A DNA stretch of 64,000 bases from an uncultured Flavobacteriales bacterium. GTDB lineage: Bacteria; Bacteroidota; Bacteroidia; Flavobacteriales_G; Salibacteraceae. Below the pieces are notes generated by a model. The model was not told the DNA's origin. It saw only the letters and a program-made list of their open reading frames with translations, and searched no databases. Positions 1-64,000 of this stretch are shown one piece after another. The stretch covers positions 556,861 to 620,860 of the forward strand of contig CALSRJ010000001.1 in the NCBI GenBank assembly GCA_943788725.1, written 5' to 3'. Position 1 is the stretch's first letter. The number at the start of each line of letters is the position of its first letter. The position numbers and the translations under genes were made by a program.

Positions 1-53
1 ATCATCATTCCTCCGATGAGCAATGAAAATAGTACTAGTTTGATCCTTTTCAT
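1..53 (-). CDS. N-terminus of exported protein (partial, runs off window start)
   Basis: An ATG on the minus strand at 53 opens a frame that stays open to the window edge. The 17 visible residues, MKRIKLVLFSLLIGGMM, are a basic n-region followed by a hydrophobic stretch, as in a signal peptide. It lies downstream of trxB on the same strand but beyond a hairpin terminator, so it is probably a separate transcript. Nothing can be said about the mature protein. The fragment is too short for the ORF track. Confidence 0.5.
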   Translation of the reverse strand, partial: MKRIKLVLFSLLIGGMM

Positions 54-185
54 GTTGTGCTTTGTATTTTACAAGGGCTAAATGTAAAAAGAAGCAATGA
101 AGGGACTTGCCTTTCTCCATGCGATATCGCCGAATGGAGCAAATTGCGCGATGAATACAACTTACGTCCGATAGTAGCATACATA

Positions 186-218
186 AAAAGCCCCGACCTC
201 ATAAAGGCCGGGGCTTTT
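186..218 (-). terminator. Rho-independent terminator after trxB
   Basis: AAAAGCCCCG and CGGGGCTTTT form a long G+C-rich stem, extended by CCT/AGG after one mismatch, around a short CATAA loop. T-runs flank both sides, so it could work in both directions. It begins about 20 nt after the trxB stop codon. Confidence 0.85.
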
Positions 219-236
219 CTTTTTACTGTATTTCAA

Positions 237-1181
237 TCAATGGAGGCCTTTCTCCCCTAGGAAGCGCTCAGCGTCCAAAGCTGCCATGCAACCCGTTCCA
301 GCGGCTGTAACCGCTTGGCGATATACTTTATCTCCAGCATCGCCTGAGATGAATACGCCTTCAATGTTAGAGTGAGAGCTGTCTGGCCTGTGCTTCAAGT
401 ATCCTGTATCATCCATGTCGAGCCATCCTTTGAAGATGTCGGTGTTCGGCTTGTGTCCAATGGCCACAAAGAAACCTGTTACATCCAGTACGGTCTCCTC
501 GTTGGTTTGATTGTTGACCACCTTTACACCTTCCACAACTTGATCTCCCAGCACTTCAAGGGTCTCTGTATTCCAAAGCACCTCGATGTTTCCTGCATCG
601 AAAACGCGTTGCTGCATGATCTTGGAGGCGCGCATTTCATCGCGTCGCACGATCATTTTTACGCTCTTACACACTTTAGATAGGTACAAAGCTTCTTCAG
701 CAGCTGTATCTCCAGCGCCTACGATGGCTACGTCCTGACCTCTGTAAAAAAAGCCATCGCACACTGCGCACGCAGATACTCCTCCGCCCAAATCGCGGAT
801 GCGCAACTCGCTTTCCAAGCCCAGCCATTTTGCCGTGGCACCGGTAGAGATGATGATGGAATGAGCTTGAAGCTCTTCCTTTTCATCCACCCACACTTTA
901 TGTACAGGACCACTGAAATCCACCTTGGTCACATAACCGGTGCGGATATCGGTTTCGAACCGCTCTGCTTGCGCGCGGAAGTCCATCATCATTTGTGGTC
1001 CGTTTACTCCCTCAGGGTATCCAGGGTAGTTCTCAACGTCAGTAGTGTCCATCAATTGACCTCCAGGCTGCATGCCTTCAATCATGATGGGTTTCAATTC
1101 TGCTCTTGCTGCATAGATCGCTGCGGTGTATCCAGCAGGACCAGAACCGATGATCAAACACTTGTGAATTTTATCGCTCAT
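237..1181 (-). CDS. trxB: Thioredoxin-disulfide reductase
   Basis: This flavoenzyme passes electrons from NADPH through FAD to thioredoxin in the cytoplasm. At 314 aa it has the normal bacterial low-Mr length. An N-terminal FAD motif GSGPAGYTAAIYAARA lies near residue 12. The redox-active CAVCDG (CATCDG in many bacteria) is near residue 137, followed by the NADPH-binding GAGDTAAEEA. A second FAD motif, GVFISGDAGD, is near the C-terminus. The ATG at 1181 gives a clean N-terminus. It appears monocistronic, with a TAnnTTTG promoter element about 21 nt upstream and a strong hairpin terminator downstream. No key residue is missing. Confidence 0.97.
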   Translation of the reverse strand: MSDKIHKCLIIGSGPAGYTAAIYAARAELKPIMIEGMQPGGQLMDTTDVENYPGYPEGVNGPQMMMDFRAQAERFETDIRTGYVTKVDFSGPVHKVWVDEKEELQAHSIIISTGATAKWLGLESELRIRDLGGGVSACAVCDGFFYRGQDVAIVGAGDTAAEEALYLSKVCKSVKMIVRRDEMRASKIMQQRVFDAGNIEVLWNTETLEVLGDQVVEGVKVVNNQTNEETVLDVTGFFVAIGHKPNTDIFKGWLDMDDTGYLKHRPDSSHSNIEGVFISGDAGDKVYRQAVTAAGTGCMAALDAERFLGEKGLH

Positions 1182-1202
1182 TTCATTTCGTTTTTAACGG
1201 GC

Positions 1203-1210
1203 CAAAGGTA
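1203..1210 (-). promoter_or_regulatory. Bacteroidota -7 promoter element of trxB
   Basis: TACCTTTG on the minus strand matches the Bacteroidetes -7 consensus TAnnTTTG. It lies about 21 nt before the trxB ATG in the gap after the MFS gene. No clear -33 element was found, so the call rests on the motif and its position. Confidence 0.55.
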
Positions 1211-1271
1211 GTCTTTGCCTCCATTTTCTAGGGTTCGATTTGCTCAATAGGACGATAGAGAATAGCTATGC

Positions 1272-2528
1272 TTACAAATGGGATGAAGCATGCTGGGGAT
1301 CAACGGTACTCCGACTCAGCATGAAACTTGCCAAGAGGCCAATAATGGCAAAAGCCGAGATCATAGCGAATACATAATGATGTCCTTTGGCTCCAGGATA
1401 GTGGTCTAGTAGAAAGCCCATGGTGGGACTGATAAAGATGTCTGGTGTGTAGCCCAACAAAGACATGATTCCAACTGCCGTCCCAGTAGCTCGGATGGAA
1501 ACCTCGGACACATCCATCACGGCAAAGTAGATACCGCGCAGTCCGTAGATGCCCATTACGGTAAAGACCATGGTTGCAAGCACATAAATTGCCGACTCGT
1601 CTAACCAGCCCGTTGCTATCAAGCCACCACCAACGACCATGCAGATAAAGCACACTGCGATAGTGCGGATGCCTCCGAACCGATCTGCCAGAAACCCAGC
1701 CAAAAGCGCAAATACAGGTCGTAACCAAAGTGCCGATGTACCAACCCCCGCGGCATCCACTTCACTGAATCCAAGTACTTCATTGGCGTACAGCGAAAAA
1801 TCATCGGTCATTTTATAGCCGACGTAGGCGCAAACGATGATGGCACCCTGTAACCATATGGTAGGATTTCGAAGTAATTCCAATACTTCAGCAGGTGCGA
1901 TTTTGTGCGCTTGCGCTGCCCTGGCACCGAGGTTTTTGGGCATCCAAAAGAACACAGCCACTCCAATGAGTATCACCAGTACGGAAGAGAAGAAGATCAC
2001 TTCATGGATCGGTACGTTGTCTCCTGCTGTGAATTGGGACGTGAGCGCAGAAAAAGCCAACAATGCCAGCGACCCGATTACCGCCGAGGTCAGTCCCCTG
2101 CCGCTCTCTAAAAAACCGAAGGCCCGACCTTGAAAGCCTGTTCCTCCCCACTCGCGCGTAGCCCTGATCATGGCCGCCCATAGCAGGAAGATCGTAGAAA
2201 ACCCCCAAAAGGCGTATAGTGCGATCAGTACGACAAAGCCTGGGTCCACTGCCAATATAAATCCTCCCAAACCCGTGAGGCCGAGGGATAAGCCGATCAG
2301 TGTCCGAGCGGGAAAACGATCCGCCAGTGGGCCTCCGAAGAAATAGGAAGCGAAGGCCACGACTCCATAGGCCGAAAAGGCTGTACCTAACTCGAGGTTG
2401 GTCATGTCAAATGCCGATAGCAATGTTGGGCGAAAGACCCGGGGCAAAACGAAGGGCAGGAAGAAGACCGACTCCCCAGCGAGGATCAGAAGAAGGAGGG
2501 TGAATGGATTGCGCGGTCTGCTTTGCAT
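1272..2528 (-). CDS. MFS transporter, YihN-like
   Basis: A 418-aa inner-membrane carrier with about 12 hydrophobic segments. The start is placed at MQSRPRNPF, because the 16 residues before it in the longer ORF do not look like a natural N-terminus. A typical MFS loop motif, GGPLADRFPARTL, follows helix 2, and GFLADRFGGIRT is its counterpart in the second half. The segment TREWGGTGFQGRAFG resembles MFS proteins of the YihN group. The substrate cannot be deduced. It reads toward trxB, but the trxB promoter lies between them, so the two are probably transcribed separately. Confidence 0.85.
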   Translation of the reverse strand: MQSRPRNPFTLLLLILAGESVFFLPFVLPRVFRPTLLSAFDMTNLELGTAFSAYGVVAFASYFFGGPLADRFPARTLIGLSLGLTGLGGFILAVDPGFVVLIALYAFWGFSTIFLLWAAMIRATREWGGTGFQGRAFGFLESGRGLTSAVIGSLALLAFSALTSQFTAGDNVPIHEVIFFSSVLVILIGVAVFFWMPKNLGARAAQAHKIAPAEVLELLRNPTIWLQGAIIVCAYVGYKMTDDFSLYANEVLGFSEVDAAGVGTSALWLRPVFALLAGFLADRFGGIRTIAVCFICMVVGGGLIATGWLDESAIYVLATMVFTVMGIYGLRGIYFAVMDVSEVSIRATGTAVGIMSLLGYTPDIFISPTMGFLLDHYPGAKGHHYVFAMISAFAIIGLLASFMLSRSTVDPQHASSHL

Positions 2529-2645
2529 GGTCAACAAAGATGAAAATCCTTTGGTGGGATGTGGGAAGAACCCCAAAGCAATTCATGCATAAAGAATGGT
2601 CATTGCCATAGCTTTCTTAATATTGTTAGAGACAACCTTACCACT

Positions 2646-3347
2646 ATGAAGTTCTTTTCTACCCTACTTTCCATCATCCTCGTCTCGGTTCTCCTGAGTT
2701 CTTGTTCTTCTAGCAACGATGTGGCGTCCAATGGCATTTTGGTAAAGCGCAAGCACAGGACGGGCCTTCACCTGAACATCCGACACAAGGAGCATCAGCA
2801 GGAGGCAAAGTTGGCAGACGCCAGTGCCACGATTCGTTTGAAAGAACGATTGTTTTCCCTAGCCCCCAGCGAGGCGGAATCGGTTAAGGCGCTGCCATCC
2901 GAGAACGCTGAGCGCACACTAAGAACTACAACACGAGCAGAAGTCAGTCAGGAGACACCCCAGCATTCCGCAAGGACCCATATCCAATTATCAGAAGGCA
3001 TGGAGGCCATGGAAGACGCCCAGCCTCAAGAAGCCGAGGGGAAGAAATTCAACAAAGCTTCCAAGACGCAAAAGCGTGGCAGGTTGGCACTGTTCTTCGC
3101 AATTCTGCAAGGTGTATGTTGGCTGATCAATTTATCCTCATTCGTCCTCACGCTAACACCGACCATTTTGATTGTCAATTTGCTCTTTTTCATCCTCTTC
3201 TTCGCGCTGGCCCTTGCCCTTGGTTGGAAGATTAAGAAACGCAACGACGCCGCCAAGTGGGCCGTTATTTTAGCCTTTGGCTATTTGGTCCTCAACATCG
3301 CCGTATCGGTTGTCGGCACCATCATCGGAGTAGTCGCTCTGATCTAG
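2646..3347 (+). CDS. Lipoprotein with C-terminal membrane helices, unknown function
   Basis: A 233-aa protein. The start at 2646 gives a classic lipoprotein signal, MKFFSTLLSIILVSVLLSSC, with Cys at position 20. A polar, low-complexity middle (residues 25-140) is followed by a basic patch KTQKRGRL. Three hydrophobic helices then run to the C-terminus, separated by short basic linkers such as KIKKRNDAAKW. Lipidation plus C-terminal membrane spans suggests an envelope protein, but I recognise no enzyme or binding domain. It is divergent from the MFS gene. The ORF track starts 29 codons too early. Confidence 0.75.
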   Translation: MKFFSTLLSIILVSVLLSSCSSSNDVASNGILVKRKHRTGLHLNIRHKEHQQEAKLADASATIRLKERLFSLAPSEAESVKALPSENAERTLRTTTRAEVSQETPQHSARTHIQLSEGMEAMEDAQPQEAEGKKFNKASKTQKRGRLALFFAILQGVCWLINLSSFVLTLTPTILIVNLLFFILFFALALALGWKIKKRNDAAKWAVILAFGYLVLNIAVSVVGTIIGVVALI

Positions 3348-3423
3348 CCAATCACCTTTCATAAGAAGCTCAACAAACCCTTCTTCCATTTCAGAATGGA
3401 ATGCAATATTTGCACTCCCTAAT

Positions 3424-3496
3424 CGGGATGTAGCTCAGTTGGTAGAGTGCTCGTCTGGGGGGCGAGAGGCCGCAGGTTCAAGTCCTGTCATCCCGA
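3424..3496 (+). tRNA. tRNA-Pro (anticodon GGG)
   Basis: A complete 73-nt cloverleaf. The acceptor stem is CGGGATG/CATCCCG with discriminator A. The D-arm is GCTC-loop-GAGT. The anticodon arm CTCGT/GCGAG holds loop CTGGGGG, so the anticodon is GGG. The T-arm GCAGG/CCTGT holds loop TTCAAGT. A 5' C is usual for bacterial tRNA-Pro. CCA is not encoded, so it must be added by the Cca enzyme, which is also in this window. GGG reads CCC and CCU codons. Confidence 0.97.
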
Positions 3497-3507
3497 CATA
3501 AGTATAG

Positions 3508-3546
3508 AAAGGCTTTCAGGCAACTGAGAGCCTTTGTTGTTTCTTG
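3508..3546 (+). terminator. Terminator after tRNA-Pro
   Basis: AAAGGCTTTCAG and CTGAGAGCCTTT pair over 12 positions with one wobble around a GCAA tetraloop, followed by a T-rich tract. It begins 11 nt after the tRNA and most likely ends its primary transcript. Confidence 0.85.
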
Positions 3547-3814
3547 TTGGTTGAAACATAGTAGACCCCCCCGCTGCCGCGCGATTGCACAGCGTCGCGG
3601 AATGAACCATGATCAAGACCAATAGCCGATCGACTGCCGAGATTTGGTAAATGAGCCGAGATGTAAGTTCCACAACATGGAGAGCATGAAGGGTATATCG
3701 AATGATCTACTTGCCACCACGCGACAGAGTAGCTGCGCTGAGCTCCTTTCAGTCCGTTCGCGCGGCAGCGAGGGGGGCGTAAAAATCAATCGTACGTTTC
3801 TATACTCATGGGCT
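3547..3814. other. Intergenic stretch without a recognisable gene
   Basis: Between the tRNA terminator and the YdeI-like gene I see no credible gene. The ORFs listed here on both strands have no protein-like composition, no signal peptide and no domain I recognise. A C-run and a GC-rich segment near 3560-3600 are the only notable features. Confidence 0.6.
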
Positions 3815-4438
3815 CTATCTGTCCTGCATGCCCTTTCCTGACATGATCTTTGGAATGCACTTGTCAATCCGTGAAAATCGGGTTGCGGCTTGCTTTGCTT
3901 GTGAGAAATGTAGCAGGTATCCTCGTTGTCTTCCAGGAGTCAATGCTTGAAAGGCAGCTTTGAGAGCAGGATGTTCATCCATGACTTGCCGGAATTCCTC
4001 TGGGACATCAAATTCTCCCGCTTTTTTAAACTCCACCTTAGCTCCGGCTCTTTCAAGCTGGATGGCTTCATCTATGTAGGCCTTCAATATGGCCTCTAGT
4101 TCAACTACGGTTAGCACATCTGTGAAGCGAAACATGCGCACGGCTTGGGAGTTTTCACCTGCGCTGTGCAAGAGTTTCATTTCATCCTTGAGCAGACTTC
4201 CCTTGAAAAAACTGAGGATACAATTGGCTTTGAAGGCACCGATCATGAGCACATTCTTTCCCCGATGCGTATACGTCGGAAAGCCCCACTTCACTTCTTC
4301 ATGCAGGCCACGGTCTAGAACGATCCTCCTCAATTCCTTCATTGCAGAGGTCCATTGCAAAGCCTTGCATTCTGGTGTACCTCCTAAGGAGCACCTACCA
4401 CAGCCGTCCAGAAAAAAAGCGTCCACTTTAGGATTCAT
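3815..4438 (-). CDS. YdeI/OmdA-family protein with DUF1801-like N-terminus
   Basis: A 207-aa cytoplasmic protein. The N-terminal half (MNPKVDAFF, then VKWGFPTYTHRGKNVLMIGAF) matches the DUF1801/YdhG-like fold. The C-terminal third (EFDVPEEFRQVMDEHPALKAAFQALTPGRQR, with the end of a helix pair near SQAKQAATRFSRI) matches the OmdA-type region of bacteriocin-protection YdeI proteins. The biochemical role of the family is not settled. A cysteine cluster near the N-terminus, DGCGRCSLGGTPEC, is common in Bacteroidota members. It is convergent with the tRNA unit and divergent from the sugar carrier at 4557. Confidence 0.8.
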   Translation of the reverse strand: MNPKVDAFFLDGCGRCSLGGTPECKALQWTSAMKELRRIVLDRGLHEEVKWGFPTYTHRGKNVLMIGAFKANCILSFFKGSLLKDEMKLLHSAGENSQAVRMFRFTDVLTVVELEAILKAYIDEAIQLERAGAKVEFKKAGEFDVPEEFRQVMDEHPALKAAFQALTPGRQRGYLLHFSQAKQAATRFSRIDKCIPKIMSGKGMQDR

Positions 4439-4556
4439 ATTCGATGCTTAAGCAAATGGAGCTTGCAATGTATTGACAATGTGAAAACACAAGGCGAATT
4501 CAAAGCTCGAAATTTGTTGTGGGAATCCTTCACTCGCTTTTGATATCTTGCCCCGC

Positions 4557-5768
4557 ATGTCAAACAGCACCCCATCCACGACCAACGCAACGTTTCGATC
4601 GGCCTTCATTTTGCTGATCATGTTGTTCTTTATGTGGGGGTTCATCACGTCCTTGAACGACATCCTAATACCACACTTGAAAGCGGTCTTTGATCTGAAC
4701 TACACCCAAGCGATGCTGGTGCAGTTTTGCTTCTTCGGGTCGTACTTCATCATGTCTATTCCCGCCGGACGCATCATTGAAAAAGTAGGCTACTCGAAAG
4801 GAATCGTGATCGGACTGGTGGTCATGGGGCTCGGCTGCCTCCTCTTCTACCCTGCTTCTATTATTGTCTACTACCCGCTGTTTCTATTCGCGCTGTTCGT
4901 CATGGCTTCAGGTATCACCATGCTGCAAGTAGCAGCGAATCCATTTGTGGCGGCGGTTGGACCTCCAGAAACAGCTTCGAGCCGACTTAATCTTTCTCAA
5001 GGCTTCAATTCACTGGCGCATACCATCGCACCCGCCCTTGGTACCTTCTTGATCCTGACCGACAAATCGGAAGACCTGGCCCTTCGAGCCCAAGCGGTGC
5101 AACTTCCGTACATAGGACTAGCCATTGCCTTGCTCTTGATTGCTGGCCTGTTTGCATGGGTCAAACTCCCCACCATTCAACATTCAGCCAGCAACGACGT
5201 CTCTGCGAACAACACCATTTGGCAACACCGCAACTTGACCTTCGGGGTCTTGGCCATCTTCCTCTACGTGGGTATCGAAGTCTCCATCGGTGGGTTTCTC
5301 GTCAACTTCTTCGGGGAATCACACATCGCAGGAATGCCTGAAGAAATTGCCGGCAATTATGTGTCTTACTATTGGGGGGGCGCCATGGTAGGACGTTTCA
5401 TTGGATCGGCCCTTTTACAACGCATGCGTACCGAACGCTTGTTGGCCATCAGCAGCATCGGGGCCCTGTCGCTCGTTGGCATCACACTTTTCACGTCCGG
5501 GTACATTGCCATGGGAGCGATCCTCTTGGTGGGTCTCTTCAACTCTGTGATGTTTCCAAACATCTTCACCCTCGCCATCAAGGGCTTGGGCAAATTCACT
5601 AGCAGGGGATCCGGATTGCTTGTTATGGCCATCGTCGGTGGAGCCATTATCCCCGTCGTTCAAGGTCTGCTCGCAGATCAATTCGGTGTACAAGCCTCGT
5701 TTGCCATCGGCTTGATGTGCTATGGCTATGTCTTATTCTACGCCCTCAAGGGTTATAAGGCGCAGTAA
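4557..5768 (+). CDS. Sugar MFS transporter, FucP/GluP family
   Basis: A 403-aa inner-membrane proton-sugar symporter with about 12 helices. The early segment FFMWGFITSLNDILIPHLK and the following FGSYFIMSIPAGRIIEKVGY are hallmarks of the fucose/glucose-galactose FucP-GluP family. A later conserved segment is MFPNIFTLAIKGLG. The start is set at MSNSTPS, three codons inside the ORF. It faces the GH78 operon, and the two stop regions overlap by 23 bp. It probably imports a monosaccharide released by that operon (rhamnose, fucose or galactose), but the exact sugar is inference. Confidence 0.88.
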   Translation: MSNSTPSTTNATFRSAFILLIMLFFMWGFITSLNDILIPHLKAVFDLNYTQAMLVQFCFFGSYFIMSIPAGRIIEKVGYSKGIVIGLVVMGLGCLLFYPASIIVYYPLFLFALFVMASGITMLQVAANPFVAAVGPPETASSRLNLSQGFNSLAHTIAPALGTFLILTDKSEDLALRAQAVQLPYIGLAIALLLIAGLFAWVKLPTIQHSASNDVSANNTIWQHRNLTFGVLAIFLYVGIEVSIGGFLVNFFGESHIAGMPEEIAGNYVSYYWGGAMVGRFIGSALLQRMRTERLLAISSIGALSLVGITLFTSGYIAMGAILLVGLFNSVMFPNIFTLAIKGLGKFTSRGSGLLVMAIVGGAIIPVVQGLLADQFGVQASFAIGLMCYGYVLFYALKGYKAQ

Positions 5769-8502
5769 AGTGGTAGCTACCCGAACCCACGCGCAACACG
5801 GTGCTTCCTGAGCGTTTTTCTAAAACTTCTACGCCTTCTGCTTCTAAAATGGGAAGCACTCCCTCTCTCAGCACCCCCAGGTCCTCAGAAGGCAGATATA
5901 CTTGCGCAACGGTATTCGGCGGAATCACGACATCCAATGCAAAGTGCTCGTCTGCAATCTTCCAAGAAGAACGTATCTCGCCGCGAATGGAACGGTAGCT
6001 CGCCTTTGCCTCCGTCAATCCCCCACCCGGCCTTGGATGGATCTGAAACCGCTTATACCCTGTCGAGGTAGGTGCAATTCCAGCAATTGTAGAGTACATC
6101 CATTCTCCAATCGACCCATAGGCATAATGATTGAGCGAATTGGTGCTGTCTTCGTGGAAGCCGTCCGCTTCCGTAAAGCTGTCCCAACGCTCCCACACCG
6201 TAGTAGCCCCTTGGTCTATCTGGTAGCCCCAAGATGGGAAGGTGTCATTGAGCAGCAAGGTATACGCCAAGTCAAGGCGCCCGATATCCGTTAAGGTCGG
6301 TAGCAACAAGCTCGTTCCTAAGATGCCGGTAGAAAGCCGCTGATCACGATGCTCAAATGCGCCGAGCAGATTACCCTCTACTTCGGCTTTAATGAATGCA
6401 GGTGCCAGGTCAAACGCCAAGGCCATGAGGTAGGCGGTCTGCGTTCGCCCGGTGATATGTCCTTCGTGGTCAATGAAACTCTTCTTGAACGCGAGCGTGA
6501 TGCTGTCTGACAACTGGCTGTAATGTGCCACATCTTCCCCGTGCCCCAACAATGAAGATATCTCGGTCATCAAGTCTGAACTCCTTTTGAAATAGGCCGT
6601 CGCGATCACATCAATCGGGGTTTCACTGTCTACGTTTTGCCAATCGCCGTAGCTGTCCAGCATGCTCACGTAGTCCACGCTGTGTGCCTCAAGATAATCC
6701 ATCCAACGGCGCATGTTGGGGTACATAGAAGCGAGGATGGTGGTATCGTCGTAGACTTGGTAAAGGTTCCAAGGACAGATGATGCCCGCATCACCCCATC
6801 CTGCAGCTACACGCCAAAACACCCGAGGCGCTGTGCTGGGAAAGCGACCGTCGTCGTATTGACCATCGGCAACATCCACCATCCACTTCTTAAAGAAGGG
6901 GGCAATGTCCATGTTGTAACTCGCAGTAGGCATGAAGAGCTGTGCATCTCCAGTCCACCCCATGCGTTCATCGCGCTGCGGGCAATCGGTGGGTACGTCG
7001 AAGTAATTAGAACGTTGGCTCCAAACGATGTTTTGGTGGATGCGGTTGATGCGTTCGTTTGAACAGGAAAAAGTTCCCGTTTCCCGTAAATCGGAATGCA
7101 ATACTATTCCCGTGATCTTATCCTTTGTGAGCTCACCTGGGTAACCCGTTACTTCAATGTATTGATAGCCGTGGTAGGTAAAGCGAGGCTCCCACGTTTC
7201 TTCCTCTTCGCCAGACAGTACATAGGTATCCGTAGCCCTGGCCGTTCTAAGGTTTCGCGTGTGAATGGAACTGTCTGCGTTGAGTTTTTCCGCGAATCGC
7301 ATGGTGACCGAATCCCCCACTTGACCACTCACCTTCAGGCGCGCCCAACCCGCAAAGTTTTGTCCCATGTCAACGATGTAAACACCCTGCTTCTGTTCAA
7401 AGATGGCTACGGGGGTGATCTCCCCAGTTTTCCGCACGGGAATGCCTGGATAGGCCTCTACGATCAAGTCGATTGAATCTGAGACGTCTACGGGCAGCCA
7501 ATCGGCATCTGCATGACCGTTTTGATTCCATCCTTCCATCCTCAATCGGGCGTCATAGGTTTCACCTCCTTGCATATCCGCTTCCCGAATTGGTCCAAAT
7601 TGCGCCTTCCACTCCTCATCCGTCACTACCCGTGCCGTTTCACCCCCAACCATGCCCACGCTCAATTGAGCCATCAACCGGGGGCTATCACCGTAATAGT
7701 GCTGCCCCACATCCGCCACGTTTCCGGCATACCACCCATCCGCGAGAATAAAGGCCATGGTATTGACGCCCTCCTGCAATAGGTCCGTTACATCATAGCT
7801 GTTGTAATAAACACGCTTGCGGTATTCGGTCCAGCCCGGAGTGAAGTAATCTTCCCCCACGCGTTGACCGTTGATGTACAACTCATAATTCCCAAGAGCT
7901 GAGGCATGCACCTTCGCATCGGTGATCGGTCCGTCTAGGCTAAATTCTTTACGGAAGTAAGGGGCAGGTAGCGGTTGGTAGACCTTGTTCTTCTTGTTCT
8001 TCCAATCGTTTCCCCACGGCTTTACGGGGTAGGACGGATCGTTCTTAGCCGCATCCAATCCGATCCACTTGGCCTTCCATTCGGCGGCGTCTAGTAAACC
8101 CATCGACCAATGTGCTACTGGACTCCACTCCGATGCCCTGCCCTTTTCATCCCAGGTCATGACTTTCCAGTAGCAGGTAGACTGGCTGGTCAGAGCTGCA
8201 CCTCGATACGCGACGTTCGCCGTGCGGTCAGATGGAACCACGCCCGAATCCCACAAATCACCTGCTTCCTGGTCAAGTTGCTCTTTACTGCTCGCTACAA
8301 GGATGCGATAGGCCGTTTGCATCCGAGCCCTCCCTTGGCCTTCCACAATCCACGTCAACCGAGGTTGAGCTGCGTCTATCGCAAGAGGATTCTCTAAGTA
8401 CTCACAGCGTAGTTCTGACGGATGCAGGTCAGAAATTTCATCTTGACACGCCGTTAAGAACAGCAACAGCGCCATGGTGATATGGACGCCACTGATTCTC
8501 AT
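5746..8502 (-). CDS. Alpha-L-rhamnosidase, GH78, exported lipoprotein
   Basis: A 918-aa enzyme that should remove terminal alpha-L-rhamnose from plant or algal glycans. The start at 8502 gives the lipoprotein signal MRISGVHITMALLLFLTAC; the longer ORF reads into the neighbour. Family motifs are clear: an N-terminal beta-sandwich with LRCEYLENPLAIDAAQPRLTW, the (alpha/alpha)6 barrel signature CPQRDERMGWTGD containing the catalytic acid region, and WGYQIDQGATTVWERWDS near the C-terminus. Its ATG overlaps the stop of the preceding gene (ATGA), so translation is probably coupled. It is the last gene of a four-gene glycan operon and is likely anchored at the outer membrane or in the periplasm. Confidence 0.93.
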   Translation of the reverse strand: MRISGVHITMALLLFLTACQDEISDLHPSELRCEYLENPLAIDAAQPRLTWIVEGQGRARMQTAYRILVASSKEQLDQEAGDLWDSGVVPSDRTANVAYRGAALTSQSTCYWKVMTWDEKGRASEWSPVAHWSMGLLDAAEWKAKWIGLDAAKNDPSYPVKPWGNDWKNKKNKVYQPLPAPYFRKEFSLDGPITDAKVHASALGNYELYINGQRVGEDYFTPGWTEYRKRVYYNSYDVTDLLQEGVNTMAFILADGWYAGNVADVGQHYYGDSPRLMAQLSVGMVGGETARVVTDEEWKAQFGPIREADMQGGETYDARLRMEGWNQNGHADADWLPVDVSDSIDLIVEAYPGIPVRKTGEITPVAIFEQKQGVYIVDMGQNFAGWARLKVSGQVGDSVTMRFAEKLNADSSIHTRNLRTARATDTYVLSGEEEETWEPRFTYHGYQYIEVTGYPGELTKDKITGIVLHSDLRETGTFSCSNERINRIHQNIVWSQRSNYFDVPTDCPQRDERMGWTGDAQLFMPTASYNMDIAPFFKKWMVDVADGQYDDGRFPSTAPRVFWRVAAGWGDAGIICPWNLYQVYDDTTILASMYPNMRRWMDYLEAHSVDYVSMLDSYGDWQNVDSETPIDVIATAYFKRSSDLMTEISSLLGHGEDVAHYSQLSDSITLAFKKSFIDHEGHITGRTQTAYLMALAFDLAPAFIKAEVEGNLLGAFEHRDQRLSTGILGTSLLLPTLTDIGRLDLAYTLLLNDTFPSWGYQIDQGATTVWERWDSFTEADGFHEDSTNSLNHYAYGSIGEWMYSTIAGIAPTSTGYKRFQIHPRPGGGLTEAKASYRSIRGEIRSSWKIADEHFALDVVIPPNTVAQVYLPSEDLGVLREGVLPILEAEGVEVLEKRSGSTVLRVGSGSYHFTAPYNP

Positions 8503-9002
8503 CGCTTGATTTCTTGAAATGTCCCCGATTCCGTGATGTGGTATTCCTTCTCGGTTTTCCTTCCCGTCACGAATACATCGATGGTGACGGTCCATTTGTT
8601 GGGTCCGGCGCGTTCTCCAGTAATCACGCCCCGCTCGATTTTGTGAATGCCTTTGTCCTGACACCGGCAATCTTGCAAGTACACCCCCCCTTGCTGTGCG
8701 ATCTGATCGTCACGAAATTCGAAGCGGTTTACGTCTGATTCCGCCTCAAAGGCAATGATCGTAGGGGCTTCGGAATAGTTTCCTGGGTCGCCCCCGTTGT
8801 TGGTTGAGAACTGAAAGACACGGTAGTCTCCCGGCACCACCTCGTATAGGTTTTGCTTGTTCAATTTTTCCGCGTCGTATTGGATCGAAGCATTTTCCCA
8901 ATACTGAAAATCCTTCTTTTCCTCATTGACCTGCCCGATGGAGGTAAGTACCCAAACCTGCATCAACGCACAGCACAATCCTATGTGAATCTGCACTTTC
9001 AT
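8499..9002 (-). CDS. Small exported protein of unknown function in glycan operon
   Basis: A 167-aa protein. The start at 9002 (MKVQIHIGLCCALMQVWVLTSIGQ) gives a signal peptide and an ATGA overlap with the GH28-like gene upstream; the ORF track start is 27 codons too early. The mature part, beginning VNEEKKDFQYWENASIQYD, is probably beta-rich and contains a conserved-looking CRCQDKGIHKIERG followed by WTVTIDVFVTG. I recognise no family. Tight coupling on both sides to carbohydrate-active enzymes suggests an accessory role on the same glycan, such as binding, or a small sulfatase- or esterase-like helper, but nothing in the sequence proves that. Confidence 0.7.
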   Translation of the reverse strand: MKVQIHIGLCCALMQVWVLTSIGQVNEEKKDFQYWENASIQYDAEKLNKQNLYEVVPGDYRVFQFSTNNGGDPGNYSEAPTIIAFEAESDVNRFEFRDDQIAQQGGVYLQDCRCQDKGIHKIERGVITGERAGPNKWTVTIDVFVTGRKTEKEYHITESGTFQEIKR

Positions 9003-10591
9003 TCTATGGTTTGGATCGATTGCGCTTGGGTGACCGAAGCATCCACATCGAACAGCTGCGCTGCTTTGTGTTCTGAATCGCATCCTTCTAGAACAATGCC
9101 TTGGCTCTCAGCTCCTTTGACACTCACCAAGGTAGAACCGCCTTCTTCTGATTGGCATTCCCGCAAAACGATGTCTTGCGTGTTGTTGAGCATAATAATG
9201 GGATCCTCGGAACCCAAGCGCCCTTGCCTGCCGATAAACCTTCCCACTTGGCCGTTGTGGACTTCTGATAAAACCAAGGCACTTTTCCAACCCGGTTCAG
9301 CGTGAGCGTCGTCCCAATACACCTTGAAGCGCTCGATGGTTAAGTTCCTCACTTGCTCTATGTAAAGCGCATGGTCTGCCCGCTTGTCCACATAATTCTC
9401 TTCGAGCATCTCGATCTGAATGTCCTTCATGAAGATGTTTTCTATCTGCATCCCCTCTGTGCTTTCGATCCTGCTCGTGCCCCGGCCCTTGGCCGTAATG
9501 TTTTGAAACACCACCCCATCGATCGACCCCACCTTAGACGATTCACTCTTCTTGGTCAGGTAAATCCAAATGGGGTCGCCATTGCCCCACCAGTTGAAAT
9601 GCCGACGACTGCATTGGAGGGTAATGTTGGAAAAGGTGACATCTTTCACCGAGGCACCATCCCGAACCACGATGCTCAGTCCGCGGTTTGAATTGAGTAC
9701 CGTACAACTATCAAAGCGAATGCTTCGAAAATCTCCGTGCGATTCTGTGCCAATTTTCAATGCGGTGGAAGAAGAGGTGAGAACGCAATTGGTCACGCGG
9801 ATGTTTTCGCATGGGACTTCAAACCAAGATTTCAAGACAATGGCGTCATCTCCAGTAGAGACAACACAATCCGAGATCAGCACGTCGTTGCAAGAATTGA
9901 TGTCAATGCCATCGGCATTCACTCCCTTTTCAAGGCTTGAGAACACCTTTACGCGACGGATGCGCACGCGTGAACTTTTTATGATGTGCAAGGTCCAAAA
10001 GGACGATTCCTCTAAGGTGATGTCGGAAACGGTTACGCCTTCACAATCCGTAAAAATGACCAAGGCTACGTCTGGCTTCACAACATAATACATCTTCATC
10101 TCCACACCTGCCTGCCGTGCTTTTTCGGTGATGTCTTCGATGAATGCGTCGGTTTTTCGGAGGTCTTCATACACGCGTTGTGCCCCTCCGTGGATGGTTC
10201 CACCCCCCTTGAGCGCAATATTTTTGGCGCCGTTGGCATACAGAAACACGGGACGGGTGGCGTTTTCAAGGGGCATGCGGTAGTCGTTGATGTCTCTGCT
10301 CGCATGCAAGGTGGCCCCCTCCTCTAAGAAGAGGGTCACGTTGTCTTTTAAGACGATTGTACCCGCATGGTATTGACCAGGCGGAAAATAGACCGTACCC
10401 CCTCCAGCGGCATAAGCACCATCAATCGCCGATTGGATCGCTTCTGTAGAAAGCACCGAATCGTGGACCACGGCTCCGTAGGCCATCACGTCGTACTTGT
10501 CTGCCGATTGAGACATCCCAACATGCGAATTCCCCACGCACGCCAGCGCAAGTAAGCAATACAGCCTCCTGACAATCTTCATTTTAATCAT
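8999..10591 (-). CDS. GH28-like right-handed beta-helix glycosidase (polygalacturonase family)
   Basis: A 530-aa exported protein with a signal peptide ending near GMSQS. The pectate-lyase-superfamily start DVMAYGAVVHDSVLSTEAIQSAI and many parallel beta-helix turns follow. GH28 marks are NADGID near residue 225 and TGDDAIVLKS with the Asp pair near 248. The usual GHG and RIK sites are altered: the equivalent segments read GTESHG and GLSIVVRDG. It therefore probably belongs to a divergent GH28 subgroup whose substrate may not be plain polygalacturonan. The first ATG overlaps the previous stop by 8 bp; the second, three codons in, follows it directly. Confidence 0.85.
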   Translation of the reverse strand: MIKMKIVRRLYCLLALACVGNSHVGMSQSADKYDVMAYGAVVHDSVLSTEAIQSAIDGAYAAGGGTVYFPPGQYHAGTIVLKDNVTLFLEEGATLHASRDINDYRMPLENATRPVFLYANGAKNIALKGGGTIHGGAQRVYEDLRKTDAFIEDITEKARQAGVEMKMYYVVKPDVALVIFTDCEGVTVSDITLEESSFWTLHIIKSSRVRIRRVKVFSSLEKGVNADGIDINSCNDVLISDCVVSTGDDAIVLKSWFEVPCENIRVTNCVLTSSSTALKIGTESHGDFRSIRFDSCTVLNSNRGLSIVVRDGASVKDVTFSNITLQCSRRHFNWWGNGDPIWIYLTKKSESSKVGSIDGVVFQNITAKGRGTSRIESTEGMQIENIFMKDIQIEMLEENYVDKRADHALYIEQVRNLTIERFKVYWDDAHAEPGWKSALVLSEVHNGQVGRFIGRQGRLGSEDPIIMLNNTQDIVLRECQSEEGGSTLVSVKGAESQGIVLEGCDSEHKAAQLFDVDASVTQAQSIQTIE

Positions 10592-11426
10592 GGTGAGGTC
10601 CCTCCAGTTTCATCTTCGTCCAAGTGGCATCGTCGTCTCCATTTCCATAAATCAGCATGTGACCGCCGTATTCACCTCCATCCGGATCGCAATGCACGAT
10701 CATCATGCTAAACTCCAAGTCTTCCATACGAACTGACGCTTCCATCGAAGCGCCAAACGTGGCGCGCATGTTCACCCGCCCCTCAAAGATATAATCCGCC
10801 GAACGCTCTCCCCACGGGTTCATCCGCACGACGTACTCCACCGCAGTCAATGGAAGCGGCTCCTCCAAATAAGCTTGCTCAGAAGATCCATGCCTCCACC
10901 AAGCACCGTAATCAGGATACTGCTCATCCATCACAAAGCAAAAGGCGTGATCCCCCTCACCGAATTTTTCGGCGATGGTATCTCGAGGCGCTTCAATGAA
11001 GAATGCGATGGCGTCTTTATAGTACCAGCGCTTCGGCTCGTGTTTGGTTTCCATCACGTCATGCACATTGTCGTGCACCTCCGCTCCAAAATAGAGGTAG
11101 TCACCTTCCCACCCCATGTAATACTGCGCTTCGAGATCGACGCCACTTGTGTCTTCCCCTTCATCCACCATCAGTCGATTTCGTTTTGGTCCATACCATG
11201 GCGTCCTTTTCACCCGCTCCATGTTCCAGGTTCCGTCACTGAAGGCCGCGGCTTTCCAATCGTCTAGGTTTCCGTCGATGTTTGGACGTACGGATAGATG
11301 TGGAATGGACAACTCCAGCACTTCCTGCGCCTGGCATGCGGAAAGACAGAGGCCTATCGCCAAGCAAAACAATCCTGCGCTGCGTCTGTAAAGATCAAAT
11401 GGATTCAAAGTGCTGGGAAATGTCAA
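10584..11426 (-). CDS. CBM9-like sugar-binding lipoprotein, first gene of glycan operon
   Basis: About 274-280 aa. After a lipoprotein signal, AGLFCLAIGLCLSAC, the segment PNIDGNLDDWKAAAF is the typical opening of CBM9/DOMON-like carbohydrate-binding domains, followed by LYFGAEVHDNVHD and DAIAFFIEAPRD, which occur in the same fold. No catalytic domain is attached. The frame has no ATG before the signal peptide. TTG codons at 11426 (directly after an in-frame TAG) and 11408 are the possible starts, and 11408 gives the more natural signal peptide. It probably holds the substrate at the cell surface for the GH28-like enzyme and rhamnosidase encoded behind it. Confidence 0.8.
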   Translation of the reverse strand: MTFPSTLNPFDLYRRSAGLFCLAIGLCLSACQAQEVLELSIPHLSVRPNIDGNLDDWKAAAFSDGTWNMERVKRTPWYGPKRNRLMVDEGEDTSGVDLEAQYYMGWEGDYLYFGAEVHDNVHDVMETKHEPKRWYYKDAIAFFIEAPRDTIAEKFGEGDHAFCFVMDEQYPDYGAWWRHGSSEQAYLEEPLPLTAVEYVVRMNPWGERSADYIFEGRVNMRATFGASMEASVRMEDLEFSMMIVHCDPDGGEYGGHMLIYGNGDDDATWTKMKLEGPHHD

Positions 11427-11430
11427 CTAC

Positions 11431-11469
11431 TCGAAAATAGCCATTGCGCGGAATCGTGGCTATTTTCGA
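11431..11469. promoter_or_regulatory. Perfect 13-bp inverted repeat between divergent genes
   Basis: TCGAAAATAGCCA at 11431-11443 is repeated as its exact reverse complement at 11457-11469, with 13 bp between. It lies immediately upstream of the first gene of the glycan operon and 15 bp upstream of the ATG of the divergent lipoprotein gene. Position and symmetry suit an operator for a dimeric regulator, but an RNA hairpin in the leader of the plus-strand gene is also possible. Confidence 0.5.
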
Positions 11470-11483
11470 AGCACAATAAACGA

Positions 11484-12479
11484 ATGGCGATCCTTCCATC
11501 GAAATACCTCAAGCGACTTTTGCAATCGCTGGCCGTGTGCACAATCGTCACCTTGGTCAATGCGTGCAGCGATACGCTCGCTATCAACCATGTGAGTTCA
11601 CCTTTGCCTGCAGTCAATACGCTTGATGCCCCGTCCGTCGGAGGTTTGATCTCTACACGTTTCAAAGACTTGGATGCTTTGCAACAGGTGGTCTCCATCG
11701 AATTCCTCGGGGATACCACCGGCGGAAAGGACAGTAAAGCCGTGCGCTTGACGCATCGCAGCAATGGGATCACCGTTGTCAGCGCACTGGAAAAAGGCGT
11801 AGACGAGGACGATTTTAGGCGTGCCAGAGACGACGGTTTTTGGGCGAAGGTCGGACTCGCCATTTCATCGCCCTACGCCCTCACCCACCGAAAAGACATC
11901 ATGCGGGTTTTCATCTTATCCAGACGCAAGCACGACATCTACGGTCCGGGAGACATTGCCTTCTACGATTTTGCGGAATTGATGACCCAAGGCATTTGCA
12001 AAGAATACCGTCAAACAGCGGCACCAGAGGACCTGACCGAGAAAGGGTATTTGAACACCTTCAACCACATTACCGCCCAGGCCTTTGTGACCACTTTGTT
12101 TTCAGAAGAATTGGCAGAGTACGTTGCCGATGCGCACGAGCGCCACAACATGCCCGAATTGATCAGCGGTAAATTCACAGTCGAGCAGCTGGTCAGCAAA
12201 GACAATAATCCCGTAGACAACTATGTGGACATGGTCAACAATGAGTGGGGACAAGCATTGGGCAAAACGTTAAAAGAAAAGTACAGCATCGACTCCAACA
12301 CCAAATGGACACCTCAATTGCTGGCAGATTACCTGAACGAAGTGCAAGCTTACTACGCGTGGGCATTTCAAATCTCCTTTACCCCTTTTGACACAGCCGA
12401 TGAAGCCGTGATACGGTTTTCAAAAAAGCTCAACACCGTGCTCGGCGAAGTCCGTGCAGTTCAAGCTGGAGGCAGTTGA
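11484..12479 (+). CDS. Lipoprotein of unknown function (DUF6973-like C-terminal half)
   Basis: A 331-aa protein whose ATG at 11484 begins a lipoprotein signal ending LVNACSDT. The C-terminal half contains AQAFVTTLFSEELAEYVADAHE and VDNYVDMVNNEWGQALG. The pattern of an A-x-x-F helix, a His-Glu pair and a following NN-x-x-G reminds me of DUF6973-type domains; that assignment is from memory of the pattern and is weak. The end, YYAWAFQISFTPFDTADEAV, is also well structured. It is divergent from the glycan operon, with a shared palindromic spacer, so it may be co-regulated. The function is unknown. Confidence 0.65.
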   Translation: MAILPSKYLKRLLQSLAVCTIVTLVNACSDTLAINHVSSPLPAVNTLDAPSVGGLISTRFKDLDALQQVVSIEFLGDTTGGKDSKAVRLTHRSNGITVVSALEKGVDEDDFRRARDDGFWAKVGLAISSPYALTHRKDIMRVFILSRRKHDIYGPGDIAFYDFAELMTQGICKEYRQTAAPEDLTEKGYLNTFNHITAQAFVTTLFSEELAEYVADAHERHNMPELISGKFTVEQLVSKDNNPVDNYVDMVNNEWGQALGKTLKEKYSIDSNTKWTPQLLADYLNEVQAYYAWAFQISFTPFDTADEAVIRFSKKLNTVLGEVRAVQAGGS

Positions 12480-12488
12480 TGTGAAAAG

Positions 12489-13526
12489 TCAGTCGGCGCG
12501 ACGCACCACGTAAAAGGTGTTCCCTTTTACAGAGGGGGTGACCGTATACTTGGCTTGGATGGCAGGGACGCCAATCGCCCGGGCATCGGTCAAGGATTGG
12601 ATCCAGTCTTCTTCCTCCACGACAGCCGAATCGAGATCGGTGGCTTCGAAGATGGCTTCGGTCAGGGAAGTCCGTGAAAACCGTGCCTTACACAAGCGCA
12701 CACCCTTCAAGTTAGCGCGGTCTAAAGCAGCTCCTTTCAAGTTTACTCCTTCGAGATCGGCATCGATCAATACGGTACCGACAAATTGCGCCCAGCGCAC
12801 ATCTGCACCGCGCAAATCAGCGCCCTTCATTTGGGCTGCATGCATGCGTGCACCGTTCAGGTTCGTTTCGTGGAGGGTGGTGGACGTCATTTTTGACCAG
12901 CGCAGATCGGCCCTTCGCACATCTGCATGGCGCAGGTCGGCAAAACTTAGGTCAGCGTTCCAAAGATTGGCTTCTAGGAGGGATGCGCCATTCAGATTAC
13001 TTGCGGACAATTTGGCCTTCTTCAAATGGGCAGACCTCAAATCCGCTCCACTGAGATCAGCTCCGTGCAAGTCGGCATCGTGGAGGTCTGCACTGGCAAA
13101 GCTTGCACCTGCCTTGATCCTCGCAAAATCGGCAGAGTCAATCCCCATCTGCACCAACGCTGTCAATAATTGGCCCCTTGCAGGACTCAAGGGAACCTCA
13201 ATCAAACTATCGCCATCCGGATAGCGGAATGACGAAAGCGCCTTGGAAAGGGAGATAATGTCTTCGATGCTGCGTTCAGAAAGCCGATTTTCCATTGAAC
13301 CATCCAGGTCTGCTTGGATCCGTTGCACAAAGTCGATCATCTGGTGGGCCTGCTCGTCCGATTGTAGCGCGGATATCTGCGCTGCCTGGCGTTCAAGGAG
13401 TGCAGTCTGCTCTTCAACCGCCGCACTCAAATCTGCATTGGCATCAGACAGCGAATGCACCCAAACTCCCATGCCTGCAAGCAGGAAGAGTAAGAAAATC
13501 CTAAAGAAGACGATCCGTCTGATCAT
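12489..13526 (-). CDS. Membrane-anchored pentapeptide-repeat protein
   Basis: A 345-aa protein. Residues 5-25 form one membrane helix (FFRIFLLFLLAGMGVWVHSL), followed by a short coiled-coil-like region with AAVEEQTALLERQAAQI. From about residue 150 a long A(D/N)LxxA pentapeptide array forms a right-handed quadrilateral beta-helix: ADLHDADLHGADLSGADLRS and at least 20 further units. The C-terminal 50 residues leave the repeat and include EDWIQSLTDARAIGVP. Such repeats serve as scaffolds, and some mimic DNA, but the helix is extracytoplasmic here if the anchor is type I. No partner gene is obvious; the neighbours are convergent or divergent. Confidence 0.85.
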   Translation of the reverse strand: MIRRIVFFRIFLLFLLAGMGVWVHSLSDANADLSAAVEEQTALLERQAAQISALQSDEQAHQMIDFVQRIQADLDGSMENRLSERSIEDIISLSKALSSFRYPDGDSLIEVPLSPARGQLLTALVQMGIDSADFARIKAGASFASADLHDADLHGADLSGADLRSAHLKKAKLSASNLNGASLLEANLWNADLSFADLRHADVRRADLRWSKMTSTTLHETNLNGARMHAAQMKGADLRGADVRWAQFVGTVLIDADLEGVNLKGAALDRANLKGVRLCKARFSRTSLTEAIFEATDLDSAVVEEEDWIQSLTDARAIGVPAIQAKYTVTPSVKGNTFYVVRRAD

Positions 13527-13745
13527 GCGGTATTTGAGGTTGCGAAGGCGGCAACGCCTTGAGCAAATATCTCGTTTATGTCGATACCGATAGATTTTAA
13601 CAATGAGGGCACGAGCAAAAGCTTCATTGTAAAGTCGTTGACTACGCTATTCACAATGCGCAATGAAAAACTGTAAAAACACTGCCTCGACGGGTATAAA
13701 TTCCAGCGTAGTTTTAGCCATCTAACTCTTTAATACCAACGATAT

Positions 13746-13910
13746 ATGATCGCAGCATGGCAACAAGAGGTCGATACACTAAAGGCCTCATTGACAGGGG
13801 ATCTGTTCCAAGACATGGAAGCCAGAGACCAAATTCACAACCTCGAAATGAAGATCAACGGCGTTAAGCCTAGCAGTTCTGAATTCGAATGCGTGGGATG
13901 CGGTAGCTAA
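13746..13910 (+). CDS. Small 54-aa protein ending in CVGCGS
   Basis: Not in the ORF track. ATG at 13746 to TAA at 13910 encodes a charged, probably helical N-terminal 40 residues (EVDTLKASLTGDLFQDMEAR), then IHNLEMKINGVKP and a C-terminal CVGCGS with a CxxC pair. Codon use looks ordinary and a strong terminator begins 20 nt after the stop, so it should be an independent transcript. It reminds me of small conserved Bacteroidota proteins with the same tail, but I cannot search to confirm. The CxxC could bind metal or be redox-active. The function is unknown. Confidence 0.72.
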   Translation: MIAAWQQEVDTLKASLTGDLFQDMEARDQIHNLEMKINGVKPSSSEFECVGCGS

Positions 13911-13929
13911 ATCTACGCATCTGTTAGAG

Positions 13930-13977
13930 ACCGACTCGCCAAGTGAATAGAAGTTCACTTCGTCAGTCGGTTTTTTT
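13930..13977 (+). terminator. Terminator after the 54-aa ORF
   Basis: A two-tier hairpin: ACCGACT pairs with AGTCGGT, and inside it AAGTGAA pairs with TTCACTT around a six-base loop, followed by seven Ts. The T-run is on the plus strand only, so it serves the small ORF rather than the convergent SLC13 gene. Confidence 0.88.
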
Positions 13978-13994
13978 GTGCTTGACTGTCTGAA

Positions 13995-15413
13995 TCAGCC
14001 GAACAAGGCATAGCAGATCAGGCTGATTACCACTACCGAAATCATGTTCATCCATACTCCTGCTCTTAGCATCTCCTTGACACTTACGTACCCGCTCGAA
14101 TAGACCACAGCATTGGGTGGAGTGGAGATTGGCATCATGAAGGCGCAACTCGCTGCGAGCGTCACCGGCACGGTCAAGAGGAGGGCATCCACTTCCAGTT
14201 CACCCGCGATTCCGAAGACCACAGGAAGCAGCACGGTCACCAAAGCCACGTTGCTCATCACCTCCGTCAGGAAAAGAGAAACAAAGGTGAGTCCCACCAT
14301 CAGCAAGAAAACCGAATCTATATCGCGACTGGCCACAAACTCCGCAACCAATGCGATGATACCTGCCTTTTCGAGCCCTCCTGCCAGGCTCAATCCGCCA
14401 CCGAAAAGGATGAGAATACCCCAAGGCAACTTCCGGGCGTGTTCCCAACTCACCACAAATTCTCCTTGGCTCAGGTTGATGGGCGTAACGAACATCAGGA
14501 TACCTCCTAGCATGGCAATGCTCGTATTGTTGAGTACGCGCGTTCCAAGTAGGTCATTGATCTGTACCGAAAAGATCCAGAGAAACACAGTCAATCCGAA
14601 GATGACCAACACGGTCAATTCAGGCCGTTTCATTTTGCCCAGGGACTTCCAGCGCTCGTGCAGTAATTCGCTCACCCCTTCAATACGATTGGAGGAAACC
14701 GGATAGATGAATTTGATCAGGACCAGGTAGCCCAATCCGAGCAACAATGCCCCGATGGGAATGCCCACCTTAAGCCAATCAACGAAGGCAAAGTCTACCC
14801 CGAACGCATCGTAATAGAATCCTGCAAAGACCAAATTGGGCGGTGTTCCGATCAAGGTCACCATTCCGCCGATGTTGGCCGCGTATGCAATGCCCAACAT
14901 CAGCAGCAAGGAAATGCGCTTCACCAATGCCTCGTCTGTTCCTTGTTCTTTGAGCAACTGAATGATGGAAATGGCGATGGGGAGCAACATCACAGCAGTA
15001 GCTGTGTTGGAAATCCACATCGCTACGGCCCAAGTGGCCAGCATGAACCCCAACACGATGCCTGCCGGTTTGGTTCCTGTAAGGCGCAACAACCCAAACG
15101 CGATCCGTTCGTGCAGACGGCGTTCTTCCATGGCCAAGGCTAAGATGAAGCCGCCCAGAAATAGAAAGATGATTGGATTGGCGTAGGGAACAAAGGTATC
15201 GGGCACGCTCATCACCCCGAGCATGGGAAAAAGCACCATGGGAAGCATTGCAGTGACGTACAGTTCCACCGTTTCAAGCACCCACCAAACCAACATCCAA
15301 GCGGCAATGCAAAGCACCTTTGTCTGCAAGGCATCTGCTCCCGGGTCCAAGAGGAAAATGAACAAAGCCAATAGCGGTCCTGCAAAGAGTCCGATCTGTT
15401 TGTAGCGCTGCAT
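13995..15413 (-). CDS. SLC13/DASS-family sodium-coupled anion symporter
   Basis: A 472-aa inner-membrane carrier with 11 or more helices. The start is placed at MQRYKQIGLFAGP, because the upstream residues of the ORF do not fit. Family marks are the two SNT/STPPN-type motifs: ISNTATAVMLLPIA in the first half and MPISTPPNAVVYSSG in the second. GTPPNLVFAGFYYDAFGVD lies between them. Members of this family import dicarboxylates, citrate or sulfate with sodium. I cannot choose between these, though the SNT motif favours di- or tricarboxylates. It is monocistronic and convergent with the small ORF. Confidence 0.9.
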   Translation of the reverse strand: MQRYKQIGLFAGPLLALFIFLLDPGADALQTKVLCIAAWMLVWWVLETVELYVTAMLPMVLFPMLGVMSVPDTFVPYANPIIFLFLGGFILALAMEERRLHERIAFGLLRLTGTKPAGIVLGFMLATWAVAMWISNTATAVMLLPIAISIIQLLKEQGTDEALVKRISLLLMLGIAYAANIGGMVTLIGTPPNLVFAGFYYDAFGVDFAFVDWLKVGIPIGALLLGLGYLVLIKFIYPVSSNRIEGVSELLHERWKSLGKMKRPELTVLVIFGLTVFLWIFSVQINDLLGTRVLNNTSIAMLGGILMFVTPINLSQGEFVVSWEHARKLPWGILILFGGGLSLAGGLEKAGIIALVAEFVASRDIDSVFLLMVGLTFVSLFLTEVMSNVALVTVLLPVVFGIAGELEVDALLLTVPVTLAASCAFMMPISTPPNAVVYSSGYVSVKEMLRAGVWMNMISVVVISLICYALFG

Positions 15414-15537
15414 TGCGGCTAAGGTAAGCGGGAATCCATAAAGTTGATGGATGCGCAAGGATTCGATTTTAGAAGCTGTGGGGAAATGCAGTTCGTAGCC
15501 TTAGCCAAACGCCAGCAGCATTCATTATCTTCATCGG

Positions 15538-16761
15538 ATGAAACTCCTTCTGACCTGCCTTCTCGCCACTTGCTCTTTGATTGGAGCGGCTCAAGTCCAT
15601 TGCGACGGTAACAGATACATCGAACCTGTCTTTGCGAGTATTGATTCGGTAATAGGCGTACAATTCGGATCGAATACCACCGTGGGTGGGTTTCAGAAGA
15701 ATTTGCTGATGGACATTTACCTACCTCCTTCCGAGTTCTTCTTTGAGCGCCCCCTTATCGTGTTCGCACATGGTGGAAGCTTCATGGTGGGTTCTCGGAA
15801 GGAAATGCGTCCACTTTGCATTGCCTTTGCTGAGCGGGGCTATGTTGTCGCAACCATAGACTATCGTCTCTTTGATGCTTTTTCACTGCCGCTTGATTCC
15901 TTGCTGGCGTTTGATGTAGCCGTAAAGGCCACCATGGACATGAAAGCGGCCGTTCGTTGGTTTCGGGAAAACGCAGCTGGAAACAACGACTATGGCATTG
16001 ATACCCATTTGATTTTCGCAGGCGGCGTTTCTGCAGGCGCGATTGCAGCCTTGCACACGGGCTTCCTTGATGCGGACGATTTCACAGGGCACGTAGCCTT
16101 TGATTCCATCCTTCAAGAAAATGGAGGCATCCACGGCAATTCCTCTTCTAATCATCAATACTCGGATGCCGTAAAAGGGGTGGTCAACTACTCAGGAGCA
16201 TTGAAGGATGCGCGCTGGATCGATCCGGGTGAGCCTGTCGTTTTCAGTGTACACGATGAATTAGACGGTGTCGTCCCTTACAATCGCGACAACAGCGATG
16301 CTATGGGAGTCCCTGTTGAACTCTGGGGCAGTAACGAGGTCAATCAAAAGGCAAGAGCGGCAGGCATACGCTCTCAACTCGTCACCATCGCCAACAGCAC
16401 ACAGCACGTGAGTTACTTTTTGAACGGACCCGCTACGGAAGATTTTGCCTTGGCCATCGACAGTGCTGGTTATTTCATGGAATATGCCATCTGCGACAGA
16501 GCCTTGAGCGCGAGACGAGAACATCGATTGCCCAAGCCATCGATACTCTATCCAAATCCAGCGGACAATACACTGCGCATCCGGGATGCTTTTGACGTGG
16601 ATCAAATTGAAATCATAGATGCCACCGGAAGGGTCGTGCAAACCACATCTGTGATGTCATCCTCGAGCATAGATATCTCCAACTTACAACGGGGTATATA
16701 CACCATTCGGATGATCAACACCAACGCAGTAATAGGCATAGAGCAAATCGTCAAGCAGTAA
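15538..16761 (+). CDS. Secreted alpha/beta-hydrolase (esterase) with T9SS sorting domain
   Basis: A 407-aa protein. Signal peptide MKLLLTCLLATCSLIGAAQ. The hydrolase core has the oxyanion motif FAHGGSFMVGSR near residue 80, the nucleophile elbow GGVSAGAIAA near 160, and a plausible acid and His further on (HDELDGVVPYNRDN; QHVSYF). It resembles the carboxylesterase/esterase-lipase group. From about residue 335, ILYPNPADNTLRI to QIVKQ is a type A T9SS C-terminal domain, so it should be secreted across the outer membrane and anchored there. The last 22 codons and the following 50 bp recur 880 bp downstream as a remnant (see 17581). Confidence 0.9.
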   Translation: MKLLLTCLLATCSLIGAAQVHCDGNRYIEPVFASIDSVIGVQFGSNTTVGGFQKNLLMDIYLPPSEFFFERPLIVFAHGGSFMVGSRKEMRPLCIAFAERGYVVATIDYRLFDAFSLPLDSLLAFDVAVKATMDMKAAVRWFRENAAGNNDYGIDTHLIFAGGVSAGAIAALHTGFLDADDFTGHVAFDSILQENGGIHGNSSSNHQYSDAVKGVVNYSGALKDARWIDPGEPVVFSVHDELDGVVPYNRDNSDAMGVPVELWGSNEVNQKARAAGIRSQLVTIANSTQHVSYFLNGPATEDFALAIDSAGYFMEYAICDRALSARREHRLPKPSILYPNPADNTLRIRDAFDVDQIEIIDATGRVVQTTSVMSSSSIDISNLQRGIYTIRMINTNAVIGIEQIVKQ

Positions 16762-16987
16762 GAGAGGGTTTCGCAAAGGGGGTAGGGAATCCATCCATCA
16801 GTGCCCTTGAAAACAACTCACTTTTTCCTTGCATTTGAGCTCAGTTCATCTGGAATCCTCTGCAGGGTTGGCTAGTGCCTTTAGCGAGAGCATGGAAGAT
16901 GATGTGCCCGAAGTCATACCGCGGAGTTCATTTGCGAAGCAATATCATGAATGTCAATGGCGCAGGGCTTGTCCGCCTGAGGTGGGA

Positions 16988-17311
16988 TCAATTTGTTATC
17001 CGCCGTTTTTTTAAAATTTCGAACAACTTTTTCGGATCCTGTCTATTATCTCAGAAAGCTGTGACGATAATTTGGGTATCGGTCACCCTGTAGAAAATGC
17101 TAAAGTGATTCATAGCAGCAACTCTGACTCCCGGATGTTCACACTCTGGACATCGAAGAGGATTTCGAGCGAGGCCCTCAGTATTTTAATCGACTCGAGA
17201 GAGCAGTTTAACTGAGAAGCTTGAGGACTTATTTCTTTCTAGCCAGTATTCGAGGATGTGGATGAGTTGTCTGTCTGCGGTTTCGGTCCAGACTACTTTT
17301 CGTTCAGCCAT
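16988..17311 (-). pseudogene. Broken RelE/ParE-family toxin
   Basis: Read across three frames, the minus strand gives a RelE/ParE-like toxin of about 107 codons. It opens with MAERKVVWTETADRQLIHIL, then EYWLERNKSSSFSVKL. It shifts frame near 17188 (SIKILR...), shifts again near 17130 to VRVAAMNHFSIFYRVTDTQI, and meets a TGA where the family has Trp (TAF*DNRQDPKKLF). Two frameshifts and one nonsense codon make it non-functional. It overlaps the antitoxin gene by 19 bp in the usual antitoxin-then-toxin order. No ORF of the track shows it. Confidence 0.82.
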
Positions 17312-17532
17312 CGACGATGCTTTTCAAAGAGTTGATCTTGGTCGATGACCTTTCCTTGTTCGATATCTCTATCGCTCATCTGGAGCATCAGGATTTGCTC
17401 CTCGGACAGCTCAACCTTATCAGAACTAACTGCTCCTGAAACTAACTTATCGATTGCTGAAAGGAAATCCTGATCCTTGATCGCAAGCAACTTAGTAATT
17501 AGTGAGTTGCGTATGTTGTCTAGAGCTGCCAT
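17293..17532 (-). CDS. Antitoxin-like small protein (addiction module component)
   Basis: A 79-aa protein, MAALDNIRNSLITKLLAIKD then SEEQILMLQMSDRDIEQGK and a C-terminal RRWLNEK. The layout of an N-terminal helix pair with an MS-D-DI-x-x-G segment before the tail matches the Bacteroidota antitoxins paired with RelE/ParE toxins. The reading frame is intact, although the toxin that follows is broken by two frameshifts and a stop. It may be neutral relic DNA, or may be kept because it neutralises a toxin elsewhere. It is flanked by two copies of an esterase gene tail, which suggests a small insertion or replacement. Confidence 0.75.
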   Translation of the reverse strand: MAALDNIRNSLITKLLAIKDQDFLSAIDKLVSGAVSSDKVELSEEQILMLQMSDRDIEQGKVIDQDQLFEKHRRWLNEK

Positions 17533-17580
17533 CTTTAAAGCATTTACTCAAATATCGAAATTTTCTTCGGGCTTTTAATG

Positions 17581-17646
17581 GTGTACACCATTCGGATGAT
17601 CAACACCGAGGCAGCAATAGGCATAGAGCAAATCGTCAAGCAGTAA
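17581..17646 (+). pseudogene. Remnant of a second esterase gene (T9SS domain 3' end)
   Basis: The 66 bp encode VYTIRMINTEAAIGIEQIVKQ and a stop, matching the last 21 residues of the 15538-16761 esterase except for three differences. Similarity continues weakly for about 55 bp beyond the stop (TAAGAGAGG..., CCCTTGAAAA). Similarity ends abruptly at 17580, so the rest of this copy is gone. The substitutions are codon-wise and the match crosses the stop, so an old tandem gene duplication followed by deletion or replacement is the simplest reading. Confidence 0.8.
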
Positions 17647-17780
17647 GAGAGGATTCGGTGAAAAGGGGTGGAAAATCCCCTCATCCCCTCCCCTTGAAAA
17701 AAACGCTTATTCGGGATGCATGACCATGGTCATGTAATAGTCAAGGCAATGGAAGTACCTTGGCCTCAATAACATAACAC

Positions 17781-19580
17781 ATGCCCACCCCTCATCGTCC
17801 GCACTCGTTTCACTTTCCCGTCATGGGAACAGGTTATACGATTGACACTCCCCTGAAAGTTGCTCATTTTGGTATCTCCTCCGTGGTTTCCATTATTGAT
17901 CATCGCTTGGTGGAAACCATGCGTGAATACCACAGCAGGCGCCTTGATCTTCCTTTCGAAGCAATTTCCAACTCAGATCCAGATAACCGCGCCAAAAAAA
18001 TAACGGCGTTTCTCAATTTCATGCACGAAGAGGTACATCGAAACTTCGAGCGCCTAAAGGCTTCGTCCTTTTCCGTCGGCAGCGAAATAACCAAGTACTT
18101 CGAAATGCTACCTGATACCTCAGACCTGAAAGTGGCGTATGATCGTATGCTTCTTTCTGCCGGAGAAGAAAAGCTGAAACTACAAACCTGGTTGAGGAAT
18201 CATATCACTCCTGGCGCGATCGACGTGAACATCATGACCAAAATTGATGGCACCAACTACGCCGAAGACAGGGTGGCGCAGGAGACGGAGTTTAACGATG
18301 CGCACGCAGCCCTGCGCGGCTTCGCACTGAGTAAGCTCAATGCCTCGGTGGTGTTGAGTGCTGGACTCAATCCTCGCTTGTTTGGTTATATGGCCAGCTT
18401 TCGAGATTTCATTGCAGATGCGAGCGGCACCTTCAAAAAGAGAATCACCTTAAAGGTAAGCGACTTCCGATCCGCGTTTATTCAAGGGAAATACCTCGCC
18501 AAAAAAGGGCTATGGGTAAGTGAATTCCGAGTGGAATCTGGATTAAACTGTGGAGGCCATGCCTTTGCATCTGATGGTCACCTCATGGGTCCGATCTTAC
18601 ACGAATTCAGGGAACGGCGCGATGAATTGCGGGCTTCCTTGTTCGAAGTATACAGCACAGCGATGCTTCAACTGGGCTGGTCACTTCCCATTACTCCCCC
18701 GGAACAAAGATTCTCTGCCCAAGGGGGTGTGGGAAGTATGGAAGAACATCAATTGCTGCTGGAAGAGTATCAGTTACACTCCATCGGTTGGGGGTCTCCC
18801 TTCCTAATGGTGCCAGAGGCGGTAAACATTGACGCTCAAACGGTAAAAACACTGTGCGAAGCGACAGAAGATCAATACTACCTCAGCGATGTATCTCCTT
18901 TGGGCGTTCGCTTCAATACGCTTCGAGATACGACCGCACATGAAGAAATTGAGGCACGCATCGCATCCGGAAAACCGGGATCACCGTGCTACAAAAAGCA
19001 CCTGGTTTCAAACACCGAGTTCAGCAAATCGCTTGTCTGCATTGCATCCCGACAATATCAATCGCGCAAGATCAAGGAAATCAATGCATCCATACCCGCC
19101 GGGGACGAACGCGACCAAGCGATCGGCAAAGTCACCGAAAAAATGTGTTTATGCGTCGGCTTGGGAAACGCTGCATTGATACGCTCTGAAGTGGCACTGC
19201 ACAAAGGTGTGCATGGGGTCGCCATTTGCCCAGGCCCGAATTTGGCCTACTTCTCAAAGGAAGCTTCCCTGCGCGAAATGATCGACCACATCTACGGCCG
19301 CACCCAACTTATCGACCAAGCAGCTAGACCGCACATGTTTGTGAAAGAGTTCAGCATGTATGTAGACTACTACGAAGAAAAAGTAGCCGCTTGCAAGGAG
19401 TATTGTACCGAAAAGCAAAAAGCCTATTTGGAAGCATTCAAGTCGAACCTGAATGCTTGCGTAGAATACTACGATGGGCTCACAGCAGAACTACCGAAGT
19501 GGTTAAACAATGCAGAGGAAAAATTGATGGGTGAAATCTTGCCTCTTCAAGTGAGGTTGAACACGTCGAGCATTGAATGA
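17781..19580 (+). CDS. Uncharacterised 599-aa protein, possible TIM-barrel flavin fold
   Basis: A large cytoplasmic protein without signal or membrane segments. Conserved-looking blocks are MGTGYTIDTPLKVAHFGISS near the N-terminus, ESGLNCGGHAFASDGHLMG near residue 253, WGSPFLMVPEAVNIDAQT near 335, and YYLSDVSPLGVRFNTLR near 370. The order of a first-strand DTP-x-x-V-A-x-x-GI motif, a GGHA loop and a later GSPF-L-V-P-E-A block resembles FMN-binding TIM barrels of the nitronate-monooxygenase type, but this is a pattern impression only. The C-terminal 100 residues are helical and charged. It is a single gene, 270 bp after the decayed toxin region, with intact codon use. Confidence 0.75.
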   Translation: MPTPHRPHSFHFPVMGTGYTIDTPLKVAHFGISSVVSIIDHRLVETMREYHSRRLDLPFEAISNSDPDNRAKKITAFLNFMHEEVHRNFERLKASSFSVGSEITKYFEMLPDTSDLKVAYDRMLLSAGEEKLKLQTWLRNHITPGAIDVNIMTKIDGTNYAEDRVAQETEFNDAHAALRGFALSKLNASVVLSAGLNPRLFGYMASFRDFIADASGTFKKRITLKVSDFRSAFIQGKYLAKKGLWVSEFRVESGLNCGGHAFASDGHLMGPILHEFRERRDELRASLFEVYSTAMLQLGWSLPITPPEQRFSAQGGVGSMEEHQLLLEEYQLHSIGWGSPFLMVPEAVNIDAQTVKTLCEATEDQYYLSDVSPLGVRFNTLRDTTAHEEIEARIASGKPGSPCYKKHLVSNTEFSKSLVCIASRQYQSRKIKEINASIPAGDERDQAIGKVTEKMCLCVGLGNAALIRSEVALHKGVHGVAICPGPNLAYFSKEASLREMIDHIYGRTQLIDQAARPHMFVKEFSMYVDYYEEKVAACKEYCTEKQKAYLEAFKSNLNACVEYYDGLTAELPKWLNNAEEKLMGEILPLQVRLNTSSIE

Positions 19581-19616
19581 TAAACGGAGCTGTCTAAGCA
19601 ATCGCAATGCTTTGCA

Positions 19617-19648
19617 ACAAAAAAGGCCTCCCGAGATGGAAGGCCTTT
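19617..19648 (-). terminator. Terminator after peroxiredoxin gene
   Basis: AAAGGCCT and AGGCCTTT form a GC-rich stem around an 11-base spacer, with a run of six Ts on the minus strand. It lies 24 bp beyond the peroxiredoxin stop and between two convergent genes, so it may also stop the 599-aa gene transcript. Confidence 0.85.
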
Positions 19649-19671
19649 CAAAGTGTTGATCACAGTAGCGA

Positions 19672-20301
19672 TCAGTTTTTAGAGAGGTAGTCAGCCACCC
19701 CTTCGTGTGTATCCTTCATGCCTTCTGATCCTTTAACCCAGTTAGCTGGACAAACTTCACCGTTTTCTTCGTTGAACTGCAATGCGTCTACAACGCGAAT
19801 CGCTTCATCTACGTTTCTTCCCAAAGGAAGGTCGTTGACCAATTGGTGACGCACAACTCCTTCCTTATCGATCAAAAAGAGCCCGCGATAAGCGATCAAT
19901 TCGCCTTCTGCTTGCAGCATGCCTTCTTCATCGTAGAAGAAGTCTCCAGCCAGCACGTCGTAGTTGTGTGAGATGGTCTTGTTGGTGTCAGCAACCATTG
20001 GATAAGTGATTCCTTTGATCCCTCCGTGGTCTTTGCTCATTTGAAGCCAGCCCCAGTGGCTTTGCTCCGTGTCAGTTGAAACCGCCACTACTTCCACACC
20101 TCGCTCTTTGAAATCATTCAATCGCGATTGAAATGCGTGTAGTTCAGTTGGGCAAACGAACGTAAAATCCTTTGGATAGAAAAAGAGAATCACGTACTTT
20201 CCTGCGTATTGGTCTAGGGTGAAATCTTCTACGATCTCTCCTCCGTTGATCACCGCTGCTGCGCTGAATCCTGGTGCTTTCTTTCCTACTAATACTCCCA
20301 T
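19672..20301 (-). CDS. Typical 2-Cys peroxiredoxin (AhpC/Prx1 type)
   Basis: A 209-aa cytoplasmic thiol peroxidase that reduces hydrogen peroxide and organic peroxides. The start at 20301 (MGVLVGKKAPGF) is preferred; the 22 extra residues of the ORF are leader sequence. The peroxidatic Cys lies in YPKDFTFVCPTEL near residue 48, the resolving Cys in GEVCPANW near 169, and the C-terminal helix includes the YF-like tail region found in sensitive Prx (here GVADYLSKN, with YL in place of YF). No AhpF is adjacent; the thioredoxin reductase elsewhere in the window could supply electrons through thioredoxin. Confidence 0.95.
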   Translation of the reverse strand: MGVLVGKKAPGFSAAAVINGGEIVEDFTLDQYAGKYVILFFYPKDFTFVCPTELHAFQSRLNDFKERGVEVVAVSTDTEQSHWGWLQMSKDHGGIKGITYPMVADTNKTISHNYDVLAGDFFYDEEGMLQAEGELIAYRGLFLIDKEGVVRHQLVNDLPLGRNVDEAIRVVDALQFNEENGEVCPANWVKGSEGMKDTHEGVADYLSKN

Positions 20302-20465
20302 TTTATTGTACTTTTCTAGTTGTTGATTTGAGTCCACGAAATTACTATACCTACTATCGATAGACAAGGGAAGGAGTATGACTTTTGTCTATGCGCGCAT
20401 AGTCCGAATCAATACAACCCCTTCCGTATTCCAAGACTCGCCACAAGCACTTATTATTGCATTAC

Positions 20466-21266
20466 ATGGGAAGCATTGACTTTTTCGGATTCCTGCCGTT
20501 CGGCATCCTCGACCTGATCGACATCCTCTTGGTCAGTTTCCTGCTGTACAAGCTGTACGAACTGATCCGCGGCACCATTGCGATTCGGATCTTTTTTGGT
20601 GTATTGAGTATCTACTTGCTCTGGCTCACTGTCACTGCGTTAGAGATGGAGCTTATGAGTCAGATTTTTCGTCAATTCATCAATGTCGGCGTTATTGCCT
20701 TGATCATCGTATTTCAGCAGGAGATCAGACGATTCTTACTTGCGATCGGCAATTCGGGCTTCTTTAGAAACATCGGAGCGCGCGGCGGACTCTGGACCTA
20801 CTTGGGCAAATCTGATCAAAAGGTTTCGACCAACTTGCATTCCCTTTCTGAAGCCGTTTACAACCTCGCGAAACAAAAAATGGGAGCACTCATCGTCATT
20901 GAGCGCAACGCAGACCTACAGTCGATCATCGACAGTGGCAGAAAGATGAATGCCGACATGAACGCGGCCTTATTGGAGAGCATTTTCTTCAAAAACAGCC
21001 CCTTGCACGATGGAGCCGTAGTGATGCGCGCCAACAAAATCGTCGGCGCCAGCTGCATGCTTCCTCTGACCCAAAAGCACAACCTGCCCTCCGCTTATGG
21101 CATGCGCCATAAAGCAGCCATTGGTGCTACCGAAGAACTCGATGTAGTGGCGATCGTGGTAAGTGAAGAAACCGGCGAAATCAGTGTGGTGCACTCGGGC
21201 CTGGTGGATACGCCGAGTGACAAGCTCGCCTTCCGAAATCGGGTGCAAGAATTGTTGACATTGTAA
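20466..21266 (+). CDS. cdaA: Diadenylate cyclase, CdaA type (c-di-AMP synthesis)
   Basis: A 266-aa membrane-bound enzyme that joins two ATP into c-di-AMP. The ATG at 20466 is used; the ORF track start nine bases upstream is a TTG. Three N-terminal helices (FGILDLIDILLVSFLLYKLY, IFFGVLSIYLLWL, FINVGVIALIIVFQ) precede the DisA_N domain. The DGA motif is in NSPLHDGAVVM. The second motif reads GMRHKAAIGATEE, so the usual RHR is RHK, a conservative but noticeable change. It stands alone between a peroxiredoxin gene and the convergent ruvX-def-TPR operon. Confidence 0.93.
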   Translation: MGSIDFFGFLPFGILDLIDILLVSFLLYKLYELIRGTIAIRIFFGVLSIYLLWLTVTALEMELMSQIFRQFINVGVIALIIVFQQEIRRFLLAIGNSGFFRNIGARGGLWTYLGKSDQKVSTNLHSLSEAVYNLAKQKMGALIVIERNADLQSIIDSGRKMNADMNAALLESIFFKNSPLHDGAVVMRANKIVGASCMLPLTQKHNLPSAYGMRHKAAIGATEELDVVAIVVSEETGEISVVHSGLVDTPSDKLAFRNRVQELLTL

Positions 21267-21884
21267 TCACTTCGCAGCCTCAGCCGCTGCTGCTGCTGCT
21301 GCTGCTTCATTCTTCTTCCTAAACATTTCCAACATTTCTTCCTCGCTCATGCTCAGGTTTTCAATAGAAGCTCGGGCATCAGCAGCCAATCGATGATTTG
21401 GAAAACGCTCTAGAATGGCCTCATAGGTCTTCACGGCGTTGGCATGATCGTTTAGGTAGGTTTCATAGATGAATCCCTTGAACAACCACATCTCTACATT
21501 CTTACGAAAGGTGGGGAAATCAGTATTAAGACGATTCAGGTGGTTGATTCCTCCTTCGTATCGACCAACGCCAACACTTAGATCCGCAGCTTTGAATAGG
21601 TACTCTGCTGTGATCGAATCACGCGGATTGGCGCCGATGTAATCGCGGTAGCGCTTCAGCAAACGATCTGCTTTCGAATCCAACACATCCGCACGCTCGC
21701 TGCGAATGAGACCAGAGATCTCCTTTTCCATTGCCGCGATTTCCGTTTGACGCTCCTCTTTGGATTGGTCGCCTTTTACATAATTGCTCTCTTCTTGGTT
21801 CGCGTTCTGCTCTTGTCCCTTCTCCCCTGAACATGCCACAAATACCATTGGCAATGCACAGATCAACATCCATCTTTTCATCAT
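21267..21884 (-). CDS. TPR lipoprotein, unknown function
   Basis: A 205-aa protein. Lipoprotein signal MMKRWMLICALPMVFVAC followed by a Glu/Asn-rich linker. Helical TPR-like repeats cover residues 55-185 (SITAEYLFKAADLSVGVGRY; AVKTYEAILERFPNHRLAADAR). It ends in an alanine run encoded by a GCA/GCC-type trinucleotide repeat, EAAAAAAAAEAAK. TPR lipoproteins of this kind are often envelope adaptors, like BamD, but no specific role is evident. Its ATG immediately follows the stop of def, so it is the third gene of the ruvX-def operon. It is convergent with cdaA, with no gap. Confidence 0.85.
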   Translation of the reverse strand: MMKRWMLICALPMVFVACSGEKGQEQNANQEESNYVKGDQSKEERQTEIAAMEKEISGLIRSERADVLDSKADRLLKRYRDYIGANPRDSITAEYLFKAADLSVGVGRYEGGINHLNRLNTDFPTFRKNVEMWLFKGFIYETYLNDHANAVKTYEAILERFPNHRLAADARASIENLSMSEEEMLEMFRKKNEAAAAAAAAEAAK

Positions 21885-22466
21885 CTATCTTCTGGCTTTT
21901 GGAAACTTCATTCTATAATCCACATCTACAATTCCCTTGGTAATGTTCTCTAGTCTCTTCCGTAACAATTGTTTTCGAAGAGGGTTGAGTCGGTCGGTGA
22001 AGAGAATACCATCGATATGGTCATACTCATGCTGAATCACGCGGGCCCTCAACCCTTCATAGGTCTCTTCCTTCAAGTTGAATTGCTCGTCGTAGTATTC
22101 GATCGTAATCTTCGGTTTGCGGCTCACATCTTCTCGGATACCGGGAATGCTGAGGCAGCCCTCATTGAAATTCCACTTTTCCCCCTCTTCGTCTAGGATG
22201 ATCGGATTGATGAATACCCTGCGGAATCCTCTCAACTCAAGCAGCTCTTTATCGTCTTCTTCATCGTCCACAAAGGGCGACGTATCTACAATAAACAGCC
22301 GAATCGAAAGTCCAACTTGGGGAGCGGCCAATCCAACCCCTGAAGCCCCCTCCATGGTCTCGAACATGTTCGCAATCAATTCCTTGAGGTTGGGATAGTC
22401 GGCTGGGATATCCTCTGCTTCCTTTTTCAGTACTGGGTCACCATATGCTACAATCGGTAAGATCAT
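21885..22466 (-). CDS. def: Peptide deformylase
   Basis: A 193-aa metalloenzyme that removes the formyl group from nascent proteins. All three family motifs are present: GVGLAAPQVG near residue 43, EGCLSIPG near 107 with the metal-binding Cys, and QHEYDHIDG near 149 with the two metal-binding His and the catalytic Glu. An acidic insert, VDDEEDDKELLELRG, lies between motifs one and two, as in other Bacteroidota. It sits directly between ruvX and the TPR lipoprotein gene, with zero spacing on both sides. Confidence 0.97.
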   Translation of the reverse strand: MILPIVAYGDPVLKKEAEDIPADYPNLKELIANMFETMEGASGVGLAAPQVGLSIRLFIVDTSPFVDDEEDDKELLELRGFRRVFINPIILDEEGEKWNFNEGCLSIPGIREDVSRKPKITIEYYDEQFNLKEETYEGLRARVIQHEYDHIDGILFTDRLNPLRKQLLRKRLENITKGIVDVDYRMKFPKARR

Positions 22467-22877
22467 CTAAATCGAATTCAAATATTCCTGCAAAATTAAG
22501 GTAGCGCTCACCTTATCCACATTCCCTTTCTCTTTGCGTTGTTTTTTCGACGCTCCAGCCGTCACCAAGGTCTGCATGGCAATCTTGCTCGTGAAGCGCT
22601 CGTCGTAGCGGTGGATGACCACCTCTGGAAAACGAGTACCGAGCTTCGTGATTGCCTTCTGGATCTCGCTTTCAATGCCTGAGGCCTCCCCCGAATGCCG
22701 AAGCGGCAAACCAATCACGATCGCATCAAAACCAGGATCGGATCGGAGCGCATCTAAGCGCGAAAAAAGCGAAGGGGTTTCGGCGGTGGGAAGTCCGTTT
22801 GCGATCATCCCCAATGGATCGGAGATGGCCAAGCCACAGCGCTTTGTTCCATAGTCGATGGCGAGTGTTCTTCCCAT
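22467..22877 (-). CDS. ruvX: Putative Holliday junction resolvase / pre-16S rRNA nuclease (YqgF)
   Basis: A 136-aa RNase H-fold nuclease of the YqgF/RuvX family, implicated in 16S rRNA 5'-end maturation and proposed as a Holliday junction resolvase. It opens with the strand MGRTLAIDYGTKRCGLAISD carrying the first acidic residue. VIGLPLRHSGE and the late YDERFTSKIA supply further conserved acids. The length is normal. First gene of the ruvX-def-TPR operon. A TAnnTTTG element lies only 5 nt before the ATG, so the transcript should start at or next to the start codon. Confidence 0.95.
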   Translation of the reverse strand: MGRTLAIDYGTKRCGLAISDPLGMIANGLPTAETPSLFSRLDALRSDPGFDAIVIGLPLRHSGEASGIESEIQKAITKLGTRFPEVVIHRYDERFTSKIAMQTLVTAGASKKQRKEKGNVDKVSATLILQEYLNSI

Positions 22878-22882
22878 GGAGC

Positions 22883-22890
22883 CAAAGGTA
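22883..22890 (-). promoter_or_regulatory. Promoter -7 element of ruvX operon
   Basis: TACCTTTG on the minus strand, exact TAnnTTTG, 5 nt upstream of the ruvX ATG. With transcription starting a few bases beyond the element, the mRNA would be leaderless or nearly so. Confidence 0.55.
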
Positions 22891-22927
22891 GGTTATGAAA
22901 ACTCATAGTTCGGCCAAGGTCAACGCT

Positions 22928-22935
22928 TACTTTTG
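22928..22935 (+). promoter_or_regulatory. Promoter -7 element of dapD operon
   Basis: TACTTTTG, exact TAnnTTTG, 22 nt upstream of the dapD ATG at 22958. The motif lies inside the N-terminal extension of the ORF-track version of dapD, which supports the later start. Confidence 0.5.
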
Positions 22936-22957
22936 CAAGGCACTAGAAATCGAGTCA

Positions 22958-23785
22958 ATGGCCATGAATAGACAGGAAACGGAAGCCGTCATCAACGCGG
23001 CTTGGGAGGATCGAAGCCTTCTCAAAGCATCAAACACCATCGCAGCCATCGAAGCCGTCATAAAGGCGTTGGATGAAGGAGAATTGCGCACAGCTGAACC
23101 TACTGACGCTGGTTGGAAGGTCAACGACTGGGTCAAAAAAGCCGTCATCCTCTACTTCCCCATTCGAAAGATGGAGCAGATTGAGGTAGGGCCGTTCGAG
23201 TTTCACGATAAAATGGCCTTGAAAAAGGACTACGCAGCAAAAGGCATTCGGGTAGTGCCGCATGCAATTGCACGCTACGGAGCATACATCTCCCGAGGAG
23301 TGGTGATGATGCCCTCCTACATCAACATCGGCGCGTACGTAGATGAAGGAACGATGGTGGACACTTGGGCTACGGTTGGAAGCTGCGCACAAATAGGTAA
23401 GCACGTTCATTTGAGTGGTGGAGTAGGCATTGGCGGGGTTCTAGAGCCCGTTCAAGCGGCTCCAGTCATCATCGAAGACAACTGCTTCATCGGATCACGC
23501 TGCATCGTGGTAGAAGGTGTCAAGGTAGAGAGCGAGGCCGTTTTGGGCGCCAATGTTGTGCTGACGATGTCGACCAAGATCATCGATGTAACCGGCGACG
23601 AACCCATCGAAATGAAAGGTCGAGTACCTGCGCGTTCTGTTGTCATTCCAGGAAGTTATGCCAAGCAATTCCCGGCAGGTGAATACAATGTTCCTTGTGC
23701 ACTCATCATCGGAAAACGCAAGGCGAGCACGGATAAGAAAACATCTTTAAACGACGTCCTTCGAGACTTTCAAGTAGCCGTTTGA
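22958..23785 (+). CDS. dapD: 2,3,4,5-tetrahydropyridine-2,6-dicarboxylate N-succinyltransferase
   Basis: A 275-aa enzyme of the succinylase branch of the diaminopimelate/lysine pathway, supplying peptidoglycan cross-links. The start at 22958 (MAMNRQETE) gives the family length; the ORF track adds 21 leader codons. A left-handed beta-helix follows an alpha-helical N-domain. Conserved blocks are VVPHAIARYGAYISRGVVMM, YVDEGTMVDTWATVGSCAQI and LSGGVGIGGVLEP. First gene of a long plus-strand operon whose next member begins inside its stop codon (TTGA). Confidence 0.97.
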   Translation: MAMNRQETEAVINAAWEDRSLLKASNTIAAIEAVIKALDEGELRTAEPTDAGWKVNDWVKKAVILYFPIRKMEQIEVGPFEFHDKMALKKDYAAKGIRVVPHAIARYGAYISRGVVMMPSYINIGAYVDEGTMVDTWATVGSCAQIGKHVHLSGGVGIGGVLEPVQAAPVIIEDNCFIGSRCIVVEGVKVESEAVLGANVVLTMSTKIIDVTGDEPIEMKGRVPARSVVIPGSYAKQFPAGEYNVPCALIIGKRKASTDKKTSLNDVLRDFQVAV

Positions 23786-24774
23786 CCCCTCCTCAATCCA
23801 TACTCGTCATTCAGACCTCCTTTCTAGGAGACGTCATCCTCGCTACCAGCGTGTTAGAAACCTTGCACGCACAGTTTCCCGATGCGCAGGTCGACATGCT
23901 CGTTCGAAAAGGAAACGAGTCGCTCTTAGCAGGACATCCCTTTCTGCGCGAAACCTTGGTATGGAATAAAAAAGACAAGAAGTATGGCGACTTGCTTCGC
24001 CTGATGAACCGGATCCGCTCTAGTACGTACGACGTGGTGATCAACCTCCACCGATTTGCTAGCTCTGGAGCCATGGCCGCCTATTCAGACGCACCGATGA
24101 AACTTGGGTTTCGTAAAAACCCGATGAGTGTGCTGTTCACACACGTTGCAGATCATTCGTTCAATGGAATGCACGAGATAGAACGCAATGCTGGCGTCAT
24201 CCGACCTTTGATCGGCGAAGCTCCCATCTCTGCACCGCGACTCTATCCATCGGCAGACGATCAAAAGGTCGTAGCTGCATTAACGGGCGGCCCCTATCGC
24301 TGCATCGCTCCTACATCGGTATGGCATACCAAGCAATGGCCAGCAGAAAAATGGGTCGAATTGATCAAAGGTCTTCCCCGCTCAGAGCAGGTGTACCTAC
24401 TCGGAGCTCTTGGGGACAAGCCTCAATGCGAAGCCATCAAAGCAGCGTGTTCACACCCACTGGTCTCTATTCTCGCGGGTGAGCTATCCCTCCTACAAAG
24501 TGCGCAATTGATGCGAGGAGCTCAGATGAATTACGTCAACGATTCGGCACCGATGCATCTCGCTTCTGCGATGAACGCTCCGGTGCACGCTATATACTGC
24601 AGCACCGTTCCTGAGTTTGGATTTGGTCCATTGTCAGACAATCGAAAAGTCATTCAAACGGCAAAGCAACTCGATTGTCGCCCTTGTGGACTCCACGGTC
24701 ACGCTGCCTGCCCCAAGGGCCATTTTGAATGCGCCTTGAGCATTGATGTAAACGAAATCCTGCAGGATGCTTGA
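23782..24774 (+). CDS. Glycosyltransferase family 9 (heptosyltransferase-like)
   Basis: A 330-aa enzyme of the ADP-heptose:LPS heptosyltransferase group, acting on lipid A core or another surface glycan from the cytoplasmic face. It starts with TTG at 23782, overlapping the dapD stop (TTGA). An N-terminal Rossmann segment, ILVIQTSFLGDVILATSVLE, and the donor-binding block CIAPTSVWHTKQWPAEKW near residue 175 are typical of GT9, as is YVNDSAPMHLASAMNAP near 255. The exact sugar cannot be read from sequence. It is coupled to dapD upstream and overlaps the next gene by 8 bp. Confidence 0.9.
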   Translation: MTPPQSILVIQTSFLGDVILATSVLETLHAQFPDAQVDMLVRKGNESLLAGHPFLRETLVWNKKDKKYGDLLRLMNRIRSSTYDVVINLHRFASSGAMAAYSDAPMKLGFRKNPMSVLFTHVADHSFNGMHEIERNAGVIRPLIGEAPISAPRLYPSADDQKVVAALTGGPYRCIAPTSVWHTKQWPAEKWVELIKGLPRSEQVYLLGALGDKPQCEAIKAACSHPLVSILAGELSLLQSAQLMRGAQMNYVNDSAPMHLASAMNAPVHAIYCSTVPEFGFGPLSDNRKVIQTAKQLDCRPCGLHGHAACPKGHFECALSIDVNEILQDA

Positions 24775-25240
24775 ATTGCGTGGCAATGAAGCAAAATGTT
24801 TACGAGAAGGGGGGGCATTGGTCGGCCCGATCTTTTCCATCTCTCCATTTATCGGACAATCAACCGATGTGATTCTCTGCGGCACCGATCAACAAGTGCA
24901 AGGCCTGCTCCCAGATGCGCAACGGTATGATGCGCTGTTCCAGATCATGGACAGTGGAGAACGCTTGATATTGGAGGTTGAAACCGAGAAAGATCGGTGG
25001 ATCTCAATCATCGCCGACTTAGACCACGCACTTGGACAACTGGCTTTGCAATCTCGAAGGCCGCTCGCTATTGTTCGCTTGAGCAATGCAGAAGAGACAG
25101 CACCTCCTTCTGTACAAGCCAATAAGACCTTACCTTTGCACCCCCGTTTTGAGCAAGAAATGTTGGCAGCACTCGAGCGTTACGCCGACCGCTTTCAGCA
25201 GTTCAAGGACGGCTCGTTTAAGCTCATTCGCCAAAAATGA
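24767..25240 (+). CDS. Hypothetical protein in dapD-miaA operon
   Basis: A 157-aa soluble protein I do not recognise. It starts 8 bp inside the GT9 gene and ends with an ATGA overlap with cca, so it is translationally embedded in the operon and certainly real. The N-terminal half has alternating hydrophobic strands (VILCGTDQQVQGLL; ERLILEVETEKDRWISIIADL). The middle helix is LDHALGQLALQSRRPLAIVRL. A polar linker then leads to a C-terminal helix, EQEMLAALERYADRFQQFK. No signal peptide or membrane segment is present. Confidence 0.75.
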   Translation: MLELRGNEAKCLREGGALVGPIFSISPFIGQSTDVILCGTDQQVQGLLPDAQRYDALFQIMDSGERLILEVETEKDRWISIIADLDHALGQLALQSRRPLAIVRLSNAEETAPPSVQANKTLPLHPRFEQEMLAALERYADRFQQFKDGSFKLIRQK

Positions 25241-26670
25241 CTCCCGAAGAGATACGCGATTTTGTTGACCGACCGCTCTACCACACGATACGTGAAGTGG
25301 CAGCGGGAATGGACACGCGCGCATATATTATCGGCGGATTCGTGCGAGACTTGCTGCTCGACAGACCTTCTAAGGACATAGATATCGTAGTGGAAGGCAG
25401 CGGAATAGATTTCGCGCACGCCCTGTCTGAAAAGCTGAAAGGCACGAGGGTTTCATTCTTCAAGCGATTTGGAACGGCCATGTTTAAGCACGACGACATC
25501 GAATACGAGATTGTTGGAGCAAGAAAGGAATCGTATCGCTACGACTCCAGAAAGCCAGCCGTAGAAGATGGCACCCTCGAGCAAGACCGCGAACGGCGTG
25601 ACTTTACCATCAATGCACTATCCATCGGATTAAATGCCGACGATTTTGGGGAGATCATCGATCCATTCGGAGGATTTAAAGACTTGGAGGAAGGAAGACT
25701 GATCACCCCGCTCGATCCCGTACAGACTTATTCTGATGATCCTTTGCGGATGATGCGCGCGATACGTTTTGCTGCACAACTCGGTTTTAAGATCGAAGAG
25801 CAATCGCTTGCGGCCATCAGCTCACAGAAGGAGCGCATTCAGATTGTTTCCCAAGAGCGCATCACAGGAGAACTCAATAAGATCATCGAAACCAAGAAAC
25901 CCAGCCTAGGCTTTAAGTTGCTCTTCAAGACCGGACTCCTTCACTATATCTTCCCTAAGATGGTTGAATTACAGGGGGTGGAAGTCAAAAATGGTGTTGG
26001 CCACAAGGATAACTTCTACCACACATTACAGGTATTGGACAATGTAGCGGATCGGAGTGATGACCTCTGGCTCCGTTGGTCTGCCATTCTACACGACATC
26101 GCCAAACCAGACACCAAGCGCTTTGACGCTGAGCATGGTTGGACCTTTCACGGACACGAGGATTTGGGGGCCAAAATGACGCCGCGGATCTTTCGTGCGC
26201 TCAAGCTTCCGCTGGACCACAAGATGAAGTTCGTGCAAAAGATGGTGAGGCTGCACCTGCGTCCCATTGCGCTGAGCAAGGACACCGTAAGTGATTCGGG
26301 CATTCGCCGACTGCTGTTTGACGCCGATGAACACCTGGATGCATTGATGATTCTGTGCGAGTCTGACATCACCTCGAAGAACGAATACAAAGTGAAGCGC
26401 TTCCTTCAAAACTTCCAGCGCGTGCGTGAAAAATGCAAGGAAGTAGAAGAAAGTGACCGCATGAAGAACTGGCAGCCTCCCATCGGGGGTAAAGAGATAA
26501 TGGATACCTTCGGGTTAAGGCCTGGACGAGAGGTTGGTGTGATCAAGTCCGCGATACGTGAAGCGATCCTCGAAGGAGAGATCAAGAATGAGTACGAAGC
26601 TGCCAGAGCCTACATGTTGAAAACAGCCAAGGAACTCGGCCTAGTCGAAACAAAGACATCTAACCAATGA
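25237..26670 (+). CDS. cca: CCA tRNA nucleotidyltransferase with HD domain
   Basis: A 477-aa class II enzyme that adds or repairs the 3' CCA of tRNAs, which is needed here because tRNA-Pro in this window lacks encoded CCA. The head has the nucleotidyltransferase motif YIIGGFVRDLLL and the acidic KDIDIVV near residue 45, then the EDGTLEQDRERRDFTINAL block and the DPLRMMRAIRFAAQLGF neck. A C-terminal HD phosphohydrolase domain shows LHDIAKPDT and HGHEDLG. It is coupled by ATGA overlaps on both sides. Confidence 0.96.
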   Translation: MTPEEIRDFVDRPLYHTIREVAAGMDTRAYIIGGFVRDLLLDRPSKDIDIVVEGSGIDFAHALSEKLKGTRVSFFKRFGTAMFKHDDIEYEIVGARKESYRYDSRKPAVEDGTLEQDRERRDFTINALSIGLNADDFGEIIDPFGGFKDLEEGRLITPLDPVQTYSDDPLRMMRAIRFAAQLGFKIEEQSLAAISSQKERIQIVSQERITGELNKIIETKKPSLGFKLLFKTGLLHYIFPKMVELQGVEVKNGVGHKDNFYHTLQVLDNVADRSDDLWLRWSAILHDIAKPDTKRFDAEHGWTFHGHEDLGAKMTPRIFRALKLPLDHKMKFVQKMVRLHLRPIALSKDTVSDSGIRRLLFDADEHLDALMILCESDITSKNEYKVKRFLQNFQRVREKCKEVEESDRMKNWQPPIGGKEIMDTFGLRPGREVGVIKSAIREAILEGEIKNEYEAARAYMLKTAKELGLVETKTSNQ

Positions 26671-27215
26671 AGAGAGTCATACGCCTAAGGGTATTAATGG
26701 ATCACGACGATGTGATCTTTCGCGATCTGGAAGTCACCTGTTCGGGTGCTTTTTCCGAATTGCATGAACTCATTCAAGAGGCTTTTGGCTTCGACAATTC
26801 TCAAATGGCCTCCTTCTACGTCAGCAATGAAGATTGGGAAAAAGGCCAAGAGATCACCCTGATGGACATGGGTGAAAAGAATGAGAACGGCGAGCCGATT
26901 TTGCTCATGCATGACACCCTATTGAAGGACGTAATATTCGACTCCGGCCAGAAACTACTCTATGTCTTCGACTTCTTTTTGATGTGGTGTTTCTACATCG
27001 ACGTCATTGACATGAAAGAATTGGATGAGACGACCATCACACCGCGCATCTCTCAATCGTTTGGAGAAGCACCTGAGCAATATTCAAAATCACCTGAGAT
27101 CAATTTTGAAGTCGAAGACGCCACGAATGCGTACGCCGACGAAGACGACGATATCGGTGATATGTTTGATGTATATACCGTGAACGAAAGCTACTCGGAA
27201 GACCGAGAGTTCTGA
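26667..27215 (+). CDS. Plasmid pRiA4b ORF-3-like family protein
   Basis: A 182-aa protein matching the pRiA4b ORF-3-like (PF07929) fold: RLRVLMDHDDVIFRDLEVTC, then FSELHELIQEAFGFDNSQMA and a late LYVFDFFLMWCFYIDVI. The C-terminal 60 residues are very acidic (YADEDDDIGDMFDVYTV). The function of the family is unknown, though members are common in Bacteroidota. It overlaps cca by ATGA and lies 7 bp before miaA, between two tRNA-modifying enzymes. That placement hints at a connection with RNA processing, but this is only inference. Confidence 0.85.
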   Translation: MKRVIRLRVLMDHDDVIFRDLEVTCSGAFSELHELIQEAFGFDNSQMASFYVSNEDWEKGQEITLMDMGEKNENGEPILLMHDTLLKDVIFDSGQKLLYVFDFFLMWCFYIDVIDMKELDETTITPRISQSFGEAPEQYSKSPEINFEVEDATNAYADEDDDIGDMFDVYTVNESYSEDREF

Positions 27216-27222
27216 TCTACTG

Positions 27223-28125
27223 ATGCCGCACCTGATCGTCATCGCAGGCCCAACAGCTTCGGGAAAAACGGCTTTATCCATACGCCTAGCGCAGCAATTG
27301 CAAGCAGAGATTTTGAGTGGGGATGCCCGTCAGTTCTACAGAGGGATGGACATCGGCACCGCCAAACCCACGAAAGCAGAGCAAGCACAAGTTCCCCATC
27401 ATTTCATCGATACCCTCGACCCTTCCGATGATTACACCGCAGGGCAATTCGAAAGGGATGCGCTGAAGTTTCTAGAGGATTACTTTACCTCACATGACGT
27501 CGCCATCCTGGTGGGTGGCTCTGGCCTCTATCTCAAAGCGGTAAGCGACGGGTTTGATGACCTTCCTGCTACCCCACCGAAAGTGCGGGCCAAATTCGAA
27601 ACGATGCGCAATGAACAAGGTTTAAGCGCACTGGTGGACCTGTTGAAGAAGCAAGACCCAAGCTACGCAGCCAACGTGGACTTAGAGAACCCCCAACGCG
27701 TGCAGCGCGCCCTTGAAGCAATAGAAACCAGCGGGAAACGCTTTTCAGACATGCGCGCGGCACAAGCAAAGGCCCGCCCCTTTCACGTCCACCGTATATT
27801 ACTCCATCCGGAGCGTCAAGCGTTGTACGAGCGAATCAATGCCCGTGTAGCTGCGATGATCGAAGCTGGATTGGAACAAGAAGTCAGGGGGTTGTACCCG
27901 TTGAAAAGCCTCAACGCCCTACAGACGGTAGGTTATCAAGAATTCTTTGATCACTTTGATGGAAAGTGCACTCGGCAGCAAGCCATCGACAAGATCAAGC
28001 AGCACACACGGAACTATGCCAAGCGCCAATTTACTTGGTTCAAGAAGCAAGACGGGTATAAAAAGTTCACCTTAGAGAAGGAAGATGATGTACTCAGGCA
28101 TCTCCGCGACCAAATGAACGTCTAA
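27223..28125 (+). CDS. miaA: tRNA dimethylallyltransferase
   Basis: A 300-aa enzyme that transfers dimethylallyl to N6 of A37 in tRNAs reading U-starting codons. P-loop IAGPTASGKTALS at residue 5, the DARQFYRGMDIGTAKPT block near 38, and a C-terminal NYAKRQFTWFKKQ typical of the family. The length is normal. Last gene of the dapD operon; the promoter of the next gene overlaps its stop codon. Confidence 0.97.
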   Translation: MPHLIVIAGPTASGKTALSIRLAQQLQAEILSGDARQFYRGMDIGTAKPTKAEQAQVPHHFIDTLDPSDDYTAGQFERDALKFLEDYFTSHDVAILVGGSGLYLKAVSDGFDDLPATPPKVRAKFETMRNEQGLSALVDLLKKQDPSYAANVDLENPQRVQRALEAIETSGKRFSDMRAAQAKARPFHVHRILLHPERQALYERINARVAAMIEAGLEQEVRGLYPLKSLNALQTVGYQEFFDHFDGKCTRQQAIDKIKQHTRNYAKRQFTWFKKQDGYKKFTLEKEDDVLRHLRDQMNV

Positions 28126-28130
28126 CTTTG
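28123..28130 (+). promoter_or_regulatory. Promoter -7 element of MORN-repeat gene
   Basis: TAACTTTG, exact TAnnTTTG, beginning with the TAA stop of miaA and 18 nt upstream of the ATG at 28149. It suggests a separate start for the next gene. Confidence 0.45.
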
Positions 28131-28148
28131 TGTTGAAACCATTTTACC

Positions 28149-28670
28149 ATGAGAACGCTCCTCGCCCTTTTATTTATTTGTTCCCTCTCTAACCTACAGG
28201 CGCAAGGTTTGACCGAAGAATACCAAGCCTCATGTGAGTGTTGGGTGGTGACGAACCACTACGACGACGGTCAAGTATCTGCCGTGTACCGCGAGAACAC
28301 CAACCGCCAAAAGCATGGTTCCTTAAAACAATTCTCTTCGAATGGGCAATTGTTGAAAGAAGAATTATGGAACAACGGCAAATTAGACGGTATCTCTACC
28401 TCCTACCATCCTGACGGAAGCGTATACCTCGAGGCTTCCTTTGAAAATGGTAAGAAAGTAGGCAAATGGACCTTCATGGATCCAGACGGAAGTCCTTCTC
28501 AAGAGATTGTCTATTCCGGTAAGGGTGCAGATGGCACTTACGCTCATTACTACGCTGGTGTGCGCTACATCGAGCAAGTGATTGAAGGGGGTAAGCTCAT
28601 CGACTCACACATCCTCAACCAAGAGATTTACGACATCGTTCAAGAAGAAGCGGCGGCTACTGAAAAGTAA
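28149..28670 (+). CDS. Exported MORN-repeat (YwqK-like) protein
   Basis: A 173-aa protein with a signal peptide (MRTLLALLFICSLSNLQAQG). Three or four MORN/YwqK-type strand repeats follow: KHGSLKQFSSNGQLLKEELW, KLDGISTSYHPDGSVYLEAS and KKVGKWTFMDPDGSPSQEIV. Such repeats form an elongated beta meander. The annotation antitoxin YwqK for this group has no functional support here, since no toxin partner is present. It is convergent with the lipoprotein gene that ends one base after its stop codon. Confidence 0.85.
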   Translation: MRTLLALLFICSLSNLQAQGLTEEYQASCECWVVTNHYDDGQVSAVYRENTNRQKHGSLKQFSSNGQLLKEELWNNGKLDGISTSYHPDGSVYLEASFENGKKVGKWTFMDPDGSPSQEIVYSGKGADGTYAHYYAGVRYIEQVIEGGKLIDSHILNQEIYDIVQEEAAATEK

Positions 28671-28671
28671 T

Positions 28672-29310
28672 CTAGAAATGATGCTCGATCCGGTACGTGC
28701 CGTTATCGACGTCGACGCTGTGCTCTTCAGGTATAGCCGATCCCGGTAATATCCTTGTCAGCTTGTATTCAATCAGCTGATTTCCGTACACGGAACAAGA
28801 AAACGTCGTATCAAAAAGACCTTCAAACAACCTGCCTTGTTGATAGTCGCAACAACCCTTGCATCCTACGCTGTTTTCGCTAAAACTCAATAATAATTGA
28901 GCGCTGGGCTGGGTAGTGTTGACGAGGTGAAATTCCAACAAGCCCGATTTGTACATGACCAAGTCTTGCTGGTTTTGATCCTTTGTACTCCAAGTATCTG
29001 CATGCACGATTTCCTCGGCTAGCAAATAGCCGTCTTTGCGAACCCTCACGCGAAACGTGGCCGTTGAAACGACGTCAAAAGAAAGTGCATACGCCCCGGA
29101 TGCGTCACAAATAGCAGTGGCTACCTTTTCATACCCCCCCGATACGCTGCCGTATCCGATGGGAGCATAAGACACCTCCACCTCCGCTCCTGCCACCCCT
29201 GCTGCACTGTAAAATTCTGTGACCAAACCACTTACTTCATAACGACTTGGCTTCTTACACCCCACTTGGATGAGCAACACAAGTCCGAGAATGAAAATGA
29301 TGTATCGCAT
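28672..29310 (-). CDS. Lipoprotein with carboxypeptidase-regulatory-like domain
   Basis: A 212-aa protein. The start MRYIIFILGLVLLIQVGC at 29310 gives a lipobox; the ORF track begins 15 codons early. The domain YEVSGLVTEFYSAAGVAGAEVEV followed by ATAICDASGAYALSFDV and TFRVRVRKDGYL is the usual carboxypeptidase-regulatory-like/Ig-like fold. The C-terminal part has a CKGCC cluster and ends TYRIEHHF. It is likely a surface or periplasmic binding module; no enzyme is attached. Confidence 0.8.
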   Translation of the reverse strand: MRYIIFILGLVLLIQVGCKKPSRYEVSGLVTEFYSAAGVAGAEVEVSYAPIGYGSVSGGYEKVATAICDASGAYALSFDVVSTATFRVRVRKDGYLLAEEIVHADTWSTKDQNQQDLVMYKSGLLEFHLVNTTQPSAQLLLSFSENSVGCKGCCDYQQGRLFEGLFDTTFSCSVYGNQLIEYKLTRILPGSAIPEEHSVDVDNGTYRIEHHF

Positions 29311-29366
29311 GGATATTAAAGGTATACACAATGTGGAAACAATAGAATTAAACATATTTTAGCCGC

Positions 29367-30071
29367 ATGAGTTTTCGCCCTATCCCGTTTGCCATCGCCG
29401 TATGGAGTTTGACGCTATTGAATGCGTGTGGAGGTGGTACCGATACATCTGTTGAAGGAGACGAAATGGCGAACGTTCCTTTCACCCGAGAAGTCAGTAT
29501 CGACACCTGTATGGTCATGATTTCCCAATCGGTGAATTATTGCGATTGGCGTGCTGCCAATAAAGGCATGGAACATCAGCGCAGCGACCATATGATAGCG
29601 TTGCGAGAAGTGTATCACGGCATGCTCGATTCAAACTTGGTCATGAGCCTGAGCGAGGTGTCAGACCTAGAAATGGCTCAAGACTTCGTGCGGTCGGACG
29701 TGCACATGGCTCCTCTCAAGCAAGTCAGTTCTGACGAGACCATCAAGACTATTTTCTTAGACCAGCAATTGGAATACACGGCAGAAACAATGGATACACT
29801 CGTGTTTTACATGAGTTTTAAGACCCTGAACTACGAGCGATGGGAGAAAGCATTCTTGGACGATTACCGCGAAAACCCTGCGCATGAATTTGAAGTCACG
29901 CGCGTATTCCGAGGCATCGACGAACCGAACCATGTACATATGATCTTTCAGGTGAACGACCCGAATTACGTTCAGAAAATGGAGAAGAATAACGCCTTTA
30001 GAATGAAGATGTTAGCCGCTGGAGTGGTCAGCTACCCTGTTACCTATAAGTTCCTTCCCGCCAAGGCTTGA
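29367..30071 (+). CDS. Lipoprotein with internally duplicated domain
   Basis: A 234-aa protein with a lipoprotein signal ending LLNACGGG. Two units can be aligned: VNYCDWRAANKGM...HMIALREVYHGMLDSNLVMSLSEV (near residues 52-100) and LNYERWEKAF...HEFEVTRVFRGIDEPNHVHMIFQV (near 152-198). Each looks like a ferredoxin-like dimeric alpha/beta barrel half, as in monooxygenase-like proteins, fused in tandem. I cannot name the family. It is divergent from the lipoprotein gene at 28672 and is followed by a TPR gene after an 80-bp gap. Confidence 0.75.
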   Translation: MSFRPIPFAIAVWSLTLLNACGGGTDTSVEGDEMANVPFTREVSIDTCMVMISQSVNYCDWRAANKGMEHQRSDHMIALREVYHGMLDSNLVMSLSEVSDLEMAQDFVRSDVHMAPLKQVSSDETIKTIFLDQQLEYTAETMDTLVFYMSFKTLNYERWEKAFLDDYRENPAHEFEVTRVFRGIDEPNHVHMIFQVNDPNYVQKMEKNNAFRMKMLAAGVVSYPVTYKFLPAKA

Positions 30072-30150
30072 TCAGCAATCTCCGAGCGAGTTATCCACAT
30101 TCCTTTTCCATTCCGCTGGAGCATATTACTTTTCGCAAAAATTCACCCCA

Positions 30151-30489
30151 ATGACCAACGAGCGTCTGAAGCTGATCAAGGAAATGCTTGAAACGAATCC
30201 TGATGATTCCTTTTTGAAGTATGCAGCTGCCTTGGAATATGAAAAGGATGGCAATCGCAAGCAAGCCATTGCAACGATCCGAGACCTCTTGGCCAACGAC
30301 GCGAACTACTTAGGTGCTTATTACAAGTTAGGACGATTGCTTGAAGAGGAGGGTAAAGAAAAGGAAGCGATTAAGATTTACCGCCAAGGATTGGAGGTAT
30401 CTAAAAAGATAAGTGACCTGAAAACAGAGGGTGAACTTACCGAAGCACTCATGTTGCTCGGCGCTGACGACGACATTACCTGGGCGTAG
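30151..30489 (+). CDS. Small TPR protein
   Basis: A 112-aa cytoplasmic protein with about two and a half TPR motifs: NPDDSFLKYAAALEYEKDGN, KQAIATIRDLLANDANYLGA and KEKEAIKIYRQGLE. It probably mediates a protein contact; no partner is indicated. Its 3' end overlaps that of the convergent LuxR-type regulator by 14 bp. Confidence 0.85.
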   Translation: MTNERLKLIKEMLETNPDDSFLKYAAALEYEKDGNRKQAIATIRDLLANDANYLGAYYKLGRLLEEEGKEKEAIKIYRQGLEVSKKISDLKTEGELTEALMLLGADDDITWA

Positions 30490-31156
30490 TCTCGGTGCTG
30501 AACAAAAACCTGTTCGGACTGATCAAATTCTCCTTCACAGCGTAAATAATCAAGCCTGCGGTATTGTTGAGGCCCAACTTCGCCATCATGTTCTTGCGAT
30601 GCGTCATGACCGTGTGAAAGCTCAAGTGGAGCTTCTCCGCAATCTGCTTGGTGGTCATCCCTTCAGCGATATGCTGTAAAATCTCTAGTTCGCGCTCACT
30701 GATACTGATCGGCTCGCACGTGTGGATTGGATCCTCTCCTTCGCTGACGTTCAACTTATCCAAGACCTGTCCACAAAAGAATTTCTCCCCTTTCGCACAA
30801 GCCAATACGGAACCGATGATTTCGTCTTTGTCACAATCGTTCATCAAGTGTCCGTTGAGCCCAGCGTGGATCAATCGCTTGGCATCGGTGACGTTGCAGT
30901 CGTGGGAAATACCAATCACACGTATGGAAGGATAGCGCTTCATGATGTCCAAGACCTCGAATACAGAAAAGGTACCCGTGGAGTAGTCAATGACGAGGAC
31001 ATCCGGCGTCTGCTTGGCAATTCCCGCACTCAGCTGCTGCGCGTTGGCGGCTACGCCGATCACATCAATCTCTGGTCGCGTCGATAGGATATTTCTGAAC
31101 CCCTCTAGGATCAGGACACTGGCGTCGGCAAGAAATGTTTTGATGACGGGTTTCAT
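30476..31156 (-). CDS. LuxR/NarL-family response regulator
   Basis: A 226-aa two-domain regulator. An N-terminal receiver (residues 1-125) contains a phospho-acceptor Asp in PDVLVIDYS. The first acidic pocket is reduced (FLADAS rather than a DD pair), and the usual Lys near GLNGHLMND is absent, so phosphorylation control may be atypical. The C-terminal HTH (residues 145-215), ISERELEILQHIAEGMTTKQ then TVMTHRKNMMAKLG, is a standard LuxR-type DNA-binding domain. No histidine kinase is adjacent; the target genes are unknown. Confidence 0.9.
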   Translation of the reverse strand: MKPVIKTFLADASVLILEGFRNILSTRPEIDVIGVAANAQQLSAGIAKQTPDVLVIDYSTGTFSVFEVLDIMKRYPSIRVIGISHDCNVTDAKRLIHAGLNGHLMNDCDKDEIIGSVLACAKGEKFFCGQVLDKLNVSEGEDPIHTCEPISISERELEILQHIAEGMTTKQIAEKLHLSFHTVMTHRKNMMAKLGLNNTAGLIIYAVKENLISPNRFLFSTETTPR

Positions 31157-31203
31157 GGTTGCTCGAAAGTATTAAGAATCATTCTAAACAAGGAGTCGTG
31201 CAC

Positions 31204-32139
31204 TTAGTTTATTTCAACCTCCAATCCCTCTTTGGAGAGGATGACGTCCGAAAAAATGCTTTTGGCCTCGCTGAGGTGCTCATCCAGCTCCGTGTAGCGG
31301 GCAGAATAATGCCCGAGCATCAGTCGCTTCACCCCTGCCCTTTTCGCCACATCCGCGGCCTCCTTTGCGGTTGAGTGGTAGGTTTCTTTGGAGCGCTGCT
31401 GCTCTTTTTCCAAAAAGGTGGATTCATGGTAAAGCAGGTCTGCCCCTTTTACGAATTCCACGGTTGAGTCTAGGGGCAAGGTATCGGTACAGTAGGCGTA
31501 GGATCGCTGGGGAGGAGGTGGCACGGTGTACAGCCGGTGATCAAACGTGGTCCCATCCGTGCGAACTACATCCGACCCTTGTTTCAAGACTGGGATCTCC
31601 TCCACCTTGATTCCTGCGGGACCGCCCTTTTCGGGTAAGTAGCTGAATTCCTTCTCTGTTTCGGTGAATCGAAAGCCGTAGCATTTGATGCGATGCTTGA
31701 GGTTGACCCCTTCTACCTTGACTTGGCTGTCTTCATGGATAGAAATACTCCCCGCCTCAAAGGGTTCGATAGCATGAAAGTGGATAGGATACTGCATTCG
31801 ACCTCCGGAGGCATCCAATTGAAGGTCCAAGATGGCCTTGAGTTGTGGAGGCGCATATATGCTGAGCGGCGCTTTCCTTCCCAATAAGTGGAGGCTGTTC
31901 AGGAGTCCTACCAATCCAAAGTAATGATCTCCGTGCATGTGGGAGATGAAAATTGCCTTGATGCGTTGCATCTTCAAGTTGTACCGCCGCAACTGCATCT
32001 GTGTGCCTTCGCCACAATCGATGAGGTAGTAGTGGTTGTTAACGTTCAGCAGCTGCGCCGTAGGATGTCTTCCATTGGCGGGCAGCGCAGAATTCGAACC
32101 GAGAATAGTAACTGTGAATTTTGTGCTGTACACGCCCAT
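31204..32139 (-). CDS. rnz: Ribonuclease Z (tRNA 3' endonuclease)
   Basis: A 311-aa metallo-beta-lactamase-fold enzyme that removes the 3' trailer from tRNA precursors before CCA addition. LGSNSALPANGRHPTAQ is the N-terminal signature, the zinc motif FISHMHGDHYFG is near residue 60, and later His/Asp ligands are in the VVRTDGTTFDHRLY region and near LMLGHYSARY. The length fits the short bacterial form. It starts 3 bp after the stop of the T9SS-like gene upstream. Together with cca it covers 3'-end maturation of CCA-less tRNAs. Confidence 0.95.
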   Translation of the reverse strand: MGVYSTKFTVTILGSNSALPANGRHPTAQLLNVNNHYYLIDCGEGTQMQLRRYNLKMQRIKAIFISHMHGDHYFGLVGLLNSLHLLGRKAPLSIYAPPQLKAILDLQLDASGGRMQYPIHFHAIEPFEAGSISIHEDSQVKVEGVNLKHRIKCYGFRFTETEKEFSYLPEKGGPAGIKVEEIPVLKQGSDVVRTDGTTFDHRLYTVPPPPQRSYAYCTDTLPLDSTVEFVKGADLLYHESTFLEKEQQRSKETYHSTAKEAADVAKRAGVKRLMLGHYSARYTELDEHLSEAKSIFSDVILSKEGLEVEIN

Positions 32140-32142
32140 CGA

Positions 32143-32883
32143 TCACTGGACGATAAAACGTACGGACCGGGTGTATTGGCCTTGGTTGATCGAAATAAAG
32201 TACACCCCCGGATCCTTTGAATAGTCGGAAAGTTGAAAAACATGCTGCCCTGCTCGACCTCGGTCTTCTATGTGCGCGACGTTGGTGCCGAGCAATGAAT
32301 AAATATCGAGCGAATAACGGGTTGAACGTGGAAGATCAAAAATCAGTTTGGAAGCGGAGGAAATCGGATTGGGTTCGATGAAGAACTTCAGGTTTTTCAT
32401 CTGCGCTTCACTTAATCCAGTAGCGAAGGCACTGTCCAATGTGATCGTATACCCCGTCAGGTTGTAAGGCAGTATGATGGCTGGCTGCTTGAGGTAAAAC
32501 TCGAATTCCGCTTCAATATCCCACGTTTTGGCGTGGGCTTCATCATCGGTAAATCCGCTCACCTCAATGCATCCATAGGCTCCACCAGGGAATCCGCATG
32601 AAGGAGGGTTGCAGGTATAAGAGAAGCCAGGAGGCAATCCCGTTACATCAGAAAGCACCATGCTATCGATGACCGCAGAAAGCGTAAGATAGGTCGTATC
32701 CGTAGGGACGTTTACCGTCAACACGGAGTTGTATTGCACTCCAACTCTTCCATCGGGAAGGCCTGTAGTCAAATTTGGAGCAAAGAGTGCTGAAATACTT
32801 GAATCAGGAATGCACTGAGAGTAAGCATTGCTGCTCCAAAAAATCAAAACTGAAAAAAGAAATAGGGTAAAACGTTTTCTCAT
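32143..32883 (-). CDS. Secreted protein with T9SS type A sorting domain
   Basis: A 246-aa protein. The start at 32883 (MRKRFTLFLFSVLIFWSSNAYSQ) gives a signal peptide. The central part has a Cys-rich loop, YTCNPPSCGFPGGAYGC, and beta strands without a recognised family. The C-terminal 75 residues, from FFIEPNPISSASKLIFDLP to the end VRFIVQ, are a T9SS sorting domain. It is likely a small surface or adhesive protein. It follows the STAS gene after 7 bp and precedes rnz in what seems to be one transcript. Confidence 0.85.
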   Translation of the reverse strand: MRKRFTLFLFSVLIFWSSNAYSQCIPDSSISALFAPNLTTGLPDGRVGVQYNSVLTVNVPTDTTYLTLSAVIDSMVLSDVTGLPPGFSYTCNPPSCGFPGGAYGCIEVSGFTDDEAHAKTWDIEAEFEFYLKQPAIILPYNLTGYTITLDSAFATGLSEAQMKNLKFFIEPNPISSASKLIFDLPRSTRYSLDIYSLLGTNVAHIEDRGRAGQHVFQLSDYSKDPGVYFISINQGQYTRSVRFIVQ

Positions 32884-32890
32884 ATACATC

Positions 32891-33262
32891 TCAGTCATTG
32901 TCCAAATCGCGGCTCACTTCCTCCATCAACAGAAAATCGATTGCCTCTTGTTCTGTTGGAGTGATGCTAAGAATGGATTCCAATTGAGATATCTGAATGA
33001 GCTTGCTCACCATTTCATTCAGCTTACAAATGACAAAGCTGCCATCGGAGTTCTTACACAAGCGATTGCCCACCAAAATGGCGCTCAATCCAGAAGAATC
33101 GCAATAACGCGCCTTGTGCATGTTGAATACAATGTTGCGCACGCCTTGGGCGTTGAGCTCAACAAATTTGGCCTTCAACTCTGGAGAGATGATGCCGCCT
33201 ACCTTCTCCGCTTCAACGCGAACGATGGTGTATTTATCAAAAGACTCGATCGAAAAATTCAT
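32891..33262 (-). CDS. STAS-domain protein (anti-sigma antagonist-like)
   Basis: A 123-aa cytoplasmic protein; the start is placed at MNFSIESFD, ten codons inside the ORF. The STAS core is clear: YTIVRVEAEKVGG, then NIVFNMHKARYCDSSGLSAI near residue 50, where the second Ser is the usual phospho-site. Members are switched by a serine kinase such as RsbW, but none is nearby. It may instead be a generic STAS protein, since many Bacteroidota carry one without a sigma-B system. Confidence 0.88.
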   Translation of the reverse strand: MNFSIESFDKYTIVRVEAEKVGGIISPELKAKFVELNAQGVRNIVFNMHKARYCDSSGLSAILVGNRLCKNSDGSFVICKLNEMVSKLIQISQLESILSITPTEQEAIDFLLMEEVSRDLDND

Positions 33263-33303
33263 ACCGACAAGTTTAGCTGCGTATTCAAACAAATATAGTC
33301 AAA

Positions 33304-34242
33304 TCAAGAGCTGGACTTCGCGCGTCCTGCAAGAAGATAGAGGACGGCCATTCGCACGGCTACTCCGTTCTCCACTTGATCGAGAATGATGCTGTAATCG
33401 CTGTCGGCCAGGTCAGACGTAATCTCCACACCTCGGTTTATGGGGCCTGGGTGCATGATGATCAGGTCCTTCTTCCCAACCTCTTCGAGTAAGGCTCGGT
33501 TCAATCCGTACTGCATACTGTACTCGCGCAGCGTTGGGAAGTACTGTATGTCTTGGCGCTCCAATTGAATCCGAAGCATGTTTGCCACATCGCACCAAGC
33601 GAGTGCTTCTTTCAAATTGAGCATCACCTTCACGCCCAGCTCTTCGATGTGCCGAGGAATCAAGGTGGCTGGTCCACACACCCGCACCTCAGCGCCCAAT
33701 TTCTGAAGGCAGAAGATGTTAGACAGGGCAACGCGCGAGTGCAGGATGTCGCCGACGATCAGGATCTTTCGTCCTTTCAAGTCTCCCAGCTTCTCGCGCA
33801 GCGAATAGGCGTCAAGCAATGCTTGCGTGGGATGCTCATGGGCACCATCTCCCGCATTCACAATGCTGCAATCTACGTGGCGTGCTAAATGCACACAGGC
33901 GCCTGGGTTTGGGTGACGCATGACCACTAGGTCCACCTTCATGGCCAGGATGTTATTTACCGTATCCACAAGGGTCTCCCCTTTCTTGACACTGGAAGAC
34001 GAAGCCGAGAAATTCACAACGTCGGCAGAGAGTCGCTTTTCTGCCAGCTCGAAGGAAAGCTTGGTTCGGGTGGAGTTCTCAAAAAAGATGTTGGCAATCG
34101 TCACGTCGCGGAGCGAAGGCACTTTCTTAATCGGGCGGTTAATGACCTCTTTGAAATTATCGGCTGTCTGGAAGATCTGCTCGATGTCTTCGCGGGTGAT
34201 GTTTTTGATGCCCAATAGGTGCTTGGTGCTCAGTGTGCTCAT
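33304..34242 (-). CDS. pyrB: Aspartate carbamoyltransferase catalytic subunit
   Basis: A 312-aa enzyme that makes carbamoyl-aspartate in pyrimidine biosynthesis. It has the carbamoyl-phosphate motif FFENSTRTKLSFE near residue 53, SASSSSVKKGETL near 79, and the HPTQALLDAYSL block near 138. No regulatory PyrI is adjacent. The ATG overlaps the pyrR stop by ATGA, so it is coupled to pyrR. Confidence 0.96.
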   Translation of the reverse strand: MSTLSTKHLLGIKNITREDIEQIFQTADNFKEVINRPIKKVPSLRDVTIANIFFENSTRTKLSFELAEKRLSADVVNFSASSSSVKKGETLVDTVNNILAMKVDLVVMRHPNPGACVHLARHVDCSIVNAGDGAHEHPTQALLDAYSLREKLGDLKGRKILIVGDILHSRVALSNIFCLQKLGAEVRVCGPATLIPRHIEELGVKVMLNLKEALAWCDVANMLRIQLERQDIQYFPTLREYSMQYGLNRALLEEVGKKDLIIMHPGPINRGVEITSDLADSDYSIILDQVENGVAVRMAVLYLLAGRAKSSS

Positions 34243-34784
34243 TGATCGTCGCTAAATAGGATCACTCTATTGTTAGAATCGTCTTCTGTCCACTCTACTT
34301 TGACGCGTTCGTCGCGCACGACGTCCACAATTTTGCCAGTGTAGTCGGGTTGTACCGGTAGTTCTCTGCTAAATCTCCGATCGATCAGCACCAGCAGCTC
34401 CACGTGTTTTGGCCGACCAAAGTCGAGCAATGCATCTAGACCGCTCCGCACGGTGCGCCCCGTAAAGAGCACGTCATCTATCAAGATGACCTCCTTGCCT
34501 TCGATAGAGAAATCAAGGTCGGTACTCGAAGGCACAAGGACTTCGTCTCTTCTGCGAAAGTCGTCGCGGTAAAAGGTAACGTCGAGCGTGCCGTGTTGGA
34601 TGTCTTGCCCTTTGACCAAGGTCTTCAGCTGGGCCACGATGCGTTTGCCCAGGGCTATGCCTCGAGGTTGTAGGGAAATAAAGGCGAGATTGCTGAAATC
34701 GGTGTGCTGCTCATATACTTCGTATGCGAGTCGATGGAGCGTGTAGTTCAACGCGGTGTGATCGAGCAGCGTTTTATCTTTCAT
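34239..34784 (-). CDS. pyrR: PyrR bifunctional regulator / uracil phosphoribosyltransferase
   Basis: A 181-aa protein with the PRPP-binding motif VILIDDVLFTGRTVRSGLDA near residue 99, and FISLQPRGIALGKRIVAQL near 38. In other bacteria PyrR either attenuates pyr transcription by binding mRNA or makes UMP from uracil. Here it heads a pyrR-pyrB pair with ATGA overlap. A TATATTTG promoter element lies only 9 nt before the ATG, which leaves no room for an attenuator leader in this transcript. The start at 34784 (MKDKTLLDHTALN) is chosen over the ORF start. Confidence 0.93.
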   Translation of the reverse strand: MKDKTLLDHTALNYTLHRLAYEVYEQHTDFSNLAFISLQPRGIALGKRIVAQLKTLVKGQDIQHGTLDVTFYRDDFRRRDEVLVPSSTDLDFSIEGKEVILIDDVLFTGRTVRSGLDALLDFGRPKHVELLVLIDRRFSRELPVQPDYTGKIVDVVRDERVKVEWTEDDSNNRVILFSDDQ

Positions 34785-34793
34785 TCGACGGTG

Positions 34794-34801
34794 CAAATAT
34801 A
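34794..34801 (-). promoter_or_regulatory. Promoter -7 element of pyrR-pyrB
   Basis: TATATTTG on the minus strand, exact TAnnTTTG, 9 nt before the pyrR ATG at 34784 and just beyond the rpsA terminator. Confidence 0.55.
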
Positions 34802-34815
34802 GCATGCATTAGGGC

Positions 34816-34846
34816 AAAAAAAATCCCCTCCGACTAGGAAGGGGAT
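34816..34846 (-). terminator. Terminator after rpsA
   Basis: ATCCCCT pairs with AGGGGAT, with CC/GG extending the stem past a bulged A, and eight Ts follow on the minus strand. It separates rpsA from the pyrR promoter. Confidence 0.88.
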
Positions 34847-34871
34847 CTTTTCTTTATTTGAAAGAGCTGGC

Positions 34872-37001
34872 TTACTTCTTCTTGCCGTCTTTTTCAGCTT
34901 GCTCCATCTCTTCTTTCAGGTCAGAGAGAACGCCGAGGTCACCGAGGGTTGTCTTCTCTTGTGACTCGTTGATCTTCTTGATCGCCTTGTTGTCTGCTTT
35001 GCCTTTACCAGAAGGCTTACGCTTCTTGTCACCAGCAGGTGCTCCACCTGTTGTCGGTCTGCTGTCCATATCGGCTTCAAACGTCTTGGTGTGGGAAACG
35101 ATGATCTTCTTAGCGTCCTTGTTGAATTCGATGATTTCGAAATCTAGGGTCTCGTCAGCAGCAGCCTTAGATCCGTCCTCTTTTGCAAGGTGACGACTTG
35201 GGGCGAAGCCTTCAACACCGTAAGGCAAGTTCACAACACCGCCCTTATCGTTGCGGGTAGTGATGGTACCTTGGTGAACCGAACCGAGTGTAAACACGGT
35301 CTCGAATACATCCCATGGATTCTCTTCGAGTTGCTTGTGTCCAAGGCTCAGTCGACGGTTTTCTTTGTCGATCTCTAGTACCACTACCTCCATGTCTTCA
35401 CCAGCCTTGGTGAATTCAGATGGGTGGTTGATCTTCTTGCTCCAAGAAAGGTCAGAGATGTGCACCAATCCGTCGATACCTTCTTCCAACTCAACGAATA
35501 CGCCGAAGCTTGAAAGGTTGGTAACGCGACCGGTATGCTTGCTCTCCACTGGGTAGCGCTTCTCGATGTCTGCCCATGGATCTGGAGTAAGTTGACGTGT
35601 ACTGAGTGAAAGTTTGCGCTCTTCACGATCGATCGCGATCACTTTAGCTTCCACTTCATCGCCTACCTTGAAGAATTGATCTGCAGTACGCAAGTGCTGT
35701 GACCAGCTCATCTCAGAAACGTGGATCAAACCTTCTACACCTGGAGCTACTTCAACGAATGCTCCGTAATCGGCAAGAACAACCACTTTTCCTTTGATGA
35801 CATCGTTATCCTTCATCTCGGTATCCAAAGCATCCCATGGATGAGACTCAAGCTGCTTCACACCCAATGCGATACGCTTCTTCTCGTCGTCGAAATCGAG
35901 GATAACCACATTGATGGTTTGGTCTAATTCCACCACTTCTTCTGGGTGGTTGATACGTCCCCAGCTGAGGTCGGTGATGTGGATCAATCCGTCTACACCT
36001 CCCAAGTCGACGAATACGCCATATGAAGTGATGTTCTTGACGGTTCCTTCCAATACCTGACCCTTCTCGAGTTTCTGCATGATCTCAACCTTCTGTTGTT
36101 CGATCTCTGCCTCGATGAGTGCTTTGTGGGAAACGACTACGTTCTTGAATTCTTGGTTGATCTTCACCACCTTGAATTCCATTTTCTTTCCAACGTACTG
36201 ATCGTAATCACGGATCGGCTTAACGTCGATCTGCGAACCTGGAAGGAATGCCTCTAGACCAAATACGTCTACGATCAAACCTCCTTTAGTACGGCACTTT
36301 ACTTGTCCCGTAACGATGGTATCGTGGTCACGGGCATCGTTTACACGCTCCCATGCGCGCGTCATACGCGCCTTCTTATGTGAAAGCACCAATTGGCCTT
36401 CCGCATCTTCGGTCTTTTCTACATACACCTCAACAGCATCACCTGGCTTGAGGTCTGGATTATGTCTGAATTCACCTGTTGGGATTACACCTTCGCTCTT
36501 GTAGCCGATGTTCACAACAACTTCACGCTTGGTCATCGATACAACCGTACCGTCCAAGACTTCGTGCTCTGTAATAGAAGTAAGGGTCTCATCGTACTCC
36601 TTCTCCATCACTACGCGCTCATCGTCAGAATAGACTTCTGTCTTCTTGTTCAACTTTGTCCAATCAAAGGCATTGCGTTGCGCTTCGAGCTCGGTCAAAC
36701 GCTCCTCACGGGTCTGCTTCACAACCGGCTCCTTTTCTGGAGTGGCCTCAGGCTTTGCCGACTCTTCAGTAGCAACCTCTGCAGGAGTTTCCTCCGCCTT
36801 TGGAGCTACTTTCTTACGAGCACGAGCAGGCTTCTTGTCAGTAGGTTCAGCAGTAACTGCTTCCACCTCAGCTGGCGCCTCTTCCTTGGTCTCTTCTTTT
36901 TTCGTGGTCTTCTTGGCGGCTGGTTTCTTTTCAGCTTTGGGGGCTGCAGCTTTCGCCTTTGGTGCTGCTTTTTTTGCAGCTGCTTCTTTCTTCTCTGCCA
37001 T
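34872..37001 (-). CDS. rpsA: 30S ribosomal protein S1 with long low-complexity N-terminus
   Basis: A 709-aa S1 protein, which binds mRNA on the 30S subunit. The start at 37001 (MAEKKEAAAKK) follows a short upstream leader; the ORF track adds eight codons. About 95 N-terminal residues are Lys/Ala/Glu/Pro-rich. Six S1 domains follow, for example VLDGTVVSMTKREVVVNIGY, GTVKNITSYGVFVDLGG, GKVVVLADYGAFVEVAP, GRVTNLSSFGVFVELEE and GTITTRNDKGGVVNLPYG. The C-terminus is again Lys-rich (KKRKPSGKGKADNKAIKK). A promoter element 92 nt upstream and a terminator make it a single-gene unit. Confidence 0.95.
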   Translation of the reverse strand: MAEKKEAAAKKAAPKAKAAAPKAEKKPAAKKTTKKEETKEEAPAEVEAVTAEPTDKKPARARKKVAPKAEETPAEVATEESAKPEATPEKEPVVKQTREERLTELEAQRNAFDWTKLNKKTEVYSDDERVVMEKEYDETLTSITEHEVLDGTVVSMTKREVVVNIGYKSEGVIPTGEFRHNPDLKPGDAVEVYVEKTEDAEGQLVLSHKKARMTRAWERVNDARDHDTIVTGQVKCRTKGGLIVDVFGLEAFLPGSQIDVKPIRDYDQYVGKKMEFKVVKINQEFKNVVVSHKALIEAEIEQQKVEIMQKLEKGQVLEGTVKNITSYGVFVDLGGVDGLIHITDLSWGRINHPEEVVELDQTINVVILDFDDEKKRIALGVKQLESHPWDALDTEMKDNDVIKGKVVVLADYGAFVEVAPGVEGLIHVSEMSWSQHLRTADQFFKVGDEVEAKVIAIDREERKLSLSTRQLTPDPWADIEKRYPVESKHTGRVTNLSSFGVFVELEEGIDGLVHISDLSWSKKINHPSEFTKAGEDMEVVVLEIDKENRRLSLGHKQLEENPWDVFETVFTLGSVHQGTITTRNDKGGVVNLPYGVEGFAPSRHLAKEDGSKAAADETLDFEIIEFNKDAKKIIVSHTKTFEADMDSRPTTGGAPAGDKKRKPSGKGKADNKAIKKINESQEKTTLGDLGVLSDLKEEMEQAEKDGKKK

Positions 37002-37092
37002 GTGGCAATTCACTTTGTATCTCATCCAAATCGATGCAGATGAGAGGTTTTATTATGAGCGGGCCATCGATAACCTCGCTTTAAAAGGGGCG

Positions 37093-37100
37093 CAAAGGTA
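37093..37100 (-). promoter_or_regulatory. Promoter -7 element of rpsA
   Basis: TACCTTTG on the minus strand, exact TAnnTTTG, about 91 nt before the rpsA ATG. The resulting leader is long for this genome and could hold autoregulatory structure. Confidence 0.5.
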
Positions 37101-37440
37101 GGGTTTATTTATTGGTTATGTACTTGGTTTGGAGGAATTTGTTTGAGGGTATTTAGGGAGGATGCGTAGAGTGCAGAAAGATGGAAGAGTAAAGATTAGT
37201 CAGGGGTTATCAAATCAAAAGCCAACCGCCTGTTTAGGGAGTAGGGATTGAGGACCTGCCAGAGGCAGGCAGGCTGGGGATTGGGTGACACCTTCTAGTG
37301 TCAATTCGAATGTCACGCCACCGGCTCCCCCCGAATATGTCAATTCGAGTGATCACGCCACCGGCTCCCCCCGAATATGTCAGTTCGAGTGTCACGCCTA
37401 TGGCGTGATGTATCGAGAACAACTGCAATGTGCTAATGGA
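37101..37440. repeat. Intergenic region with 39-40 bp tandem repeat
   Basis: A 340-bp gap without genes. Near 37260 is a short inverted repeat, CCTGCCAGAGGCAGG. Units at 37299-37337 and 37338-37377 share TGTCAATTCGA, CACGCCACCGGCTCCCCCCG and AATA; the second differs by two small changes (one substitution, one inserted base). A third copy starts at 37378 (TGTCAGTTCGAGTGTCACGC) but diverges into a short palindrome, CACGCCTATGGCGTG. These look like dispersed intergenic repeats rather than a CRISPR, since units abut with no spacers. Confidence 0.75.
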
Positions 37441-38682
37441 CTACCCCCTACTCCCCAAAGAAAGCCTCCCCAGCCGTTTCAACACCGGTGGATGCGAGTA
37501 ATGCACAAACACATACCAAGGATGCGGCTTCAAGTTACCCAGGTTTTCAGCTGTGAGCTTCTTTAGCCCCGAAGCCAGCGGTTGGCCGTCATACGTATCG
37601 CGCGCGTAGGCATCGGCTTCAAACTCATTCTTACGACTCAAAGCATTCATGGCAATTCCGATTACCGTAGAGATCGGTGAAAAGATGATTCCGAAGGCGA
37701 TGATGCCTACGTGGAAGCTACCCTCCGCTGCGCCGAGCGCCATGGAGAAGGCCGGTATGCGCACAAACAATCCGAGCAAAAACAACATAAGTCCAGATTG
37801 AAGCACCGAGAGCACCAGCGATTGACGCGTATGCTGCTTCTTGTAATGTCCAATCTCGTGCGCCAAAACCGCCACGATCTCCTCGGTCTCCATTTGCTCA
37901 ATCAAGGTATCGTAAAGGGCGATGGTCTTCTTAGGTCCTAGTCCACTGAAGAAGGCATTCGACTTTGCGCTTCGCTTGGATCCGTCCATGACGAATAAGC
38001 GGTTCAATTTGAATCCAACTTGGTCGCAGTACGCCTCAATCGCCGTGCGCAGCTCACCCTCTTCCAAGGGAGTAAACTTGTTGAAAAGTGGCATGATCCA
38101 AGTGGCCGCGAACATGGTCATGAAAATGCTAAACCCACTCATCACGGCCCAAGCAGCCAACCAAAAATAATCGCCCAAGGCGCAGTACAGCCAAATGATC
38201 AAGGCACCCAACGGCGCTCCGATCACCAACCCCAAGGCGGCGCCTTTGAGCATGTCTAAAAGGAAGGTCTTGACAGTGGTCTTGTTAAATCCAAAGCGCT
38301 CTTCGATGACGAAGGTGCTGTAAATGCTAAACGGCAAAGAGACCATACTCGACCCAAGGCCGAGCACTCCAAAATAGATCAGGCCTAAGGCCACGGGTTG
38401 CTCTACCCATTGCTGTAAATACGTATCCAGCCAGCCAAAAACTCCAAAGATCAAAAGGGCCAGCGACATCAAAATGCTGACCGAAGAACTCACCATCCCC
38501 AAGCGACCGTTGGCCTTATCGTAAGCCAACCATTTCGCATACCGCTCTTCATCGTAGATTCCTTCTGCCTCCTTGGGCATTACGGGCGACTTTGCTCGAT
38601 CATTCAGCAGGTCCAGCCACTTATCGAACAGAAAGTCCGCTGCAGTAATGCCGATCAGCGTGTACAGAATAACCTCCACCAT
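37441..38682 (-). CDS. M48-family zinc metalloprotease (Ste24-like)
   Basis: A 413-aa integral membrane peptidase of the CAAX-prenyl-protease/Ste24 group. Zinc motif VAVLAHEIGHYKKQH near residue 264, and a further Glu ligand region, NEFEADAYARDTY, near 347. Six or seven hydrophobic helices surround the domain. The start at 38682 is an ATG; the ORF track's first codon is a TTG two codons earlier. It follows the hydrolase gene by two bases. It probably has a role in membrane-protein quality control. Confidence 0.93.
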   Translation of the reverse strand: MVEVILYTLIGITAADFLFDKWLDLLNDRAKSPVMPKEAEGIYDEERYAKWLAYDKANGRLGMVSSSVSILMSLALLIFGVFGWLDTYLQQWVEQPVALGLIYFGVLGLGSSMVSLPFSIYSTFVIEERFGFNKTTVKTFLLDMLKGAALGLVIGAPLGALIIWLYCALGDYFWLAAWAVMSGFSIFMTMFAATWIMPLFNKFTPLEEGELRTAIEAYCDQVGFKLNRLFVMDGSKRSAKSNAFFSGLGPKKTIALYDTLIEQMETEEIVAVLAHEIGHYKKQHTRQSLVLSVLQSGLMLFLLGLFVRIPAFSMALGAAEGSFHVGIIAFGIIFSPISTVIGIAMNALSRKNEFEADAYARDTYDGQPLASGLKKLTAENLGNLKPHPWYVFVHYSHPPVLKRLGRLSLGSRG

Positions 38683-38684
38683 GA

Positions 38685-39572
38685 TCAACGTTCCAAGAAC
38701 TCCAATACAACTTCGAGGTAAGGGTCGTATCCCATTACCTCTGGAACGTTGCTGTGCTCCCCACCTTCAACGCGGTGGGCTTCTGAGTATATGCCTTGGT
38801 AATTCTTGAAGACGACCTCCCCGTGCGTCTCAATGCTTAGAAAGGCATCCGAAGTCCCATGTATCCAAAAGAAAGGAACTTCCACTTTCTTGATTTCCTC
38901 CGCATTGTCGATCTCGAGGCTCGAGAAATAATCACCGGGTAGAGACATGCCACTGCCGTCCTGCACCATCACCTCGTCTGAGGCAAATGGGGATTCAAGC
39001 ATGAGCTTAGAAGGACGAAAGGTCCTCGGATTGGCGGTCAATTCCGTCGCAGGAGCACCGCCGAGGCTGTAGCCATACACCACCAATCGATCATCTGTCA
39101 AACCGTTTTCTTTCAGCCACTTCATCGCCGCATCGGCATCTTCGTACAAACCTTCCTCCGTGGGAGGTCCTTCAGACAACCCAAAACCTCGGTAGTCAAT
39201 CGCCATCACCCCAAAACGGTTCTTGTGGCCTGCATTGGCCAGCAACTTGATCCGTGTCCAGTACAAGTCCAAGTGCCCCGTGTTTCCGTGCAAGTAAAGG
39301 ATGACGGTATCGGTAGCAATCTCAGATATATCGCCTACATACAGCGCGTAGATCTCCTTGGCATCTCCTTCTGGGTCGCTGCTCAAGGTGAATACATGCA
39401 GATTGGAATCTGGAATGTTGTAGTCGTCTCCTACTGCAATTTCTTGGCGCCCTTCGTAATCGTCCAACAAGTATGCTTCAATGTCGGTGTACGGACTGTA
39501 AATCAATGCGTCAAGTTTGATGCACGCGGTGCTTACCAGCGCTAGTATCAATATGGGAATAAGCTTTCTCAT
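38685..39572 (-). CDS. Lipoprotein alpha/beta-hydrolase
   Basis: A 295-aa protein with lipoprotein signal MRKLIPILILALVSTACI. The hydrolase core has the oxyanion loop YLHGNTGHLDLY near residue 93, the nucleophile elbow VYGYSLGGAPAT near 167, an acid in HGTSDAFLS near 237 and a His in EGGEHSN near 273. The architecture resembles ABHD13/BEM46-like hydrolases; the substrate is unknown. It lies in a run with an M48 protease, an outer-membrane-like protein and a VWA-like membrane protein, linked by 4-bp overlaps or tiny gaps. Confidence 0.88.
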   Translation of the reverse strand: MRKLIPILILALVSTACIKLDALIYSPYTDIEAYLLDDYEGRQEIAVGDDYNIPDSNLHVFTLSSDPEGDAKEIYALYVGDISEIATDTVILYLHGNTGHLDLYWTRIKLLANAGHKNRFGVMAIDYRGFGLSEGPPTEEGLYEDADAAMKWLKENGLTDDRLVVYGYSLGGAPATELTANPRTFRPSKLMLESPFASDEVMVQDGSGMSLPGDYFSSLEIDNAEEIKKVEVPFFWIHGTSDAFLSIETHGEVVFKNYQGIYSEAHRVEGGEHSNVPEVMGYDPYLEVVLEFLER

Positions 39573-40237
39573 TTCTTTCCAATTTTACGCGTGACACCTA
39601 CATACAAACCGGTGGTTCCATTGGGGAACGGACCGATATAATCCACCACAATGTTATCGTTGCTGTAATTGAATCCGATGTAACGGGCTTCAGCTTGCCA
39701 CTGCCATTTTTCGCCCGCAAATTGATGGCCCAAGGTTAAATAAGGCATGAGTTCATTGTCCTGTACTTCTCCGTGCGCCTTCTCCCGGACCAACTCTATC
39801 CAAGTTCCAAGCCCTCCGTAGAGCAAGTGGTTCTTCTCACCATACTGCCACCAACCGATGCCTTCTAACTGTGGGTATGCCCGGAAATCATTTCCTCTAA
39901 ATCCATACAAGAGATGCACCCCAGGACTCGCCGTTAGCCCAAATCGTTCGCTTTTGGATGCATATACCTTGATACCGAGAGATAGGTCCACCTCTGCATC
40001 CCCGAAGAGGAGCGCCGAAGTGTGCAAACCAGCTGCGAGCGTGAGTCCTGTGTCTAACCCTTGCGCGTAACTGATCGATGTCATGGGCAGAGGAAGCGGC
40101 ACGCCAGCGTAAATGATCCCGGGTCCACCAAAGGACGCTCCGATCTGTTTCTCCCCTTTTTCGAGGGGTTTGATCACGCGTGTCGTATTGCACGACGCCA
40201 ACACGATGAGCGCCGATAAAAGCAAGAGTCTATACAT
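39569..40237 (-). CDS. Outer-membrane-like lipoprotein, beta-barrel prediction
   Basis: A 222-aa protein with lipoprotein signal MYRLLLLSALIVLASCNTT. The mature part is a series of alternating strands (LTLAAGLHTSALLF, FGLTASPGVHLLYGF, LYGGLGTWIEL, WQWQAEARYIGFNYS) and ends LYVGVTRKIGKK, like a small OM beta-barrel. It overlaps the next gene by ATGA and the previous one by 8 bp. The function is unknown. Confidence 0.78.
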   Translation of the reverse strand: MYRLLLLSALIVLASCNTTRVIKPLEKGEKQIGASFGGPGIIYAGVPLPLPMTSISYAQGLDTGLTLAAGLHTSALLFGDAEVDLSLGIKVYASKSERFGLTASPGVHLLYGFRGNDFRAYPQLEGIGWWQYGEKNHLLYGGLGTWIELVREKAHGEVQDNELMPYLTLGHQFAGEKWQWQAEARYIGFNYSNDNIVVDYIGPFPNGTTGLYVGVTRKIGKK

Positions 40238-42290
40238 ATCCTGTGTATTTTCTGACGAACCACTCGGCTGACAGTATGAGTATCAAAGTAAACAACAGCC
40301 ACTTCCATTCGATCACGCTGCTCCAATCTTTTGAAGTATGGATCACCGGTTTTGCGCTTTCCAACGCTTCCAGCTCTTGGATCAACCCTTCGGAAGCACT
40401 TAATTGAAACAGCGATCCACCCTTGCGGGTAGCCAAATCATCGAGCAAACCGTGGTTGGCCACCAAGTTCACATACTCTGATCTGTTTTCAGCAACGGTA
40501 AATACACCCGTTTCAGAGAATTGCTGCCCTTCCACCGAGACCATGGCCGTCCAACTGTATTCTCCTGGCTGCAATGCGCCCAAGGAAGCGCGATATGCGT
40601 TGGAGGTCGTCCTGAATCGGAAGTCGAGCGCATTGCCTTCTGGATCGGTTACGGTCAAATTGACTTCAGGATCGTTGTTGAGCTCGTAAGACTCGTTGTA
40701 ATATTCTGCGTTGAAGACTACCTGCTCACGCTCTTCAAGTTGTTGCGGAGCCATCACGTTGAGCCTAGTGCGCTTTTGCTTGATGGCTAAGTATTGGACA
40801 CTTTTCTGAATGAGTTGAGCCGTCCATCCCTGCTCTCCTATACTGGATTCAAATAGGTTCCATTTCCACACACCATCGGCAAAGAACATCCCCGTCTTTC
40901 GCGTGTCTTGTACGGTAAACAACATTAAAGGCAGCTCGGTAGCGATGGTGCCCACGCGCTGGTAGAGTGCGATTTGATGATCGGCTTCTAAGAGGTAATT
41001 TCCAAAAGGAGCGTAGAGCGGTGGATAACGTTTCAACTCGTTTTCTTCGTTCACGTTGAACAGCTTGAAGTCGGTATTCAACAACCCACCTACTTCATCC
41101 ACCTTGCCGCGCCCCACTTCCAGCGTTATGCCAAGGTCCATGTTGTTGAAGTGCCGAAAGCTCACTTCGGGGGTGACGAAGGCAAAGACCGGCTTTCCAT
41201 CCACCACGATGCGCTTCACCAAGTTCATGTCGTTTGCATCCGTCGGAAGGCCGTGGAGGATGAATAAATCCGCCGTGGTCGTACGTCCGTCCCAATCGCC
41301 TATCATGTCGACCGACACTTCGTACTGGTCGTTTCGCTCCACGCTGCGCTTGATGAAGGCGATGTCAGGGTGTGGCGCCCGTGCGATGATCTTGACCTTG
41401 GTTCGGTTGTCGAGCACCTCGATGTAAGCGTCGGCCGTATTGTTGATGGTGTTCTTCTCTCCCTCTAGCACTTCGATGGAAACCGTGTACTTGTTCAAGC
41501 CAACCTCCGTCGCCTTGGTCAAGAATTGGAGCTCTTTTGAAAAATTACCCGTGCCGATATCCAGGGATTGACGCGCCACTTCTTCCCCCTCTTTTAGCAA
41601 AAGCACCGACGCTTGGCGTCCTTTCAACTTACTGGCGATGATCCTCGCCTTGATCTCAAAGTCATTGTTTAAGAACGCAAAGCGATTATTGAGCAACTGA
41701 TTGAGTTCAATGTCTGCACGCACCGAAGTATCACCCAAGGCCAGTACATAAACGTTGGCGCGGCCTTTTAGGCTAACATAGCGTGGATCTGTGCCTTTAT
41801 TCTGTATGCCATCTGAGGCCACCACTACGGCGCCGATGTTCTCACCGTAAAAATCTTCATTGGCACTGGTCATCACCGCTCCGAGGTCAGTGTACAAGGA
41901 GTCCAGCGGGCGCTCGCTGTTTTCTGGCATGGGCTCCGAACCAAATGGCACATGCCTCACCTCGTACTTCTCAGAAAGACGCGTTTTGGCGTTCTCAACG
42001 AAGGCATCTACGGCCGCTCTTTCAGCAGCAGGAATAGAAACCGAAGCATCCGTATAGAGGAGTAGCCTTGGACGTTCCTCCTCTTCAAGGAGTCGAATGA
42101 TGTTGGGAAGCAGCAGTAGGATGCACAAAATGGTAATCACCGTCCAGCGCGCAGCAGCCAATGCATAGCGCAGCCTTTTAGACCACTCTTCTTCTTTTGT
42201 TCGAAAGAAGTAGAGCCAGCCTACAAGGAGTGCCGTGATGGGTAGGATCAACCACAACCACGCAAGGGAATGTTCGAATGTTATGCTCAA
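40230..42290 (-). CDS. Membrane protein with VWA-like and GATase1-like regions
   Basis: A 686-aa protein. Two N-terminal helices (LAWLWLILPITALLVGWLYFF and ARWTVITILCILLLLPN) and one C-terminal helix (WLLFTLILILSAEWFVRK) bracket a large extracytoplasmic part. After helix 2, RPRLLLYTDASVSI resembles a von Willebrand factor A start, with a degenerate MIDAS (DASVS rather than DxSxS). Later segments fit the GATase1-like fold found in similar Bacteroidota proteins (LFILHGLPTDANDMNLVKRI). The role is unknown; a link to BatA-type or aerotolerance proteins is possible. First gene of the four-gene run ending with the M48 protease. Confidence 0.8.
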   Translation of the reverse strand: MSITFEHSLAWLWLILPITALLVGWLYFFRTKEEEWSKRLRYALAAARWTVITILCILLLLPNIIRLLEEEERPRLLLYTDASVSIPAAERAAVDAFVENAKTRLSEKYEVRHVPFGSEPMPENSERPLDSLYTDLGAVMTSANEDFYGENIGAVVVASDGIQNKGTDPRYVSLKGRANVYVLALGDTSVRADIELNQLLNNRFAFLNNDFEIKARIIASKLKGRQASVLLLKEGEEVARQSLDIGTGNFSKELQFLTKATEVGLNKYTVSIEVLEGEKNTINNTADAYIEVLDNRTKVKIIARAPHPDIAFIKRSVERNDQYEVSVDMIGDWDGRTTTADLFILHGLPTDANDMNLVKRIVVDGKPVFAFVTPEVSFRHFNNMDLGITLEVGRGKVDEVGGLLNTDFKLFNVNEENELKRYPPLYAPFGNYLLEADHQIALYQRVGTIATELPLMLFTVQDTRKTGMFFADGVWKWNLFESSIGEQGWTAQLIQKSVQYLAIKQKRTRLNVMAPQQLEEREQVVFNAEYYNESYELNNDPEVNLTVTDPEGNALDFRFRTTSNAYRASLGALQPGEYSWTAMVSVEGQQFSETGVFTVAENRSEYVNLVANHGLLDDLATRKGGSLFQLSASEGLIQELEALESAKPVIHTSKDWSSVIEWKWLLFTLILILSAEWFVRKYTGYV

Positions 42291-42317
42291 GCTGCGCTTT
42301 ATCTATGCGCGAAGATA

Positions 42318-43064
42318 TCAGGTAAGCATGCCACCGTCAACGTTGATTGTTTGACCGGTAACATAGGCCGACATATCGCTCGCAAGGAAGAGGGCGAGGT
42401 TGGCAACATCTTCTGTTGTACCTCCTCTTTTCAATGGAATGGCCTCTCTCCAACTCTGTACGGTAGCTTCATCCAAGGCACCCGTCATTTCAGTTTCAAT
42501 AAAGCCCGGCGCGATAGCATTGCAGCGGATGTTTCGCGATCCGAGCTCTAGGGCAACCGACTTGGTAAAGCCGAGGATACCAGCTTTGGATGCCGCGTAG
42601 TTGGCCTGCCCAGCATTTCCCTTCACTCCAACAACGGAACTCATATTGACGATGGAACCCTTGCGTTGCTTGAGCATAGTGCGTTGCACCGCTTTGGTCA
42701 TGTTGAAGACGCTCTTCAGGTTGGTGTTGATCACCTCGTCCCACTGTTCTTCGCTCATGCGCATGAGAAGGTTATCTCTGGTAATACCGGCGTTGTTCAC
42801 CACCACATCAATGCTTCCAAACTCCTCTACAACTTCTGCAGCCATCTTTTCGCAGGCGGTATAATCGGCCACATCAAACTTGAAGCCTTTTGCCTTCACA
42901 CCTTTCGCCTCCAATTCACCTTCCAAAGCCCGAGCCTTCTCGTCAGATGAGACATAGGTAAAGATGATGTGCGACCCTTGATCAGCAAACAATTCTGCAA
43001 TTCCTTTCCCGATGCCGCGCGTTGCTCCCGTGATGATGGAGACCTTGTCTTGAAGTAGTTTCAT
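42318..43064 (-). CDS. fabG: 3-oxoacyl-ACP reductase
   Basis: A 248-aa SDR enzyme that reduces beta-ketoacyl-ACP in fatty acid elongation. The NADPH motif TGATRGIGKGIA is near residue 14, NNAGITRDNLLMRM near 88, catalytic Ser in NMSSVVGVKGNAGQ, YAASK near 153, and the PGFIETEMT loop near 185. All four catalytic residues (Asn, Ser, Tyr, Lys) are present. It is a single gene downstream of a repeat-rich region. Confidence 0.96.
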   Translation of the reverse strand: MKLLQDKVSIITGATRGIGKGIAELFADQGSHIIFTYVSSDEKARALEGELEAKGVKAKGFKFDVADYTACEKMAAEVVEEFGSIDVVVNNAGITRDNLLMRMSEEQWDEVINTNLKSVFNMTKAVQRTMLKQRKGSIVNMSSVVGVKGNAGQANYAASKAGILGFTKSVALELGSRNIRCNAIAPGFIETEMTGALDEATVQSWREAIPLKRGGTTEDVANLALFLASDMSAYVTGQTINVDGGMLT

Positions 43065-43095
43065 GTCGATGTTTTGATTGAGGGTTCAAATAAAA

Positions 43096-43175
43096 GACAA
43101 TTGGGGGATTAGACAATTGGGGGATTGGATAATTAGAGGATTAGACGATTAGATAATTAGCACATTAGCACATTG
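43096..43175. repeat. AT-rich short tandem repeats
   Basis: Two near-identical 16-17 bp units (GACAATTGGGGGATTA) and several shorter variations (GGATAATTAG, ACGATTAG, CACATTAG) follow each other upstream of fabG. This is simple-sequence DNA of uncertain role, possibly at the fabG promoter. Confidence 0.65.
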
Positions 43176-43200
43176 AAGTTGAGGTTGTCGTTGTGGCATA

Positions 43201-43309
43201 TGCCCTTTCGCTTTGGGCGTTACCCACGCCTTTGGCGCGGGTCGGGCTATCCGCTATACTCCTCCCTCACCGCTGGTGAGGTCCGGGGTGCCGCTGCTAT
43301 CCCTAACGC
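43201..43309. repeat. Palindromic, hairpin-rich intergenic element
   Basis: About 93-109 bp bounded by GCGTTA (43217) and TAACGC (43304-43309) in inverted orientation. It contains consecutive hairpins: CCCTTTCGCTTTGGG, ACCCACGCCTTTGGCGCGGGT and CCTCACCGCTGGTGAGG. The blocks GGGCTATCCGCTATACTCC and GGTGCCGCTGCTATCCC enclose the third hairpin. I remember similar GGGCTATCCGC...GCTATCCCTAACGC repeats scattered in Bacteroidota genomes, but have no search result. It may be a non-autonomous REP-like repeat. The overlapping ORF at 43173-43463 is not a gene. Confidence 0.7.
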
Positions 43310-43480
43310 AACAAGCATTTACCTCGTAGTCATGAACACCACGTTTGTCGGCGAAAATTATAACTTTAAGGGTTCAGGCGCGTTCCATGAACTCGGCATC
43401 CGCGCCATCCTTTTTCGCGACAAGGCCAAGCGAAGCTTTTTACCGGATGTGGGACTGCTTTGAACTTAATGTGTGGTGAA

Positions 43481-44437
43481 ATGAAAATATCCCTAGCTCT
43501 TCTTGTGGCCATCATCACATCCTTCCTAATCCATGCCCAAGAAATTTCAGTGAGTCAACGATTCCTGCAGCCCGGTCTAAGTATGATCGCCCTGTCCGGC
43601 TGTCAAGGTATCACTCAAGGCAGTTTGCTGTACAGAAATCAATGGACGGGAATATTCAATAACCCTATCAGCTACCGACTCAGCGCGGATGGCTACGCTG
43701 AGCGATTCAGAAGTGGCTGGGGACTAAGCGTTCTGCACAACCGGATGGCCAATGGCTTTCAACAAGTCACTGGTATCCACGGAACTCTAGCTCCTCGCTT
43801 CAGCGTCGGAAAGGGAACCCTTATCACTGGCGTTTCATACGCCCTCCAAAGGCATAGCATCGACTGGAGTCAGCTCGTCTTTGGCTTCCCCTTGCCCAAG
43901 ATGTTTCCGCCATTTCAGACAGGATCTATCCCAATTAGCCAGGCTAGACATGCCCATAAAGCACTGTTGGCGATCGGTTACGTACGCGGCCCTTGGCTTG
44001 TGCACGTCCAATCTGGCTACACAAATGTTCCATCCTTCTTTAACGATCAAGCCAATGGTCACCTCTATGATCAGGAGGCCTACGCTGCCTACCAATGGAG
44101 TCTCACCGAGAACGTCAGTATTATACCTGCCTTGTTCATCGGTCATGAGACCTGGAGGGTTCAGGGGTACGAGGATGATATCTACAGTGATCTGGCTCCC
44201 ACCTTGAATGTTAGAATCCACAGCTTCTTGATCGGCACTTCATACCACTGGGAAGATCGATTGATCGGCCAATTGGGATACCTCTTTGGTGAGCGGGTTT
44301 TGTTCAGCTACAGTTATGACCTGGGTCTTTCGAGCCTCGGAAACCAGACGGTAGTCGCTCACGAGATCGGATTACGGATTGTGTTCGATCAACGCAACGA
44401 TGCCGATGCACTCATTCAGATTCCGTGGTTGTTGTAG
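43481..44437 (+). CDS. PorP/SprF-family type IX secretion-associated protein
   Basis: A 318-aa outer-membrane protein. The start is placed at MKISLALLVAIITSFLIHAQ, a signal peptide; the ORF track starts 7 codons earlier. YRNQWTGIFNNPISYRLSADG near residue 45 and the C-terminal end FSYSYDLGLSSLGNQTVVAHEIGLRIVF match the PorP/SprF family, whose members form barrels used with T9SS and gliding, often attaching cargo with type B sorting domains. No large type B adhesin is adjacent in the window, so the partner is unknown. Confidence 0.88.
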   Translation: MKISLALLVAIITSFLIHAQEISVSQRFLQPGLSMIALSGCQGITQGSLLYRNQWTGIFNNPISYRLSADGYAERFRSGWGLSVLHNRMANGFQQVTGIHGTLAPRFSVGKGTLITGVSYALQRHSIDWSQLVFGFPLPKMFPPFQTGSIPISQARHAHKALLAIGYVRGPWLVHVQSGYTNVPSFFNDQANGHLYDQEAYAAYQWSLTENVSIIPALFIGHETWRVQGYEDDIYSDLAPTLNVRIHSFLIGTSYHWEDRLIGQLGYLFGERVLFSYSYDLGLSSLGNQTVVAHEIGLRIVFDQRNDADALIQIPWLL

Positions 44438-44625
44438 TTTCCAAATCAACCTACTCGGCGTCCTCCGCGACCTGAGCGAAGCGACTTAGCGCCCACTGCG
44501 TGCACTCGGGTTTACATTGTTTCACGCAAAGTGCGCACAGGGAAGGTGCCAAGGATGCAAAGAATGGAGCTGATCTTAGCTCCGTAGTCACTGCTCAACT
44601 GCCCCTACTCCCTAGCGCCGAGCGC
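44438..44625. other. Intergenic region with CGCAAAG-type degenerate repeat
   Basis: No gene is visible. The segment near 44522-44567 (TTCACGCAAAGTGCGC then CAAGGATGCAAAGAATGG) contains repeated CGCAAAG-like words of the kind common between genes in Bacteroidota. The short ORF at 44500-44691 runs over this and over the sucD terminator, and is rejected. Confidence 0.5.
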
Positions 44626-44656
44626 AAAAAAAATCCCCACCTATTCGGCAGGGATC
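44626..44656 (-). terminator. Terminator after sucD
   Basis: On the minus strand ATCCCTGCC pairs with GGTGGGGAT (with wobbles) around a five-base loop, then a run of eight Ts. It is 62 bp beyond the sucD stop. Confidence 0.75.
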
Positions 44657-44686
44657 TTATAAAATTCTTCAGTAAACGGAATCAAA

Positions 44687-44717
44687 CCTAGCCCCTAGCG
44701 CCTAGCTCCTAGCCCCT
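44687..44717. repeat. Heptanucleotide tandem repeat directly after sucD
   Basis: CCTAGCC, CCTAGCG, CCTAGCT, CCTAGCC and CCT follow each other, so 4.4 units of CCTAGCN lie between the sucD stop codon and its terminator. It contains several CTAG tetramers. Slippage would be expected to change the copy number between strains. Confidence 0.85.
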
Positions 44718-45599
44718 CTAAGCCGTCACCCCCATCACCTCCGCCATCACCTTTCCGATGGTAGCTGGTGAATCAACAACGTGGATGCCGTTCTCCGCGA
44801 GGATGCGCATTTTAGCTGCTGCGGTATCTTCCTCTCCGCCTACGATGGCTCCGGCGTGACCCATGGTGCGGCCCTTGGGTGCTGTTTGTCCGGCGATGAA
44901 TCCTACTACTGGCTTCTTGTTGCCGGTTGACTTGATGTACTTCGCGGCTTCGGCCTCGAGGTTTCCACCGATCTCGCCGATCATTACTATGCCTTCTGTT
45001 TCTGGATCGTTCATGAACATCTCAACCGCTTCCTTAGTGGTAGTACCGATGATGGGGTCACCTCCGATTCCAATAGCCGTTGTAATTCCCATGCCTGCTT
45101 TCACCACCTGATCAGCAGCTTCATAGGTCAAGGTACCCGACTTAGATACGATGCCGATGTTTCCCTTCTTGAAAACGAAGCCTGGCATGATGCCCACTTT
45201 CGCCTCGCCAGGGGTGATGACTCCCGGGCAGTTAGGACCGATGAGCCTACAGTTCTTGTCTGCGATGTATTCCTTTACCATTACCATGTCGTTGACCGGA
45301 ATGCCCTCCGTAATCGCAACGATCACTTTGATGCCTGCTTCGGCAGCTTCCATGATGGCATCGGCAGCAAATGCCGGTGGAACAAAAATGATGGAAACGT
45401 CGGCGCCTGTCTTTTGAACGGCGTCTGCTACGGTGTTGAACACAGGCCTATCCAAGTGCATTTGGCCACCCTTATTTGGGGTCACTCCTCCTACTACGTT
45501 CGTTCCGTACTCGATCATCTGACCTGCGTGGAACGTTCCTTCGCTACCAGTGAATCCTTGTACGATCACCTTCGAATCCTTATTGACTAATACACTCAT
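44718..45599 (-). CDS. sucD: Succinyl-CoA synthetase alpha subunit
   Basis: A 293-aa TCA-cycle enzyme subunit that carries the phosphohistidine. The CoA-binding Rossmann start [20 protein letters not shown] is near residue 11, [16 protein letters not shown] near 122, and the phospho-His motif [11 protein letters not shown] near 246. sucC is not in this window. A TATTTTTG element 22 nt upstream and the terminator downstream suggest a single-gene transcript. Confidence 0.97.
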
Positions 45600-45621
45600 G
45601 TTGCCATTTTTTTTGGAGCCC

Positions 45622-45629
45622 CAAAAATA
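45622..45629 (-). promoter_or_regulatory. Promoter -7 element of sucD
   Basis: TATTTTTG on the minus strand, exact TAnnTTTG, 22 nt before the sucD ATG. Confidence 0.45.
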
Positions 45630-45704
45630 GACATCCTAGCATCGGCTGCAAGTTGAAAATCTACATTGTGGAAAGCGTGCGCTCCATACCCCTACTTTCG
45701 TCTC

Positions 45705-46877
45705 ATGGCGCGTCTGATCCTGCTCATTTCTGTTGCGTACTTCCTTTGCCTACCGCTCAAAGGCTGGTCGCAACTCTCGGCCTATGAGGTCGGAGGAATG
45801 GCCGGTAACATGCTCGACATCTACCCCGGAATGCCCCCCCATACCCTGCAAAAAAGTGCCTTCGGGGCCATGCGCTGGGGAAGTCAGAGTCCCTACAGTG
45901 AACTATTCGGAAGTCCGGAACACGGCGTTATGGCCTCTTTCCACGATCTCGGAAATCGATCAGTGCTGGGATATGGCATTGGGTTGCAGTACCAGGTCTC
46001 CTTCAACCAATACCTATCCAGGCGCTGGCGCACCTTTGAACGCATCAACGTGGGCGGCATTTTCGTCACGAAACCCTATGATTTTCTAGCCAATCCAGAC
46101 AACCTCGTGTTCGGTTCTCATGGATCTGCGCTCATTTCTATCTCGGCGGGGGTTCGGTATAAGCTCCGGCAAAATGCTTTGAACCTGCAAGCCTCCTATT
46201 GGCACAGTTCCAACGCGCATACTGCATTGCCCAACGTTGGAATGAATACGCCCATGCTCGTGCTTGGCTTTGAACATTTCTTCTACATCGAAGACATCTA
46301 TATCGTGGATACTACCCATGTACCCTTTAGCCTGCCGGCTCAGTGGGGCATGATAGCACGTATAGGATTGGGACGCAACGAAGCGGGAGGCACCGTGCGC
46401 CCCACCAACGGTTCAAAGTACCACAAACAAGTCATTGCGCTCGGCGCGAGTTACCGCTACAAGACCATCCACCGACTGAGCTTTACGGTAGAAGCCTACC
46501 ATGATCAAGCCTATGCCCTATGGAATGAAACCATGCAGTGGTCGCAAAACCGTCGCTTTCTTGGAGCCAGCGTATTGATGTGCATGGTGGGACATGAATT
46601 CATCTTCGGCCATGTCGGAGTGGTGATACAGGCAGGTGTGAATGTGTATAACCCCACCCTTGACAAGCTGATCGGCGAAGTGGAACGCCCAACCTTTTCG
46701 AATAAACTCAAGCGTTACGTACCAGGTCGTTTTGCAGTACGGTATTATGTCAACAAGGATGAAACCAACCTTGGAAGCTTGTTTCTGCAAGCAGCGGTAA
46801 AATCAAACATGGGTCAAGCAGACTTTCTTGAACTGGGATTGGGGACAATCATTTCAGGTCGTCAAGTAGAAAAGTAA
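45705..46877 (+). CDS. Acyloxyacyl hydrolase / PagL-like lipid A deacylase candidate
   Basis: A 390-aa outer-membrane protein with signal peptide MARLILLISVAYFLCLPLKGW; the ATG at 45705 is preferred to the TTG at 45666. The diagnostic block near residue 170 is SYWHSSNAHTALPNVGMNTP, matching the H-x-SN...N-x-G-x-N pattern of acyloxyacyl hydrolases (PagL type), where His and Ser act in 3-O-deacylation of lipid A. It is longer than proteobacterial PagL, with a second barrel-like half (residues 215-390). The 3' end overlaps the convergent lipoprotein gene by 29 bp. Confidence 0.78.
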   Translation: MARLILLISVAYFLCLPLKGWSQLSAYEVGGMAGNMLDIYPGMPPHTLQKSAFGAMRWGSQSPYSELFGSPEHGVMASFHDLGNRSVLGYGIGLQYQVSFNQYLSRRWRTFERINVGGIFVTKPYDFLANPDNLVFGSHGSALISISAGVRYKLRQNALNLQASYWHSSNAHTALPNVGMNTPMLVLGFEHFFYIEDIYIVDTTHVPFSLPAQWGMIARIGLGRNEAGGTVRPTNGSKYHKQVIALGASYRYKTIHRLSFTVEAYHDQAYALWNETMQWSQNRRFLGASVLMCMVGHEFIFGHVGVVIQAGVNVYNPTLDKLIGEVERPTFSNKLKRYVPGRFAVRYYVNKDETNLGSLFLQAAVKSNMGQADFLELGLGTIISGRQVEK

Positions 46878-47811
46878 TCACCTCTCCGCCGTCGGCAGCG
46901 ATGAAGCATTGCCCTTCGTGGATCAAGACATCATTCAAATCGGTTGAACCTTCAACCACTTGTACTTTCCAATTCGCACCACCATCTGTGCTGTGCAGTA
47001 CGGTGCCGCCTTCACCTACGCAAACGATGAAATCGCCATGAGCGGCCATGCGCGACATGAATGGAAGCTTACCCGATCTTACTGGATTCCATGAGTTCCC
47101 ACCATCCTTGGTTGCCAAGACGGCGCCCTTTTCGGTCAACGCCCGTCCCGAGGTTGCGTCGGTGAAGTACAAGTCAGTAATGAATCGATCTTCGAGGGGC
47201 AAACGCTCCCACACACCACTCCCCCACGTTGAGCGCATCAATATGCCATTTCCACCGACCCATGCAAAGCCATCGCGAAGATGGGCGCAGCGCAATTCAT
47301 TTTCCGGTTCGATGGGGTACCAGCGTTCGCCGTCATCGTAGGATTGATATACGACACCAAAGGCCAATTTCCGTCCGGCTACCATCAAGATGCCGGTGCT
47401 GTCTTGGGCCATGTCGCGGATGGGGTGGTTAGACAAATCACTCACCCAATCTTCTCGTTTCCAATAGTATTGTGGAATATCTCTCCACCATTTCCCTCTG
47501 TAAATCAAGAGTGAGTCTCCTCCGACATACCAACGATTGTTGTGGAAGTTCAGGGAATAGATCTCGCGTTTGAAGTCTGAACGAAGCAGGTCGAAATCCA
47601 ATGTATTCAGGGGCCCAGCCGCAACATATCCTATCTGGTCAAAATTGCCCCCGCTTACGTACAAGCTATCCCCTTTCACAAAGAGGCAGCGCGCATCCGC
47701 ACCGGTGGGGAGGGCAATGCGGGTGAAGTCCACATCAAAAGCACCCTTCTTACACCCCGTTGCCATCAGCAAGGCGACTGCTATTGAAATAGGGAGATTG
47801 TACTTGATCAT
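46849..47811 (-). CDS. Beta-propeller lipoprotein (Ycf48/BNR-like repeats)
   Basis: A 320-aa protein with lipoprotein signal SIAVALLMATGCKKG. Repeated blades follow: GDSLYVSGGNFDQIGYV, YDDGERWYPIEPENELRCAH, LATKDGGNSWNPVRSGKL and LHSTDGGANWKVQVVEGS. The DGG-x-x-W signature is that of BNR/Ycf48-like blades, so the fold is a beta-propeller of about 6 or 7 blades. It is a surface or periplasmic protein of unknown partner. It is divergent from mnmE and convergent with the PagL-like gene. Confidence 0.85.
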   Translation of the reverse strand: MIKYNLPISIAVALLMATGCKKGAFDVDFTRIALPTGADARCLFVKGDSLYVSGGNFDQIGYVAAGPLNTLDFDLLRSDFKREIYSLNFHNNRWYVGGDSLLIYRGKWWRDIPQYYWKREDWVSDLSNHPIRDMAQDSTGILMVAGRKLAFGVVYQSYDDGERWYPIEPENELRCAHLRDGFAWVGGNGILMRSTWGSGVWERLPLEDRFITDLYFTDATSGRALTEKGAVLATKDGGNSWNPVRSGKLPFMSRMAAHGDFIVCVGEGGTVLHSTDGGANWKVQVVEGSTDLNDVLIHEGQCFIAADGGEVITFLLDDLK

Positions 47812-47844
47812 GGTGCGAGCGAAAGTAATGTCGAAAAGCCAAAC

Positions 47845-47852
47845 TACCTTTG
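47845..47852 (+). promoter_or_regulatory. Promoter -7 element of mnmE
   Basis: TACCTTTG, exact TAnnTTTG, 6 nt before the mnmE ATG at 47859; the implied mRNA is nearly leaderless. Confidence 0.55.
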
Positions 47853-47858
47853 GCGTTC

Positions 47859-49217
47859 ATGTCGGCAAAGGATACCATAGTAGCACTCAGCACTCCACAG
47901 GGCGTGGGCGCCATCGGCGTAATTAGGCTTTCGGGACCTGAGGCATTTTCGGCCGTAGCCAAACACTTGGGAGCTGCAATCACAACCGCCGAGGCCAATA
48001 CGGTTCATTTTGGTCGCTTTTCACTTGGCGATAAAGTTTTGGATGAAGTCGTAGCGACGGTCTTTAGAGCCCCAAGGTCCTACACGGGAGAAGACGTAGT
48101 GGAATTGTCCTTTCACGGTTCTTCTTTCATCCTGAATGAAGCCATGCAGGCGCTGATTACCTCTGGCAGTAGGTTGGCCGAGCCGGGTGAATTCACCCAG
48201 CGCGCCTTCTTGAATGGAAAACTAGATCTCAGTCAAGCCGAAGCTGTGGCGGACCTGATCGCTTCTGAATCCGCTGCTGAGCATCGATTGGCCATGCACC
48301 AGATGCGCGGCGGATTCTCCAACGAGATCTCCCGACTGAGGGAAGAGCTCATCCATTTTGCCAGTCTTATCGAATTGGAGTTGGATTTCTCAGAAGAGGA
48401 CGTGGAATTTGCCAACCGCGATGAACTGGTTGAATTGGTTCGAAGGATCCAAGGTTTTGTGGGACGATTGATTGAATCGTTTCGCTTCGGGAATGCCATA
48501 AAGCAAGGCGTACCAGTCGCGATCATCGGCAAACCGAATGCGGGCAAGTCTACGCTCTTGAACTTAGTTCTGAATGAAGACAAAGCGATCGTTTCGGACA
48601 TCGCGGGAACCACCCGAGATGCGATCGAAGACGTGACCGTACTCCAAGGCATTCGTTTTCGGTTCATTGACACGGCAGGTATTCGAGAGACGGAAGACGT
48701 GATCGAATCACTCGGAGTCAAGAAAAGCAAGGAAAAGATGAAGAGTGCCGCGATCGTGGTATATCTGTTTGACGCCGCTGAATCATGGACCTCGCATGAG
48801 CAAACAATTCAGGGACTGATGGATGAATTGGATGGAACGAGCGCTGAGATCATTCCCGTGGCCAACAAGATGGATCTCCTCAAGGCCGCTCCTACCTTTC
48901 CTGACGCGGTTATTCCCCTTTCTGCAAAGTCCGGTGACGGATTGGATGAATTTACCCAACAATTGGTAGGACGGATCAACACGACCGGCGCAGGTCAAGG
49001 TGATGTGGTGGTCACAAACACAAGGCACTTACAAGCCCTTCGCGCGACCCATGAAGCCTTGGACAAAACCCTCAACGCCATCGGCGCAGGCCTCTCCGGC
49101 GACTTGGTGGCAGCCGACATCCGAGAAGCACTGCATCACCTTGGAAGCATCACCGGCGAGATCACTACCGACGACCTCCTGGGAAACATCTTTGGGAAGT
49201 TTTGTATCGGAAAGTAA
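47859..49217 (+). CDS. mnmE: tRNA modification GTPase MnmE
   Basis: A 452-aa GTPase that with MnmG installs carboxymethylaminomethyl at U34 of tRNAs. The ATG at 47859 (MSAKDTIVALSTP) is used; the ORF track starts at an upstream TTG. The N-terminal formyl-THF-binding domain contains YTGEDVVELSFHG and EFTQRAFLNGKLDLSQAEAV. The G domain has GKPNAGKSTLLN near residue 223, DIAGTTRD and DTAGIRETED. It ends with the conserved CIGK, whose Cys is functional. mnmG is not in the window. MnmH, encoded at 59956, acts at the same wobble position. Confidence 0.97.
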   Translation: MSAKDTIVALSTPQGVGAIGVIRLSGPEAFSAVAKHLGAAITTAEANTVHFGRFSLGDKVLDEVVATVFRAPRSYTGEDVVELSFHGSSFILNEAMQALITSGSRLAEPGEFTQRAFLNGKLDLSQAEAVADLIASESAAEHRLAMHQMRGGFSNEISRLREELIHFASLIELELDFSEEDVEFANRDELVELVRRIQGFVGRLIESFRFGNAIKQGVPVAIIGKPNAGKSTLLNLVLNEDKAIVSDIAGTTRDAIEDVTVLQGIRFRFIDTAGIRETEDVIESLGVKKSKEKMKSAAIVVYLFDAAESWTSHEQTIQGLMDELDGTSAEIIPVANKMDLLKAAPTFPDAVIPLSAKSGDGLDEFTQQLVGRINTTGAGQGDVVVTNTRHLQALRATHEALDKTLNAIGAGLSGDLVAADIREALHHLGSITGEITTDDLLGNIFGKFCIGK

Positions 49218-49446
49218 CCACTACAAAACTGTACGTCTTCAAACCAATCTGGACTATTCGAGCTTAAAGTTAAGTCATAGTCTCAACTTTTGCTCTTCGT
49301 AGAGTTTACGCCTCATTTTAATGGTTTTTAGTTTGGTGATTTCCACACCATTCCACAAGGCAACCCCTTCAAATATGGGGGCTTGATAGGTGTGTGGATG
49401 TAGAAATGTTAGGTGGATAGACTATTTCCTAACAGTCCAGACTGAC
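49218..49446. other. Gene-free stretch with a possible coding remnant
   Basis: No complete gene. On the minus strand a frame of about 48 codons, ending in TGA near 49276, reads sensibly (QAPIFEGVALWNGVEITKLK and then RRKLYEEQKLRL) but lacks a start and is preceded by a stop. It may be the tail of a lost gene in the accessory patch between mnmE and the IS element. I cannot identify it. Confidence 0.35.
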
Positions 49447-49538
49447 TTAGTTTTTTCGAGTAGAACTTTTGCTTCCTAAAGGCTCATAATAGTCAGGCTT
49501 TTTCTTCGGCTTTGATTTAGAAGGTTTGTTTTTTGCCT

Positions 49539-49694
49539 TTAGCTTTTTGCTTTTCGCTTACGCTTCTCCTTTTCCTTCTTTTGACGCTCATCAGCTTCCC
49601 GTGCCTCTGGGCTTAACTTTGTTGGCTTTGCCTTCAATCCCTTAGCTCTTCTGAGTTGATCTTGCTTCAGTTGCTCGTATTCCTCGTCCGTCAT
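49539..49694 (-). CDS. Small Lys-rich protein, possibly frameshifted
   Basis: Not in the ORF track. ATG at 49694 gives 51 residues, MTDEEYEQLKQDQLRRAKGL then a Lys/Arg/Glu-rich tail, stopping at 49539. A one-base shift near the A-rich run before this stop would continue in another frame (LKAKNKPSKSKPKKKPDYYE) to a TAA at 49447, giving about 80 residues of uniform composition. It may therefore be a frameshifted gene, a programmed shift or a sequencing slip. It begins 13 bp after the HTH gene on the same strand. The function is unknown. Confidence 0.5.
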   Translation of the reverse strand: MTDEEYEQLKQDQLRRAKGLKAKPTKLSPEAREADERQKKEKEKRKRKAKS

Positions 49695-49707
49695 AGTAAC
49701 TGAATTG

Positions 49708-49881
49708 TCAATCCTTAAGTAGCTGATACACTCTCGTCACAGAGCGGTCTATTCTCTCGGCAATATCTGATGCTGACATCCCAGAGACTTTAAGCCTTCT
49801 CACTTCAGCTGAAAGCTTAATTGTATCCTCTCCTTTCAATGGCTTCCACTGATTAGTTTTCGAATCGTAGTTCTTACCCAT
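49708..49881 (-). CDS. Small helix-turn-helix protein
   Basis: A 57-aa protein; the start MGKNYDSKTNQW at 49881 is preferred over the longer ORF. The C-terminal 35 residues, KLSAEVRRLKVSGMSASDIA then ERIDRSVTRVYQLLKD, have the pattern of a resolvase- or sigma-type HTH: a helix, G-x-S turn, SASDIA helix and a recognition helix. It is probably a DNA-binding regulator of the small accessory patch beside the IS element. No catalytic domain is attached, so it is not a complete recombinase. Confidence 0.6.
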   Translation of the reverse strand: MGKNYDSKTNQWKPLKGEDTIKLSAEVRRLKVSGMSASDIAERIDRSVTRVYQLLKD

Positions 49882-50032
49882 TCTGCATTGTATTTGGGAA
49901 AAAGATAAATAATCCAATCAAAAAACAGAGTATCAACTCAATTTAGAAAGCCAATTCATTCATGATCAAAACGACATCTTAGTTCTCAAACAAATCCCTA
50001 AAAGGTGTGTAAAAAGGTGTGTGGGTAAAAAC

Positions 50033-50067
50033 AAAAAAACCCTCAACTAGTTGTTAGTCAAGGGTTT
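50033..50067 (-). terminator. Terminator hairpin beside IS element
   Basis: AAACCCT and AGGGTTT form a stem with an inner ACTA/TAGT stem, and seven Ts follow on the minus strand. It is 47 bp outside the left inverted repeat of the IS element and could stop transcription leaving the transposase gene, or be the old terminator of a gene interrupted by the element. Confidence 0.7.
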
Positions 50068-50113
50068 GAGCTTTTGCTTCAGTTGCGGGGGCAGCGCAAC
50101 AATACAGTAATAT

Positions 50114-51146
50114 TAACGCGTTGTGCGGTTAACTCCATGCATGCCTGATTTGGTTTATTGGTCTGCCTTTTTCAAGGTTAACCCATTGAAGTACAGCGAT
50201 TGCAGCTAATTTGCTCATGATTCTGGTGAAGAGTCCAGCGAAGGTTTTAGCATAGTTTTTTTTCAGCTTGAACTGATCACACAGCTGCGAGAAAAGAACC
50301 TCAATTCTTCTTCGTTTTTTACCCAATTCAGGATCAAATGGTGTGTAATCTTTCTGATTGCGTCTATACGGCACAACCAGTTCAATATCATGAATCGTAA
50401 ACAGATCATGCTGAACTTGAGTGGAGATGTATCCTCGGTCACCGATGAGCGTTCGGCCCTGTTGAGTGAAGTCTGGTTCGTATGCCTTGAGCGCAGTTAT
50501 ATCATGTATGTTGGCGGGTAGAATTTGCATTTCATTGGTCACTCCATGCTCATCTACCATCAGATGGAGCTTGTATCCAATGAAGTAGCGTTGGTCAACC
50601 GCCGAATATCCTTTACGTGGCGAGGTTTGTTCCTCTTGCTTACATATTCGGTAACTCCGCTCTCGGCTATTCTTCACAACAGGTATGGGTACAGAATCTA
50701 TCAGGTCAATGATCGTTTTCTGTTTTCCCAGGCACATACCGATGCGCTTGCAAAGCTCTTCGATGCGCTCACGGTGTCTGCGTCGTCTTACGTTGAACCG
50801 CGAACGGTCTGGCAGATTTGGAAAGTCTTTTTGGTAGTCGCTTCGAAGAATTGAGAACAGCAAGTTCTCACTATCTATGGAAGCCGACTCAGCCATCAAT
50901 GAAAGTGCTATAATGCCGATGTCACTGAATGCAGGTGGATTGGGATAGAAGTCAAAGTTGCCCAGTTCGTCGATCTCATCTTCATACATCTGCTCGGTTA
51001 ATTCCAGACACTTTTCGTACATTGTTCGCAAGTCATGCATAGGGTCGTAGATTAATGATTTAGTACCCTTAAGATACTGACCATCAATACTATGCATGAC
51101 TTTTTATTTCAATTGTTTTTAACATTTTCAACCGCACAACGCGTTA
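50114..51146. mobile_element. Insertion sequence, IS982-like, complete
   Basis: A 1033-bp element with perfect 17-bp terminal inverted repeats: TAACGCGTTGTGCGGTT at 50114-50130 and its reverse complement at 51130-51146. It encodes one intact transposase. I could not see a target-site duplication: the flanks read GTAATAT on the left and CCTTTAG on the right. It lies in the gene-poor patch after mnmE and just upstream of the MbnP-like gene, whose promoter may be affected. Both ends and the ORF are intact, so it could still be active. Confidence 0.9.
50129..51097 (-). CDS. Transposase of IS982-like element
   Basis: A 322-aa DDE transposase. An N-terminal helical region (DLRTMYEKCLELTEQMYEDE; NLPDRSRFNVRRRRHRERIE) is followed by the catalytic domain: first Asp in DLIDSVPIPVVKNSRERS near residue 133, YFIGYKLHLMVDEHG near 172, second Asp in LIGDRGYIS near 218, and the Glu region in KKRRRIEVLFSQLC near 263. 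This is the layout of the IS982 family. The stop codon overlaps the left inverted repeat. A full reading frame suggests recent insertion. Confidence 0.9.
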   Translation of the reverse strand: MHSIDGQYLKGTKSLIYDPMHDLRTMYEKCLELTEQMYEDEIDELGNFDFYPNPPAFSDIGIIALSLMAESASIDSENLLFSILRSDYQKDFPNLPDRSRFNVRRRRHRERIEELCKRIGMCLGKQKTIIDLIDSVPIPVVKNSRERSYRICKQEEQTSPRKGYSAVDQRYFIGYKLHLMVDEHGVTNEMQILPANIHDITALKAYEPDFTQQGRTLIGDRGYISTQVQHDLFTIHDIELVVPYRRNQKDYTPFDPELGKKRRRIEVLFSQLCDQFKLKKNYAKTFAGLFTRIMSKLAAIAVLQWVNLEKGRPINQIRHAWS

Positions 51147-51176
51147 CCTTTAGCCTTTCATGATGCTATAATTTCT

Positions 51177-52184
51177 ATGAATAAATTTCACGCACTCACC
51201 CTCTGCACAGCCCTCTTCTTCGGTCTGCATGTCGGCGCCCAAAACACCATTAACCTCTCCATTGAGCACTACCTGCAAGATGCACCGCTGGCCTTCAACC
51301 AGGCTTCACAAACGCATGAAGCACGCGACTTTGACGTTACCCGTCTTCAGTACTACATCAGCGAAATCTCGACGGAGGACAACGGTGGAAACACCTATGG
51401 TTTCGACAGCTTGTGGGTATTGGTAGATGCATCGCACCCTACCGACATCGACCTTGGGTCGGGATCTATGGACTCGATTGTTTCCGTGACCTTTCACATC
51501 GGCGTGGACTCCGCACACAATCACCTCGACCCTTCCTCTTGGCCCAACGACCATCCACTGGCCCACAAGACTCCATCCATGCATTGGGGATGGGCCAACG
51601 GCTACCGATTCGTTGCCATGGAGGGAAACTGCGGAGATGATATGAACCAAGCCTATGAATTGCATGGTCTTGGCGATGAGAATTATTACTCCATTACCAT
51701 TTCGACCAAAGCAGGCGCAGAGAATGGGATCATTGATGTGCCGATATATGCCAATTACGCTGAAATCCTTCGCGGTTTGGATATCTCCAATGGGCTGATT
51801 TCTCATGGCCCGATCTACGAAGCGCAGACCAGCGTAGAAAACATGCGCGATTATGTGTTCGGACCGGAAGTACCTGAATCTACCGTTTCTTCAGAGCCGA
51901 ACGATACTTCCCTAGCTGTAGCTGGCGTTGCTGATGCCTCGTCCTTTGTGCTTTACCCCAACCCATCGTCGTCCAATCGAGTACACATAACGGGCAATTC
52001 ACTTGCTTCTTACACCGTGCAAATCACAGACCTTCGAGGATCTATACTCGGTGAATTTGCGCTTCTTGCAGGGGCCAATGAGTTGGACTTAACTGACTTA
52101 AAGGCTGGTTCGTACTGCATAACGTTTAGAAAAACCGCTGGTGAAGGTCCTGCCTTACAGCACCGGAAATTTGTGAAGCTGTAA
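51177..52184 (+). CDS. MbnP-like copper-binding family protein with T9SS sorting domain
   Basis: A 335-aa protein with signal peptide MNKFHALTLCTALFFGLHVGA. Residues 25-230 match the MbnP family (partners of methanobactin-like systems or surface copper-binding proteins): YYISEISTEDNGG, VTFHIGVDSAHNHL and SMHWGWANGYRFVAMEGNCG. A C-terminal type A sorting domain starts at FVLYPNPSSSNRVHITGN. No MbnH-type cytochrome peroxidase is adjacent, so its role here is unclear. The start is 30 bp after the right IS repeat. Confidence 0.85.
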   Translation: MNKFHALTLCTALFFGLHVGAQNTINLSIEHYLQDAPLAFNQASQTHEARDFDVTRLQYYISEISTEDNGGNTYGFDSLWVLVDASHPTDIDLGSGSMDSIVSVTFHIGVDSAHNHLDPSSWPNDHPLAHKTPSMHWGWANGYRFVAMEGNCGDDMNQAYELHGLGDENYYSITISTKAGAENGIIDVPIYANYAEILRGLDISNGLISHGPIYEAQTSVENMRDYVFGPEVPESTVSSEPNDTSLAVAGVADASSFVLYPNPSSSNRVHITGNSLASYTVQITDLRGSILGEFALLAGANELDLTDLKAGSYCITFRKTAGEGPALQHRKFVKL

Positions 52185-52378
52185 GCTAGGCATTCGCGAC
52201 CGCAAAGCCTAGATCATTTAAAAGCTCGGTACTCTTCCCCTTCAACACGCTGGGAAAGTGGCGATAACCCTTCGCTAGAATTGTTCGTATATTGAGTATC
52301 CATTGTGCTCAGAATGCGAAAACATGGACATATTTACAACCTCCACGTGTCCATGCAACGTCATCCGAGACGCTACCT

Positions 52379-55282
52379 ATGTACAATTTGGAAAAAGTCA
52401 TTTTGATATCTGGAACGTTGGGAAACGGTCATCGTGGAGTGATTGCATTGGATATCCTTCGTTCGCAAGATAACATCAACGTAGTAGATCATGACTCCGT
52501 AGACCAAGTCGTAAACGGAAGCCCCTGCTCAGGCATTGTGCTATCCTCCTTGCCTGAATCCGAGTTAATACTGGCGGTTCGGAAATCCAAAACGCTACAT
52601 CCCCACATCCCTTTGCTCGTCATCGTTGAATCGCTGACGGATGCCTTTCTCCTTCTCCTCATGGATGCTGGCGCCGACGACGTATTTCTGGCCGATGAAA
52701 TTTCTGCAGATGCCATTCGTCGTAAATTGCTCATGCTCAACACGAAAAGGAAGGCCCTTTCCAGCAAAATAGCAACAAGCACCCAAAAGCAGCTAGAAGC
52801 CATTCTTTCTCACGCCAACATGGGTTTAGCCATGACCGACGACCGAGGTCGCTTCCTATACACCAACCAAGGCTTGGCCGATCTATTGGGCTACGACTTA
52901 GAAGAAATGACCCACCTCGGTATTTCTGATGTTGAGCCGCCCGAGGCTTTCTCACTGGAGCGGAGATACATCGAAGAAGCCATGCGCAACAAGCGTGACT
53001 CCTATCGGATGGAACAAAAACTCATCAAAAAAGATGGTACGGTAATCTGGATTGACCTCAGCGTGACGGTCTTGCGGGATGAGCAAGGAAAACTCAAGAA
53101 CCTCATCGGCGCAATTGTTGACGTTACTGAGCACAAGCAAGCCCAACTAGCGCTCATCAACAGCGAACGGCAACTAAAGGCAAGTGTAGATCGGTTTCGA
53201 AACCTAATTGAGCACAGTACTGACGTCATCGCTGTGGAAGACATCAACTTCAACTTGATCTACATCAGCCCATCGGTGTACCAAGTCTTAGGGTATTCAG
53301 AGCACGAAGTACGCAGTAAGAATGCTGAAAGTTTTGCACACCCAGACGACCTTGAGAAACGCAAAGAACACCTGAGGAGACTTCTCCGGGACGATGTGTC
53401 ATTGGTGCAATTCAAAGAACGCCTCCTCCGGAAAGACGGAAGCTACATTTGGGTGCTCGCCACCTTCTCTAATCAGCTCGATGTGCCAGGAGTAGAAGGC
53501 ATTGTGCTCAACTTCAAGGATATAGACCAAGAAGAGCGTACAGCAAGAGAACTCAAAGAAGCCTACGAACGCTACGAATTGGTTACAAAGGCTACCAGCG
53601 ACATCATTTGGGATTTCAATCTTATAACGGGTGAGATCTCAAACACAGACACGTTCGAAAAGGTTCTCGGTCATACCCTGAACGAAATGAAGCGCAACGA
53701 CTGGGAGTCTTATGTGCACCCGGAAGACCGAGCCTACGTCAGGAACCTGCTTCAGAAAACACTGAACGACCCCATTAAAGATCAGTGGAAAGCCCAATAT
53801 CGTTTCATCAAGGCAGATGGAAACTACGCTTGGGTTTCCGACAACGCCACTATTCTGAGAAACGTCAAAGGGAAAGCCGTTCGGATGATCGGAGCCATGA
53901 GCGACATTACGGAACGCAGAGAATACGAGCAATCCATTGAAGCTCAAAACGCAAAACTCACAGAGATTGCTTGGATGCAAAGCCATATGGTACGTGCACC
54001 CCTGGCAAACTTGATGGCGCTACTTGAATTACTCGACGACTCCAATGCTGAGGAAGCCACCATGCTGCGCAAGATGGTCCATGAAAGTGCCGGAGAATTG
54101 GATCAGGTCATCCGCAACATTGTCAAAAATGCCGAGCGCTTTGAGCGAACAGAAGGTGCAACCGCCATCACGCGCTACGGATTGTTGGGTGAAGAATTGA
54201 ACGAGCTCTACCTCCACCCTGCCTTGCTCGATTTGGCTACGCGTGCATACAGCATTACCAACAAGAAAGACCAGATCGTATATGCAAACCAGGCCTTTAT
54301 CAAGATGTCTGGGTATGAGTACGAATTCTTACTAGGAAAGGCGCATTCAAGTCTTTTGGTTGGGCCAGAAACCAACTTGGAAACACTGAAATTCATGGCG
54401 CAGCGAGAATCGGACCGTCAGCCCTATGAATCAGAAATTTACTGCTACAGTGCTGATGGAAACCCATTTTGGGTGCGCATCACGGCGCAGCCGTTCATCT
54501 CCAAGCAAGGTACCTTCAACGGGTATTTCTATACCAAGAAAGACATCTCAAAAGAAAAGATGGCAGAATCTACCATCATCGAAAAAACGGAGATCCTCGC
54601 TGGCATCAACAACGAGCTAAAGAACTTCACCTACACCGTTTCCCATGACCTCAAAGAACCAGTCAATAGCCTTAGAGCGCTCATGAACCTGTTGCTTACA
54701 CAGGCAAATCACAAGCTCGATGAAGAGGAAAAAGAATTCATCACCCGAGCCATGAGCAGCATCGAACGCATCAGCAGCATGGTGAAGGCGCTGCTCGAAT
54801 ATTCGAGGAGCAGCAACATGACCGAACCGCTGGGCGAGGTAACCCTGTCTAGCGTGGTAGAAGAGGTGCGAGATGCGCTTCAAAATCAAATCCAAGAAAA
54901 TGAAGCTTCTCTGGTGTTGAAAGGAGATGATTTGGAGATGACCCTCTTCCCTCTCCAATTTTCCAGAATCCTTCAAAACTTGGTCAACAACAGCCTCAAA
55001 TTCAGGTCTGACAGAAAACCTGAAATCGTCATCTCTTCTTCCAGTACAAACACGCATTGGAAGATTACGGTAGCTGACAACGGCATTGGAATCGACAAAG
55101 AAGACTTGAATAAGGTGTTTGACCTGTTCTATTACAAAAGCTCCATCAACCGTTTAGACAGCCATGGAATTGGTTTGGCTGTAGTCAAAAGACTTGTAGA
55201 GCAGCACGAAGGTGAAATCAACGTATCTAGCGTATCAGGGAAAGGAACTACATTTACTTTTACGGTCAGGAAGAGCGTCTGA
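52379..55282 (+). CDS. Multi-PAS sensor histidine kinase with two H-box domains
   Basis: A 967-aa kinase; the start MYNLEKVILISG at 52379 is chosen over the longer ORF. Residues 1-120 resemble a receiver (LLVIVESLTDAF; DAGADDVFLADEI) with no obvious phospho-acceptor Asp (GIVLSSLPES). Three PAS domains cover about 140-520 (each ends in D-T/I-T-E-x-K/R or similar). A first H-box-like helix, WMQSHMVRAPLANLMAL, follows near 531. A fourth PAS lies at about 615-735, then a second HisKA, YTVSHDLKEPVNSLRALMNL, near 750, and a HATPase at about 860-967 with DNGIGIDKEDLNKVFDLFY and SHGIGLAVVKRLVEQHEG. There are no membrane segments, so it is cytoplasmic. Coupled to a response regulator. Confidence 0.9.
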   Translation: MYNLEKVILISGTLGNGHRGVIALDILRSQDNINVVDHDSVDQVVNGSPCSGIVLSSLPESELILAVRKSKTLHPHIPLLVIVESLTDAFLLLLMDAGADDVFLADEISADAIRRKLLMLNTKRKALSSKIATSTQKQLEAILSHANMGLAMTDDRGRFLYTNQGLADLLGYDLEEMTHLGISDVEPPEAFSLERRYIEEAMRNKRDSYRMEQKLIKKDGTVIWIDLSVTVLRDEQGKLKNLIGAIVDVTEHKQAQLALINSERQLKASVDRFRNLIEHSTDVIAVEDINFNLIYISPSVYQVLGYSEHEVRSKNAESFAHPDDLEKRKEHLRRLLRDDVSLVQFKERLLRKDGSYIWVLATFSNQLDVPGVEGIVLNFKDIDQEERTARELKEAYERYELVTKATSDIIWDFNLITGEISNTDTFEKVLGHTLNEMKRNDWESYVHPEDRAYVRNLLQKTLNDPIKDQWKAQYRFIKADGNYAWVSDNATILRNVKGKAVRMIGAMSDITERREYEQSIEAQNAKLTEIAWMQSHMVRAPLANLMALLELLDDSNAEEATMLRKMVHESAGELDQVIRNIVKNAERFERTEGATAITRYGLLGEELNELYLHPALLDLATRAYSITNKKDQIVYANQAFIKMSGYEYEFLLGKAHSSLLVGPETNLETLKFMAQRESDRQPYESEIYCYSADGNPFWVRITAQPFISKQGTFNGYFYTKKDISKEKMAESTIIEKTEILAGINNELKNFTYTVSHDLKEPVNSLRALMNLLLTQANHKLDEEEKEFITRAMSSIERISSMVKALLEYSRSSNMTEPLGEVTLSSVVEEVRDALQNQIQENEASLVLKGDDLEMTLFPLQFSRILQNLVNNSLKFRSDRKPEIVISSSSTNTHWKITVADNGIGIDKEDLNKVFDLFYYKSSINRLDSHGIGLAVVKRLVEQHEGEINVSSVSGKGTTFTFTVRKSV

Positions 55283-55713
55283 TGAACGAACAGTGCTGGG
55301 TAGACATGCAGAATAAAGTTGAATTCTTGATGGTGGATGATGATGAAATGACCTTGTTCATTCACGAAAAAATCATGCATCGCTGTGAAATGAAGCACCC
55401 TTTTCAGTCGTTCAATTCTGCCGAAAAATGCCTCGGGTACTTAGTCGCAGATAACACGCCAGCAAAACTCTTCATCCTGCTGCTCGACATCAACATGCCG
55501 GGAATGAGCGGCTGGGAAATGCTCGATCGCCTGGAATCCGACGTGAAAGACAAGGAAATTTTGGTCATCATGGCAACTTCCTCGGTAGACTTTGACGACC
55601 GCAAACGCGCCGAGAAATATGAACGCGTTATCGATTTCATCGAAAAACCTTTCTCGCTCGATACCTGCAAAAACCTGTCGAACATCCCACAGGTTGCAGC
55701 GTTGAACCTTTGA
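55282..55713 (+). CDS. Single-domain response regulator
   Basis: A 143-aa receiver-only protein: acidic pocket FLMVDDDEMTLF, phospho-acceptor in LLDINMPGMSGWEML near residue 67, Thr in IMATSSVDFDD, and Lys in FIEKPFSLDT. There is no output domain, so it should act by protein contact or as a phosphorelay intermediate. Its ATG shares the A of the kinase stop codon (TGATG), so it is coupled to the kinase and is its likely target. Confidence 0.93.
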   Translation: MNEQCWVDMQNKVEFLMVDDDEMTLFIHEKIMHRCEMKHPFQSFNSAEKCLGYLVADNTPAKLFILLLDINMPGMSGWEMLDRLESDVKDKEILVIMATSSVDFDDRKRAEKYERVIDFIEKPFSLDTCKNLSNIPQVAALNL

Positions 55714-55716
55714 TGG

Positions 55717-55953
55717 ATGGGCGAAGATCAAGCAGAGCTACTCCAATTGGTGCAAATGAAAATGCCCTTTGGCAAGTACAAAGATCAAATCCTCAGTGAC
55801 CTACCTGTCTCCTATTTGGAGTGGTTTGCGCGCAAAGGTTTTCCGCCCGGAAAATTGGGCGAACGCCTTTCATTGGTGCACACCGTCAAGACCAACGGCC
55901 TCGAACACCTATTCGTTCAATTGAAATCCATCGCACGGAATGGCGGACGCTGA
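55717..55953 (+). CDS. DUF3820 family protein
   Basis: A 78-aa protein with the DUF3820 signature: KMPFGKYKDQILSDLPVSYL then WFARKGFPPGKLGERL. Members are small and of unknown function; the fold resembles the short nuclease-associated module found with exonuclease-like proteins. It begins 3 bp after the response regulator stop and overlaps the YheT-like gene by 14 bp. Confidence 0.9.
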   Translation: MGEDQAELLQLVQMKMPFGKYKDQILSDLPVSYLEWFARKGFPPGKLGERLSLVHTVKTNGLEHLFVQLKSIARNGGR

Positions 55954-56896
55954 AACCTATACTCCCCCTTTACTCCATCGATGGGCACATACCGGCACCA
56001 TCTTACCCTCCTTACTCCGCCCCATCAAAACTCCATATGAGCGGACGGAAAGCATAGCTACCCCTGACGATGACATCTTTACCGTAGACTGGATCGATCG
56101 AGACCCTGCTCAACTCGCTATCCTGCTGCACGGCCTAGAGGGCAATACCGATTCTTCCTACATGAAAGGAATGGCCAAAGCCTTTGAGAACCGAGGATGG
56201 TCGGTGGCCGCTATGAATCACCGCAGCTGTGGAGGCATACCGAACAAGACAATTGGCTCCTATCACAGCGGTTTTACCAGCGATCTAGAATTCCTCCTTC
56301 AAAGAAACACATCGCGTGATCGGATCGCGATCGTGGGATTCAGTTTGGGCGGAAACATTGCGTTAAAACGAGCAGGTGAAGCGGCTCTTCCGACCAATGT
56401 CAAGGCCGTAATCGGCGTTTCTGTCCCCGTTGACCTCGCATCCTCTGGGCGCAAGTTGTCCGCGTGGTACAATACTGTTTACCTATCCCGGTTCTTGAGG
56501 CGATTGAAACGGAAGGCATTGATCAAGTCGACCCAGTTTCCAAACAGCGGATTGGATGCTTTGGCATTGCAAAAGGCCAGCACCTTCCAACAATTTGACG
56601 AAGCTTACACAGCTCCAGCACATGGTTTTGACAGTGCAGAGAATTACTATGCACGATCTAGTGCACTCCGATTTCTTCCTTCCATAAAAACACCAGCATT
56701 GATCATCAATGCGCTGAACGATAGCTTTCTAACCAAAGAATGCTATCCCTTTGAATGCGTGGATCAAAATCCATTTCTACTCATGGACACACCTCGTCAT
56801 GGAGGGCACGTCGGCTTTGCTCAAAGCCATGCCATGCGCGATGAATTCTGGCACGAACGCAGAGTATTGGAATTTATACAGACATTTGGCGCGTGA
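55940..56896 (+). CDS. YheT-like alpha/beta-hydrolase
   Basis: A 318-aa soluble hydrolase of the YheT/ABHD1-3 group. Oxyanion region AILLHGLEGNTDSSYMKGMA near residue 61, a conserved NHRSCGG near 93, nucleophile elbow IVGFSLGGNIALK near 132, an acid in INALNDSFLTKE near 255 and a His in TPRHGGHVGF near 282. The substrate is unknown; family members act on acyl lipids. It overlaps its neighbours by 14 bp upstream and 4 bp downstream (GTGA) and is part of the kinase operon. Confidence 0.9.
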   Translation: MADAETYTPPLLHRWAHTGTILPSLLRPIKTPYERTESIATPDDDIFTVDWIDRDPAQLAILLHGLEGNTDSSYMKGMAKAFENRGWSVAAMNHRSCGGIPNKTIGSYHSGFTSDLEFLLQRNTSRDRIAIVGFSLGGNIALKRAGEAALPTNVKAVIGVSVPVDLASSGRKLSAWYNTVYLSRFLRRLKRKALIKSTQFPNSGLDALALQKASTFQQFDEAYTAPAHGFDSAENYYARSSALRFLPSIKTPALIINALNDSFLTKECYPFECVDQNPFLLMDTPRHGGHVGFAQSHAMRDEFWHERRVLEFIQTFGA

Positions 56897-58167
56897 ATTT
56901 TAAAGAACTCGGCTTAGACGATCAACTGATCGAATCGATCTCCTACATGGGCTTCGAGAAGGCCACCCCCATCCAAGAACAATCCATCCCTAAGATCCTC
57001 GAAGGAAAAGACCTGATCGCCTGTGCCCAAACGGGCACGGGTAAGACTGCGGCCTTTGTGCTTCCAGTGATGCAGCAGCTGCTGCAATTAAAGGAGCATA
57101 AGGGAATCACTACCATCATCATCGTTCCTACGCGAGAGCTAGCTATCCAAATCGACCAGCAAATTCAGGGCTTCAGCTATTTCACTCCAGTCGCTTCGAT
57201 CGCGGTGTACGGTGGTGGCGACGGAGACGATTGGGAAGAACAAAAACAAGCCATCCTCAAGGGAGTAGACATCATCGTAGCGACTCCTGGTAAGTTCATC
57301 GCTCACCTCAACATGGGCTACATGGAATTGGGTAACGTGAGCCATGTGATCCTCGACGAAGCAGATCGTATGCTCGATATTGGGTTCTACGACGACATCC
57401 TGAGAATATTCAGCTACTTTCCAAAGGAGCGACAGACCCTAATGTTCAGCGCGACCATGCCGAAGAAGATCCGAGACCTAGCGTCTCAGATCCTCAAATC
57501 TCCGGAAGAGATCAGTATCGCAATTTCAAAACCAGCCGAGGGGGTTTTGCAAGTAGCTTACTTGTGTTACGCACCGATGAAGGCACGTTTCATCAAGCAC
57601 CTCATCAACGAGAAGCCTTCTTGCAAGAGCATCATCATTTTCAGCTCTACGAAAAAGGAAGTCAGCGAAATTGTCAAGACGCTCCGAAACAAGGAATACA
57701 CCGTAGAGGGCATTTCATCCGACCTCGAGCAATCCGAACGAGAATCGGTCATGAATAGTTTCAGGGCAAAGCAGACGCGCGTACTTGTTGCCACCGACGT
57801 GGTGAGCCGTGGCATCGATATCAAGGACATCAACCTGGTTGTCAACTACAACGCGCCGAACGACGCAGAAGACTATGTCCACAGAATTGGGCGAACGGCA
57901 CGTGCCGATACCACTGGCATTGCGGTGACCTTGATCGATCCAGACGACATGTACAAGTTCTTGCGCATCGAGCGACTGATCGAGAAAGAAGTACTCAAGC
58001 TTCCCATTCCACCCGAAATCGGAGAGAGTCCCAAGTGGGATCCGAACGCCTCGAACAAAGGGGGTGGATTCCGAGGCGGCGGAGGTGGTGGAGGCGGTGG
58101 ACGCAAAGGCGGACGCGGCGGAAAGCCCAACCGCGGAGGCGGTGATCGCCGCCCTAAGCGTTCCTAG
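56893..58167 (+). CDS. DEAD-box ATP-dependent RNA helicase with RGG-type tail
   Basis: A 424-aa helicase. It starts with GTG at 56893, overlapping the hydrolase stop. All core motifs are present: Q-motif [14 protein letters not shown], Walker [12 protein letters not shown] near residue 47, [12 protein letters not shown] in ILDEADRML near 157, SAT in MFSATMPKK, and HRIGRTARA near 332. The C-terminal 45 residues are an RGG/GGG-rich RNA-binding tail ([20 protein letters not shown]). It resembles RhlE-type helicases acting on rRNA or in cold adaptation. Its stop overlaps that of the broken fhs gene. Confidence 0.94.
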
Positions 58168-59842
58168 AACAATCCCGAAATATTCCCTTCAGCGTCGATG
58201 TCGATGTGCTCAGCTGCGGGCTCCGCGGGGAGCCCTGGCATGCGCATGATGTCGCCCGTGATCGGAATCAAGAATCCCAGCCCCGCTCGCGATCTCTATT
58301 TCACGCACGGTGACGACAAAATCCTTCGGCCTGCCCAGCAGTTCTGGGTTATCGCTCAACGACTTTTGCGTCTTCGCTATGCAGACCGGCAAACCCGACA
58401 AGTCCCAAATCCTCTATCTTTTTCAAGTCCTTCTTCGCCTTTCCCAAGAAGTCGATCGCAGAAGCCCCGTAGATCTATTTGGCGATGCGTTCAATCTTCG
58501 CTTCGACCGCTGAGTCTTCAACTCGTACATCGGTGTAAATCGTCCTGTGAAGCCCTCTACCGTTTCGGCCACTGCCTCGGCTAGTTCTTCTGCTCCCTTC
58601 CCGCCTTCGCCCCAGACGTTGGCAACGACCGCTTTCACACCTTTTGCCTTGCACGCGTCACACCACCGTCTGAAGCTCCTCTTCGGAATCAAAGGTGAAT
58701 TGATTGATCGCAACCACTGCAGGAACGCCAAAGTGTTTGATGTTCTCCAGGTGTTTCTCCAGATTGGGTAAACCGCGCTTCACCGCATCCACATCTGTTT
58801 CATTCAACTCCTTTAGCGGCTTACCACCGTGGTATTTGAGCGCTCGAATCGTAGCTACTAGCACCACAGCTCTTGGACTAATTCCAGCAGAGCGGCACTT
58901 GATGTCGAAGAATTTTTCAGCTCCGAGGTCAAATCCGAATCCGGCCTCAGTCACCACATAATCGCTGAGTGACATGCCCATTTTGGTAGCGATGACAGAA
59001 TTGGTGCCTTGTGCAATGTTGGCGAATGGCCCTCCGTGAATGATGGCGGGATTGCCCTCCAAGGTCTGAACCAGGTTGGGTTGTATAGCATCCTTCAGCA
59101 ATGCTGTCATTGCTCCATGTGCTTTCAGGTCCCTGGCATAGATGGCCTGCTTATCGAAAGTGTAGCCAACAAAAATGTTTCCGATGCGCTCTTTTAGATC
59201 TGCAAGGTTTTCGGCTAAACAGAGAATGGCCATGATCTCACTGGCAGCGGTAATATCAAATCCCGATTCGCGCGGAACACCCATCGTAGGTCCGCCTAGA
59301 CCAACCACCACCTTCCGAAGCGCACGGTCGTTCATGTCCATGACCCGTTTCCAAGAAACCGTCCGAGGATCGATCTTAAGAGAGTTCTTTTTGCGTTGGA
59401 TGTCGTGATCAATCAAGGCAGCAAGAAGGTTGTGCGCCTTCTCTATCGCCGCGAAATCGCCTGTGAAGTGGAGGTTGATATCTTCCATGGGCAGTACCTG
59501 ACTGTATCCTCCGCCGGTTGCACCGCCCTTCATCCCAAACACAGGGCCCAATGATGGCTCCCTCAACACAACCGTGGTGCGTTTTCCGATGCGATTCAAG
59601 CCTTCAGCCAAACCGATCGATGTAGTAGTCTTTCCCTCACCTGCAGGCGTTGGACTTACGGCAGAAACCAAGATGAGTTTGGAACGATCAATCGCTTCTT
59701 GATCCAGCTTAGACAAAGGAATCTTTGCCTTAAACTTTCCATACATTTCTATCTCCTCTGAATCCAAACCCAACTTTGAAGCAATCTCAGTAATGGGCAG
59801 AAGGGTGGCTTTTTGCGCGATCTCAAGATCAGTCATGCTCAT
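58164..59842 (-). pseudogene. fhs: Formate-tetrahydrofolate ligase, C-terminus broken
   Basis: The N-terminal 390 codons are intact and typical: [20 protein letters not shown] near residue 53 and [20 protein letters not shown] near 86. The frame then breaks at 58661 (extra G), 58515 (missing base), 58475-58477 (GAG to TAG), 58400 (extra base) and 58275 (extra A). Reading across them recovers [52 protein letters not shown] and a normal end, [19 protein letters not shown], at 58164. As written it cannot give the full 550-aa enzyme that makes 10-formyl-THF. Local sequence errors are a possible alternative. Confidence 0.88.
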
Positions 59843-59943
59843 TTTTGTTTGGGACGTAAATCTAGCATTTGCTCGCATGCCCACGCCACCTCACGTGGCA
59901 TTCTCACCTTCCAAAAGAACCGAACGAGCCGAAGGATTGCTAC

Positions 59944-59951
59944 TACCTTTG
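59944..59951 (+). promoter_or_regulatory. Promoter -7 element of mnmH-selD
   Basis: TACCTTTG, exact TAnnTTTG, only 4 nt before the proposed GTG start of mnmH at 59956. Confidence 0.5.
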
Positions 59952-59955
59952 CGAA

Positions 59956-60981
59956 GTGCAATCCAAGCCCTCCGAAATATTATTCAACGGCCTCCCAACG
60001 CTGGACGTCCGATCACCGGGTGAGTATAGTCAGGGCAGGGCTCCTGGTGCCATATCACTGCCCTTATTCACCGATGAAGAAAGGAAAGAGGTCGGCATTG
60101 CCTACAAGAAAAAAGGGTGGGACAAGGCAGTTTTACTAGGCCTTGACATGGTAGGCCCAAAAATGAGCGGCTTTGTGCAAGAGGCCCTAGCCGCCGCACC
60201 TGACAAGAAGGTGAATATGTATTGCTGGCGAGGAGGAATGCGCAGCGGATCCATGGCTTGGCTCTTAGAAACTTCAGGTTTTAAGGTCAACCTAATAGAG
60301 GGAGGATACAAAGCCTGGCGCAGAGAAGTCATGGCAACACTCGCGCACCCTTTTCACTTCATCAACCTAGGTGGATTAACTGGAGTCGGAAAAACCGACG
60401 TATTACTGGCCTTAAAGGCTCAAGGGGAACAAATCATTGATTTAGAAGCTACGGCACATCATACCGGATCGGCCTTCAATTCACATGAAGAAGAGCAGCC
60501 ATCTACGGAGCAATTTGAAAACATATTGGCGGAGCAACTTTTAAAGCTGGATCCTTCGAGACCCATTTGGATCGAAGACGAAAGTCGAAATATCGGGAAG
60601 GTGGTGATGAACCAAGCTTTATATGAAACTAAGCGCGCAGCACCTTTCGTACTGGTCAATCGGCCGAAGGAAGAACGCGTAGCGCACCTGTGCAAATTGT
60701 ACGGCAGCGTTCCGCTTGACATGCTCAAAGATTCGTTTCGTAAAATTGAAAAACGATTGGGCGGCCAATACTTGCAGGCCGCAATAGAATACTTAGAAGA
60801 TGGCAATCTACCTCCTGCCGCTAGGATTGCTCTGCAGTACTACGACAAGGCCTACATACACTCGATGGCAAAGCATGATCGCAAGCCCGTATTCTCTCTC
60901 AGTTTAAAGGAAATGTCACCCGAAGCAGGTGCAACCGCATTGATCGAATGGAAGAAAAGCACGAAGAACCTATCCGCCTGA
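59956..60981 (+). CDS. mnmH: tRNA 2-selenouridine synthase MnmH (SelU)
   Basis: A 341-aa enzyme that replaces sulfur by selenium at wobble 2-thiouridine (via a geranylated intermediate). The N-terminal rhodanese domain has LDVRSPGEYSQGRAPGA near residue 20 and the active Cys in MYCWRGGMRSGSM near 94. The C-terminal P-loop domain has LGGLTGVGKTDVLLAL. No ATG fits; GTG at 59956 gives the family N-terminus, whereas the ORF track extends 29 codons upstream through the promoter. It overlaps selD by 34 bp, so the pair are one unit. Confidence 0.93.
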   Translation: MQSKPSEILFNGLPTLDVRSPGEYSQGRAPGAISLPLFTDEERKEVGIAYKKKGWDKAVLLGLDMVGPKMSGFVQEALAAAPDKKVNMYCWRGGMRSGSMAWLLETSGFKVNLIEGGYKAWRREVMATLAHPFHFINLGGLTGVGKTDVLLALKAQGEQIIDLEATAHHTGSAFNSHEEEQPSTEQFENILAEQLLKLDPSRPIWIEDESRNIGKVVMNQALYETKRAAPFVLVNRPKEERVAHLCKLYGSVPLDMLKDSFRKIEKRLGGQYLQAAIEYLEDGNLPPAARIALQYYDKAYIHSMAKHDRKPVFSLSLKEMSPEAGATALIEWKKSTKNLSA

Positions 60982-62000
60982 CCCAATACAGCCATGGCGC
61001 GGGTTGCGGTTGCAAGATTGCGCCGGCTGATCTGGAGCGCATCTTAGAGAACGCACGCACAGACACGAACGATCCAAGCGTGTTGATTGGGAACAACACC
61101 TCAGACGATGCGGCAGTGATCGACATCGGCGATGGGCGGGCCTTGGTTACCACCACGGATTTTTTCATGCCGATCGTAGACAGCGCCATTGATTTTGGTC
61201 GCATTGCTGCGGCGAATGCGATCAGCGATGTTTACGCAATGGGGGGGTCACCTATCACAGCCATCGCCATCCTAGGATGGCCATTGGAACAATTGGGTGC
61301 TGCCTTAGCAGGTGAAGTCCTGAACGGCGCACGCGCGGTGTGCGAAGAGGCAGGCATCAGCCTTTCTGGAGGGCACAGCATCGAAAGCAGGGAGCCCTTC
61401 TTCGGCCTCTCAGTCACGGGTATCATCGATCAGCGACACATTAAATCCAACATCGGCGCAAAACCGGGAGACGTGCTCTTTCTCACCAAACCGATTGGTG
61501 TGGGCATCTTGACCACCGCACTGAAGCGAGGCCTATTGGATGATACGACCCTCTCTGCCGCAGTGAGCAGCATGTCTAGCTTGAATACTATTGGGGTACG
61601 ACTGGGAAGCATCGCGGGGGTTACCGCGTTGACGGATGTGACAGGCTTTGGCTTACTCGGGCATTTGATCGAAATGTGCGAGGGATCTGGAGTTAGTGCT
61701 AACGTGGATTTTGCGAACGTTCCTTTGATTGAGGAGCAAGTGCTCAATGAGCTTTTGGCGAAATTTGTCATGCCCGATAACACCATGCGAAATTTCAAAG
61801 CCTTCAACGAGAAGGTGTCCAAGCTCAATGCCCGAAAATTGCAGTTGCTGTGTGATCCACAGACGAGCGGTGGTTTATTGATAGCAGTAAACCCATCGTC
61901 CGAACATGAGGTGGGTGCATTGTTGCAAGAAGCTGGGTTATACCATCACCCGATTGGTCGAATAACAGAGCGACAGTCCCCGTTGGTGAACGTTGTTTAG
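60948..62000 (+). CDS. selD: Selenide, water dikinase (selenophosphate synthase)
   Basis: A 350-aa enzyme that makes selenophosphate, the selenium donor. The N-terminal YSHGAGCGCK has catalytic Cys and Lys (C20 and K23, the equivalents of E. coli C17 and K20). The glycine-rich ATP-binding region includes NTSDDAAVIDIGDG, MGGSPITAIAI and SLSGGHSIESREPFFG, and the late TDVTGFGLLGHLIEMC is also typical. Cys rather than Sec is used. It begins inside mnmH. No selA, selB or selC is visible here. Confidence 0.96.
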   Translation: MEEKHEEPIRLTQYSHGAGCGCKIAPADLERILENARTDTNDPSVLIGNNTSDDAAVIDIGDGRALVTTTDFFMPIVDSAIDFGRIAAANAISDVYAMGGSPITAIAILGWPLEQLGAALAGEVLNGARAVCEEAGISLSGGHSIESREPFFGLSVTGIIDQRHIKSNIGAKPGDVLFLTKPIGVGILTTALKRGLLDDTTLSAAVSSMSSLNTIGVRLGSIAGVTALTDVTGFGLLGHLIEMCEGSGVSANVDFANVPLIEEQVLNELLAKFVMPDNTMRNFKAFNEKVSKLNARKLQLLCDPQTSGGLLIAVNPSSEHEVGALLQEAGLYHHPIGRITERQSPLVNVV

Positions 62001-62755
62001 TCCAGGATCAGTCCTACGGGACAGTGATCGCTGCCTTCCATATCGTTGAGGATTACAGCGTCCTTCAGCCGTCCTTTGAGCTGTTGGCTGGCCAAGAAAT
62101 AATCGATCCGCCATCCAATGTTTCTGGCGCGCGCATTGGCCCGGAAACTCCACCAGCTGAACTTCTCTTCTTCCGGATAGAAATGACGAAACGTGTCGAT
62201 GAAGCCAGCACCTAGTAGTGCATCCATACCGTCTATCTCTGTTTGGGTGTACCCAGGCGTCTTGTTGTAATTTGATTTATCGTTTTTGATGTCGATAGGT
62301 CGGTGGGCAACGTTGAGGTCGCCACAGATAACGACCGGTTTAGCGGCTTCCAATCCTTGGATGTACGCCTTGAAATCAATGTCCCATTGAGCGCGGTAAT
62401 CGAGTCGAGCCAGGCCATTTTGCGAATTGGGCGTATAGACCGTTACCAACCAAAAGTCATCGTATTCCGCCGCTAACACTCGGCCTTCTTTGTCGTGTTG
62501 CGCTATGCCCATATCAGCCACCACCTGCTTGGGCTCAGCCTTACTCAAGATCGCGGTTCCCGAATATCCCTTCTTCTCTGCACTGTTGCTGTATATGTGG
62601 TAGTCCATTCCGAAGAGGGTCTCCCTCACTTGCTCGTCTTGCGCCTTGGTCTCTTGCAGGCAAAGTACGTCAGGGCTCATTTCTTCTACCTTCTCAAAAA
62701 ATCCTTTCCCTGCAGCAGCCCGCACCCCATTCACATTCCACGATAACAATTTCAT
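61997..62755 (-). CDS. xth: Exodeoxyribonuclease III
   Basis: A 252-aa AP endonuclease/3'-exonuclease of base excision repair. The start at 62755 (MKLLSWNVNGVRAA) is preferred; the longer ORF adds 12 leader residues. Metal and catalytic residues lie in LCLQETKAQ near 45, VICGDLNVAHRPID near 145, and EGSDHCPVGL at the C-terminus (catalytic Asp-His). It is convergent with selD, sharing 4 bp at the stop codons. Confidence 0.96.
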   Translation of the reverse strand: MKLLSWNVNGVRAAAGKGFFEKVEEMSPDVLCLQETKAQDEQVRETLFGMDYHIYSNSAEKKGYSGTAILSKAEPKQVVADMGIAQHDKEGRVLAAEYDDFWLVTVYTPNSQNGLARLDYRAQWDIDFKAYIQGLEAAKPVVICGDLNVAHRPIDIKNDKSNYNKTPGYTQTEIDGMDALLGAGFIDTFRHFYPEEEKFSWWSFRANARARNIGWRIDYFLASQQLKGRLKDAVILNDMEGSDHCPVGLILD

Positions 62756-62866
62756 GTCCTTCAATTTGGCGTAAATGTAGGATGTCTGCATGTCCTTGCC
62801 AACTCATTGGCTTCCACAACCGTCAATTCAAATAGAATTCGGAGACTTGCACTACAAATGCGCATC

Positions 62867-63730
62867 ATGAAACTACCATTGACCCTACTCATCCTCTGCT
62901 TGGCATCCATGACTTTTGGACAAAGTGTAGTGCACGAAGTAGGCATCGCCCAATCCAACGATGACGTTGAGCAAGAAGGCGATTTTGTATCACTGAACGA
63001 TCTCGAACTCGACCTAGGCTGGAATCAAGGTGAGGAAAGCAAGATTGGACTGATCTTTCGCAATGCGAACATCGATCCCGGAGCAAGCATCGATTCGGCA
63101 TACTTGCGCCTTATGCTTCAAAGCGCGCTAAGCGACTCCCTTACGGTGAGCATTCATCTGGAGTCGGAGCCCTTTCCATTAAAATACGCAGACACCATCG
63201 GCATTGATGAAGGGAGATCCTATGTCTCAACCATCGTGGAGTGGACCCTTGCCCCAGCAACAGCTGGAACCGTGGTAAAATCCCCAGATCTCAGTACACT
63301 GATCCAAGAAGGCATTGCTTTGCAAAACTGGGGACCAAGTTCAGGCCTCAATTTTCTTTTGACCCCCAACACGATCGACGATTCCGTGTATCTAGAAGCA
63401 GAGTTCTTTTCGTTCGATCAGAATGATCCAACGCGCCGCCCGCGCCTTTTCATCGAATTGGATGGAAGTTTCATCAACGGCATAGCCGCCTCTGCTCCAT
63501 CCTCAGCGAACGTTGTTGTCTTTCCCAATCCGAGTGCTGGACTTGTAACGATCAACGCTTCAAGCGCCATCAAATCGCTTACGTTGCGTGACACACAGGG
63601 GCGAGTGGTATACTTTCGACAGGGATTGCATTCCGTTCAGGAAAACCTGACCGTAGAAGCACCTGGCATCTATTTTCTGGAAGCAGTATCGGAAAACGGA
63701 AGAGAAGTAAAACGCCTGATCGTTCGGTAG
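62867..63730 (+). CDS. Secreted DNRLRE/CBM-like protein with T9SS sorting domain
   Basis: A 287-aa protein; the start MKLPLTLLILCLASMTFGQ gives a signal peptide. The first 190 mature residues form a beta-sandwich with SNDDVEQEGDFVSLNDLELD, IGLIFRNANIDPGASIDSAY and SPDLSTLIQEGI. This fold often accompanies surface phosphoesterases in Bacteroidota. A type A C-terminal domain follows, starting VVVFPNPSAGLVTINASSA. No catalytic domain is present, so it is probably a binding or structural surface protein. Confidence 0.85.
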   Translation: MKLPLTLLILCLASMTFGQSVVHEVGIAQSNDDVEQEGDFVSLNDLELDLGWNQGEESKIGLIFRNANIDPGASIDSAYLRLMLQSALSDSLTVSIHLESEPFPLKYADTIGIDEGRSYVSTIVEWTLAPATAGTVVKSPDLSTLIQEGIALQNWGPSSGLNFLLTPNTIDDSVYLEAEFFSFDQNDPTRRPRLFIELDGSFINGIAASAPSSANVVVFPNPSAGLVTINASSAIKSLTLRDTQGRVVYFRQGLHSVQENLTVEAPGIYFLEAVSENGREVKRLIVR

Positions 63731-63732
63731 GC

Positions 63733-64000
63733 TTATTCGGAAACGGAAAGCCGCAATTGTTGGAACTTTGCGCCGTCTTTGATGGATAGCATGTACACAC
63801 CCGGCGACAAAGATGCTTCGCGCACATCAAAGCTGAAGAGCGGCGCAGAAATCCTATCGTACTGATACACCAACCTACCGTCCAACGAATAAACGCCGAG
63901 GGAAACTCGATCCGTTTGAGCATCCATGAAAAGGTTGACGTTACCGCTCGAAGGGTTTGGATATACCTGAGCCCGCTTCAATGGATCTGCGCTATCGGAA
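63733..64000 (-). CDS. C-terminal part of a T9SS cargo protein (partial)
   Basis: The last 89 codons of a protein that continues beyond the window. The stop is TAA at 63733. AQVYPNPSSGNVNLFMDAQT, LGVYSLDGRLVYQYD and SPGVYMLSIKDG are a type A T9SS sorting domain. The ORF-track start at 63981 is a TTG inside the domain and is not the real start. The type of cargo cannot be judged. Confidence 0.85.
   Translation of the reverse strand, partial: SDSADPLKRAQVYPNPSSGNVNLFMDAQTDRVSLGVYSLDGRLVYQYDRISAPLFSFDVREASLSPGVYMLSIKDGAKFQQLRLSVSE

Follow-up and report, generated by a model that had tools for sequence, protein, structure and literature searches.

Introduction

The sequence CxxCG followed by a small residue is the usual knuckle of zinc ribbons. 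DksA/TraR proteins, which are small and encoded by phages, plasmids and hosts, consist of helices followed by a CxxCG zinc motif, and in the Rad50 zinc hook a CxxC at the apex of a coiled coil binds one zinc ion in trans with a second CxxC. A coiled-coil hairpin is combined with a C-terminal zinc ribbon in the zf-RING_7-type proteins CT398 and MSMEG_4306, and the published description of MSMEG_4306 reports this ribbon to be conserved (PMC5947703). Tiny conserved host proteins can also travel with phages, as illustrated by ribosomal protein bS21, which many uncultured phages carry (PMC6375957; PMC9723584).

Here we describe a 54-codon gene from a 64,000-nt window (the whole stretch of DNA that was analysed) and the unnamed family to which it belongs: proteins of ~54-60 aa in which a short hairpin of helices precedes a flexible tail with CxxCGS at its end, common to Bacteroidota chromosomes and phages. 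The family is undescribed, and a literature search on the CxxCGS motif returned no mention of it; its general kind, phages carrying small host proteins, is already known. Like DksA/TraR, the family is found in hosts and phages and has helices followed by CxxCG; whereas DksA/TraR proteins have a four-cysteine finger and Pfam and NCBIfam models, however, its members lack such a finger and gave no DksA/TraR match in either collection. They also recall the zf-RING_7-type proteins in placing a C-terminal CxxCG after helices, yet those proteins are far longer and have a full four-cysteine ribbon, in contrast to the single half site of the small family, which has no Pfam match. The resemblance to bS21 lies in being a tiny conserved host protein present in many uncultured phages, although no sequence relation between the two was found. 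By analogy with the Rad50 hook, the CxxC of the family could bind one zinc in trans, but it sits at a free C-terminus rather than at a coiled-coil apex and the dimer is putative. Aqs1, a phage quorum-sensing anti-activator (PDB 6v7u), is likewise a small phage-encoded protein; it was the top PDB fold match of a phage member, at a non-significant E of 2.6 and 18% identity over the aligned part.

Results

A conserved gene with its own terminator

The gene occupies positions 13746-13910 of the forward strand, from an ATG at 13746 to a TAA that ends at 13910, as the original prediction of an open reading frame with a CVGCGS tail had it, and encodes the 54-aa product MIAAWQQEVDTLKASLTGDLFQDMEARDQIHNLEMKINGVKPSSSEFECVGCGS. 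The preceding 38 positions (13708-13745, forward strand) align without a difference to the sister genome G008 and probably contain the promoter and 5' UTR. Both flanking genes, for a pentapeptide-repeat protein and a DASS-family anion symporter, lie on the reverse strand, and no phage gene was recognised next to the 54-codon gene. The same gene order is found in G008 (locus L019), and the symporter still follows the gene in a second congener (L054).

A tBLASTn search with the 54 residues, proposed as a check of the original prediction, found relatives in 17 of 60 related genomes; every one ended in CxxCGS, and the frame and both cysteines were conserved. Compared with its congeners and near relatives, the window gene has saturated dS and a dN of 0.12-0.28, and the sister genome differs from it by three synonymous changes and no amino-acid change. 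Because relatives keep the frame, length and CxxCGS tail, because dS is saturated against a low dN, and because the sister genome shows synonymous differences only, the open reading frame is, by comparative evidence, a genuine gene under purifying selection. Its shortness and its absence from an ORF track might have suggested a spurious frame or an artefact, a chance that the conservation, the purifying selection and the terminators reduce to practically nothing; synonymous saturation together with conservation across families refutes it.

Downstream of the stop codon (13926-13975, forward strand), an interrupted stem with two 1-nt internal loops runs into TTTTTTT, as expected of an intrinsic terminator. 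The stretch folds with a minimum free energy of -28.3 kcal/mol (z = -4.2 against 200 shuffles) and is kept in G008. To call this terminator 'textbook', as had been done, was slightly generous: the hairpin is strong and has its T-run, but the stem is broken twice and a simple pattern scanner did not report it, probably because of the internal loops. Terminator-like hairpins lie within 130 nt of 38 of 81 host copies versus 13 of 243 shuffles, and of only 1 of 74 phage copies. Many host copies thus stand as units of a single gene, whereas those of phages are embedded in operons. The Bacteroidota -7 promoter TAnnTTTG occurred upstream of 10 of the 81 host copies against 7.4 expected and therefore gave no signal.

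Predicted helical hairpin and invariant tail

AlphaFold modelled the window protein (pLDDT 80) with two confident helices and a disordered tail, a layout matched by a phage member and in agreement with the amphipathic N-terminal half that had been predicted. Helix 1 (codons 2-14; 13749-13787, forward strand) presents a hydrophobic stripe of W5, V9 and L12, and helix 2 spans codons 20-38 (13803-13859, forward strand). The CVGCGS tail (codons 49-54; 13890-13907, forward strand) forms the extreme C-terminus and resembles half of a zinc ribbon.

We aligned 157 distinct sequences (82 host and 75 phage). L12, G18, D23, I30, C49, C52 and G53 are invariant in both sets and S54 reaches 98-100%; together with S54, residues L16, M24, D28, H31, L33, M35 and P42 exceed about 90% in hosts and phages alike. 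Within helix 2, M24, D28, H31 and M35 make up the most conserved surface stripe and I30 and L33 belong to the core, and conservation of the helices equals that of the tail. The expected CxxC near the C-terminus was recovered in full, with both cysteines in all 157 sequences, an invariance that is partly one of selection since most sequences were gathered by patterns that include the tail. Profile searches of whole genomes made no demand on the tail, and nearly all of their intact matches nevertheless extend to the last residue. Exactly two cysteines are present in 153 of the 157 sequences, the other four having three or an extra single cysteine, so that no classical four-cysteine zinc ribbon is formed within one chain.

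Searches of Pfam, NCBIfam, PHROGs, PADLOC and, by sequence and by fold, the PDB gave no significant match to the family. DUF7129 (PF23455) scored 13.1 bits over residues 41-53 only, against a gathering score of 30 bits; the best PHROGs match among 61 members had an E of 0.002, with weak families that differed between members; and the best E for the PADLOC anti-phage defence models, reached in few members, was 0.003. No zf-RING_7 or CT398-like family is among the Pfam matches listed for 61 members, and the profile match to CT398 (PDB 4ilo) was weak and non-significant (E 7.5). A fold search of BFVD retrieved three uncharacterised proteins, 25-38% identical and two of them from uncultured phages, that are likely relatives.

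Copies in bacterial chromosomes

Profile searches found the gene, in single copy, in 16 of the 35 genomes of the window's own family, and in 58 of 149 genomes (37 of 85 genera) of a Cyclobacteriaceae-type family, where copies are single except in genome G781. Class-wide, 23 of 295 genomes had it, and in a sample of the phylum 11 of 396 matched at E <= 0.01, a few of them as weak coiled-coil matches. A GTDB genome scan gave 219 relatives, among them Algoriphagus, Echinicola, Belliella, Roseivirga and Fluviicola. Elsewhere in the class, other families have divergent cousins with the ending DECEMCGS or DDGCLYCGS. Divergent members gave a profile too variable for scanning a collection. The description as a small conserved Bacteroidota protein thus stands as far as conservation and phylum are concerned, but the distribution in the class is patchy and the gene is at least as prominent in phages.

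The host gene is mostly stand-alone and single-copy. Among Cyclobacteriaceae-type loci, 18-23 have the same genes on their flanks, which implies vertical inheritance there for some time. In around 20 of these loci (within L022-L098), genes for a pseudouridine-synthase-like protein and a MoxR-type ATPase come after the small gene, and a divergent amidohydrolase-like gene comes before it (names assigned by eye). This neighbourhood is lineage synteny, and none of its genes lies beside the copies of the window's family in the loci compared. G781 holds three divergent copies (L261, L262 and L263) that end in CEACGS and each have an internal stop; two of them share flanking DNA, as if on a repeated element. 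Members on contigs labelled as a Polynucleobacter MAG (L062) and Bacteriovorax (L076) are probably mis-binned or contaminant.

A mobile accessory gene in phages

At least 393 uncultured viral contigs carried relatives in an IMG/VR scan, and further scans added more. Phage versions are up to 82% identical to host copies, and in 77 of the 113 distinct viral loci that we read, the stretch read includes one of four portal, capsid or terminase genes. The phage operons that hold the small gene include terminase, portal, endolysin, holin, GroES or primase genes, and its position varies: after a holin, with an M15, Amidase_2 or Amidase_3 endolysin, in a GroES-terminase setting, between a capsid and a portal gene, after TerL, or beside a VapE-type primase. 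Neighbour pairs numbered 41, a count inflated by contig ends and small ORFs; by our own reading, about twelve settings are clearly different from one another.

The nearest cultured relatives of two phage groups are Flavobacterium, Cellulophaga and Nonlabens phages. The gene is absent from the three that we checked, MW202828, NC_055853 (elemovirus) and NC_018271 (P12024S), and no member was found in a cultured phage collection searched with the window protein and with a phage protein. MW202828 provides an empty site, in which the gene upstream of GroES abuts GroES (TAATG); in L136, L189 and others precisely this junction is occupied by the small gene, whose stop overlaps the GroES start (ATGA). 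As in moron-like accessory genes, it is missing in syntenic relatives and present at differing positions. In phages the small gene is therefore a mobile accessory gene, absent from the nearest cultured phages, where its neighbours abut, and variable in setting. In the loci read, hosts and phages had no genomic neighbour in common, so no target is named by context.

The link to phages first came to light in a plasmid search, which matched two unusual 'plasmid' records, one from Lysinibacillus and one from Escherichia. The Lysinibacillus record (CP045836.1; L132/L133) is a tandem-duplicated Bacteroidota-type phage of ~33 kb with seemingly frameshift-broken genes and encodes a 65%-identical homologue twice. 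The E. fergusonii record (NZ_CP040811.1; L134) is of similar size and 99.8% identical to CP045836.1 over the 1.16 kb compared. The phage in both records is probably a shared sequencing contaminant. Among the uncultured phages, L136-L218 include a long GroES-like protein next to terminase, and L182, L188, L190 and L216 have a GroEL of their own (45-48% identical to that of L216). In another group (L135, L160, L236 and L239-L248), a radical-SAM-like protein is encoded adjoining or near the small gene.

Mixing of host and phage copies

Host and phage sequences intermingle on a tree built from 57 columns, with 13-16 label changes, and hosts form a single clade in 0% of bootstrap trees. Starred branches force only two host/phage changes, and the window's genus clusters with the phages of the capsid-portal set (support 96/97). 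A clean host/phage split was not obtained because 54 residues are too few. Several host/phage transfers, in either direction, are likely from these sequences.

Discussion

From the CxxCGS ending, the metal- or redox-linked function of the original prediction is plausible. Since conservation is strong in host and phage copies alike, a single conserved binding partner is indicated, and we propose, with a probability of roughly 40% and mostly by inference, that the protein is an adaptor that combines a half zinc ribbon working in trans with a helix-2 face seated on a host machine. The tail would bind one Zn2+ together with a second CxxC: there is one knuckle per chain and, therefore, zinc would need to be bound in trans. 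This second CxxC might belong to another protomer, giving a zinc-clasped dimer, or to a partner protein. The M24/D28/H31/M35 face of helix 2 would dock on a conserved host machine and tune it; phages, which would need that machine while infecting the cell, may for this reason bring a copy of their own. We count in favour of this adaptor the helix-2 residues and tail columns that are conserved in host and phage copies alike; against it, the AlphaFold model leaves the tail disordered, and against the zinc step, the two cysteines could equally form a redox pair. That a small regulatory or adaptor subunit of a core Bacteroidota machine was captured repeatedly by unrelated phage lineages and exchanged back, its half zinc ribbon being completed in trans, is a more tentative proposal, on balance somewhat doubtful.

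Host and phage copies could also be related through a gene born in phages for host takeover or superinfection and later domesticated in chromosomes, where it would act against other phages or for a resident phage. The patchy host distribution (23 of 295 genomes in the class) beside a broad phage one, the absence of a host clade from all bootstrap trees and the mobile position in phages favour this history. We consider it rather unlikely, given that host copies are single and keep constant neighbours in 18-23 Cyclobacteriaceae-type loci, which looks like long-standing vertical inheritance, that no PADLOC match is better than E 0.003, and that the protein is too short for rooting the tree. C-terminal cysteine tails also occur in ribonucleotide reductase and DsrC/TusE, and the CxxC of the family might similarly carry electrons or sulfur as a swinging-arm dithiol, a function from which phages could benefit when they make nucleotides or fold proteins. 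A CxxC placed exactly at the C-terminus in all members, on a flexible, low-confidence tail, would suit such a redox protein. It is nonetheless an unlikely one: the G-S that follows is typical of zinc knuckles, not of redox tails, and no thioredoxin, ribonucleotide reductase or sulfur-relay gene was recognised among the host and phage neighbour clusters examined. Together with the phage-born gene, the redox protein is nevertheless a serious rival to the adaptor.

Genomic context suggests two further roles. In one large phage group the gene directly adjoins a holin gene or an M15 or amidase endolysin gene, with GroES no more than about 1.2 kb away or GroEL as a neighbour, as might be expected of a helper working with the phage GroES/GroEL or the lysis cassette. 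Other phage groups have a capsid-portal or primase setting with no chaperonin or lysis gene seen nearby, cultured relatives with the same GroES module are without the small gene, and no groESL was recognised near host copies, all of which makes a helper quite improbable. We rejected a chaperonin partner, since GroES/GroEL neighbours are confined to one phage group, and a role in the lysis cassette, which recurs in that group and is missing in others. A radical-SAM-like gene 10-12 nt from the small gene in one phage group (L236 and L239-L248) would fit the precursor of a ribosomally made, modified peptide (RiPP) with the CVGCGS end as its core. Yet no modification-enzyme neighbour was recognised in the flanks of the listed host loci or in most other phages, and the supposed core is the most conserved part, with helices conserved as well as the tail, unlike a typical leader and core. 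Context and conservation led us to reject this very improbable precursor, its enzyme neighbour being limited to one phage group.

Genes this short routinely escape notice, and the small family is an example with culturable Cyclobacteriaceae hosts (Algoriphagus, Echinicola and Belliella) and hundreds of phage contigs. If the adaptor reading is true, the partner would expose a host process that phages must control. A partner found in a culturable Algoriphagus or Echinicola strain could reveal a host process manipulated by many Bacteroidota phages.
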